Source: Branchiostoma floridae
Taxonomy: Eukaryota > Chordata > Leptocardii > Amphioxiformes > Branchiostomatidae
Length of the DNA stretch: 64,000 nt
Direction: 5' to 3'
NCBI RefSeq assembly: GCF_000003815.2
Contig: NC_049979.1
Location: 15,051,459-15,115,458, forward strand
The notes beneath the pieces were generated by a model. It did no database searches, had not been told where the DNA came from, and saw only the letters and a program-made list of their open reading frames with translations. Each line of letters begins with the position of its first letter. Position 1 is the stretch's first letter. Made by a program: the position numbers and the translations under genes. Of this stretch, positions 1-64,000 are shown piece after piece.

Positions 1-47
1 CAGGTTCTGTTGCAACAAGGGGGTCAAACTTTGAATTTTTTTTCCAG

Positions 48-3942
<3,895 letters not shown>

Positions 3943-5545
3943 ACAGGGACGACAGCGTATCTGTTCAAAAACATGACATACCTATTATGGAGCATGATCG
4001 ACTCAAGCAGATTCTGTTACAGACGTGTGAGATGACACTTCCTCAAACCTGTGGTTGATTGTCCATTGACTACTTCAGAACATCAAGTTCAGCAACGTAC
4101 CATAACCTACAAGTGAATTTGGTACACTGGACATTTGGTACGGAAAAAAAATCTATGATGTGCAACAATTGACACTTGATTCTACTTTACTGTTCTGTTT
4201 GTAGAACCCATCTGTTCTCTGGTGTATGGAATGGGTTTCGTTTACAGTTGTCGGCGGCAACATGGTTTAAATTTCCTTGTCTCCCCTAGGAATGAGACCA
4301 TTGAGGAAAAAAACCCAATGTATGTGGTTACCATCCTAGTGCTGATCAAGTGATAAAATTGCCAAGTTTTGTAGCATTACAAGCTTCTCAATTGATAAAA
4401 GATATATTCTCAAGCTCATTACAAAAACAATGTACTAGAAATTAGTAGAGACAAGGCCTCATCCATTTCATATTGCCTTTATGTAAAAAATAATTCTTTC
4501 ACTGCCATTTATTAAATCTCTTCTGTAATGAAGCAGATATAGTTACCATAACGTTATTGATTTATATTTTGTTCCAAAGTAATGATCTGTATCTTTGCTA
4601 TGGTAAGATACTATCCAGCTGCAAAATCCAGTGAATTCTGTAGTGAGTAGCTGAATTTTGTAATGATTTCTTTGTATTTCGTTCCCACACTACAAGGTAT
4701 TTGTATTACTTTATTCCTGTATCCAAGATTATGTTTTGAAAATGTTTTTGCTAGCTACTACAAAGTTTATTATTTGTGACATTTACTTGTGGAAGCAGAA
4801 AAAGGAAAAATAAAACTAGGCTGCAGTTAGATATTGATACAAGGTAAGGTAAATTGTAAAATGCACTTCTATTATGGCAGCTTTTTGTGTACTACTCAGA
4901 AGGAATTCTGAATAAGAAAGTGCCGGTATTCAAAATTATGTTATGATTTATCATATTGTGATTTAATATGTTGATGCTATTCATATGCAGTAAAGGCTTT
5001 GACATTATGGCCAATATATTTATATAGGAATTGTTACCCATCATTATGTATTTTCAGAACAGTGTAAGGTATATGTATGTTCAAAGATGGGACCACCAGT
5101 TATGCTTATCTTAGAAAGAAGTAAGCAATAACACGGTTACGCTTTTAAAACTTGTGTGGAAGAAAGAAGGACTGAAGTGATATCAAGCAAAAGTGACAAA
5201 CCCAATGCTTCTTATTAACTGTGCAATATTTGTATATGATGATTGAGAGAAGCCAGAGACAGTGTTACTGACCAATGAGTGATTTTACAATCACTTGGCA
5301 AGAACAATACATTAACCATGCCATGCTGTATATATACAGGAGCCAAAGTATGCCTTTCCAATAACATTGTATGTAAATCAACAATTATTAGAATGTCTAT
5401 TTTCATATGAATTGAGCAGTGACGTCCCTCCAATGAGGGCCTTGTATATGGCAGTGCTGCTCCAAGTTGTTCTGTACATACCATGTCACTACCGTGTACA
5501 TATATATTGCTTCAAAATACATAAAGCATCATCTCAACTCTTCTT
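3943..5545 (+). other. LYST 3'UTR and polyadenylation region
   Basis: AT-rich non-coding stretch after the LYST stop. A canonical AATAAA lies at 4809-4814, so one transcript end is expected near 4830. A weaker CATAAA-type signal near 5520 could serve a longer form. No coding potential of note is seen. Exact ends need transcript data. Confidence 0.5.
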
Positions 5546-5639
5546 ATCGTTATTCTTCCTTGTGGAATATAGCCTTTATTGCCATATTCAGCTGTCAGTT
5601 TTTGTAAGCTAATGTAGTAAGCAAGTATAGAATGGAAAT

Positions 5640-5645
5640 TTTATT
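5640..5645 (-). terminator. NDUFAF7 polyadenylation signal
   Basis: TTTATT on the plus strand reads AATAAA on the minus strand, about 195 bp past the NDUFAF7 stop. It leaves only about 100 to 800 bp between the 3' ends of the convergent LYST and NDUFAF7 transcripts, depending on which LYST signal is used. Confidence 0.5.
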
Positions 5646-5840
5646 CCAATGAACCATGGGAGAACGTTCTTTAGCATATCAACTAACTGCAACAAAGACA
5701 TAGTACTTCTGAATGATACAAAATAGGTACTCCTGGTTTGAAATTCTTCTGACTCTGAATTCTGACTCTGAAACAAATCAAGCAGTGGATGCTAAAGGTG
5801 GTTAAGAGCAGCAAGCTATGCCCCATAATGTGAGCAGTCT

Positions 5841-9818
<3,978 letters not shown>

Positions 9819-9846
9819 ATACTTTTCTTGGTTACCCGCGCTATTG

Positions 9847-9859
9847 TGACCTCTGACCT
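9847..9859 (-). promoter_or_regulatory. Perfect DR1 nuclear-receptor element upstream of NDUFAF7
   Basis: On the minus strand the bases read AGGTCAGAGGTCA, two perfect AGGTCA half-sites separated by one base. The site lies 29 to 41 bp upstream of the NDUFAF7 start codon, so in the core promoter or 5'UTR. DR1 elements are known binding sites for RXR heterodimers, HNF4 and COUP-TF. A role here is inference from sequence and position. Confidence 0.55.
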
Positions 9860-11719
9860 CATAACGCTAGCTTCACATGTGCAGACGCGGATTCAACCGA
9901 CTTTCAATACTGGCAATTGGTTTAATGTAATAGATTTATTAATTTCTTAAAAACAAGGCATGGTTTCTTCAAGAAGAAAAAAATGGCCATGGCGAAAGTA
10001 ATTACTAGTTGCAACGATACGTGCTTGTGACACTGTCTTTTAAAACATTAACGTTATCCTTGCTTTATCCGCCCATTATCCAATAGTAACTTGACTATTG
10101 GTAAACTTTGGTAAAACTGACAGATTTCACAACTGATGCATTGACTGTTTGCTGGCATGTCAAACCCCAGCAAACATTTTATTACTTTGTTTACACAAAA
10201 CGCATTGTGAACAAGTTGCATTTTGTACTTGAGAAATAGGGGTAATTGGAAAGGTGATGACCAGCTTCTTGCATCAAATGGATGGCATGTGACTACATAA
10301 TTCTTAGATAACGTAACGTATGTAAAAGGTTAGGAGCAAGAGGGAAAATATTGGCGGGCCACCCAATATAGTTCCGACTCAGCAGCAGCAGATTTCAAAA
10401 ACACATGACTTCTACACTTAACATACAAACTATCTGCAAAGTCTCTGGAGTGTGTGTGTGCAAGTCTGGAAATACAACAAAAGAGGAGCTAAGCAGCAGG
10501 GGATGCTTAACAGGACATTAATTGTTAACAATGAGACAAGCACAACTTTTTGCCCTTTAAGAGCTAAATTTTTCATTTATTTTAACACATCAAGAAAAGC
10601 CATCAAGTGTCTGGCATACAGCGAGAATTCTGTGGTCTGATTTTTTTCAGTTCGACCTCCATACATACATGTGGAAGTTTCTGGTATTTTCTAGTATATC
10701 CACCAATACCAGCCTACTTCTTAATACAGGTTGCTACCTTTAATATCCAGCTCTCAAGGCCAATTCAAATCCCTTTTCACCTCTACCTCTTAACCACTCT
10801 CAGGTCTACCAGTTACACTGTAAGCCCAACTTAATCTTAAGCCATCTTCTCATCTTCTGACTGCCTTTTACCCCAACTTTTGCACAATATCATTAAAGCA
10901 TATCATAATTGTCCTTAGGCACAAGTACAAAACTCTGATTCTACAGAATATGTGTCTACTCTTAGAGTCTAAGAGTGCATAGTGTTCATACAGCAATCCA
11001 GGACACATTCAGCACAGGGCAGGGTAACCATGTCAGGCAGACTGATGATTCTAAAAAAACTAACAATTTAAACTACAGTGATTACCTGAACAACACAACA
11101 AAATGTTAATAGTCTATATGCCACAAAATGGGCAAACAAAAATTTATTAATTCCTCCAGCTCAAACAGAAGCACCTTGAGGCAAGCATTCTGTGTATATG
11201 ATTGTACAGGCTGGACTCTATTCAGCTCCATCACACAAATGGGCTTTGGGTATTTTACAAAAAGACCTTTAATTTGTTTTTCTGTCTTTCCTTAAATCTA
11301 GATTTCTTTTGCTTTTTCTCTGGGAAAGAAATGGGTGTCTATCAAAGGTTACGAATATGTACTGCTTTATGATAATGGTTTTTGGGTCCAAATGCCAATG
11401 CTTTCCTATAAATGAAAATTTCATGCATGTCATATTTCGTGATTGTTTTCTATTTGCCTTAATGGCACAGTGTCGTACAAGTCAACTTTCTATTTCAGTC
11501 GTTTCAGGCGTCAGCAATAAGACAAGTCTCATCCCTTACACAATGTCTAGTACATATCAATCAAGGATTGCAATGACCAGCTGACAAAATTTGCATTTCG
11601 CACTTTTAATGGTTCCCTATCCGCCTTTAATACCTTCAAACCTAATTGATGATGACTTTACAGAACTTTGGGAAGAGGAGATGACTAATAGTTGTTTCAA
11701 GATATGGTGTTTTTTATCT
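9860..11719. other. Intergenic: NDUFAF7 upstream region and TMEM69 3'UTR
   Basis: No coding exon is supported. The left third is NDUFAF7 upstream sequence, with an ATTGGCGGG (inverted CCAAT plus GC-rich) motif near 10352. The right part, next to the TMEM69 stop at 11720, is probably 3'UTR. Minus-strand AATAAA-like signals occur near 11141 and 10570. Confidence 0.4.
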
Positions 11720-12903
11720 CTATTTCCTCTCTTTGAGGCTCTTAGTGGGCATGTCGCTGAGGTAGATTCCCAGCGTGATGCCGAGGGAGCCAAGCACGAT
11801 CAGCGACAGAAGCAGCCGCTCCGCACGGAACCAGTCGGGGTAGCCCTTCAGCCGATAGACGTCAGTCCACATGGTGAATGCGAAGCCCAGCATACACGCC
11901 ATCACCGAGGTACCAGGCAGGACCAGTAAGGCACCCCATGCAGCAATACTGGGCAGCACGCTGATGGACAGGTTGAGCCAATCAGGAGGTGGGCCCTCCT
12001 CGCTCAGGGTGATTCCCCATCGGATACCCCCCAAGAAAGACAGGATGGACGCTCCGCAGGCCGCGTGGGTGAACACAATCTCCGGGATGTAGCACTGCTG
12101 GAACAACATGTAGGTTGGGAGCAGCGCAAATGGGACAGCACCAGCCAAACCGAGATACAGAGCGGCATTCGGCGCATCCTTGAGGTACCCGAGAATCTGC
12201 TTTACTGACTCTGGCTCCTTTGGAACTGCCTCGGCTGCCTGGTTCATGAGTCGGCAGGGCTGGAGGGAGGCTAGTGTGGGCGCAGGTTTGGTCTTAGGCT
12301 TGGTGCTGGGAGGACAGGTGCTCAGTCCACGTGCCCACTGGGTTAGGAGGGAGGTGGGTCTGCTGGATAGCTGCAGGGGCTGACACCTGGCCAGGTGCAG
12401 CCCTCTACATGGCACCTGTCAAGGGAAAGTAGATTTCTCTTACATTATTGCTAGAAAAATGACAATGAATTACAGCTAACTTGGGCGACAAAAATGGCAT
12501 TTTAACATCCCTTTCTGGTACAATTGTCATCCTCTTGACTTGCCTCTGAGACTGATCTGTGACTACACATCAAAAACAAAATTTAAATATCAAAACAAAT
12601 CTGTTCAAAGTTAAGTCATGAGTCAGATCGTTGTTCAATATCATATTTTACATGGTAACACTCACCTGGCTGTAATTCATATGGAGGGTAGTCAAGGGAT
12701 TTTCAGAATATTGTTGCTGTATAATGTAATTGCAGCATCAAGTCCAAATTCAATGTCATGTTGCCAAAACAATTATTTGTCTGCATTCAATCAAATATTA
12801 ACTGCAGAACCAGAACACTCTCCTCTGGAGTTGAGCCTACCTGTGAGACCACCCTGGGGACTGCTCCCCTAAGGAGACTAAAACATCGCCCTAGTTGAGA
12901 CAT
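11720..12903 (-). CDS. TMEM69: TMEM69-like mitochondrial multi-pass membrane protein (DUF3429)
   Basis: Two coding exons: 12841-12903 (21 codons from ATG at 12901-12903) and 11720-12415, joined in phase 0 to give 252 residues (human TMEM69 about 247). The second exon opens with GTG, a valine codon, straight after a CAG acceptor, so the true start is in the small upstream exon. The N-terminus is basic, serine-rich and lacks acids, as expected for mitochondrial targeting. The conserved part has ALYLGLAGAVPFALLP, the family hallmark ASILSFLGGIRWG and PDWLNLSISVLPS, with about five hydrophobic helices. The family is known in animals and bacteria, but its molecular function is not established. The tail PTKSLKERK is hydrophilic. 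No damage is seen. Confidence 0.88.
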
Positions 12904-13698
12904 CCTGGTTCAATTCACCTGTCTGGATCCACTCTCTGCACCTGCACAGTGGCATATATGCATAGAAAAGGACAGAAAGCGTTAACTTCTTATTTTACAG
13001 TCAAGTTAAAGATTACTTCAACAGCTTCATAATCTATTTGCTGCAATCTAAAGTCCCTATCTTACAGACATTGCAGATTAATCTCTAGGTACCGGTAGGA
13101 TGAAGGACGGTATCCACAGATCTGTTTGGACTAAGCTATACCAATCATCAATAAAACTGTAGATAACTGTTAGCAATCATCCGAATCGGAGATCGAATAA
13201 CACGCTATTTTCCTGTACCTGGCAGTCAGCCACGTGTTGTTTTTGTTTTGGGTACTAAAGGTCAGAAAGGTTAGTGCTTTGCGAGGGAGGGGGGTGGTCT
13301 TTGGCGACATGTCACCCCCTTCAACCCTCCCACGAATATCAATATGGATAATCTCGATACATCTAGCCGTGTATGGAACCGCAAATCAGATGCATAAGCC
13401 ATAACGTTACTATTGAAGCATGACGTGTGAGAGCAAAAGTAAAGTAACGCAAAGTTCGTCAACATAATTTTTAGCGTTAATATGGAACAGAGACAAAACA
13501 CCTTTATCTGCAAGGCAACAGACCTACCTGTCTGCTCAACTAACCTAATTATTCACCAAAAATAGCGTCTACCAGACCCCTCCTCCCTGTTTCCCTAAAT
13601 GTTACCTTGACACTGATTCTCATATTTCAGCGTACGTGCACAGCATAAAGGACATGCCTATCAGAATCCTTTGTGGAAATGTAACGAATTTCTATCAC
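12904..13698. other. TMEM69 upstream region, no gene seen
   Basis: About 800 bp upstream of TMEM69. It probably holds that promoter; a CpG-containing stretch lies at 13180-13480. A copy of the TAACGTTA palindrome sits at 13402. No exon with support on either strand. Confidence 0.35.
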
Positions 13699-13705
13699 TT
13701 ATCCA

Positions 13706-14882
13706 TGCGCGGATCCAGGGGGAGGCGCGCCAGGCGCGCGCCTCCCCCTTCAGCTGGGGAAAAAAAAATTGGTACGATAAACCCAGGCTACTAGAGGTCT
13801 TCTGAGGGACGCCAAGAATATTGACAACGTTATAAAACTAATTCGCTTATTTAACAGGAGATTTTCTGGTAATTATTTAGAAAAACTTGCGGTTTGCAAT
13901 TACTAGTGGGTCCTCCGAGTCACGTAAACTTATGGTGAAGGCCCGGGGACGGAGCGCGGTGGCATCAATTTCTCCCCATGAAACTCGTGGGCCGCTGTAA
14001 GCCCAAATCGGCGCTTGAAAATATAAAAATAGCGTGGAAATTTTGTAACATCTCCAGAAAATCAGCGAAATTTAATTATTGTTAATGAACTGATGATTTC
14101 TATCGTCCGTTATCGGCTAGAGAGACTCGACCGGTCGACCCCGCCTTGGGAAAATCGGCGTCGAGCGCCGACACCCCCCTCCCCACTACAGTTCTGATCA
14201 GTCGACGCAATGATTGATCGTCCTGACGTTTTTGTTGTCATTTTCCCCGATTAACCGTCATCAATTGCCACCACAAAAGCAAAAAGAGTCCGTAATATAT
14301 GTCATTTCAAATGCGTAAGACACTTTCAAAATAGTCTCCTGTAAGCCGCTCAGATGCAGACCCCACAAGATTTCTATGCGATTTTATAGGAGCGCGAGCC
14401 GCTTCGACAAGCAAGTCACATCGGCAGCCAGGTACAAATAATTTTGCGATATTGTTTCTGTAACGTGGCGTCATTTATGAATATTAAGAAGGAGGAACTA
14501 GCCTTCGTTAGGTTTGTCCTCAGTGATAGTTGCTTAAAAAAATGTCCCTAACGTGAACTAGACTGCCACAGACATGACAAAAAATCAGTGTTAATTTGTT
14601 TCTCAAATTTGCTCAGAGATGGCTCTAAAATGCACCAGAGAGCTTCTATTTCTTAAAAATTTTCTGGGGGAGGCCCCCCAATACCCCCCCAACGAGAGNN
14701 NNNNNNNNNNNNNNNNNNNNNNNNNNNNNNNNNNNNNNNNNNNNNNNNNNNNNNNNNNNNNNNNNNNNNNNNNNNNNNNNNNNNNNNNNNNNNNNNNNGC
14801 GCAGCTTGCGCTGCGCGGCCGCGGCCTTCGGCCGCGTCATGGTGCGCGCCCCCCCCTTACCAAATTTCTGGATCCGCCAGTG
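13706..14882. mobile_element. hAT-like non-autonomous DNA element (GC-rich ends, contains a gap)
   Basis: The ends carry inverted copies of GCGGATCCAG (13709-13718, and as CTGGATCCGC at 14868-14877), set in very GC-rich borders, and the right end closes in CCAGTG. TTATCCA flanks both sides (13699-13705 and 14883-14889) as a likely target-site duplication of 7 bp, or 8 bp with one mismatch. Ends of the CAGTGGCGGATCCAG type and 8-bp duplications are typical of hAT elements. The interior is AT-rich with no long coding frame outside the gap. Class call is inference. Confidence 0.55.
14699..14798. other. Assembly gap (100 N)
   Basis: Exactly 100 N, which looks like a placeholder of unknown size rather than a measured gap. 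It lies in the GC-rich part of the hAT-like element, a plausible cause of assembly failure. ORFs running through it are artefacts. Confidence 0.95.
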
Positions 14883-15005
14883 TTATCCACATGTCATGTA
14901 TTCTCAAATTCCAAGTAGCAAGGCTACCTTCAGATTTTACATGAGCATGACCCCAACACTGGCATAAATCTTCGTTTTGGCGCGACAAAACATTACCACT
15001 GAGTC

Positions 15006-15231
15006 ATGGCGTCTGCACGTCTGCAGTCACCGTGGATTTGTTTACCGTCCTGCCCCGTACCCTACCTTTCAGTCGTATGCTTTTTCGGACGTTGAATGTC
15101 AGCTACCAAAGACGTCTGGAGGTCGTCCTTACTGCCAGCGCAGTTTCTCAAGACGCCTCGCGGAGAGGAGACGCTTACGTGTCTGGCTCGGCGGAGGAGA
15201 AGCCAAGGAGCTACGTGATCTGGTACCACTG
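15006..15231 (+). other. Possible orphan first coding exon
   Basis: A CpG-rich stretch with an open frame that includes ATG 15062 (MLFRTLNVSYQRRLEVVL) and runs in frame to SYVIWYHW, ending at a plausible donor GTAATG (15232). Another ATG in good context at 15006 closes after 29 codons. I do not recognise the peptide and find no continuing exon in the next 3 kb, so it could equally be a promoter or a chance frame. Confidence 0.18.
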
Positions 15232-15754
15232 GGTAATGGCAGCTCAGCGCTTGCGCTCTGTCTGCTTCACGGGTCAAGGTCACTGAATTACTATTACAGG
15301 GACACGAAACGTGAGCTTGAATTGTCAAGGACCTAGCTAGTTGGAGTTAAAGAACTATTAGTAAGGTTACCAGTTTCGTAGGAAATCTGGAGTAGATAAT
15401 CGAGTATAAAAATGCACCAAATGATAGCTAGGTAATCTCCAAGCAGATGTTGGGATGTAAGGGCAATTGCATGCAACCACTTTTACTGTCTTTATACTAG
15501 TAACGTTGCACACTACCATTTGCGAATTAGAAATAAGTGTTATGATTGTTCATCAAATGATCTACTCGAATCGTCAATGAGAACTTAGTTGCAAGAGACT
15601 ATTATTAAAGCTGATGAGTTTGCATCAAAGTAGACGCAACGCTGCCACTTGCAGGACACGCGGGCAGTTATGGGCCGGGTGACTGTGCATAACAGACTTT
15701 ACAGCTATTCAATCAATTTTGTTAAATGACTTCTCTCCATCTTTGGGGTTTCCG

Positions 15755-15838
15755 TAGCCTGGTATTCAGACGTATTCAAGCTCGCGAGTCTCCTCAGTCC
15801 TTTCCGCCGATGACCGTCTGCGTCCGTAAACCAGGCTA
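15755..15838. mobile_element. Short MITE-like inverted repeat with TAGCCTGGT ends
   Basis: TAGCCTGGT at 15755-15763 is mirrored by ACCAGGCTA at 15830-15838, giving an 84-bp foldback unit starting and ending in TA. No coding capacity. The class is not certain; a TA target would suit a Tc1/mariner-like source. Confidence 0.4.
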
Positions 15839-17528
15839 CAACGTCACCGCAACCTCTGTGGTTCATAGGGGGCGGGAAATTTGCAAAGCGATTGTATAGA
15901 ATTTGTCTATGCCATTGATGGCAGTTTTTCCAAATAGGATTGCATGCATTACTGCCACCGTAGAGTCGCCCCTGAAACCAATTTTCGAGTGTTTTTCACT
16001 GTTAATGAGAGAGACAGTAGTCAGTACTTGTTTAGCCAGATCTGGCGTAATGAATAGGTTGTCCATCCAGTCCATCAGATCTTGTGCATCCTACTGTATG
16101 TGCTTCCGAAAAAACAGCTTCACCCAGCTACTTTATACGACGTTTCCTAGGCTTCCAGCTGTGAAAAGTTTACACCAGCATAAAGCGAATGGCTCTCTAT
16201 AACGTAATAAAGCTATAGCTTTCATATCTTGACATCTCAAGCATAAATGACCATTAAGGAAGTGTAGGCCTTTTGAAAATAAGGACAGCCACAAAACGTT
16301 ACAATCTTCCCTCCCGACGTCTGCATTGAGATTACCATCATTGACATTTGTAAATCCCCACACGTACACAGGGCATGTGCAGACAGCAGGCGTCCTGTTT
16401 ACTCATCTGAAAATATCCCGACCTTGTGACTTCACTCAGCCATACTGAGAACAACACAGACTTGGCCCTGACAGACGTGGGTGTGGGATGTACATTTCTT
16501 GCGTGTTGTCAAGCTGCAACAACTGTTATGTCAAATTACAGATCACTGATCATTACTTGTACCCTACCGTATTGTGCGCATGGATATCATGCAATTTCAG
16601 AAATAGGCATTTTTTCGTTGAATCCATCAGTCTCTATAGTGGGTTACGGGTGAACATTCATCGTTGAAATTCATTGGACTCGTATATTGCTTCGAAGGGG
16701 CAATAGTGGGATTTTGGAACGTAATGTTAGTTCAAGTTAAGAGTGTGAAAAAATATATGCAATGATTGATGAAAAATATGAAAGATCAACAACGCCCTGA
16801 ACGTTAACAAACAGAGGTAGAATCTGAGAACTTGAAACATGATCTTCATGATATTATACATATAGACGGGATCGTCGCGATCTTTCTACACTCTTTTTAA
16901 GGAGACGATAGTTTGATTGAATTCATTGAATAAAGCCGAAAAAAGCCAAACAAATCCAAACTTAAATGACATTACTAAGATTTAAGTTGATTATCTATTG
17001 AGTCATGCAAAATAAAGGCGGTTACTTCAGGGATGTTGACAGTTAGATTTTTGACATGTGTCAAATGTTGTTATCATATGTGGTTCATTCATGACCTTAC
17101 TTCTGATATTCAGTAACAAAACAAGCTAAGAGCAATCGTGAGTAGAGCTGTGCTCCGCAGCCGATCGAGCAATGTTCATCAGGTCACCCGCCATTTGCAG
17201 CCTGCATAAAAAAAGGGACCTAGAGAGCCTGCTATGGAGGCTAGCCATTTGGCTGGAGGGCCATGTGGGTCCCATAGTTTGGCAATAACTCAAAGCAAAT
17301 CAACCTGTAATAACAAAGTAAGTACAATATTGGTGTGTTGCACCATGATATATTTATTGGTAATGCTCTACAAAGCAAACAAGTAAACAGCATAAACATA
17401 TACCTTTCTCCCTTCTGCACCATCATTAAGGCTCATATTTATACAGTTGAAAAATGTATTGAAACCCGATAGTTGTAGTACAGGCGGGTTTACCGTTTGA
17501 TAAGATTATCTGTGTGTTTGAATAATAT
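15839..17528. other. Gene-free stretch
   Basis: Only short frames on both strands (a minus frame at 15863-16075 is the longest clean one) and no exon, RNA gene or repeat that I can support. Confidence 0.4.
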
Positions 17529-17917
17529 AGACTCTGTACACTTTGTAACTCCAACCGTATAGAGAATGAAGTCCATTTTATATTAGAGTGCCCTTTATAC
17601 AATGACATGCGCAACTCTTTTATCAGTGCTCTGAATGTAGTAGATACACGATGTAAAGAGTTAACCAACGACAACCTGTTTGTACATATAATAACCACAT
17701 ACAACTTTGTACAACACAAACTCTGTGAGTTCGTATACACATGTTTTAAGACAAGGGAAGAGTCATGTAAACGTTAGATATAGTGATGGCTTAGTTGCAG
17801 ATGTATTGTTTATTCAATTGTAATACTACATGTTATAGTACTTAGTCTTTACAATTAGTATCCCATCATGGGATTTGCTGCATTTAGCCCACATGGGCAG
17901 GAACATGCAAAAAAAAG
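17529..17917 (+). mobile_element. LINE 3' fragment with C-terminal zinc-knuckle coding tail
   Basis: An open frame without ATG runs 17529-17777 and translates to a typical LINE C-terminus: RLCTLCNSNRIENEVHFILE, then CPLYNDMRNSF, and on to CKR and a stop. The spacing C-x2-C, H, C fits the CCHC-like knuckle found after the reverse transcriptase of many LINEs. A non-coding tail with AGCCCACATGGGCA (from 17886) follows and ends in a run of eight A at 17909-17916. The reverse transcriptase itself is absent, so this is a 5'-truncated insertion. The clade is undecided. Confidence 0.6.
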
Positions 17918-18223
17918 ATCATTTATTATGTAGAGAATCTAACTTCTATCCAGACAGCCACAAGTCTGTCTCTCATCTTATGAATCAGCATAAACTTGAT
18001 TATTTGAATGAATTGAATTCAATGACGACATTTATTGTTCATATATACCCATTGGGTACAGGTCGCGACAAAAGAATAGTTGACAGATACATGAAAGATA
18101 CGACGCAATAGGCATCTTGTAAGAGCGATCCACCTTGGATGTCAGCCATAAAACCAAGTTTGTGTGGCCTTATCATACATGTAGCTCAGGATTGTGTCAT
18201 TTCTCGTCCCCTGGCGGTGTCAA

Positions 18224-21200
18224 TCATCGCTCTGTGGCGTGGAGTGTGTAGGATGGTGGTGCCAGAGTGATGCCTATCTCTCCCTTCAGGTTGGGTTCAG
18301 GAGCGTCATCTGGCAGTCGGTAGGTGAATCGCTGTAGAAGGGACGTGAAAAACAGGAACAGCTCTGTCCTTGACAGCTGCTCTCCGGGACAGACTCGTGC
18401 GCCTATGGGAAAGATAAAATATCCTTCTTGGTTCTGCACATAAGCTGCAAATGAAAGTGAGATAATACGCATATACCGATATATACCCGGAATCTTTGGG
18501 ACGGTAGCTTTTACTTCAATTGCAAGGAGGTTGACTGGGATCGAGGTATTAAAGTGGGGTTGGATGATGTAGACAAAGTCCATTTAGCTTAGTAGATGCA
18601 TAGTTTTGTACTTTTGTTTATTGATACTTAAATGAACCTTGTCACACACCTACGTCTGTCGAAAACAACTGTTCAGCCCGAAGAAACGTACAAAGTAGCT
18701 AAAGCCACGCATATACTTGAGGCCCGTGAAATTTATATTTGGTCTTGCACGTTAACCTACCCGTGGAAAAGGGTAGGTACGTCTTGACAGACTTCAACTG
18801 CCCCTGGTCGTCCAGGAACCTACTGGGGTCAAACTTCTCGGGGTCCGTCCAGTTGGCGGGGTCCATGTGGACTGACCACAGGTTCACCAGGATGTAGGTG
18901 TTGGCAGGAATGTCGTACCTGTAACAGATTTGACGCCATTCGATAGGTTTGATCAGACTATAATTCTAGTACAATGTATATCAGTAGACCAGTAGACTGA
19001 CCGTAGACGTGTCTCTCGCTTGTTCTACATTCCACTGCACGCCCTTTTAGTGGCGTAAAGGCAGAGAAATGTGCTAACATACCCCTGCAGGGTGGCGGGG
19101 ACGGTGTTCTCGTGCGGAATGGCGAACGGGATGGGGGTGCGGATCCGCATGGTCTCCATGAGAGTGGCCTCCGTGTACGGCATGTAGGGCTTGTCGCTAA
19201 GGGACGGCCAGCGGTCTCGTCCGACCACCCGGTCAATTTCCTCACACACCTTCTTCTGGACCTGAGTCAGACAGGAGAAGGAAAGTGCACGTGGTAACGA
19301 TTTTGTTAAAACCTTTTGAACACTGATGATGCATCAAAACGGTCAAACTTGCCAGCGTCACGAACAGAAAGTAGTACCTTATGTTATCCCAGAAAAGAGC
19401 AAGAAACAGCAATGACAACAACTTCAAAGTGGTATTCCCTCTATGTAGTAATGATTAAAATCAATCTCCTAGCAAACCATGTCTAGAATCCAAGTGGTAG
19501 AAGACTCTTAATTTCAAACAGCGCTTAGGTTTATAAATGCTGAGCGTAAGCGCGGCAAGAACTCTCTTGCCCAACTCAGATGACCACGCCGCTTACTTAC
19601 GTCGTCATGAACCATGACCCAGAGAAGGGCCCATTGCAGGGTGGAGGCCACGGACTCGGACCCAGCGGTGAACAGGTCACTCAGAAGGTTCCAAACATTT
19701 TCCCCGGAGAAGACACCCCTGTTTTCATCGTTGTTCATCTCGTAAAGAAAGGCGTCGACGGCGTCGCGGAGGTTGTGCGGGTCGAAGGTCGTCCTGTGCT
19801 CGGAGACAATCTCCTTGATGAAACGGTGCTGCCCGTCTCCCACCAGGTCCTGCCACTCCTTGTAGTTGTTGCCCAGGATCGGCAGGTGGCGTACGACGGG
19901 AAAGATGTCGATGATCTGGCAGGACTGGAATAGCTGGAGGATGCGGTCCAGCATTTGCATCTGGAGAAGGAATTTAGGGTCATCGTACTCAAAGCGCCTG
20001 TTTGAACGAAAACACAGGGGGTCTTCAGAACATGTTTGAAACCAGAATACAGAACGCAATCCACAGGCGCAAAGCATGGTCTATAGTCTATAGCACTACT
20101 CACCTGTTGAAGCTAATGGAGCAAATGATGTTGGACACGGCGTTGTGCAGCAACCTGTGAATGTCGAACGGCCGACCCTGCAGCAACAAACACCTCATCA
20201 GTTAACGTTACTTATCAAAATGCTAGCAGACTTGTATTGTTGCATTGAACGTAATAGAGATCTGCGTATAACAGCAAATAAATTACCTGTCGTTCTGCCA
20301 CGGCATGACACAGCTGGCGGCACTCGTCCTGGATGTCCTGCTCGAACCTGTCCCTCCCGAGCCCGAAGTTCCGCAGGGCGGACAGCATGATCTTACGGCG
20401 GGCTCGCCACTTCTCTCCGTACGGTGCCATCACGACAGCTTGTTGGGTAAGAGAAGAAACAACACATCACGTCCCTACCCACCCCATCACTATTGTTCTA
20501 TTCCCTATCATCTGACATAAGATGCCGGGAATTAGGATGGAGAGGCGTCAAGTTCTCAGCAGTTGTTTTCACCCGGCTCCACTGCATGGCTGCGTGCTAG
20601 AGGACCGTAGAGAAACGACCAAAGGCAGCCAAAAAAACCGACGTTGGTATTTCCCATCCAACGGTTCTTAGAGATTAGGTTCGATACATTCACCTACGTA
20701 GAGACATCCAAGGGCGCTAGCAAAACCGTCTCGTGTCTACATACTACAGTAGTAGTACCGGCTTGTCTCTTCACTCACAAAACCCAACCCACCAAATGTT
20801 AGGAGGAATCTTAGTTTTAACGTCTGTGCTACTCTGATTGGTTGACTCCTCTGGCAAACCAGTATTCGGAAGTTCCTATTTAGCCAATTTCAACTTGCTA
20901 TCGGAGATATTAAAGGCAGACCTACCGTCAGGTCCGTTGGTACAGTCCGTGAGGAAGAGGTGGGGCCTGCTGGAGAACTGAGCGGCTTTCCTCACAAGCG
21001 CCTCCCGAATTGTCTCGTAACCGTTGATCACAACCACTTTCTTCAGACCAATTCTGAAATACCAAGTTTAACTAAAAGACGTTAGGCCAGGGTAAAGGTC
21101 AAGTCTGTATTTGTTTGAGTTAAAGTTCAGCCAGCACTTCAGGGTGCTGACTTGTCAACTCCGACAGGTGAGGTCAGGGTAATGGACAGCTCCACACCAG

Positions 21201-22090
21201 ACCAGGCTCAGTTCATTTGCCGATTATTCTGTGTTGAACAACAAACATTGAGAACATTATCTCCAACCAAACCACCAGGTAATTAGAAAAAAAAACAATT
21301 ATAGTATAATACAACCCAGTCTGAAATGTTCGACCGACGGCCCCTGCATGGGCGCAAGAGGGCCCTATCTGTTGCACAGATGGTCATGTAAGAAGAATGA
21401 ATCATTATCCCATTGCATGTTGCTGCAATTCTTTTGGTGCCATGTTCTTATCACTCGAATCTTGTTTTGCCCTGTGTTCCTCGGTTAAAAATAGCCCCAG
21501 TAACATGGGCGGCCGAGCATATAGTACGCAAGCACCTGTGGGACACCACAAAGCGAGCCGGGACAGGTGTGACCAACCATGCACGATAAACAAACACTGC
21601 TTCTAGAAAGTTACACAATAAACTTACGGTTGGAAACATTTCTGTATACAGATATATCTTTTTCGCACTTCGCAGACGGGATTGACTGAGGAGGAACCTT
21701 GATTTAGGCATAACGGCCACGAAGGAATGGTTCCGAGTAATCTCCGAGCAAACTGTGAATGGACAGTTCGTCAAGTTTCCTGCCTACAGTGTACTCGGTT
21801 TGCTGGGGGAAAAACAAAACTATCAGAAAACGAAATGAATATCATGATCTTAGAATTGTAGTGAGGCCCTACCTGATGCTGTAGACATCCCCGTACTGAT
21901 GTTGCCAGGCCGTGAGCTGCAGGTGGGCGTCCCGGGCCATGCTGGGCAGGTGACCGATCAGCGGCCAGCCTTGCGGACCCGGCGGGAGCCTCTGCCGCCT
22001 CTTCTCGCGGTGTGACTGGAACAGCACGTACGACCCAAAAAACACCACCACGCCGACCAGGACGGTGGTCAGATCGAGCCACTCTGCCAT
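18224..22090 (-). CDS. Microsomal cytochrome P450, CYP2 clan (CYP2/CYP17-like)
   Basis: Complete haem monooxygenase of the endoplasmic reticulum. Exons 5' to 3': 21873-22090, 20926-21053, 20287-20438, 20104-20177, 19601-19997, 19083-19261, 18761-18918 and 18224-18402, all in phase, giving 494 residues. The N-terminus (MAEWLDLTTVLVGVVVFFGS) is a membrane anchor, followed by a basic stretch and the PPGP hinge. The I-helix has LFTAGSES (302-306), with serine where most P450s carry the oxygen-activating threonine. The K-helix ExxR is ETMR (359-362). A PERF-like region reads DPEKFDPSRF. The haem loop is FSTGARVCPG with Cys440 as thiolate ligand; it is split between the last two exons. The wording (IPFAIPHE, VNLWSVHMDP) suits the CYP2 clan near CYP17/CYP2, but subfamily and substrate cannot be read off. 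A minus-strand AATAAA at 18031-18036 may end the transcript. Confidence 0.9.
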
Positions 22091-22333
22091 TATGATAAAG
22101 ATCGACCGTGTACTCTACTGGGCTGAACTCGTGAGACCCTCTGTATGTTCGGCTATTAAAACTATAGCTAGTGCCGGGGCCTGTCTGTCGTTGGCGGGTA
22201 ATCAAAGCCTTCTCAGATGAACCCATCTGAATGGAGGCATCCCGAAATGCAGTAGTGTACAGCTCGTACAAACGCTGACCTCTATAGGCCTAGCACAGAA
22301 CGTTAACCCCAATCATTTCAAGTGGGGTACATG

Positions 22334-22357
22334 CGTCATTTGTACGTCATGATGACG
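22334..22357. promoter_or_regulatory. CRE-like cluster upstream of the P450 gene
   Basis: About 250 bp upstream of the P450 start there is a GCGTCATT (22333) and a 13-bp palindrome CGTCATGATGACG (22345-22357), with a GACGTC further on near 22383. These resemble CREB/ATF half-sites facing each other. Function is inference only. Confidence 0.3.
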
Positions 22358-22399
22358 CCATCGGCTTTATGAGTGACATGTAGACGTCAGATCAAAACT

Positions 22400-24009
22400 A
22401 TTAACATATGTAGTCTGCTCTTTGACTGTTTCTTTTTCAGCGTATTTCCAGTGGAATTCCTGAGGATGCGATTTCCAGGAACAAGTACCCTCAGGTACAT
22501 TGGTGTTGGCACGACCTGCAACTGCCATGCATAGCTTCAGGTACAAAACGGGAGAGAGGCAAAGTTCACCGGCCGGCCCAAAATAGATTAGAAACAACAA
22601 AAGATATTTTATCGGAAAGGTTGCACTTTAGCTCCATACAACTTGTTTGTAACCAAATCTATTACCCTCCCCCCTCTGAGCACTCCTTCGTCCCGCCAAT
22701 TGGTGGTTCGCGACCCCACGCCCCCAGGAACAATGGTCTAACTCAGATAGTGTGTCCCACGAATGTCAGGTATGACAGAGGCCAGAGTCTCCAACAGCTA
22801 AACCCTCATTGCAGGCCGTTCGGATGTCCCTTAGGACGTATTTCTGAAAATTCCGCGGGTGTCCAACCGGCATACGTCAACAATTTATGTCCTTGCACTT
22901 CAGCCCCATACAACCCAATCTAAACCTGACGTTAAAACAAACATGGCTTACAAACATTTGACTTATTTGTCAGGTTACAAGAGATCATTGACCCCGTCAG
23001 GACAGTCCTTTACAAGATCAAGTGCGGTCTGTTAGAAATGTCCTCAAAACCTCAGGCTCAAATACTAGCACAACGTTAGCCTCCAGAGGCTAGCCTCCTT
23101 CGTGACCTTCCGCGAGCGTTGGTGTTTATTGTTGGGGGATCAGCATTCTTCAACATCTGGTAGTCAGGTTTCTATGTCACTAGCGGACAAAACACGATCT
23201 TTAATTTCGGCGTAAGGACCTTCCCTGCATAAAAAAATGACCGTGATATGCCTACGAATGCTGATGCCCGTGGAAGGACGGACACTTGTTTTACAGGTGC
23301 TTTGTAACATTTTGTCCGTCTTGGTGTCCCCACAGGGGAGACTCTTTTGCTCTAAAGCGAAGTTATATCTGCTTAAAGCGAAGTTGGACTAATGGTTCTG
23401 GTGAGTGGATCTGTTGTCATGGTTACCAGACACAGACTTATGGTGGACATTGACCTCTCCTTCGTCATGACGTCAGCCATCGATGAACGTGGTGGTAGGT
23501 AATCTCCAAGCAAGCTTGTGTTTCCTACGTCTACATTCTAGTGACCTTAAGGTGCCCACCGCACGTAGAAACACTAGAGCTTCAAAGCTGGAACCACATC
23601 TGCTTGGAGCAGAAGAATCTTTCTCCTGCGGTCACCACACTCACGAGTTTTCATAAAATGATGATAAAAGTAAGGTCGTTCTTTTTTCTTTTCAACCGTT
23701 TTCTACAAAGATCTAGATGAAAGGCCCACATTGTACGGACCTCTGTGTATTTGTATGCCGACTCAGTGAAAGGATCTGAAAGGGATGGGATGGCAACGAG
23801 CTTCAAAGATTGGAAGGAAGAGATGTTTTTATGTACTAAGCAATTTTGACTTGGCTTCAGCAAGGGAATTTGGTTGTGTATAAAACTTGTACAGCACTGG
23901 CCAAATCGATGTGTACAATATCAGCCAGGCCATGTAAGACACATTGTATCCAGTCATATCCTGAGATTACTTAATTCAATTAAAGATTTAGCACAATATT
24001 GAATGCTTT
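22400..24009. other. Intergenic, no gene seen
   Basis: No supported exon. It contains a short repeat: TAGGTAATCTCCAAGCA at 23496-23512, with a near-inverse TGCTTGGAG at 23601-23609. The same 17 bases occur at 15429-15445, so they belong to a dispersed repeat family, possibly a small inverted-repeat element of about 115 bp here. Confidence 0.35.
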
Positions 24010-24510
24010 TTGATGTACGCGAGGTATGGAAGACCCCCATTCAAAACAGCACAAAGACGTCAAAGCTGAAAGTATTTAAAGCACGTGTAGAGGCTATTTT
24101 GCTTTATGGTTCAGACTCATGGACACTAACTAAGTCTTTGACCAAGAAACTGGATGGGACTACACCCGTCTGCTTCGTTACGCTCTGAATGTACCCTGGC
24201 AGTCACATCGGAAACAAAAAATTGTACAATGGACTCCCCCCGATCGATATCACTAGAACTATATCCAGAATAGAAGACTGGTCCTTGCTGGCCATGTAGC
24301 ACGTCATGAGGATGGAGATGGCCGCCAAAGTTCTCCTCTGGGAACCTGACGCGAAGAGAAAAAGGGAACGATCGAACCTGACACTTAAGAAAGTTTTGGA
24401 GGAGGAGGTTGGTTTAAAAGGACTACAACTTGCTAGCCGCCATGCTAGATAGAGATGCATGGTCGGACATTGTTAATGGCACCTCATATGAGGATGAACT
24501 GAACTGAACT
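24010..24510 (+). mobile_element. Decayed LINE fragment (end of reverse transcriptase ORF)
   Basis: The plus strand encodes pieces of a non-LTR retrotransposon C-terminus in shifting frames: EVWKTPIQ, LKVFKARVEAILLYGSDSWT and LTKSLTKKLDG in one frame. YTRL-type sequence with ALNVPWQSH and later KVLLWEPDAKRKRE and LTLKKVLEEE follow in others. At least one frameshift lies near 24165 and in-frame stops follow. It ends with the repeated tail GAACTGAACTGAACTGA, a microsatellite end as seen in several LINE clades. 5'-truncated and inactive. The clade is not certain. Confidence 0.65.
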
Positions 24511-25129
24511 GAGGTTTTGTGGAGTTTAGGACTCCAAACCGGCATATAGGAGCTTCGGTCACATTTCCAAATTGGTGCGTCTCTATTTGTTGTGAATCAT
24601 CCATATGGTTCATCAATTTAGTTAATCGAAGTCTTTTCTCCAAGTAGAGGTAAGGATACTGCTATTCACTGCTTTGTGCCTATTTTTGTAACACTTGATA
24701 TGCCCTTTTAGTACCAGCATTGCAATTTTGGAAAGGAAAAATAAAGGTAATAAGCCGGGTCGTGGCCTCTGTTTGCCGATTACCCCTTCATGTCCTCAAC
24801 ACCCTTCCTGTCAGATCGCGGGATAAGATATGACAGGTGGTTACGTCATTGTATTGTGCCCAGGTGACCGCACCTCACCTGTCTATGGACATCTCATTTG
24901 CATATTTGCCCTTGGGCATTGTCCCACCTCTCCTAACCATTGTAATCCCATATGTGCATGTGTAAACATTTCAATAGAACACAGGCTGGTACCCAGAACC
25001 CACTCGCGTTGTTTTGCAGTATCATTTCCTGGTGGGAGACTTCCGGATGTGATACTGAAAGGTTTGGTCCAACAAGAGACAGAGTTGTTAGTTAAATTCC
25101 ACTGTAGGTACGACAAGACGTTTACAAAG

Positions 25130-28100
25130 ATGTCCTCCCGCAGTTTTAGTCATGAACATGTCGCTGTCAGCCTAGCACTGGCCTTGATTATGATGTTGAC
25201 AGGTAGGTCCTTACGCGCTTTGAATATCAATAGTCCGTTCAGCGACTTTCTTTGGAATACATGTACATGTACTAGTAACGTTACTGTGCGGGCAGAATCA
25301 GGAATACACATTTCCTTTTCAAGCATGTCCAGACAGTGGGATGTGGAGTTTCACTAGCACCATCTGTCGCCTTAACAATTTTAAGTAACGTTACATGGTT
25401 GTACGGCCTTGAATTGTCGGATTACCTCGGAAGACGGAGGCCTGGTGTTCGTTTTGAGCTTTGTTATGTTTACTACATGTAACGTTACCTCTTATTTACC
25501 AGGCCGGAGTGAGGCCCAGACCCAGTACTACGGCAAACTGATCGGCAGCTTCCCGTCCTCGGCCGGGCAGGGCGGAGTGGCCGGGACCGTGTACGCTGTG
25601 GACAACAACAGACTGCAGATCGTCGGCTTCTCGTTCGACGGCTCCGTCACAGGTGTGTGTTGAGGCCGTATAACGTTATATGTCATATAGAAAGAGTATA
25701 GTCACAAGGAATGAGACTGGACCAAGGACGACGTAGTTTATTTACAGTGCCTTTAAAGATGTTCAATGATCCTTACTATAACAGGTTGTTTTATGGTGTA
25801 CAACTACTTCTGAATTAGTCAAACTTTAATTCTACTTCTAGTATGGCCAATGCTATTGACAGGATGTACCTGTATATTACTTGAATGTTTATTCAGTATG
25901 CCGGCTATGAACAGGAAATTGTCAGTTATGACACAGACACAACAGTCTTGAGACAAAAATGTGCAGAATCATGTGTGGGTGTGGTGTTTATCCGGCACAG
26001 GTACAGACTGGCACAGTTGGTGAGGTCATTAGTAATAGCCTGAGGAGGTTTCATGTGACAACAGCTATCAAGATGTACAGAACAGCACAAAACAGAGACC
26101 ATACAACTGCTTGGAGAATAGAGATAAAAGAAAATGCCGTCATTATAAGGCGAGACTGGTACAGACTGAGACTACTGCTGTCTCCTTTGTTAGGCTAACC
26201 TTGCATTTTAATAACCTTGGATTGTCAACAACATTAGGGCTGTCATTGAAAACAAAGAAGTACCATGGAACAAAAAAGGAAATGTAGATATAACATAATA
26301 AGGCCACAGCAAGTAAATTTTATGGATCACATCCTCTGCAGACTGCAAAAATAGTGCGATAGGGCGAAAAAAAAACAAGATGGGTGAGAAAAAACGAGAT
26401 GGCTACATTTTCAAAAATAGGCACCATAAAGTTGTGATGACTGTTGTAACAAGAATTAAAGGGACAAAACAATGCATTCATTCCTGTATTCAAGACATGT
26501 ACTGATGTGGTAAAAGTGACACTAGTGTGGTAGACTGGCATCACCAACAAAGTTGGTAACCACACTCATAGCTTCCATATTGGTGTCACAACTATCCAAT
26601 AAGTTTCATTTCTACAACTAGAGTTCCACGAACACATACCTTTGCCAAATAAACCAGGTTTGTTATGTAGAATGATGTCTGTAGACATAAATGTGTTACT
26701 CATTACATTTTATTTTATATGCCCGGAGTTGGTTCATAACATTTCGCCATTGCTTATACAAATTAGATCCCTATTTACATAATGATATTAAATTGTATCA
26801 AGCATCACTTAAGCTATCAGCATACCAAAAATCATGATGATCCTTTCAGCCCTTCTTGACTTATTCTCTTTCAAATTAGGAAACTAAACCGGCTCCTGCA
26901 GTTCAAGAAAAGATGTTACCGGACCCAAACATACACCTCTTAGTCTCAGCCATCTTTCTCAGTTCCATATGTGTCAAGTTTGAAAGTCCTATCACGGAAT
27001 GCAGTGGATTTATCAACTTTCCGCATTAATCATGCAAATTGTTAATTTATATAATTAGTATCTCATTATGTAAGTTTTTACTTAGGATATCTACATACCA
27101 AAAATCATGACGATCCGTCAACATGTTCATATTTTGCCATTAATTATGCAAATGAGATCATCATCTGCATAATTAATATGTATAAATATTTCTTTCTTTC
27201 TCAGCTACAATTGTGACAAGTTTGAAAGTCCTTTAAAGGGATGCAGTGGATTTACAAACTTTCCTCATTAATTATGCAAATTAGCTGTTGATTTGCATAA
27301 TTTGAATTCCATCATGTAAGTCTTCCCATTGGCTATCTACATACCAAAAATCAAGACGATCCGTCAACGGGTTTATATTTTCTCATTAATTATGCAAATG
27401 AGGTCGTCATTTTCATAATTAATATGGATTGATTTTTCTCTCTTTCTCATCTATATATGTGACAAGTTTGAAAGTCCTATCATGAAATGCAGCGGATTTA
27501 TAAACTTTCCTCATTAATTATGCAAATTAGTTGCTGATTTGCATAATTAGTATTCCATAATGTACATTGTTACTTGGGCTACCTACATACCAAAAATCAT
27601 GACGATCCATAAACACGTTCTCGAGTTATTCTCGTCCAAAGTTTGAAAGGAAATCGGCGACTGCAGTTCCAAACAAGCCGCTAGGGGGTCCAAACTTATA
27701 GTACTTACTCTCTGCCCCAAGGGCTATCTACCACTCAAAAATCATAACCACAGCATGTCCAGAACACGAGATATCAAAAATTGAGATCCTGCTGCAGTAC
27801 CGTAGCAAGCCGCTAGGGGGCCCATTATCGAACTTGACCTTCGTTTTCCCAACTCCTATCCACCTACCAAATATTATCGGGATTCATCCAAGGCTTCTTG
27901 AGTTATGCTGTTAACACACACATAGACACACACACAGACTCACAAGCCTAAAACATAACCTTAAACTACAGTCCTGGATACATCGCAAGTGTCCCTTCTA
28001 CAAGTACAATTATTAGGCTACAGGTACAACTAAACACAACATATGTGCTCATTTTGGTACTTAATCGTCATGTTGACCATCCCTGTAGAAGAAAAAAATC

Positions 28101-31100
28101 TTGTTTTTTTTTCTGAAATCAGGCGAAAATTAATGCGCGCGCTGATGTCATCCATAAAATTTACTTGCTGTGGCCTTATGAATGTCATCATAAGGAACAT
28201 ACCGGTAATGTCAGAAATCTGATGGTATATGAGTTTGAAGTAAGATGTGGATTTTTGTGCTTTTTTGTTTATGGCCAATACACATAAGGTAATAGTTCCA
28301 TAGTAGCAATTATCAACTTCATTTCTAAGTTGTTTTATTGATTATTACATTTCGCTGGTACGGTGGGAGTATTTGTGCCTGTCTTTGTAAAAAAATATAA
28401 TTGATAAAGAACCAATAAGTTCTCAAATGTTATCGGTGAAGTCAAGAGTCAGACTGTAAAGGATGGCGTAAGGTTAGCAGGGTTCATAAGAAACTGAACA
28501 AGCTGGTGCATTCTGCTGTGGTAGTCATCATTTATCATTTGTTGAATTGGTATCTGCCATGTCTGACTCAGTCAGTACTCTACATGCTGCATGTCCAACA
28601 CACCTGTACGTGGAATACTTGTGCAGGTAAAACACCTTGGGTAAAAACTGAATGGAGGACTGACCATGTTTCTGTTTGCCTCAATCAGCCCAGTTCCGTG
28701 CAGGCTCTACGGGCTCCCCCAGCGGTAACGGAGGTGTGCTAGTGCCTAATGAACAAGGCGGGTGAGTAGAGATGTAATATGGTTGAGGTGGATCTGTATT
28801 ACTATTAGGCATTCGTGACGTCCAAGTAAGTTAGTTCTTCATACAGTAGGGACATTTTCAGTGCAAGTATCAGGTAAAAGGGCTTTGATTCTACTGTTGT
28901 CATTTCTTTATTATATCTCTGGGTCTGTTTGTCATTATGCTTTGACAAATGTTTCCTTGATATTTTTCTCAATAGCACTGGTCCTTTGGGTGCATACAAC
29001 AACAAGAAGCTAGTTCTGGCTCTTCCCGAAGGAACAACTCTCCAGGACACTGTCAGGTGGTTTGCTGTCTGGGGTCAGAATGTGAGTACATGTATTTAAA
29101 AAATTTGATTCTCCCAATACACCATTGCAGCATTTGAACCAAACTAGACAACATTGCTTGACACAAGCATGAAGTGACACACTGAAATTAGGTACCCAAA
29201 ATGAAATTAAGCAAATTTTGGAGACAATATAAATCATGGTTATCACTCTTACTGTTAGAATGATTTGTTTCCATCACAAGTCCTACTTTGTTACCACAAG
29301 TCTAAGAGGATTACCGCTTACCGCTCCCTTAAGAGGATGGATCTACCTAAATGTAAAAACAATCTAAGATGACTCTTGAATGAGATAATGACTATAATTA
29401 ATTTCCTTCAAAGTTTTATGGCTACTGACGAGGATAAAATGTTTGTTATCCAGAGCAACCTTGGCCATGTGACTGTCCCAGATAATTTTGACTACCCTCG
29501 CCAACGTAACATTGGAGAGTTCGAAAGACGCCAACATCAAGTCCGCTCAGGGGATGTCACCATATTGAATGCCAAACAATTCTACATACGAAATCTGCAC
29601 TATGATGGACTTGGACCTGGTAAGTGGTAAATACTGTGATGCTTCAAATGGTAAGAGAACAGAGTGACTTGAAAGATCCAACAGCTGAAAACCTTAGAGC
29701 TAGTGATGTGTTGGAATGAGATTGAGCTGTTTTTGCAATGACGATGTTTTTTTCTCTCTCAGATGCATTTTTCTGGGCTGGGCAAACTGACAGTCCCAGC
29801 TCCAGCGGATTCAAGGTCCCTGACCACAGGGGAAGGTACTAAATGCCCTTTATAACCAGGTTACATAGTGTCGATGAAATGTTGAAGCATTCAATTCTTA
29901 TTCTCACCCTTTTTATTGTTTTTGTTTCTTCTACAATTTCTCCAAGGAGCTTGTATCAACATTGTTATTTGTTACCTACAATCCACTTTTCCTTTAGTTC
30001 TGACGAGAAATTGCCAAGGTACACTGGCCAGACCATCACCATCGTGCTGCCAGGTGACGTAACTGTATACGACATCAAGTGGCTCAGCATGTGGTGCATA
30101 CTCTTCAGAGCAAACTTTGGCGAAGTGTTCATCCCTACAGACCTTAATGTCCCGCCAATGGTGGAAGATGTGCCAGTCCCTCCTATGGTGAGGACAAACA
30201 CTGTTGACTCCTTCCAACAAAAACCTTTCACCGTGACTTTTCACAAGCCTCTCCCTCTATTTTTTAACCATCATTTTATGTTGTAATAACAAATTCAATG
30301 TAGTGCAGTCTCTGAGCGCATGAGGATTGTCAACAAGACTGTGCAGAGAAAGCCTACATGTCCAGGTTACTAGGTGTGCAGTTTTGTAATGAGGTGGTTT
30401 TGAGTGTCTGTATCTGTATCTGTATCTATATAGCCGGTATAACCGCCCTTCGGCGTAACACACCAGCTTCGCAGGCACGCGGCGCGGCAGCAGCTGGTTA
30501 TATTACACTGAACGACTCATCACACCTAACTTTTGCACATCTATATGCAAGTGTTCTCTGAAACTATCCAGAGAAGACGCCCCTACTGTGCTTGGTGATA
30601 ACATATTCCACTCTACAATAGTTCTGGGGAAATAGGAATTTTTGAACACATCAATCCTAGGTTGGTAACTCTGGTACTTGAAAGCATGACTGTTTCTAGT
30701 TCGTTTTTGAGCTGGTGTTAGATACTTATCAGTCGGTACGTCCACCAGTTTATTGGTCATTTTGTACATCATACAAAGTCTGGACATTTTCCTCCTGTCT
30801 TCAAGTGATGTCCACTGCAGATCTGTTTTCATTTTGGTAACACTAGCATCTCTGCTGTAGTTGTTTGTACAGAATCTGGCAGCTTGGTTCTGTACCCTTT
30901 CCAGTTTATCTTTGTCTTTCTTTGTATACGGATCCCATACTGTTGCAGCATATTCAAGATTTGGTCTTACCAGTGACGTGTATGCAAGTGATTTTACCCT
31001 GGCTGGGCATGCCCACAAGTTGCGTTTGATTACTCCCAGTGTCTGTTTAGCCTTGGTTGTTATTTTGTTAACATGGACACCCCACTTCAGTCCAGTTGTT

Positions 31101-34100
31101 AATGTAACACCGAGGTATGGGTGGGTTTTTGTGGTTGCTAATGTCTGACCACAGAACTGGTAGGGGGATACATTTGGGGTTCGTTTGTTTGTTATGTGCA
31201 TGATATAACATTTATCCGGATTGAACTGCATAAGCCATTTCCTTTGCCACTCTTCCAGGGTGTCCAGATCTTTCTGGAGAAGTAGTGAATCTTCCTTTGT
31301 AGAGAGCTCTACATATAACAGGCAGTCATCTGCGAACAACCTCACACTTGAATCGAGCTGGTCTGGCAAGTCGTTTATGTACAAGAGGAAGAGCAATGGT
31401 CCCAGGACAGTTCCTTGCGGAACTCCAGACGCTACTTTAACTGGAGCTGAGGCCTTCCCTTCTACCACTACAGTTTGCTCTCTGTTCGTTAGGAAAGCCT
31501 TTAACCAAGTTAAGTGTGGTACCTTGAATTCCATAATGCTCTAGTTTTGATATCAGTCTGCTATGTGGGACTTTGTCAAAGGCTTTAGTAAAATCAAGAA
31601 TTGCTAGATCCACTTGTCTTTTGTTGTTCAGTGCCCCAGCTATGTCGTGTACTGTTAAAATAAGCTGTGTTTCTGTGGATCGCTTTGCTCTGAAACCATG
31701 CTGGTAGTCCGTTAGTACATTGTGGCCTTCTAAGTGTTTCATTATATGGCTATGGATAATGTGTTCAAGTAGTTTACAGGAAATACAGGTAAGTGAAACT
31801 GGTCTGTAGTTACTGGGGACCGCTCTATCTCCCTTTTTGAAAATGGCGCATACATTTGCATCTCTCCAGTCTTTAGGAATCTCTCCTGTGTCAAGCGATT
31901 GTTGGAAAATGTTAGTTAAAACAGGTGCGATTTCACTGGCTGTCATTTTGAGGAACCAAGGAGGTATTTGGTCTGGCCCGGATGCTTTGGATGGATTAAG
32001 GCCTTGCAGCATTTTCTCTACACCATAAATAGAAATTTCTATTTGTTCCATAGGAGGGGTGCAGGGGTGCCCAAGAGATGGCATGTCTGTGGTGTCTTCT
32101 TCTGTGAATACACTTTTAAACTGTGAACTGAGTGCCTCTGCTTTTTTCTCACTGTCACTAATAATGGTGCTCCCCACCTTTAGAGTGGCTACCCCGACAA
32201 GGTCTCTCCTCAGGCCTTTTATGTATGACCAGAATGTTTTAGGTTTGTCAGTTATAGCTTCTCCCAGTATGTTTGCCACGTACTTTGAGTGTGCTGCTCT
32301 TATGCTTTTCTGAACTCCTTTTTTTACTTTCTTGTATTTATTCCAGTCTTCCTCTTGTCCTGTTCTCTTAGCTTTATTGTAAAGACGCTGTTTCTTCCGA
32401 CAGTGCCTTCTTAAGTTGCTGTTAAACCAGGGCAGGTTGTATCTGCTTGATGTCATTTTACTAGGAATATGTTTGTTCATTGTGTGCTTCATTTTGCCTT
32501 TGAAGTCATCCCATTTCTGTGTCACTGACATGTCTTTTGTTCTCATGTTAAAGTTTGTTGCATAGTCCTCAAGGTCATTCTTGATAGCCGGCTCGTCAGA
32601 TTTCGTGCGAATATACACTTTCCTTTTTGGTTTTTTGTTCTGTTTGGGTGCCAAGTTCACGTCCACTAGAACCATGTCATGGTCACTTATTCCCGGAACT
32701 ACTGCGGTCTTTTCAATTATGTTTGGGTTGTTAACTAAGACTAGGTCCAAGAGATTACCATTTCTGGTTGGTTCCTGAACTGTTTGGAATAGCCCATGGT
32801 TATCCACTAAGTGCAGTAGTTTCTGTGCCTGTCCTGTATAGTTCTGAGCATTATCTGTTGTGCTGACATCCCAATTTATACCGGGGGTATTGAAATCTCC
32901 AAGAATGATCACATTGTTGGAGTTTATCTTAGTTCCCACTTTATTTATAGAGTTGTCAAGCTCACCCAGACTATTGCCCTGGTCCGACGGAGGTCTGTAG
33001 TATGTACCAATCATAAGCGGTTTCTTTCCTGCAAGTTGGGTTTGTGTCCAGATTATCTCACAGTCTGTGTCCAGATCTGGTCTGTGGGTGACAATCAGAT
33101 CATCCCTGTTTGCCTGAAAAACACCACCTCCTGGGCCAGTTTGTCTGTCTTTACGGTGCACTATGTAGTTGTCAGGGAATATTTCACTGCTTGATATGTT
33201 TTCATTGAGCCATGATTCTGTGCCCGCTATTATGTCCGGCTTATAAGTGTCAATGACAGTTGCCAATTCAGCAGTTTTGTTTCGAACACTCTGGCAGTTT
33301 ACCAGCAGGAGTTTAGCCTTGTTCTTTTTGTGGCCATTACCTCTAGTGTGAGTTTTGCCTTGTTTTGATCTAAGTGGAGTGGATGTGGCCGTCGGTGTGT
33401 CACCTGGCAAACTTGTGCTGGAGTTCAGCGTATCAAATGAATTTACTGAATGGAAGCTGTCGTCAGTGATGTCGAACATGTCTGATGCAAAGTTTGGTAC
33501 GCCGCAGTCACAGCATATCCATGAGTATGATTTGTGGGTTTCTAATACAGTGTATACTTCCNNNNNNNNNNNNNNNNNNNNNNNNNNNNNNNNNNNNNNN
33601 NNNNNNNNNNNNNNNNNNNNNNNNNNNNNNNNNNNNNNNNNNNNNNNNNNNNNNNNNNNNNNNNNNNNNNNNNNNNNNNNNNNNNNNNNNNNNNNNNCAT
33701 CTCCAAGTCCCATTTACCCCCACTGTGCTTAATCATGAAGGCCAAACGTGGCCCAGTTAGAAGTACAGTCAGATCTGAAAGTACATGTGACATTTCCTTC
33801 ATTTATCTCATGTTTAGTGTTTGGCTGTGATCCTGGTTCGGCTTTGCTGAGCAACAGGCAAAGGGCCAGAAGTATACATGTGCAGTGGAATTCCATTTTG
33901 TCGACAGCGACTATTCGAGGTTGTCCAACAATCTCCACACCGTCCGACGGTGCCCGCTGCCCAACAGCGAATACAATACTCAGGATTGTCCAACAGTCTC
34001 GCCACACCGTCCGACGGTGCCCGCTGTCCAACAGCGAATACAATACTCAGGATTGTCCAACAATCTCGCCACACCGTCCGACGGTGCCCGCTGTCCAACA

Positions 34101-37100
34101 GCGAATACAATACTCAGGATTGTCCAACAGTTTCGCCACACCGTCCGACGGTGCCCGCTGTCCAACAGCGAATACAATACTCAGGATTGTCCAACAATCT
34201 CGCCACACCGTCCGATGGTGCCTGCTGTCCAACAGCAAATTGCAAACAATTAATACACAAAGTTGTCCGACGATTCGACCCAAGATAGTAAATCAAAATC
34301 GTGAGTTCAGATCAAAAACAGTTTGCGTGCCCTCCCATCCTGTACTCAATTCAGATGCAAATCAGGCGGGACACGATGTAACTCTTACAAAATCCACACG
34401 AGTTCTCAAATTACAAGGTGGAGCAGATATATCAGTACAAAAAATATAAGTGGTTAACCAAATATATGTAATTCAAATCGCCAAATGAGCTATCAAAGTG
34501 AGTGCTGGACCAATGTCTGTGCTGGTGTAGTTTATCCTACCTGTAGGCACTGGACAAGTGAGAAGATAGCCCAGATATCCCTGTGGGTGAGCGAGTTTGT
34601 GCTTGATTTTAAAGCTTTTTCCTTTCCATCTATAGCCCATGATGAACTGTGAGGAGCTGCATCGTGACATGCAGGTCAGCTGGACCCTAGCCGGAGATAA
34701 CCTGGACGTTGAGTTGGCAGGCCGAGTGGAGGATGGAGACTACATGGCATTCGGCATCAGTGGCTGCAACGACCGTGTCTGTATGGTGGGTTCTGATGTG
34801 ACTGTGGCCTGGTATGATGGCGACACTCCTCGGGCTGTGGACTACACTTTAAAAGCCTACTCTCAGGTAAAGTGACAAACTTCTGTGACACAATAAAAAA
34901 TATAGGCTTCTTGACAAAAATTACAATACAGTACAAAAATATAGCTCTCATAACTGTATTAGAAAAACCTAGGATAATCACCATCCATAGTTGACCAATA
35001 AAGAAAAATCTATGCACGAGTTTGACTACTCGCACACTGTTCTCAAAGATCTCACATTCCACGACATTAAACTGATGTTAAGACCACAAGAAATGAAAGG
35101 TGTATGTGAAAATAAACATCTGAAGCCTGTTACCTGCATTGATTCTCCTGTGACCCAACAGTGCAGTGGGACATCTGGAGTGTGTCCGGATGATCGAGTC
35201 GGCGGGGCAGACAACAACGTTAACATCACAGGCCGACAGGTCAATGGCATCACCAGGATTCGGTACTCTCGTCCCATCAACACGGGCGACACCACAACTG
35301 ACAAGGTCATTGACCCATCTCAGAATATGTACATCTCTTGGGCAATTGGACCGATCAACCCAAGCGGCGTCGCTGCCAAACATCACACCAGAGTCGAGGG
35401 TGAGTATTCCCACTATACATTTAGTTGTGGACGGCTGGAAGTGCCTGGGTCACATCACTTTCAGGACAAAAGACCTATATGCTTCTTGACACACATATTG
35501 ATAAAGTCTTTTCTGTGTATCACAATATCAGATCAAGTCCGGATCACGTTTGGCCGTCAGGCTTCTGATATGTGTGAGATGATCATCAGTGCGATGCCCG
35601 CCCCTGTCACGCCTTGGCCAACCAGGAAAATCAAGGGCGACCAAGTCACAAACTTCACTGTTCGCATTGGACCAACGGGTGGAAGGAGAGGTTTTGAAGC
35701 TATCACAGGTGAGGATGCAGATTCTGTGATAACGATGAATTCACTTAAAGGGAAAGTACCTTGAGCACTGAAGAAAGCCAGCTGATATCCATTGATAATG
35801 GTTTTGAATCAAAACAATATCTATACTAGACTATAGAGATGAATATTGAACTGATGAATGGAATACTAGTACATGTATCATTCTAAAGGGGAGGAATGTT
35901 AGGAGAAAGACATATTGGGTTGAACATTGTTGCAGGACTGCCATCCTGGGGGATCGCCTATTGGCTGAATGGCCTCCTGATTCCTGAGCTGGAGCTGAAG
36001 AGGGGTTGGAACTACACATTCATCGTGGAGGGAGGGGACAACCCCGCCACTCCTGAACGGTACCACCCCTTCTACATTACGGACGATCCCATTGGCGGCT
36101 ACACACAGAAAACACCTGCAGAAAAACAGGTATGACCAGTGATAATGAGACCTTGGTGTGATCATCGGATAAGAGCAACTCAACTCTGGTTGTAGAAAAA
36201 GATACTTGTTATAACTGAAGAAAGAGCAATTTGTCTTGTCATAACTTGCTTGAATATGGATATGTCCTCTGGATATGTCTCTGTAGAACTTCGTTGAAGT
36301 CTTAGTACAATACCACATCATAGACAGCCTGTCACACTTGCCTTACTTGGATTGTACAGCCCTGCAATGCTCACTAGGACAATGTAGAGGTAACTAAAGT
36401 ATAAAGGGAAATTTTGATTGGCACATCAAATTAGGGTGTACATATGTTGTAACTTCACCTCAAGTGACAAAATATTTACACGCTGATCAAATTGACTGAT
36501 AAAAATATTGTTCACTTCAAGATCGATAGCTGTCTGCACTTTTGAATTTTACAAAGTTTACATCTGTTGCTCCACAGCAAATCAACGTGTTTGCTGGTGT
36601 TGATGAGCGTGGGATGCCAACAGCAGGTAATTACTCTCACTTTTAATTCTTAACAATACTTTATCAGTTTTACAGTGTAAATGTGTTCTGTTTGAAATAC
36701 ACTGGGTTTCCACATTTACCCCAAATTTTGAGGTAAGAATTGTTTCCCTAAGCATATGACTGCTAGATCCTATATCAAATTTTATTCTGCACCTCAATTC
36801 TTACACAAATTGTTCAATTGTTGCCACTAAAGCTGGCCGCTACTGTGAGTACAACAACCCGAATGGTGACGCGTCAGAGACATCCGAGACGTTTGCAGAG
36901 TACGCCAGGACGTTACAGGTGGACTGCAGGCCGGGCCAGTCAGCGCAGTTCACCTGGACTCCTGATGACAACACACCAGACCTGGTGTACTACCATGTGA
37001 GTAAACCTGGGGTACTTATATGTGGTTCTGTTGGAGTATATCTGAGTGGTCAAACCATGCGTTACAAAATCAAGCTCTCTGTACACGGCAATCAGTAATG

Positions 37101-37520
37101 GCAGACTTCAGGAACATCAATTGTAAGTTGGAAACACACTGATGAGTGAAACAATACTCCACGTAACTTTTATAAAGTTCAACAAGTATGAGTGGATGAA
37201 TGGTAATGAACTTGTTGTATCTCTACAATTTTGTTTTGCATTCCTATGTTTTAAGCAAAGAGGGTCCAGTGGGAGGGCTATCAGATCAGTCTATTTACGA
37301 GTCCTTAACAGTGGTATGCAGCAGGGTAGATGGAGCTGGACCACAGTTCGGTGCTGATGACTCTCTTCTGTTTCAGTGCTTCACTCACCAGTACCTCGGC
37401 TGGAAGATCCATGTGGTGGATGAGTTCACCTCGGGAGCAGTGGGGGTCAGTGCTGGCACGTTGACAGTTATGGGCGCTCTTATTGCTGGAGCATTGTTAC
37501 TCAGCTACATAGATGTATAG
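25130..37520 (+). CDS. Skeletor-like secreted/anchored protein: DM13 x2, DOMON, cupredoxin-like C-terminal region
   Basis: Exons: 25130-25202, 25503-25652, 28689-28761, 28976-29081, 29454-29619, 29763-29835, 29998-30187, 34636-34866, 35162-35399, 35532-35708, 35936-36129, 36578-36626, 36833-36996 and 37377-37520; 675 residues, phases consistent. A signal peptide (hydrophobic core LALALIMMLTG) leads into two DM13 domains (about 30-140 and 150-265; note FFWAG and VYDIKWLSMWC). A DOMON domain (about 280-435; VSWTLAG, DYMAFGISG, YISWAIGP) follows. The last third (about 436-645) has YHPFYI and a YYHCFTHQYLGW motif, a cupredoxin-like pattern. The C-terminus is hydrophobic (MGALIAGALLLSYIDV), fitting a GPI signal or tail anchor. 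Order and motifs match Drosophila Skeletor and its animal relatives; a redox role for DM13/DOMON is proposed in the literature but the function in chordates is unknown. Introns 2 and 7 host transposons. Confidence 0.88.
26298..28179. mobile_element. 1.88-kb element with perfect 30-bp terminal inverted repeats in Skeletor intron 2
   Basis: Bases 26298-26327 (ATAAGGCCACAG...TATGGAT) are the exact reverse complement of 28150-28179. Beyond the first 30 bp the ends stay alike, including the runs that become AAAAAAAAACAAGAT. TA occurs at both tips, so a TA target duplication of mariner type is possible. The interior lacks a transposase frame and holds AT-rich tandem repeats (separate entry) and a CA-rich microsatellite near 27912. 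Non-autonomous; identical ends suggest a fairly recent insertion. Confidence 0.65.
26815..27690. repeat. AT-rich tandem repeat, about 245-bp unit, 3-4 copies
   Basis: The block CATACCAAAAATCATGA(C/T)GATCC recurs near 26821, 27091, 27338 and 27585, and GTTTGAAAGTCCT recurs after 26973, 27215 and 27461. The period is therefore 242 to 247 bp between the later copies. Each unit carries CATTAATTATGCAAAT and its mirrored ATTTGCATAATTA, an octamer-like dyad. GCCGCTAGGGGG appears twice in the flank (27680 and 27813). The array lies inside the 30-bp-TIR element. Confidence 0.7.
30405..33802 (-). mobile_element. CR1/Jockey-type LINE, nearly full endonuclease-reverse transcriptase, antisense in Skeletor intron 7
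   Basis: Read on the minus strand: a PHD-finger-like remnant (SWICCDCGVPN) next to the gap, then an AP endonuclease (LLLVNCQSVRNK, IAGTESWLNE, IGTYYRPPSDQG, VIILGDFNTPGINW, VPGISDHDMVLVDV). A reverse transcriptase follows (NYRPVSLTCISCKLLEHI, LDFTKAFDKVPH, SGVPQGTVLGPLLFLLYINDL, FADDCLLY) and a C-terminal region with RTIVEWNMLSPSTV. The coding part lies in two frames (31437-33713 and 30503-31534) because of one frameshift near 31515. The 3' end (left) finishes in a GATACA-type microsatellite tail (30407-30431), typical of CR1-like elements. The 5' end is hidden by the gap at 33562-33697. The clade is called from motifs only. With one break seen it is probably young. Confidence 0.85.
33562..33697. 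other. Assembly gap (136 N)
   Basis: Run of 136 N inside the 5' part of the LINE, close to the PHD-like coding region. All frames reading through it are unreliable. Confidence 0.95.
33914..34248. repeat. 67-bp minisatellite, five copies, with three dyads per unit
   Basis: CAGGATTGTCC starts at 33981, 34048, 34115 and 34182, exactly 67 bp apart. A first, slightly diverged copy begins at 33914 and the last fades near 34248. Every unit has three small palindromes: ATTGTCCAACAAT, CCGTCCGACGG and GCTGTCCAACAGC, the first and third sharing the core TGTCCAACA. Because 67 is not a multiple of three and no unit has stops, several long but meaningless ORFs appear on both strands. It lies just beyond the 5' end of the LINE in the same intron. 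Confidence 0.88.
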
Positions 37521-37688
37521 GGGTATGTGTCAAACATATATGCTAGATCAAATGAATGTTTTAGTCTTTGCACTGTGGTAGTTCTGCATGGGCATGTTAA
37601 CTGTAAAAGGAGCACAGGCATGAAAGGTGGCAGTGCTCAGTTTGAATGCTCATTTTATCTATTTTGATAGTGAAGACTTTCTTTCCAG

Positions 37689-37862
37689 GGCGTCACAACC
37701 TTTACTGCTCGCATCAGGCCAAGCAGTGTAACTCCAACTCCCTTCACGACAACATTTCCTTCGACAATGACTTTTACTTCAGCAGGAATACGTGCGGGCA
37801 CGCTTGATGTCATGGGGGCTCTTATTGCTGGAGCACTGTCCGTGTTATACAACTGCATTTAG
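37689..37862 (+). CDS. Alternative last exon of the Skeletor-like gene (duplicated hydrophobic tail)
   Basis: After a TTTCCAG acceptor, a phase-0 frame of 57 codons runs to TAG 37860-37862: GVTTFTARIRPSS, a Thr/Pro-rich linker, then AGTLDVMGALIAGALSVLYN and CI. Its end is a close relative of the standard last exon end (AGTLTVMGALIAGALLLSY), including shared nucleotides around GGGGCTCTTATTGCTGGAGC. It could be reached from an internal donor in exon 14 (GTCAGT at about 37446, after SGAVG), which would keep the Cys/His motif and swap only the tail. Direct joining from exon 13 would lose that motif. Expression is not shown by sequence. Confidence 0.6.
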   Translation, partial: GVTTFTARIRPSSVTPTPFTTTFPSTMTFTSAGIRAGTLDVMGALIAGALSVLYNCI

Positions 37863-38415
37863 CATAATATGAATGCAGGATTAAAAGGATGGCTTTATTT
37901 CTGCAGTGTGGTAGTTCTATGTGTGTGTACTATAACAGTGCTTTTATGTGCAATGATTAATTGTAAACTGATACTGTTATTCAAATGTTGACCACTTGCG
38001 TGTTTGTCTTTATGTACATACAGCAGTTATATGTTATCTTGGTTTCTCAGATTTATTTGGCAGATTTATTAGGGTTCCTGTAGAATGATACCGCTGCTCT
38101 TGATGCTTCCAGAACAAGTGTATGATGATGAAATGTTGTTAGCACACTGAAATAGCTGTACATATAGGTGGAACTGCATTGCGTCATAATAATTTAAGGT
38201 AATGACAAATGATTGTTGAAATGCCTAAATTTTAGTCTTTAGAAATGCTGTCATCAATCTTGTTACTTAGGATTTGGATAAAGGTAAAACTCTTCTATAA
38301 GTGTTTTTCTTTTAAAAATGAGAATTTGTCTAGGAGTAAATCATATGGGGTGAGTTTTTAAAAGATTGTCACTACATTGTTGTACACTGGGCAAGGCTGT
38401 ATGTTGACGGTTCTC

Positions 38416-38421
38416 AATAAA
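38416..38421 (+). terminator. Skeletor-like gene polyadenylation signal
   Basis: AATAAA about 900 bp after the usual stop and about 550 bp after the stop of the alternative exon, so both forms could use it. A GT-containing stretch follows. Confidence 0.5.
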
Positions 38422-38901
38422 TGTACACTATGAAGTACTGTTGATCCTGTGCGTTTTCTTCTTTTAACACCATGTACATGGGGGATGTCCCTGTTATCAG
38501 GCGGCTCTCACAGTTGAGCTCCGACTCCCAATTAGTTTAGCTGTGAAACACCCGTTCAAGCCAAGTAGTCAGGACATTTTGGTGGTAACTGCATCCTCTT
38601 TCACAAGCGACATAAAATGGGCGTCCTGTGTTCAAGGAGGGAGGTTCCTCGAGTTGGCAACCCTTCCCTGTAAAATTATACTGTAATACAGAAACAGCAA
38701 GGAACAACTTGCTGACCAATGTACCACTACGAACTAGAGAAAGTATACGAAATAAAGTACAATGTATACGAAAGGAACGCACTTTGCAGCATCAATTGCT
38801 ACTATCCTGAGCAATATTCGCTATTTTCTAGTCTGGATTTAGGCTCCAACAAAATAGCAATTCTGAGGGGATCTTGTAAAGGAAACTGAAACACAGAAAA
38901 C

Positions 38902-38907
38902 TTTATT
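38902..38907 (-). terminator. SLBP polyadenylation signal
   Basis: TTTATT on the plus strand is AATAAA for SLBP, about 290 bp past its stop. The convergent Skeletor-like transcript ends about 480 bp away. Confidence 0.5.
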
Positions 38908-39192
38908 TCAAAGATGTTTTGTGTACAATGTTTTAAAACATCTGCATGTGGCTATAAACCCTGTAGAACTGCATTCTAAGGGTAAGAATGTTACCATGTA
39001 CATGAGGTATTAGTACATTAATATATAATATACAATATAAAAAGAAAAGAAACTAAAACATTTAATCTGCAATCTTATGCAAAACCTTGAAAACACTTGG
39101 ATACCTGTACAAACATAATTGTATGAAATTGAGGATTTGACCTTCAACATTCTCATTGTCGCTGACATGGTCGGAATTCTTCAGTTAAGGTC

Positions 39193-42100
39193 CTAGATGG
39201 TAAAGGTCTGCTCCTTGTCGATGTCCATGGGATCCAAAAGCTCCAGGTCAGGAACATCATCCAGACAGGCCTCCTCCTCAACAATACCTTCAGCTGATGC
39301 ACTGTAGCAACAGGCATGGTACACATAAGTTGGCTTACTAGGTTTAAGTTTCAAGGCTTAGGAGTAATATTACATTGTACATCCGCTTAAACCGGTGTTA
39401 CAACATTAGACAATGTTAACTATAATACAGACATCCCAAGTCTGGTACAAAGACCATACCAGCGACCAGTCATGTCAAGTGGATTCTATACCATTGTATT
39501 TTTTTAAATCATCTGATACACTCAACATATGTATGTAGACAAAAAAATTTGAATCATACAAATTGTCAGGAGGAAAAGATTTGGTCAAATTCCATTAGAA
39601 TTTTTCATAATCAAAAGTAAAGATTTGGTCAAATTCCATTAGAATTTTTCATCATGAAAAGTCATAGAAAAGTACAGATACAAAAATTAGTTGCACAGCT
39701 ACTGCCACAAGTGCGTACCTGACTTGTTCGATCTGAGGGTCCCAGTTATGTAGTTTTTTACGCCATTCCTTAATCCGTCCATCCCATGCACGTCTGCTAC
39801 ACACAGCGAACTTAGTCGGAGTCCATGGGTCATCCTTCTTACGGGCATGTCTGGGAAAAAAGAAGGAAGGTTAGGACATCTTTTCTTGACCTACCACAGT
39901 TGCTTTCTTGGGGAAAAAATCTAACAAAACCTACTTCCACACAAATGGGTACTGACCACAGTACAGTACAGAAAATAATGCTGGTAATTTGGACATTTAT
40001 AAAGAGCTCCTTGATGCATTTCAACAAATTTTACCTGGTTGGCAACTTTCCCCTCAATTTTGTGAGTGTCAATACTTCCTTGTGCCAAAGTGGCAACTTT
40101 ATCCCGACTGTCTCACTATACCACACCTATCCCTTGACCTCTTTGTGGGTCGTCTTCCACCTTTCCAAAAAAGTATATGCTCGCTTAGATGTCTGGCCTT
40201 AATGCTTACCTGGGAGTGTTCTGGCTGTAGTTGTCGTATGCCAGTGTGTTTTTGCCATAGTCAATCTGCTTCTGTCTCCTCATGAGAGTGACTTGGTCAG
40301 TCTCACACATGGCGGGATTTGCTTTACTGTAGAAACAAGATGTACATGTATAATTCGTCCCATCATTTTGTACGGTGGAAGATGATTTCGACCCCCAAGT
40401 GCAGAGCCCTCAATGAGAAACCAACTTCATATCACGATTCATTATCAGCAGCTTTTACACAACCAATAAGCTGAACTGCTTTGTAGTACTTAACTTTACA
40501 TGCTTGATTTAAAACCAAAACGCATCAATATGTTTAACAGTACCCTTGCAATGTAAATTTAACCTATAAGTTGCACTTGAATATTACCTGTTGTCTTCTT
40601 GTTCACTACTTCCAGTAGAACCAGTCCTGTGACGCTTCTTCTGATATCTGTGAAAGACACAGAAATCACCAGTCTGTTTTGCATCAGGAGATATATTTAA
40701 TAAAGAAAATAACATGAAATAATTCTAACCACAATTCAACCTCATTACATATAGAACAATACATCCCTAACCACCTCATGGCTGTAGGACTGTCCATAAG
40801 GTATCTTACCTGTCTAGTTCCCCCTGAATGATGCTGGTCTGTTTCTCAAACTCCTCTGCCATGTCAGCCCATCCACTCTTGGTTCTGTAGGCTGTGGGAC
40901 TGGAGCTTAAAGAAAAATACCTTAATTATTCAACATTGGATTTTACCTAACAGATCACTCTAACCAGTCTCTAGATGCATCTTGAGCATTAATCTAATCA
41001 GATTCCTCTCATCCTAAATCATGTAATGTCTGATCTAAAGTACTTCATTGCAATATACAGACTTTGCTTACAAACAATACCTAGAAATCATTGCAGGAAA
41101 AAGAAATTCCTCACCTGTCTGTCTGTTCCTTCTTCAGGTAACCATTAGGCTTATAGCATGAACTCCTGTTATCTCTCATCTTCTCATAGCTCCTATCTCG
41201 AAATGGCCGTCTGTTGTCACTCCTGAAACAACAAAGACCACATGGATTTGATTTTATCTTATAATTTATCGAGCCAACTGAAAGTCATTTAGTTCATAAA
41301 CTTAAGGTATCTCGGTTGGCTAATTTGGCATTTTGACCTTCCACTGTTTTCTTATTGATGAATTAAGAAAGAATGGGGCCGTAACGAATGTTGATAGATG
41401 GGCATGAAAGAATTCTAAATCTGATTTTTTGGGGGCCAAATTGATGACGTCATCATTTTTATTGCCTCTACTATTAATTTTTTCTATGACAAAATACAGC
41501 ACTTTGGTACATGCCACTGTAATGAAACTTCGTTTTTCGTTGCATAATGATGAAAGCTACAAACTCACTGTTGCGCAAATTGATATCTACTAATGATCTG
41601 TAGTAATTAGAAAATGTTTGTTTTCATCTAATTAAAAAAAATTAATTCTTAATAACTACAGATCGTTAGTAGATATCAGTTTGCGCAACCGTGAGTTTGT
41701 AGCCTTCATCATTATGCACATGAAAAACATTGTTTCATTGCAGTGGTATGTACCAAGGTGCTGTATTTTGTCATAGAAAAAATAATATTAGGGGCAATAA
41801 AACCTGATGACGTCATCAATTTGGCCCTCCAAAAATCAGATTTAGAATTTTTTCATGCCCATCTATCAATATTCGTACGGCTTAAGTCTTTCTGAATTCA
41901 TTAATGAGAGAACAATGGAAGGTCAAAATGCCAATTTAGCCAACCGAAGTACCTTAAGCTGAAACTCTTGGGTATCTTTTAATAGATATGCCATTAAACC
42001 TAGCTCTGACTGTCAGCAAAATTTCTCCCTCAAAATACAGGAAATAGTGTTTCAGAGAGTCAAAATTTCAAACTCTTCCCCACGGAGCATGCTCCTAGAT

Positions 42101-42904
42101 GATCACCATGGAACATGCCCATGCGCTGTAGGTCAGCAATTCGCGGTCACATGCAAAATTTCTGCAACTGCCTCTGTAGAGTTTGCTAGCCTTCTAGAAT
42201 TTAGCATAAAGTTGGCCTTTCTGAATTTAACGTAAATCATTGACGGCCTTTGTGTGAGTTTAACATAAGCGTTATCGCCCATCCATAATCTATCATAAAG
42301 CTTTGTCAACCCCCATGCAGACCCTTATGACACAAATTTCATGATAACGTTACATAATTGTAACGTTACTTGCATACAGTGTTTTTTTTGCCATTCAAGC
42401 ATGCATAAATAATACGGAATAACTTGAAAGAATATTAACTACCTCAGACTAAATGCATAGTCAATACAAAGTATCCAGGGCGTCACTGCCGTCACATTTA
42501 AATCCGGTTGTCGCAAATACACTGCGTCCTTTTCAGGTCCTTTCAGACCAAGGAGGTTGTCTTTTTTAACCTCCTTGTTCAGACTAAGTTAGGTCAAGGA
42601 GCCCAAAGCCCTTAAATTTATCCATTTATCAACAACGTTAACAAATGTTAAAAATTGTGTACAGCTGAGCACTATCGTGTGCCAGTACATGTATGTAACG
42701 TCAGGAACCAGGGAAGAGAACCTACCGATCGCGCCTGTTTTCCCGCCGCCGCTCAGATTCATGATGCCTTCCCCGGTCGCCATTCCGTGCTTGTCTTTCT
42801 TCACGGTCACCACACCGCTGGTCAGTCCTGGATCGCTGTACCTGGCCATTTCCCTTATAGATACGAAATTCTGCGTCCCTACAACCTTCCATCCTTCCCA
42901 ACAT
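39193..42904 (-). CDS. SLBP: SLBP, histone mRNA stem-loop binding protein
   Basis: Binds the 3' stem-loop of replication-dependent histone mRNAs and directs their processing, export, translation and decay. Exons 5' to 3': 42726-42904, 41115-41222, 40810-40905, 40588-40647, 40210-40326, 39719-39850 and 39193-39301; 266 residues (human 270). Start ATG is 42902-42904, with a second in-frame ATG four codons on. The N-terminal half is Arg/Asp/Glu-rich. The RNA-binding domain (about 158-228) reads [20 protein letters not shown], then [20 protein letters not shown] and LHNWDP, all hallmarks of the family. The usual TPNK is TPTK here, keeping the threonine that is phosphorylated in other species. I do not see the vertebrate SFTTP degron. 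Intron 1 hosts a large palindromic element, and intron 6 has a 44-bp tandem duplication near 39576-39663. The gene looks intact. Confidence 0.93.
41301..41958. mobile_element. 658-bp foldback MITE (near-perfect palindrome, TTAA ends) in SLBP intron 1
   Basis: The two halves are inverted copies with few changes: CTTAAGGTATCTCGGTTGGC at the left is answered by GCCAACCGAAGTACCTTAAG at the right, and similarity continues to an AT-rich centre near 41611-41648. TTAA stands at both tips, the target duplication used by piggyBac-type elements. Each arm carries a perfect CRE octamer TGACGTCA (41445-41452 and 41808-41815). No coding frame. Superfamily is inference from the TTAA tips. Confidence 0.8.
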
Positions 42905-43560
42905 TTTTTAAGAAATTGTGTTCAGCCAATTGAAAGAAGAAATGGCGAGTTCTCGACGAATAAACACAAAAATTGCAGAGGGAATAATTTCTGGCGCCAG
43001 ACAAATTTCGCGGGAACTGGATTTCCCAGCATGCAGTTAGAACCTTACATTATTGATATAGGAGAAAAAAAATAATGATATTCTAATTATTTCAAGCAAG
43101 AAAATAAGAACAACATCTCATAACTAACAAAATAGAAATTTAATAAATCAGAAACTTGGAAAAAACATACCAAAGTGTTGACAGTCTTTATCTTTTTATT
43201 GTATTTTTTCGATATTTATTCACACATTACCTATTTCTATATGGACTAGTCTACTCACCGCAGGATTGGTCAGGGAGTGGCTATTTTGCATATGTGTTAT
43301 TTTTCGAAAATGGCGGACTTACACCAGAGTTTATAGCTTGTACATAAGCAATCCAGCAATTTAGCTTTCTCTGTCTTAGCCTAACTTCCCAAATACCTGT
43401 AGATGTGGAGTCCACCAGGTCCTCTTATGTTTATCATAAATCTGCTAATATTTTAGTGTAGTGGGGTCTGCGCTGGGGGACGCTGTGTGGCGTCTGACGC
43501 GTTGGAGCAGTGACAAAAGAGATCTTCCAGCAGCTGCAAAGTCTGGTGACCTTGTCCAAA
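42905..43560. promoter_or_regulatory. Shared bidirectional promoter of SLBP and CDC25
   Basis: 656 bp separate the start codons of the two divergent genes. On the SLBP side there is a perfect E2F-type site TTTCGCGGGAA (43006-43016), a CTGGCGCCAG palindrome (42991-43000) and a CCAAT near 42924. On the CDC25 side there is an inverted CCAAT (ATTGG, 43265-43269), a CHR-like TTCGAA (43303-43308) and a YY1-type AAAATGGCGG (43307-43316). E2F and CCAAT/CHR modules are known controls of S-phase and G2/M genes respectively. Start sites are not visible from sequence. Confidence 0.6.
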
Positions 43561-46500
43561 ATGGCCAGTCCACCGGTCACTGACGCCAGAACTACGGACA
43601 AAGAGGTAACAAACGCGTGTGGTGATTGTCATGAAGCGCAGCAGGTCGATGTGTGTACCGATTTGCCTACGGAGTCTGACAAGAGAGGTCTTTTCCTGGA
43701 GTTGGACCTTGCTCTCCCCATCAATGGCGGAGGGAGCACTGCGAAGCTATCTGTCGACCACACGAGCGACATTCGGCCCGAGCTGGTGGTGTCTCCGATG
43801 TCAGACCTGGCCATGAACGTCAGCATGTGTGAACTAACGTCAGTATTATATATACTTCAGCACAATATGTATATACACTCAGCACAGTACAGTATTTGAT
43901 TTGGTGAGCACTGCAAGATTATATCAAGGAGGTTAAAAAATCCAACAGCGAAGAAGATGGGGAAAAACTTGTCTTATATTATAACATATAGTATTGTCAG
44001 CTGTGCAATAATAATCAGTAATAAATAAATAGTAATCAGTGCAATATATTCTACAGGGCTCTTGTATTAATCTGTCCACTTTTTTAAAAACTTCCTTGAT
44101 CTGGCAGTGGCAGTGTATGTCAAAAGAGTTGGTTATGAAATCTAGTTGCTTACTCTCAAAAATGGAACTGTAACAGTAATAACAAATTTTGTTGTCCGTC
44201 ACTTTAGATTGTGATTATGATTATGTGTGTAATATTACATTGTAACGTTATAAGTCATAACTTATGAATTTCCTCTTTTCTCAGTGATGGAACACCCAAG
44301 CGTCGACTTCAGTTGTCTCTGACTCCAACCCCACAAAGTGTGACACCAGTCATCAGAAGAATTTCTTCCATCTCTTCTTTCACAGGTACATGTGGACATA
44401 TAAGGTCTAGTGCCATCCTGGTTACTCAATGTGCACTTCAAACGTTGTGCTATGTCTGGTATCACAGCAGATGATGCTCCAGTGGGAATCGGGACAAGTC
44501 GGATTACCACCCACTTGGACCAGTCAGCTTGAACCAACACCATTGGCAGTTGTAACTTGTTAGGGAGGGATATGGTTAGGGTTTGGCCAAAGTGTTGTTC
44601 CAAACTGGCTTGATCAGACATGGTCCCAGACTCCGATTTCACAATGGCCCAAGTCATCTGACATTCCTGAAAGAGAATACCTCAGGCCAGGAATATTGGC
44701 ATGTATAGCAAACAAGTTCACATTTGCAGCATTTGTAACCTCTCAGCAGTGTCAGATGCAGCTTGTCGTTTAATGGTTTTATCATCTTTTCACTAAGGGT
44801 GATACCCTACAAATGCATACATGTATAAATTATTTTTATGCAAAGTAAAAGAAATTCCCAAGAATGTTTAAATGTAGATCAGTATAGACTACTACAAATG
44901 ACAAAAATAAATATGTTTTAACTTGTTCTGTTGGATGAAATCACAGATTCACCAAACCATGTGGAGGACTCCCCCACCATCCAGCAAATGTGAGTAGACT
45001 CAAATGCCCTGTACTGTACGTCTGGTAAAAAAATGGGCTGTTTTCAGCAAGACATACATATTCATGTATATAATTTATGAAACAAGGTTGTGGACCCATG
45101 TCTATGAAAATATTTACCACTTACATCTACCATGTTTTTCTTCAGGACAAGCAGGTTGCAGAACAGGAACCCTGCACTAAGGTAGATAACGATACTAAGA
45201 GAGAGACATGAGAATGTCTAAATACATGCAATTCAATACCTTAGCTAAGTACAAAGCTGCTGTCAAATGTACATGTTTGTCAACACAAAGTTTGACAAAC
45301 TTGTTTGGTTTCAAAGTTCACCAGCAAGTCTTATATTGCACATGTACTTGACACTGTAACTTCTTTTTTTTTAATTGTCAGCTTAATCCATTTTTTAACT
45401 AGGTCACCTGGTAAGCTGCTATGTACACTGCTAAATAATTACATGACATCAGCAGTGATAAACATTAAGTCAACTTTTATTTAGACCTTTCCGATAGATT
45501 TTGAAAAGTTTTATATTTTGATTTTTGCACTGACTCATTTTCAGAAGACCATTGTCATTACGGCGCCATCAGTCCATGCCAGTGAGTACTCCTGCTTTTT
45601 ATACTCAACATACTCAAGTACCAGACTAAGTGTCATTTTGTACTGCAAATTATTAAGAGCATAGCAACTGGAAGCCCATAGCAACCTTTAATCCATCACA
45701 ATCAGCAGGGCATAGTCTCTGATATTCTGTCTGAGGATGACATTTGCTTAAAATGTGTACAATGATCCACAGCAGGATGATCCTAGTTCAGCTCATGTAT
45801 GTGCCATAAGGATAATAGGCTGCTATACAGTCAGAGGAGCTGAGGGGGTTATGATTTTAGGCTATCTAATTAATTTACAAGATGATTTGCACGTCTTCAT
45901 TATTATTTTGTTCATTTAGTTGGTTGGGAATTAGAAGTTTTATACTGTTGTCTCCCAGGTCCATTTCCAGGGATTCAGTCAGGAGATAGAAGGACAGAAG
46001 GAGAATGTTGAGGAGATCGCTTCAGGCAGCCATGGAACAGACCAAGAGGTACTGTAGGATTCTAAAATTCTTAACCTCAGCTTTCTTCTTTCCAAAGCCA
46101 TGATTACTTCCTCCTGTTATTGGTCCCACCTGTAGCCAGATATCAAGCTTACATGTAAGTCAGATAAAGTCCACTCTGCAATGGTAGCAAGATTTGACAT
46201 GGTAGATCTCAAGCAGAATTTATTTAGCCTCAGTTTTTCCATTTTGACATGATTTTTGTTCTTGGATATAGAAGAAGGAAGCAGAGGTTGAGAGTCATCC
46301 CTTCCGAGTGCCAAACAGGCCTCCCACCAAGCGTGGCCTGCACCTCCCAGTACCTCAGGTAAGGGCTTTTCCTAGAAAAGGGTTCACTACAACATTTCTG
46401 AATACTGGCAAGTATACAATCTATCTGTGCATACAGTCAACTGCATTTTGTGAGTCAACAGTTTGGTTAACTTTGTTGATTGAAATTTAAAAACAAGGAC

Positions 46501-49500
46501 TATGATTATGTCATCATTTCTGTTTACTGCAGTGTTTAAAGAAGTCTCCAACAGCACCTGGGAGTTTAGAGGTGGCTGCAGGGAGTTCAGCAGCTCTGCC
46601 TGAAGCCCCACCTCATATTTTTGATGTGGACAATGATGATGACTTTTTGGAGTTGTTGGTGGCAGAGCAGGGTCAGGTATGTAGTAAGTCCTTTTATACA
46701 AGCCATGAGAACGTGTGAACAGGATATACTGATGGTCTGATTCCATCTGACTATCACTATCTGAATCTGATCTGTTGCACATGTGTTTGTTATGATGTGA
46801 TGTGATGTGTTGAACTCAAAGTCTGACTAAAACTGCCTTCCAGGGGTGCAAACCTTTACCAGGCAGATCAGTTGCCTCCCTTATATGATTGAAAGAATTG
46901 AAAGAAATAACAAGAAGGGATTTCATGGTAGTCTTGAATTTACATTGACACTTGTGACAGATCAGGTATGGCCTGGTCTGGTCCTGACAGAAAGGTACAA
47001 ATGTACAATGAGTATGATACTTTGATGCATTTGCATGTTTTCCATTATTAACTGCCCATCTCATTGTCTTTACTTCAGACCTGCTTTCTCATTTTCTTGC
47101 ATAGAATTGTAGAAATAATTCCTGAATAGAATTACAAATAAAAATTTGTCCCACAATACATATTTTGTCCAGGTTGCCGAAGAGAAAGTTTCGTCCAGTC
47201 TGATGAGTTTAATGAATGCCCCACTACTTAGTTCTGAGGCTGAACACAAATCACCTGGCGAAACACCCAAGGTTGGTGATGTTATAGTTGTATCATGTCC
47301 ATCTTGGAAAAAAACTGAGGTTTATGCCATTATTGTCATGCCATACTGGTTACGTACATGTGTATAGAGATCTTTACGAGAAACTTCCAGGCTTGACTGT
47401 CTACAGTAGTATCATGATGAAGTGTTTTAATTAAACACAAATCTGTAGGTGAGACTGTTGGAAACTCCATCAAGACTGAGATGAACAATGTCAGATGTTT
47501 TACATGTGTATTCCCCTATAGGAAATAATAACTTACATGCTCTTGACAGCTAGTGTCAAAGTTTAGATAGGTCTGTCCTGTGGCTGATGTTTGTCGATAT
47601 TTTGTGAAGGGTTCTGAACGGGGCCAACCCCGGGGGCTTTTCCGATCTCCGAGTGCGCCCAGGTTGACAGGATTAAAGCGGTCGGAATGCTCCACACAAC
47701 GTGTCAGTCCTCTCAACAAGAGAAGAAAAAGTGTCTGTGAAGATGAAACTACAATCCAGGTGAGTCCATGTATGCTGTTAAGCTTAGTAGCTACAATGTA
47801 GTAAGCTGTGGATCTTTAACTTGATATTACTTATCTAGATCATAGCAAAAAGGAAATTCCTATCATTTGTAACTAAGTGTTGTGTTGTTGTTTTTTGGTG
47901 ACATTTGTTGTAAGCTGTACTCTGTTTATTTCCAGCCTATTCGGCCACCTCTCTATCGTTCCCACTCAATTTGTGAGGTCGGTGGTTTCTCACATTACCT
48001 GAATGCAGGTGAGCTTGTTACTGATGTCTTCCTCTTTGTAAGACCTGGTTAGATATGATGTGAGAGGCAAGGCAGTTTTGGATACACATGAATTTGGACC
48101 AGATGATAACAAAAATAATTTTAGCACATGTATTAATTTTGTTTTCTTTCTAATGTTTTAGGTGGAGAGGGCCATAACTTGATAGGGGACTTTTCTAAGG
48201 TAAGATAAGATTTCCTTTAACAGTTTGCAGTTTTAGAATAAGTGGGGAACCATTCAATATTGTGCATAGGAGACACATGAAGACAGGGAGATTGCAGTAG
48301 TGGCTTCATTTTTTTCATTTAAATTAAAATCATCTTAAAAGTAAAATCATCTTCATCTTAAAAGTAATAATAACCATTGTTTGTGTCAGTAATCCCCTGT
48401 TCTGTTACAGCCATATTGCTTACCACTCGTCAAGGGCAAGCACCAAGATCTGAAGAGTATAACACCAGACACTGTAAGTCTGTTTTATGCTGGAAATATA
48501 TTAGCATTGTCTGGTTTACTGTCTCAACATGTTAGAATGTTAGGTTTCTGTGGCTGTTATTGTTTGACTGTGCATATGACATTGGTTGTTTATTCCAAAA
48601 TTGAGGAAAAAATCACTGGGTAAGCCTTTGCACTTCCTTTAAATTCCTAGATTAAGTATAAGACATGATATTATCCATATTATGTCACAATTTTCTAATC
48701 TTTTTGAAATCCATACTTCTCCACAGTTGGTTGACCTGTTGCAAGGTCTGTACAGTGGACAAGTACAGCACTTTGAAATCATTGACTGCAGATATCCTTA
48801 TGAGTACAAGGGGGGGCACATTAAGGTGAGTGCAAGGACTCAACGTTGTAGGAAATAAATTGTATGATATTGACCTCTCCAAGGCCTACCTGGGGATGTT
48901 CAATTGTAATTCATCATTGAAAGGATAGTATATGTATAATAGTGTAGAAAATTGTGAAGTTTCTGTATATTTAGTTATACTTCTTTTACATGTTGCACAC
49001 CACTGTGCCCTGTGGTATTTACAACCCTTTCCAAGAAGCAGGGCTCAAAATGCATTTACCTGCACTTGTACAGGTAACATAACTACCTGCACCAGACAAA
49101 TTTTACCTGCACCACTCTGAATTTAGGAAGTATGGTTGTTGGATCATACTAAAATTGTTGAGAGGAGCCATTGCTATTTTTTCTTTTAGATCTATACTTA
49201 ATAGGTGGTAATAGTCAATGCAGCTTATAACAATCCACATACACCTATATTATAGGACATTTATGTATAAAACCCAGTACATGGACCAGCGCAGGTTAGG
49301 TGCAGGTAGACACTAGAAATACCTGTACAGCCCAACTTTTACCTGCACTTACCTGCATATGCAGGTGGTATTTCAAGCCACAAAGAAGCATGCCATATGA
49401 TAAGTATTTTGCAAACGTATTGAAAGTATACAGTACTATGTGTTACCTTTTATGCTATGTAACAAGATTCCATTTGTTTTTAGGGAGCAAAGAATATCTA

Positions 49501-50596
49501 CAGAAAGGATGAAGTTCTGTCAGAGTTACTCCGCAATCCACCAAAGTATTCAGACAGTAATGAGCGCCACATCCTGGTGTTCCACTGTGAGTTCTCATCG
49601 GAACGAGCGCCAAAACTGTAAGTTATTGTCCCATGTCTGTTACTGTATCCACGTCAGTACTGGTTATTTTGGACTTAAAAAGATAGATAAAATGTTAGAG
49701 ATTTGATAAAAGCACCACACTATTAAGGAAAGAGCCTCCCTTTAATCTGTATGTAAATTTAACTGTGCATTCAGCAGTGATTTTGAAAACGAGGATTGAA
49801 TGTCAAATGTGAGAAGTCTCAAGTGTTCTTTCTAGATTTAAAGTGACCAGTGAATCTGTTTTACTTTCACTGCATAGCACTTTATTTCTGTTTTCTTCAA
49901 TATGTGACACATAGACTGCATATAAATTCTTTTAGCTTGTCAAATTGTTAGAAATCAAAGTGGATTTTCATGTTACCCAATAGATTTGTTGAATGTAAGG
50001 ACATTGCATACTTCATAAATTTTTCCCAGGTCCAGATTTCTCAGGAACAAAGACAGAGATGCCCACAAGAATTGTTACCCAGGTCTGAACTATCCTGAAG
50101 TCTACCTGCTGGATGGAGGCTACAAGGCCTTTTATGAGGCCCATGAGGTTAGGGCTATACTACATGTTCCTGATATGGTATAGTACAAGAAAGTTGATAA
50201 AGTCAGATCTGTATGTATTATCATAAGATCAGAACTAGATATTCATTCATACTCATTATTATAAGACCAGAACTAAATATGAGGCCTGACAGTTTCTAAA
50301 ATGGACGACCGTCACACTATACAGATAAGACAATCAAGAGTGCAAGAGTGAATTTTTTTTGTCTTGCAAAGCATGTGCAACCCCAAAAGCTATACCCTGA
50401 TGTTACAAAGAGAAAGTGAAGTTTTTTTGTTGTTATCCTACAGAGCATGTGCGACCCCCAGAGCTACACCCCTATGCTGCACAAGGACTATGGTGAAGAG
50501 TTGAAGAAGTTCCGGCTGCGGTCCAAGTCGTGGGCGGGCGAGCGGCGCCCCGTGATGAGAGCAGGACTAACCCAGAGGTTCAACTCTGTCAGGTGA
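43561..50596 (+). CDS. CDC25: CDC25 dual-specificity phosphatase (M-phase inducer)
   Basis: Removes inhibitory phosphates from CDK1/CDK2. Exons: 43561-43838, 44285-44385, 44947-44989, 45146-45181, 45545-45581, 45959-46048, 46272-46358, 46533-46676, 47173-47271, 47610-47759, 47936-48008, 48162-48199, 48411-48473, 48727-48825, 49484-49617, 50030-50147 and 50444-50596; 580 residues. ATG 43561 is chosen; upstream in-frame sequence has only a GTG at 43510. The N-terminal half is a long regulatory region with Ser/Thr-Pro sites (SLTPTPQSV, RRHQSMP, FRSPSAP, KRRKS). LIGDFSK and GKHQDLKSITPDT precede the rhodanese-like catalytic domain, with IIDCRYPYEYKGGHIKGA, the active loop HCEFSSER (Cys481, Arg487), GLNYPEVYLLDGGYK and the C-terminal KSWAGE. 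Donors GTCAGT (exon 1) and GTTGGT (exon 9) are weak. The acceptor of exon 10 could lie earlier, after TAG near 47570. One CDC25 is as expected outside vertebrates. Confidence 0.94.
49039..49380. mobile_element. hAT-like MITE in a CDC25 intron
   Basis: Left end CAGGGCTCAAAATGCA and right end (reverse complement) GGCTTGAAATACC are alike, and both arms are filled with ACCTGCA motifs and their complements (GCAGGT). Flanks CCAAGAAG (49031-49038) and CAAAGAAG (49381-49388) look like an 8-bp target duplication with one change, as expected for hAT. About 340 bp, no coding frame. Confidence 0.6.
50368..50423 (+). pseudogene. Partial duplicate of the CDC25 last exon (pseudo-exon)
   Basis: Bases around GCATGTGCAACCCC (50371) repeat the start of the real last exon GCATGTGCGACCCC (50445), 74 bp downstream. 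The poly-T tract before each copy is duplicated too. The older copy reads SMCNPKSYTLML against SMCDPQSYTPML in the functional exon, then diverges. It has CAAAG where the true exon has CAG|AG, and no donor is evident. A local tandem duplication of the intron end plus exon start is the simplest cause. Confidence 0.7.
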
Positions 50597-51679
50597 CAGG
50601 GAGCTGCTATATACACATGGACATGAGGCCACACGGATTTATTTCTATGGTTCTCAGACACATTGAACTGGAAATTAGCCAGAGGACAAAATTAGAGTGT
50701 GGAGATGAACAAGTCTGTAAACTCACTCCCTTTGTGTATCAAAGTGAAAGTCACAGTCTTGGTTTTCATTTTCACACTGTTTGTAACCTGAGAACCAATG
50801 AAATAGATGGATGTGTCTTGACTGTGCAATAATGTAAGGCAGTAGAATCCTCAGGCTTCCCTGTGGGAAGAACAATTACCTAACACTGGTCACCATGAAG
50901 TTTGAAAAAGGCTCTGGTGATTTTGGAAGTTTACTCAACTTAAAATACAAATGGTACCAAATGTATAATGCCATAATATAAAGGGGCCATGTTCTTTAAA
51001 ATAGCATGCTAAGCTGTACATTAACCCTGCAACAAGCTAACATATTAGAGCTTCAAATTGAGTAGACTTTCCAAATTTCCAATGTCCTGTCACATTTATA
51101 GTGACCAGTATTGTATTGATGTATTTGTGAAGCTTCACTCTTGCTTTTAAAACATGTGTATCTATCACCTTTGTTACAGGTTGGTAGGGCGTGCAGTAGC
51201 ACTCCTGTTTAGTTGGGTGTTTTTTTATTTTGTGATTTACATCAAATTTTAATTTCTATGTATTAGAATGGCAGTACTCAAGAATCCAGTGTGAAATAAG
51301 GCAGCAAATTTCTTTGTTTTTAATAGTTGAAAATACTGGCCAGTTGAACTTGGGAAGCAAGAATTCTAAGTTGATCAAAATAGCCCCCATACATTGGTGA
51401 CAACAATCTGGATATGGCTAACAGCAAAACTAGTGAAGTAGTTGACTCAAGTATTCAATTGATATAAGTTCCCAAAGTCTTGACAATCGTCAGTACATTT
51501 CACAGGCAGAGAAGTTTCCCTGTTCTCTGATTAAATCCACTTACACTTGAATCCTGAGACAGAAGTTGGTTATTCACAATCAGGTAAGGCCATCAGAAAA
51601 ACAGCTAATCATGTCGGGTTGGTTTTCCTGCAGAAATATAACCAATAAATGTCAGTGCCTTTTATTCTTTGTGAATAAA
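50597..51679 (+). other. CDC25 3'UTR with two polyadenylation signals
   Basis: Non-coding sequence after the CDC25 stop with AATAAA at 51644-51649 and 51674-51679. TTGTGATTTACATCAAATTTTA occurs here (about 51232) and again near 51820, a short dispersed repeat. Confidence 0.5.
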
Positions 51680-54431
51680 TGTTAACAGCCTTCTGTGCAA
51701 GGGTACAAACATATCTTATGATGAAAATTTGCATAAATATAAAGGAATTGTTCACAATTTTCTGTTTTCTCAACTTGATATCTAGACATTTGTTTCATTA
51801 CCCTTGTCGATGCTGTCTTGTGATTTACATCAAATTTTACCCCAATCAAACACAAATTTTGTGCTGAGACTAATAGGCTCAAGTGCCAGCCATTGTGTAT
51901 TAGATGTCTTTGTAGTACATGTAATTATAATACATACATTTGCATATTAATCATTACTACTTTATTTTGGAGCAAAAGTGTACTACATGTATATGTAGCT
52001 CAAGAGTAGGAGATTACAATTGTTTAGCTGCTAAATGTCTATATCAAAGGCCCTTTACACTGAACTGAACTACACTTTTAAATAATTCTCTACACTTTTA
52101 AATAATTCTTGAGATTATAATCATTTCTGCCGAGCAGTGCTCTGGTATTTTGAGACAATACATTTATTATTGCCAACTTTGTGTTAAGTGACTTCTGCCT
52201 GCCAGCCAATGTCAGTCAGGAGAAGACCCATGCAACACATAAATGCACACATTAGTCATGTGACATGACTGACATGTAGGTAATAACATACAAATGTTCC
52301 CATGTGGTATATATGGACAATGGCATAGGTGATGAGGGGGTACATGTCCAATGTTCCAGCATGCCAGTGAAAGCAATAGGGTTGTCAATGTGTAGTTGCC
52401 AAGTTTATTTGTGCCCAGTTTCCACCATTTTCAAGTGGCATTTTCAAGTTTCCACCATGGCACAATGCCTTAAGATGGCACATACATGTATATCAACAAT
52501 TGAAATCCCATGACAATTTAATTTTTTAGCAACCATAATGTGGCATAAGCATGTTGTAAATGATAATGACAAGACATACCTCCTTCAGCAGAACACAACC
52601 ATACTGACTGAGCAGGTTTACTTGGAACCTACAAGATTAATTTCTTCTGCATAAGGCATGATAGTGGCAGCAAGGTGTACATGTACTGTAGTTGTGTGTT
52701 TCAGGACAACCATTGAGTTTAAGTAACAGATTTGTTTTTGTTAGATATTACACTGTTCACATATCCAAATACTTCATTTGTCATGATGTACTTTGTCTTG
52801 CAATACAAACACTCAGGATATCTTTCATGCTTCATATTGATTGTTGCAACAAGGTATATTTGCAGCTAATGCTTTTGTAACAATTTTAATGTCCATTGGA
52901 CTGTTAGATCTCAATCCATAATAGAATTGAATCAATGATAGCGCTTGAAAATAAAACAAAGGAAGAATGAATATTTTGTTATGTGCTTTGGTTTTATTAA
53001 ATTTGCTGATCCCTGCATGAAAGGGAAGAAAACACTTATTGTCTTGTTTGATGTCTGTATTTTATTAGTCTTTCTCTACAATGATGAAGTAAATCATTGG
53101 AAATGCATGTTTGTAATTCTTATTACTTGACGTGCACATACACACATACTGTGTCAGTTTCTCTGCAGTTTCTATGTAGTTCTTAACAATCTCACTAGAT
53201 GGGGCTGTAACACGTCTGATTAACAGTTTTGGAGTCCTTGGATTTGCTCAGTTCATCAGAAAGACAAGCAACTATCCGCAGCAAGTATTGGAAGGCGCTG
53301 TCAGCATGCTGGTAATGATCAGGAGCTGTTTGACGTGCATTTGTTCTGACCTGTATCTCTTGTTTGTGATGGTTTATTCTTTATAGAACGTAAGGTTTCT
53401 ATGGATGAGTTATGAATCAACATGCACTTTCTTTTGCTTGGAAGAAGAGTCGCAGAACCAATAGAACAGTATGCTTGCGTGGATACATGTTATTTCATGG
53501 GACTGGTTGTATTTTTACGTAACGTCTAAACCTGCCCCGAGTTTGCCAATACAAGTGTGCATGTAGCTATGAGCCGCAATTCGATTTTCATATTAAGACA
53601 AACCTTTATTCATCGAAAACAGCACCCGAGTAGAATCCCCCTGCCAGCAATTCCAGTCGTGCCTCCTGTTTTCCACGTGTTTGTCCAAACCTGTCCCGAG
53701 TTTACCAATCTTTCTGGACAACACTGATAACGCCAAGCAATTCAGCGCCAACTGCAGTCTAATAGCCCCGGTCTTATTGTCTCATTCTTTGGTAACCAGA
53801 TACATTGATGTTTGTCATTGTTGATAAAGGAACTACAATAAAAACACCCGTTTGACAGATACTAATCATTTTGTTGTTGTCTTGTACCCCAGCCTTTGTT
53901 GGTACACATAGATGTATGGATGAAGTCGCTCAAGTCACGAAAAATAGTCCCAGGCGGGTATATGACATTGGTCTTTTCCTTATTTTTGCTCGCTTCTTTC
54001 AGCTGGAGACCATGCGCCCCTACTCCAGTGTCCGGTTGAGACGTTAGTTTTGAATTTTAGACATATAGAAATGATATAAAAGGGATCATAGTTGAAACTA
54101 ATCTATCTGTTTAAAGCCTGTTCTATCAAATCCATATCCAATTCTCGTCTTAATACAAGGCCATTAAAAGGATGAAACTCATTTTGTGTTAAGTGTCTGC
54201 AATTCACTATCGCGGGATATTAAGGCACGGTGCTATCGCCTCTAATCGCGGTGAGGGCTAAAGAGCGACGCCTGTTCAAACGTCGCACTGCGCTGCGTCA
54301 ATCGGTTGCGTGGAAATGATAAAGCCTCGTTCCACGTTGAGATTAATCCTTATGTTGGCGACGCGCCAGACAGTCTTGCCTTCCTAGTCTGTATGTTTTT
54401 GCACTGTCAGTGGAGGACGCTCGGCACAGAC
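51680..54431. other. Intergenic, no gene seen
   Basis: AT-rich, no exon with support. It holds a tandem duplication of CTACACTTTTAAATAATTCT (about 52070-52110). It also has two spaced copies of a 26-bp block (AAACCTGCCCCGAGTTTGCC and AAACCTGTCCCGAGTTTACC) near 53525 and 53686. The last 200 bp, CpG-richer, probably hold the promoter of the next gene. Confidence 0.4.
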
Positions 54432-57400
54432 ATGGGACAGATCATGGGTCTTTCTCCCCTGTTGGTTGTGGTGCTGTTGACTTGCGTGGCGCTGAGTTCA
54501 GGTAAGCTCATCACATGTGTGAACAAAGAGCTAGTAAGTTTGTAGATATTTAGAAGGAAAACAAATCGTTTCCTATTATAATGAGCGCAACCTGAAATGT
54601 AAAGCGTGATTTCTTTTATACCAACTTTCATATCTCTTGCAATTCGTAGGCCCTACACTAAGTTCTTTCTTTCCCTTTTTTTCTTGATATCAAGTCAATA
54701 GGTGACCACCTCACTGAATGTCATGGTTAGTAATGGTGAGGAAGCCCAGTATTCACCAATGTGACGGAAAACAATTCGGCGATGGTACAAACGTACTTGA
54801 AAAAAAACCCTTCACGACAGATATCATAGTTACAACGGCAGACGGAGCGTATAATTTAACATCATGTGACTAGTAGCTACGACTACGGTGAATCTCACGA
54901 TACTCAAGCAGGAAGATGTTTTGCTATTTTCTTCAACAATTTGGCGAAAGTTTACCTTGATTCACCCAATTAAGAAATCAATTAATATTCCGCCCAAAAT
55001 TAGAACATCAAGTGCATCTGCTCATCTCTCCAGCCATGGCTCACATTTGTTTATGCAACTTTGGACGCCTACGGTAGTTCTTAAAGACGCGTTGTCTCTT
55101 TACACCAACTATAGATTGTTTCTGAAAAATATCACCACCCTACCTACCCACCGAAACAGTTTACATAGCCGAGGAAGAACATCCATGGACAACCTTCTCA
55201 CTATCTATGGCCCGTCGCTTAGACGATGCCAACGAAAAAAATCTTGTGATTTAGATTCATTTAGTACAAAATATTGACGAATGACCAGTTTTGAAACAGA
55301 GCACCTCATCAACACCTGTCTAGTATGTCTTAGTGACGCAAATGTTGAATCATCTGATATCTATGACAACTTTTATGTGTGAAAGACTGATGGCTTCGAT
55401 CGGGGTCAAATTTCCCTGGTTGTGTTTCCAAAATGACCTTTTGCAATGGCAACAGATGTAATAAACATCGGCAAAATTTTTGATATAAAGAAATCTAATA
55501 AAATCAAATGAACACTAACGTTTATCCGTTAATTACTTTTGTACATTAACAAGAAATACATCCAAACATTTTTCTTACTCATACTACTTGGCAAAACCAA
55601 AATCCATATATTTAATCACAAAAAGTAGAAACTATAAAACATAGTGGATAAATGTAGAAGCAGTTATAGAAGAGCTGGATAAGTGTCAATAGTATATCTA
55701 TGACGTTCCAAATACAAATATCTTGAAAGTTGATTCGTCCTTTCTATCAAAAGAGTCCTGCATACGTTGCTCGAGTATCCCACAGGAAATTGTGTTTGTA
55801 TTGCACATTACATATATATTTCTTATATCGTAGCACAATAAAGAAGTTTAGTCTCACACTTGTCACTTAACGATCCGTTTGCCTCTCCAGGACAAGACTC
55901 TGCTGCCTGTGCCTCCCCACCGCTTGTGATTCACACAGACTCCGCTCCTCACGAGTTCACGTCTCCGAACTACCCGCGCCCCTACCCCCGCAACACGTAC
56001 TGTGAGTGGCTCCTGGAGGCACCGGTCGGACAGAAGTGCAACCTGACGTTCGTGGATTTCCACCTGACAGGAACCAACTACTGGGGGAAATGTCCGCATA
56101 CGGACAAGGTGCAGATCTACGACGGGACGGACGCCGAGGCCAACGTCACGCTTTTCGGCACGTTTTGTGAAAACGATCAGCCGACAGGTCAGTACGAGTC
56201 CAGAGGGAGGCATCTGCTGGTGACGTTTGAGAGCACTACCATCAACTACTTCAAAAGGGGCATAAAAGTGCATTATGGATTTTCTCAGTGCACAGGTAGG
56301 TGATTAGCTTTAGATACAAAGTTGATCGTCTCGCTAGATTGAATATGTCTTAAATGCGCCCTTGCAAAAACTAAAAAGCTTTTTCAAACACTATCATGGT
56401 TCATTATCTAACATTCACAATTTGAAATGTATGTATTAGAAGATCATTTACAACATGTCTGGTCAAATGTGGATTTTCAGTATAACATTTTCAGTCTATC
56501 AGACATACCAAATCATTGGTATTTGCATCGCCCTTCTGGAAACTTTTATAGATTTGAAGTTTAGATGGACCCAGAAATCTGCAAGTGACAACGGCATTGA
56601 AAAGTAGAATGGGCAGGCTAGCTTACACACATATTTCTGCATCCCTTTGTACTTTGCAGACGCGTACGAATGTGCGTCCAATCCGTGTCAGAACGGAGGC
56701 ACATGTGTGGAGGCCCGGTGTGGATATAACTGTACCTGTACCAGGAACTATGCTGGGCCAACGTGCCAGACAGGTAGGTTGGAGAGCCGACTAAGTTTCA
56801 ATCATCTTGTCTTGTCAGCACTTAATACATGACTGTATAGCAAAGACGGAGAGGGGTAAAACAGTAGACAAATTATGAAAAGGCGGAAAAGGCACCTAAC
56901 GTATTATCTATCTTGAAACAACGCAACTTCAGCAACTGCATATGTGATTGTCATATCTCCAAGAGACAAGATAATCTGTCACGACGATGAAGCATTTCAG
57001 GGAGCGGCTAAATATGCTTCGGCGTATTCATGCTTAAAATCATGTTTGAGTAGGATCTAGGCGTGAGCCAGACTCTAGCCAGGCCGCGAGAGAAACTTGG
57101 CCGACAAACTACCTCCCTGTCTAACACTTCCCCGGAGAGCTTATCTAAGGTCCTCGGTCGCCGAACAGACTGTCTGCCGGGCCTGGTTAAGGTCTGGCTC
57201 CCAGGGTATCAAATACATGCCAAAGTATGTACAACGTCAAGCTTTTAAATCCTAATAAGACAGCTATGATTGTTTTTCTTGTACCGCCGAGTTTGGTCCA
57301 TAAAGATTTGTTCCCCTGAGCTATTACACAGTACGTGTGACATAAGGAGCTAGGACAAGCAGAGTGTTTGCTGTTACAAGCCATTCCGTATAGAATGTTA

Positions 57401-59388
57401 ATGGCTTCAATAATCGGTTCATAGAGGGGTAATGGCTCAAGGTTCTTTGCCTCTGTGTGTGCCCGTACGAAATCGTCAAGAAAGTGGGTCATTAGTCAAT
57501 TCCTGTTATCGGTGGAACCTTCTAATCAAAGTTGGCTAAAGGTTAAGAGAGAAAATGTCCTCACATAAGATGTGAAAAAGAGTAATTTTTCGCTCTGAGA
57601 TTTATTTCATCATGTTATTGCGGAATTACTTCTGTAGAAAACTGGGCCAGCAAAACGATTGCCAAAATGATGAAATTAGCCAAGACATTTATACCACAGA
57701 AGGCAGCTATTTCATTGCATGCATAGGATTCAGTTGGCACAGCAAACATCATTTACGTTGATTCGTATTAGCGAATAATCGTATTTTCGACGTCGTGATG
57801 TGTAGAGTTGCCGTGTGCCTCGAGCCCCTGCCCACCGGGGACTGCCTGCCTCAACAGAGGTGACGCCTTCTCGTGTGCCGATGCTCCTACCACTCCTACA
57901 CCCCCGACAACGACTACAGAACATGCTACCACCACTCAAAGCACGGTGCCTCCTCCGACAACAACTGTAAAACAATCAACCACTGCACAAACTACACCGC
58001 AGATGCCCTCCACCACATCTTCAAAACAACCGTCCACATCGCAAAACACCGTGACATCAAGTACAAAGGAAGCAGAAGTAATGTTACATTTAATTACCGA
58101 TTCTTTTATGGACGACAACACGTGTACAGTTGTTACCACGATCAAACATAATCCCTGTACATAGTAGCCACAGATATATGCATGTTGCTGGGCTTTCCAA
58201 ACAGAGCGTTTCTCAGGACATGTATGCGTATTCAATAACACCAGTTGATAACATTTTCGATGGTACAGGTATGTAGCGCCACCTTGCGGGTCGTCAATGT
58301 AAGACAGTATGGTGACGTCCTTGGTGCTGAATGTAATATCAATCTGTACTATATCTTGCATTGCACTTTGTTGACAACACAAAATATAACTTTTCTGTTT
58401 TTAGATCATCTCAGTAAAACAGCTCGAACTGATTTATGATGATAAGGCTACATACGACAATCAGTACACATCACATTTTTTCACATTTCCCTTCACTTTT
58501 CTATCGGCCTTTAGAAAATGCCAAAATGTGAACCAATTCTTTCCCAGAAAAAAATTTTCAATAAGATCACCAAGGCATTGCCGATAAAGATAACACAAGT
58601 AAATGTATTGCTGCTGAATTGATTAGTTACGATGGGATCGCAACCAACTTGGGGTGTTTTGCATTTGAGGTAACGGTAGATTAATCGTCTTCTTCTCTTT
58701 TCTGTTTTTCTCTTCCCTCCTTTTTTTTTACAGACGTTAAAGACTGAAATGGCCTCGACGAAGACCCAAGTAACCAGGGCAACGGCTGTCACTGAGAGCA
58801 ATACGCCGACGCCAGATGACCCTAAAACCACACACACTACGTCCTCATCGAAGACGCCACCGCCGGACGCCAAGCAAACTGCAGCTCCGACAGGTGATTC
58901 ACCCAAGCCGCAGGGCCAGTCGGGACAGCCGGAGTGTGAGACTGACGTGTGGAACCTCTCGGACTGCGGCTGGACTTGGTGGCTCATCCTAGTGGTGGCG
59001 GGACTGGGGGTCGCCATGGTCAGCACCGCAGGCGGGATGGCGTACAGGTAGGGATATTTTACCTCCATCCTTCATCCAGTGCAATAATATTCATCAAATC
59101 ATATTGAAAAAAATGGAGTCTGTATTGTTCAAGGCGTATTCCATGTTTCTGTCATTTCACAACTCTACACTAATTGTTACGTGAAGTTCATGGCTAATGT
59201 AGACTTATAAACTTTATAATAAAGAACTAAGTTGTTGGTAATCGTTTTTATCATCTAGATGATCCATTACCTTCACCTATGGCCGGTTCTTTGCCATCAG
59301 GTACTGTAAGCGGAAGAAGTCGGGCCGTGTGGTGACGCCGAGGTCCGTAGCAGGCGTGCGCCTGGAACTGGAGGACATGGACGACTGA
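54432..59388 (+). CDS. Novel type I membrane protein: signal peptide, CUB, EGF, mucin-like stalk, TM, short basic tail
   Basis: Exons: 54432-54501, 55891-56295, 56660-56773, 57806-58077, 58734-59047 and 59301-59388, all in phase; 420 residues. The signal peptide is [20 protein letters not shown] in core. A CUB domain fills exon 2 ([49 protein letters not shown]) with two N-glycosylation sequons (NLT, NVT). Exon 3 is one EGF-like module ([20 protein letters not shown] then [12 protein letters not shown]). Exon 4 opens with a shorter Cys-rich EGF-like piece ([16 protein letters not shown]) and continues as a Thr/Ser/Pro stalk into exon 5. The membrane segment is [17 protein letters not shown], followed by a basic tail (CKRKKSGR) ending LELEDMDD. 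I know no named protein with exactly this order. A role as cell-surface receptor or adhesion molecule is inference. Exons 2 to 4 start in phase 1, the usual shape of extracellular module exons. Confidence 0.78.
57065..57200. mobile_element. Short MITE-like inverted repeat in intron 3 of the CUB/EGF gene
   Basis: GAGCCAGACTCTAGCCAGGCC at 57065-57085 pairs with the reverse complement of 57180-57200 over 21 bp with three mismatches. The 136-bp unit has no coding frame. CCAGGC is also present in the ends of the 84-bp unit at 15755, so a family link is possible. Confidence 0.45.
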
Positions 59389-60012
59389 CTCTCACAATGG
59401 AACATCTCATCACAAGAGTCATTAGAGCGGTTTATTTCTAAATCAGCAGTTGTTTCTTTGTTTGCTTGTCTGTTTGCTTGTTTGTTTGTTTGTTTATTTA
59501 AATGTTGTTTTGTTTGTTGGTTCTTTGAATAGCAAATAGCATGGTTGAAATATAATGAAAACATTTTTCGGGTTTTATAAACCTCTGTATACATTTGACT
59601 AAAACTAGCAACGCCATACTGACATTTGTACCTAAAAATGTATGCTATCAAAAAGCTAATGAAATGGAGTGTGGTCTCACAGTAATGACGTTATATCCCC
59701 ACATGTGAGAATGTATGTAATCAATTTAGCTATAGTATTGAGTCTGTTGAAGTAACCACATCACAGTACTTTGAAAGACCATTGGATAGTCGGTGTATAA
59801 TTCTAAAAAAAGCTAGACTCTGGTGCTGTAGAACATTAACTGGGTGATACGATATGGTTTCCATAAGACAGCACCAAATGCTTACATTAAAGTGTGCATA
59901 CAAAACGAACACACATTTGTGCAGTTCTCTCTTCAGAAACAACTATTATTAGATCATCCCACATTCCGTAACATGATCTCGCTGCCAAGGATCGATTTCC
60001 GTCTGATTTTCC

Positions 60013-60026
60013 GTTACCATAGCAAC
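60013..60026. promoter_or_regulatory. Perfect RFX X-box
   Basis: GTTACCATAGCAAC matches the X-box consensus (GTNRCC, AT, RGYAAC) at every position. X-boxes bind RFX factors and mark ciliary genes in animals. It lies between the CUB/EGF gene and the unnamed minus-strand gene, downstream of both, so its target is not clear. Confidence 0.4.
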
Positions 60027-60545
60027 GAATTATCTATACACCGTTTCTGACAGACTGGTCCGTAATACTTGGTGGAAATAGAAGCGAAAAAGAACTTAAT
60101 CTGTGCGTAAAAACGTAGTTTCTAGATACCGATCTACTATGAAACAAGACGTTAACAGGTGTACCTTACATTGTTGGGACACTTGGCTACCATACACCAG
60201 GTCTGTTTCATTGAACAATATCGACACAGGTGGCCTGGAGAAGGTTTTTCTTCTTCTCTCCGTTTCTAAGCAGCTCATGTATTTGCAAACACTACTTCAG
60301 ACTTTGATTCCGGAGATAACGACATTTGCAACACAATCTACTAGTAACCCTTCCTATAGAATAAAACATTAACGTTATTCAAGTAGCGTGATACCGTAAC
60401 TTTTATAGAGATGGACTGTGACATATACATGTTTTAAATGCAACAAACCGACGACATGAAGCATAAAGTGGCCACTTAAGATTGGAAACATGTCACTGGC
60501 TGCAGGTGATCTCCATAACCACTATTCATTCCTTATCGCGGTACC

Positions 60546-60551
60546 TTTATT
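60546..60551 (-). terminator. Polyadenylation signal of the unnamed minus-strand gene
   Basis: TTTATT on the plus strand (AATAAA on the minus) about 85 bp after the stop of the gene at 60637-61518. Confidence 0.45.
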
Positions 60552-60636
60552 CTTGTCATGACAACTCTAAGAATTGTTGCAGATCCCGAATTCCCTGTGT
60601 CACATCTAAGGTGATCGATGCCTTCTGATACACACT

Positions 60637-61518
60637 TCACGAGGCGTCTCTGGTCACAATGCGAACCGCCCCAGATACGGGCGCATCCGGCACGAACGTC
60701 CTGACTGTCCGCTTGCTGCTGAACCGAACCAGCACGCGCCTGGGTCCTGTCGGCCTTTCCTCCTTGTATATGTCTTCATTAGTTTCTTCCACCTCTTGGA
60801 TTATCATACTTGGTGTCTTTGGAACAGACTCTCCAGTGGGAGTTACGGGAAAGGTGTTCTTAGTTTGTTTTACCTTCTTTGCTTTCCGTCTTTTATTTCC
60901 TTTCCCGGTTTTTGGTGGTATTCCGTCGTCTCGGATGAACAGCAGCTTCCCCTTTAATCGATTCGGAATACTGGTCTCATCAATATTAACTCTGTCTTTC
61001 CTTTGTTTTGTGAGTTTGTCACGAACCTCGGGCAGACGGGGTGCCGTTCTCATCAACTTCCCACAGCGAGAGCACCGCGGCTGTCCCTGGCCTTGGTCAG
61101 CCGTCCAGTCGAACTGATGGAGACAGCCCTTTCTCTTCTGTAGTCTGAACTTGGAGATGACGGACGTCAGGAATTCTATGCGCACATCTAAATCCTCTGT
61201 CTTGGCGTTCTGTGTCTCTATTGGCTCTAATGTTATGTTGGGATTGCTCTGCTCAGAATTCGGTTCAACGATGCTGAGGTTTGATAGGTTTTTCGGTTTC
61301 TGCTGATCAAGGTGGTTAAAGACCTCCACACTGTTATCTTCCTGCTTCTTGGGCTGGTGTAGTGTGAGCGGCTGCCCGCGGATTGAAAACCCCGTCTCGT
61401 CTTCCGTGTTGATTTTCAGCAGATCGTGGTTCCATACGAAGATACCCTGGCGCATGCACGAGCGGCCCCTGGTCAGAGGGCGGGCGGGGTCCCTGCCCAG
61501 ACCCACAACTGTGTCCAT
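60637..61518 (-). CDS. Unrecognised basic protein, single coding exon
   Basis: Long clean frame of 293 residues from ATG 61516-61518; the frame extends eight codons further upstream without another ATG. I do not recognise it. The N-terminus is basic (GRDPARPLTRGRSCMRQGIF). The middle has a Cys/His pattern (CLHQFDWTAD...PRCSRCGKLM) that may be a small zinc site. Next is a strongly basic block (KTGKGNKRRKAKKVKQTKN) that suits nuclear or RNA/DNA contact, then an acidic patch (EVEETNEDIYKEE), and a basic end (RVLVRFSSKRTVRTFVPDA). Codon use and intact length support a real gene rather than chance. An untranslated upstream exon may lie near 63 kb, where X-box-like sequences stand. No transposon or viral motif is seen. 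Confidence 0.6.
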   Translation of the reverse strand: MDTVVGLGRDPARPLTRGRSCMRQGIFVWNHDLLKINTEDETGFSIRGQPLTLHQPKKQEDNSVEVFNHLDQQKPKNLSNLSIVEPNSEQSNPNITLEPIETQNAKTEDLDVRIEFLTSVISKFRLQKRKGCLHQFDWTADQGQGQPRCSRCGKLMRTAPRLPEVRDKLTKQRKDRVNIDETSIPNRLKGKLLFIRDDGIPPKTGKGNKRRKAKKVKQTKNTFPVTPTGESVPKTPSMIIQEVEETNEDIYKEERPTGPRRVLVRFSSKRTVRTFVPDAPVSGAVRIVTRDAS

Positions 61519-64000
61519 TCTGTCTCCACCAGACCTCACCAAGTTGGTGCGGATGGTAGCAATCAGTCCAAATAACGTAAATTATTTGCCAGTAGAATTA
61601 GTCGGGAGAGAAGGAAGGATCTGACCAAGGCCTGGTGGAAACTAGTCCATCTTGGCGCCGATCAGCGGATGCCCTTTGTTGCCCGGTTAGCGGTAATTAG
61701 TGTGGGTTGACGGGCTGGATTAGCTGGCCAATACTTATCATGTTCCCCGGGTCAGTAGATCTGGGGAAGCAAATGGACAGAAAGGTGATTAGCTGCAGGG
61801 CAGGTCTGAAGTTCTTTAAAGACTGACAGCCCTTGTCCCACAAAAATAACAACAACAAAGAAACAAACAACGAACGAACGAACAAAAAGACAAGCAAAAG
61901 TCAAATTGACAGACAAACATAGACAGAGAAATGCGGAACAACATTCCAGCAGAATCAACTCTGACCCCTGATTATTTTTGAAATGTGAAAATGCATCGAT
62001 CTTTATTAAACATTTTGAATATTTTAGAAAACAGACTCTAGCTTTTGTGACAGTATTATATTCTCTAGGTTTTTTAATCTTTGCAAACTCATAGATCCAG
62101 GTCAAAACCACATAAACGGCCCAGCGAGTGAAACTTGATTACTTGCAGTCGGAAGCATAGACCACCAGTTAATTTTCATTTTGTAATGAAATTACAGCTA
62201 TACACTGGAACACATGTTCCTTGCAAAATTAGAATGGTTTTCGTTTCCACGTTACAGATAAATCTATGGTAAACTGGATCCTTGTCCTGATATAAAGTGA
62301 AACGTCCTTATAGATTATGATAAGTGCAACTTTCTACTCGAAAACCACAAAGGCCCCATAGTCCAAACACGATGCTTGTGCGGCCTTACAGGATAGAGAA
62401 CAACCCCGCGCCTCGCAGGAGTCAATGTACATGGTGAAGGCTACGGGACTGAGAACCGCGGTGGTCCGGAGAACCCTTGACTGAATGGGTGCTCGACAAT
62501 GACTCACAACACCTCACTTTACCACACAATGGTGCTGTTTGCCCAGCGGTGAAGGTTTGTTGGTGACCTGTCGCTACTGTGCCCACAAATATAACGTTAT
62601 GGCTCAAACAGAAATTTATGTAAAGATAGCCTCGAGTTGACCAGACTAAAAATAAAACAGACTGAAATAGACTTGTCAACATTAAACAGACAGGACACAA
62701 CTTCCAGAAATAGCTAAAGATTTGGTACTGTTTCCACAAGCTTCTCTTACCCGAGGTAGTTTTCGCTAAGCTTTAAAAAAATACCGGTTTTTAGACCTCC
62801 ATGATGTCACACAAATTTGCTAAACTACAGGTTCAATCACAGTTGTAAGACACACCAACGCACATGCTACCCAACTTTAAAAAATATCTCACTTCTCTGT
62901 GATGCACATGTACCGTATGATGTATCAACAAGTCGAAAGTTTCTTTAGCATTTAAAGGGGAAAGATTTGAAGCGTTCGTTTTCTATAACACCCTCCTTAC
63001 CTTAATATTCGCCGGTCCGTCCAGCCGGTGTTGAGAAATCGATGTTACCGTCTACCGTGTCGCGCCCTCTCCCACGTCCTGACCGCAGCCGCGCACACCT
63101 GTTAACCTAACTCACTACCCGAGTCGTAACGATGGAAACGTTTCCATGGGAAGCAAAAAGGCATGGTCCGTCCATCCACACACCAATTTTCTTCTGGGCG
63201 AAAATATTTCAAGTGTTCAGGGCTAGAAGCCGTGGCCCTGGCGATGGGGCGTTACCGTAGCGATGCCAGGCAGGAGCGCGGCGGATTGTCGGCTTGGCTA
63301 CCGTACCACGGAATGAGTTAAGTGCACTCTAGGCTTTCTGTCGTTCCGGTTCACCGACTGATTAAGTTACAAGCTTTCTCGCGACTACGTTTTTGTTAAA
63401 TTGTTTCACAAAGGATTGTGGGAAAGCATGACGACATGGGTTATTGGAAACGTTCGGCATTTCGCGAGAATGCCGACAGTGAGAGGCATTTTTGTTGTCT
63501 TGCCAACATTTCTAAATGCCTTCACAAACAGAGATGTTTGGATTCGTATACAGAAGCCATTGATGGTCAGAAAAATATGTGTGTAACTCAACTGTTGGGA
63601 TTAGAGAAAACTTTGCTGAAATGTCTTAGATGGCGCAGTAGTTAAAGTGCGTGGTCGGTGTTCTATAGCTTGATGATTAAACATTTGAATTCTGGGATAT
63701 TGTAGAAAGCTAGTATACATTTTTCAGCATGCCACCTCCCTCCAGATACACATTACATCCTAAACGCGTGTCCCACATTTCAAACAAACGACTGGTAATC
63801 TTCCAACTCCACCCAAAGCTTTTGTTTCCTCCAATAATTGCCCCCATACCTGTCGACCTGTCTGCGCAATCATAGACACACACTGGACTTATCGCTCTTA
63901 TCTCAGCCTCCTTTGTCTTCGTCTTCAATACAATAGTTGCTAATTGATGTAAAACGATTGACGAAAGGATTTAATCTGCTTGATGGACGGGTTTCACTTG
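61519..64000. other. Right-hand flank, no gene supported
   Basis: Only short frames. A CpG-rich, promoter-like stretch lies at 63000-63300 with X-box-like sequences GTTTCCATGGGAAG (63140-63153) and GTTACCGTAGCGAT (63251-63264). A hairpin TCGGCATT/AATGCCGA lies near 63449-63472. An AACGAACGAACGAAC microsatellite lies near 61870. The stretch may hold the promoter and 5'UTR of the minus-strand gene at 60637-61518, which is inference. Confidence 0.35.

Follow-up and report, generated by a model that had tools for sequence, protein, structure and literature searches.

The 656-bp spacer between the start codons of SLBP and CDC25 in Branchiostoma floridae is best explained, at a probability that we put at about 0.66, as an ordinary compact divergent promoter that carries an E2F element for SLBP and a separate core promoter for CDC25. 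The spacer lies in a stretch of 64,000 nucleotides, referred to below as the window, and the main present value of the analysis is that the E2F word of an MCM5-like gene also heads SLBP in one and the same genome.

SLBP and CDC25 stand head to head, the spacer being the exact gap between the SLBP ATG (42904, minus strand) and the CDC25 ATG (43561, plus strand). This arrangement had been proposed in an earlier note on this DNA and is borne out by the gene models, which were spliced by hand and both close in frame at AG/GT sites, as well as by the family assignments of the two proteins (Table 1). The SLBP model contains the SLBP RNA-binding domain (Pfam SLBP_RNA_bind, PF15247; E 3.6e-27, 94.6 bits vs a cut-off of 27), and its residues 150-229 match the histone RNA hairpin-binding protein of PDB entry 4l8r, one of several such entries (E 6.9e-24). 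The CDC25 model has the M-inducer N-terminal region (M-inducer_phosp, PF06617; 8.4e-19) and the rhodanese-like catalytic domain (Rhodanese, PF00581; 6.3e-16), both above the curated cut-offs, together with the HCX5R loop, and a PDB search names M-phase inducer phosphatases 1, 2 and 3, including M-phase inducer phosphatase 2 (2uzq; E 3.6e-62). A whole-genome DNA search with the spacer returned a single copy, namely itself. Rfam at gathering thresholds gave zero matches within the 64-kb window, and a scan of viral contigs with the SLBP protein gave no match. Given this geometry, measured between start codons, the two genes may share a promoter.

Table 1. Coordinates of the two genes and of candidate promoter elements (positions in the window, except for the last row).
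Feature	Position	Strand	Remarks
Spacer	42905..43560	.	656 bp between both start codons, GC 37%
SLBP coding region	39193..42904	-	7 coding exons, 266 aa
SLBP exons	42904-42726, 41222-41115, 40905-40810, 40647-40588, 40326-40210, 39850-39719, 39301-39193	-
CDC25 phosphatase coding region	43561..50596	+	17 coding exons, 580 aa
CDC25 catalytic HCEFSSER (HCX5R loop)	codons from 49583	+	from the model and the 2uzq alignment
Palindrome TCTGGCGCCAGA	42990..43001	.	perfect; possible second E2F-like GGCGCC element, adjoining the E2F site
E2F site TTTCGCGGGAA	43006..43016	.	reads TTCCCGCGAAA on the SLBP strand
TTCCCGCG			word of the SLBP promoter, named with TTCGAA as a candidate working element
ZNF143/Staf-like core TTCCCAGCATGCA	43023..43035	+	beside the E2F site
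CCAAT box GACCAATC	43264..43271	-	possible NF-Y site; ATTGG at 43265
TTCGAA	43303..43308	.	palindromic candidate CHR; P 0.17 alone, 0.25 paired with CCAAT
YY1-like AAAATGGCGG	43307..43316	+	overlaps the candidate CHR
YY1-like CAAAATGGC	43557..43565	+	over the CDC25 start codon; one of two CAARATGGC in the window
E2F 11-mer at the MCM5-like gene	C1:12404174-12404184		far edge 93 bp before the ATG

The SLBP end of the spacer contains the stronger evidence. The earlier note had described a perfect E2F site about 100 bp from the SLBP start; the place holds, with 102 bp from the near edge and 112 bp from the far edge to the ATG, but 'perfect' does not, as the site, read on the minus strand, matches TTSSCGC and not the longer TTTSSCGC. 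The nearest match to that longer consensus is TTTCCCGC at 42739-42746, inside coding exon 1 of SLBP, which is one of four TTTSSCGC in the window. On the SLBP strand the interval from the E2F site to the SLBP ATG is free of other ATGs, so that a start near the site would give a clean leader. The E2F 11-mer occurs once in the window and in 0 of 4000 dinucleotide shuffles of the spacer, a P value that is optimistic because the word was taken from the earlier note, and about 0.0003 copies are expected per 656 bp. Across the genome (513,431,437 bp) there are 241 copies vs 85 for the word read backwards, a control that does not preserve the CpG number. The loose TTSSCGC is seen once in the spacer, which is not significant (P 0.12, dinucleotide shuffles). 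It is thus the 11-mer that provides an E2F word near the start and beyond chance, the distance being measured to the ATG. The adjoining palindrome is also a single copy in the window. A tandem of E2F and CLE was considered too weak, the SLBP-strand hexamer 4 nt past TTCCCGC being TTTGTC, one base off the CHR variant TTTGTA.

Twenty 10-kb stretches sampled from the same contig (188,613 unmasked bases, giving 8689 overlapping 656-bp stretches) contain one copy of the E2F 11-mer. This copy precedes an MCM5-like gene and is oriented as at SLBP. The first exon of this gene is MDGFDDPGIFFSDNFGGDEGQ, which alone has no Pfam match, and the next coding piece matches MCM_N (E 2e-9); the label 'MCM5-like' stands for what we take to be a likeness to human MCM5. 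Read on their sense strands, the SLBP promoter has TTCCCGCGAAATTTGTCTGGCGCCAGAAATT (far edge 112 bp) and the MCM5-like promoter TTCCCGCGAAAATTTCGCGCCAAATT (93 bp), with an identical E2F word, equal orientation and a GCGCCA element next to it; at the MCM5-like gene, too, the E2F site is followed by a GCGCCAAATT element. The word, orientation and GCGCCA common to both genes are good evidence for a real S-phase-type promoter element, and the E2F half of the proposal is, on these sequence features, well supported as such an element of SLBP. A CCAAT word is also found beside the 11-mer of the MCM5-like gene.

Judging by eight further genomic copies that we read, the 11-mer is not specific to S-phase genes, and the E2F word alone does not prove cell-cycle control. 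One copy stands 126 bp before the ATG of an open frame that is nucleoside-hydrolase-like, as judged from its translation alone, with another open frame on the opposite strand; two more of the eight are promoter-like by eye and three are without an obvious first exon. Two of the eight sit in sequence that looks similar by eye, like related repeats, so repeats may account for part of the 241 genomic copies.

On the CDC25 side the evidence is weaker. The CCAAT (43265) and CHR-like TTCGAA (43303) named in the earlier note are present, but the pair is not clearly beyond chance. CCAAT occurs in the spacer at chance level (2 seen, 1.8 expected from shuffles), TTCGAA has a shuffle P of 0.17 (the sampled genome predicts 0.09 per 656 bp), CCAAT-CHR pairs spaced 15-60 bp apart have a shuffle P of 0.25, and the ten published CHR variants taken together are fewer than expected (3 seen, 6.4 expected). 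Among the 8689 sampled stretches, CCAAT with TTYGAA occurs in 3619 and CCAAT with TTCGAA in 553 (6%), and the addition of E2F (TTSSCGC) leaves 482 and 109, respectively, while the loosely spelled trio of E2F, NF-Y and CHR within 656 bp is found somewhere in 137 of 150 simulated 64-kb sequences; the stretches overlap in both the simulated windows and the sample, and these counts are not independent. The strict motif combination is therefore uncommon but far from decisive.

The position of the pair is also relevant. It sits at a distance of 258 bp from the CDC25 ATG. Closed upstream ATGs interrupt the interval from TTCGAA to the start codon at three places (43310, 43403, 43427), and a CDC25 transcript starting at TTCGAA would carry them in a leader of about 250 nt. 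No CDE (TGGCGG/GGGCGG) occurs at the 4-nt spacing published for the CDE/CHR tandem (PMC5716687); on the plus strand there is no GGCGG just upstream of TTCGAA, and on the minus strand the inverted word CCGCCA stops 2 nt short of it. TTCGAA is given as one of ten functional CHR variants (PMC4705690; PMC5716687), and a list of 210 potential CHR-pathway targets includes CDC25A, CDC25B and CDC25C (PMC4705690). A G2/M CHR element for CDC25 is possible, and the CHR as a strong element is set aside on grounds of chance (shuffles, simulations and sampled stretches).

Two other kinds of word, ZNF143-like (43023) and YY1-like (43307, 43557), were absent from the earlier note. The ZNF143-like core TTCCCANNATGCA occurs here once in the 64 kb, and the sampled 188,613 bp contain no copy. 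The published SBS2 motif in full length (SBS1 and SBS2 as quoted in PMC7154149) matches the ZNF143-like site at 16 of 25 positions, which is not significant, as a match this good or better occurs in 127 of 3000 random 656-bp sequences and in 60 of 60 random 64-kb sequences. With a rare core and an ordinary full match, this was not accepted as a proven ZNF143 site. ZNF143 has been described as bidirectionally active (Anno 2011, cited in PMC7154149) and is linked to cell-cycle genes (PMC7154149). The YY1-like word AANATGGCGG, at 43307, is likewise the sole copy in the 64 kb (shuffle P 0.0025), with 4 in the 188,613-bp sample. Because the YY1 and ZNF143 words were both sought once the sequence had been read, their P values are optimistic. 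The spellings of YY1, NF-Y, octamer and other promoter words, where they are not quoted from papers, are those that we take to be usual. No simulated window (0 of 150) and no sampled stretch (0 of 8689) brings E2F, ZNF143-like, YY1-like and NF-Y words together, a set that was picked post hoc, and in the window the four-word cluster meets only around this site because the ZNF143-like core occurs once.

If the spacer is an ordinary compact divergent promoter region of the type common in amphioxus, it would hold two separate core promoters, and we infer factor binding, start sites and timing at it as follows. On the SLBP side the E2F site, with the GGCGCC palindrome and perhaps a ZNF143-type site, would make SLBP transcription proliferation-dependent: E2F/DP complexes with RB or DREAM would repress SLBP in resting cells, and E2F/DP would activate it at G1/S, a behaviour also expected of MCM5 in this genome. 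CDC25 would have its own start, most likely marked by the NF-Y and/or YY1-like words, and the two genes would share open chromatin by position. The constant production of SLBP mRNA described for mammals (PMC4315090) counts against this picture, as do the ordinary level of the loose E2F consensus and the occurrence of the 11-mer away from S-phase genes.

The earlier note had gone further and proposed SLBP and CDC25 as one coupled cell-cycle module, in which E2F serves SLBP and the CCAAT-CHR pair serves CDC25; selection would then keep both genes together. We find this claim unsupported and the reading unlikely. The motifs do lie where it places them, the E2F side is strong, TTCGAA is a functional CHR variant with three CDC25 genes on the CHR-pathway target list (PMC4705690), and the scarcity of the strict CCAAT and TTCGAA combination (553 of 8689 stretches) leaves room for a working pair. 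Against it stand the ordinary shuffle value of the pair and the commonness of its loose form (3619 of 8689), the lack of a CDE at 4-nt spacing, the three closed upstream ATGs and the high frequency of divergent pairs: bidirectional promoters account for 25% (3,950/15,884) of neighbouring amphioxus protein-coding genes (PMC6292497), so a head-to-head pair of cell-cycle genes is unsurprising. Mammalian SLBP mRNA, moreover, is described in a review as produced constantly, with the timing of the protein left to translation and degradation (PMC4315090); translation control is also discussed in PMC3764509. Within the set of papers searched, none joins SLBP, CDC25 and 'bidirectional promoter', and among the matches listed for amphioxus SLBP and amphioxus cdc25 none was, by title, on the SLBP/CDC25 pair. 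A broader form of the coupling appears very improbable to us. It would have an old chordate or deuterostome divergent pair whose 656-bp region sets the timing of histone-mRNA processing and of the mitotic phosphatase as a single cell-cycle unit, with an MCM5-like E2F block and a CDC25 block about a nucleosome away, and with a later split in vertebrates by the disentangling of bidirectional promoters that has been described for vertebrates as against amphioxus. Should the pair prove to be conserved and its genes co-regulated, it would offer a simple natural test of how a single divergent region assigns two genes to different phases of the cell cycle.

At the other extreme, the juxtaposition may be due to chance, with unrelated promoters abutting in a compact genome and no shared function even at the chromatin level. 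This reading carries appreciable weight while falling clearly below an even chance, and it can hold together with E2F control of SLBP. The base rate of head-to-head genes is high, and the human SLBP and CDC25 loci are presumably not neighbours. However, human SLBP and CDC25A both appear in a table of RB/E2F1-bound genes (PMC9090780 Table 1), which would make shared use of one E2F region cheap; the same entry for SLBP speaks for the E2F site at the SLBP end and means that E2F at SLBP is not new in kind. A variant that is compatible with the ordinary divergent promoter, and that we regard as possible if doubtful, has CDC25 starting near its ATG (about 43430-43555), with the YY1-like word over the start codon as its mark. 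TTCGAA would then lie >100 bp upstream without a role, and the E2F/ZNF143-like cluster may serve both genes. The word CAAAATGGC at 43557 offers such an alternative anchor, GC climbs toward the ATG (0.45 then 0.52 in the last two 82-bp bins), and a transcript beginning after 43427 escapes the upstream ATGs. Amphioxus promoters have been scored for YY1 motifs (PMC6292497) and ZNF143 is reported to be bidirectional (PMC7154149), but the YY1-like word at 43307 qualifies equally well.

Several known systems come close to this locus. The bidirectional promoters that CAGE has defined in amphioxus (Marletaz et al. 2018, PMC6292497) are alike in their close head-to-head protein-coding genes and YY1-like words; theirs, however, are defined by mapped starts, whereas the distance here is from ATG to ATG. 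E2F S-phase promoters such as those of CDC6 and MCM3 (PMC5716687) are matched by the TTSSCGC element about 100 bp from the SLBP ATG, although the site here is taken from sequence alone and the mRNA of mammalian SLBP is described as constant through the cycle (PMC4315090). The CHR and CDE/CHR promoters of G2/M genes (CDC25C, BUB1; PMC5716687, PMC4705690) resemble the TTCGAA and CCAAT upstream of CDC25, but here the pair is not clearly above chance, has no correctly spaced CDE and is followed by 258 bp with upstream ATGs before the CDC25 start codon. The SYCP1/CHIC bidirectional promoter of amphioxus (PMC5803294) is likewise a lancelet head-to-head pair with a shared promoter region; that pair was compared in two lancelets and its expression assayed, whereas SLBP/CDC25 is described here purely from its DNA, and SYCP1 is a retrogene (PMC5803294) whereas SLBP here is multi-exonic.

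Several other features of the window were observed. Intron 1 of SLBP contains a long imperfect inverted repeat (41301-41958) with arms 86-92% complementary and 10 nt between the innermost arms, resembling a foldback or MITE element. Residues 94-110 of the SLBP model (41115-40810, minus strand) read SSSPTAYRT where, set by eye, the human phosphodegron stands, which is presumably the TTP motif, and the degradation signal of SLBP here may differ from the human one. Neighbouring coding pieces include DUF3429 (11723-12418, minus strand), a cytochrome P450 (19517-20080, minus strand) and DOMON (34991-35761, plus strand). A retroelement piece at 30506-31540 (minus strand) matches a reverse transcriptase domain (RVT_1). 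Two tandem repeats were also found: one with a 246-bp unit in 2.7 copies and several ATTTGCAT octamers at 26953-27620, and one with a 67-bp unit in 4.8 copies (95% matches) at 33921-34240, inside a 236-codon open frame.
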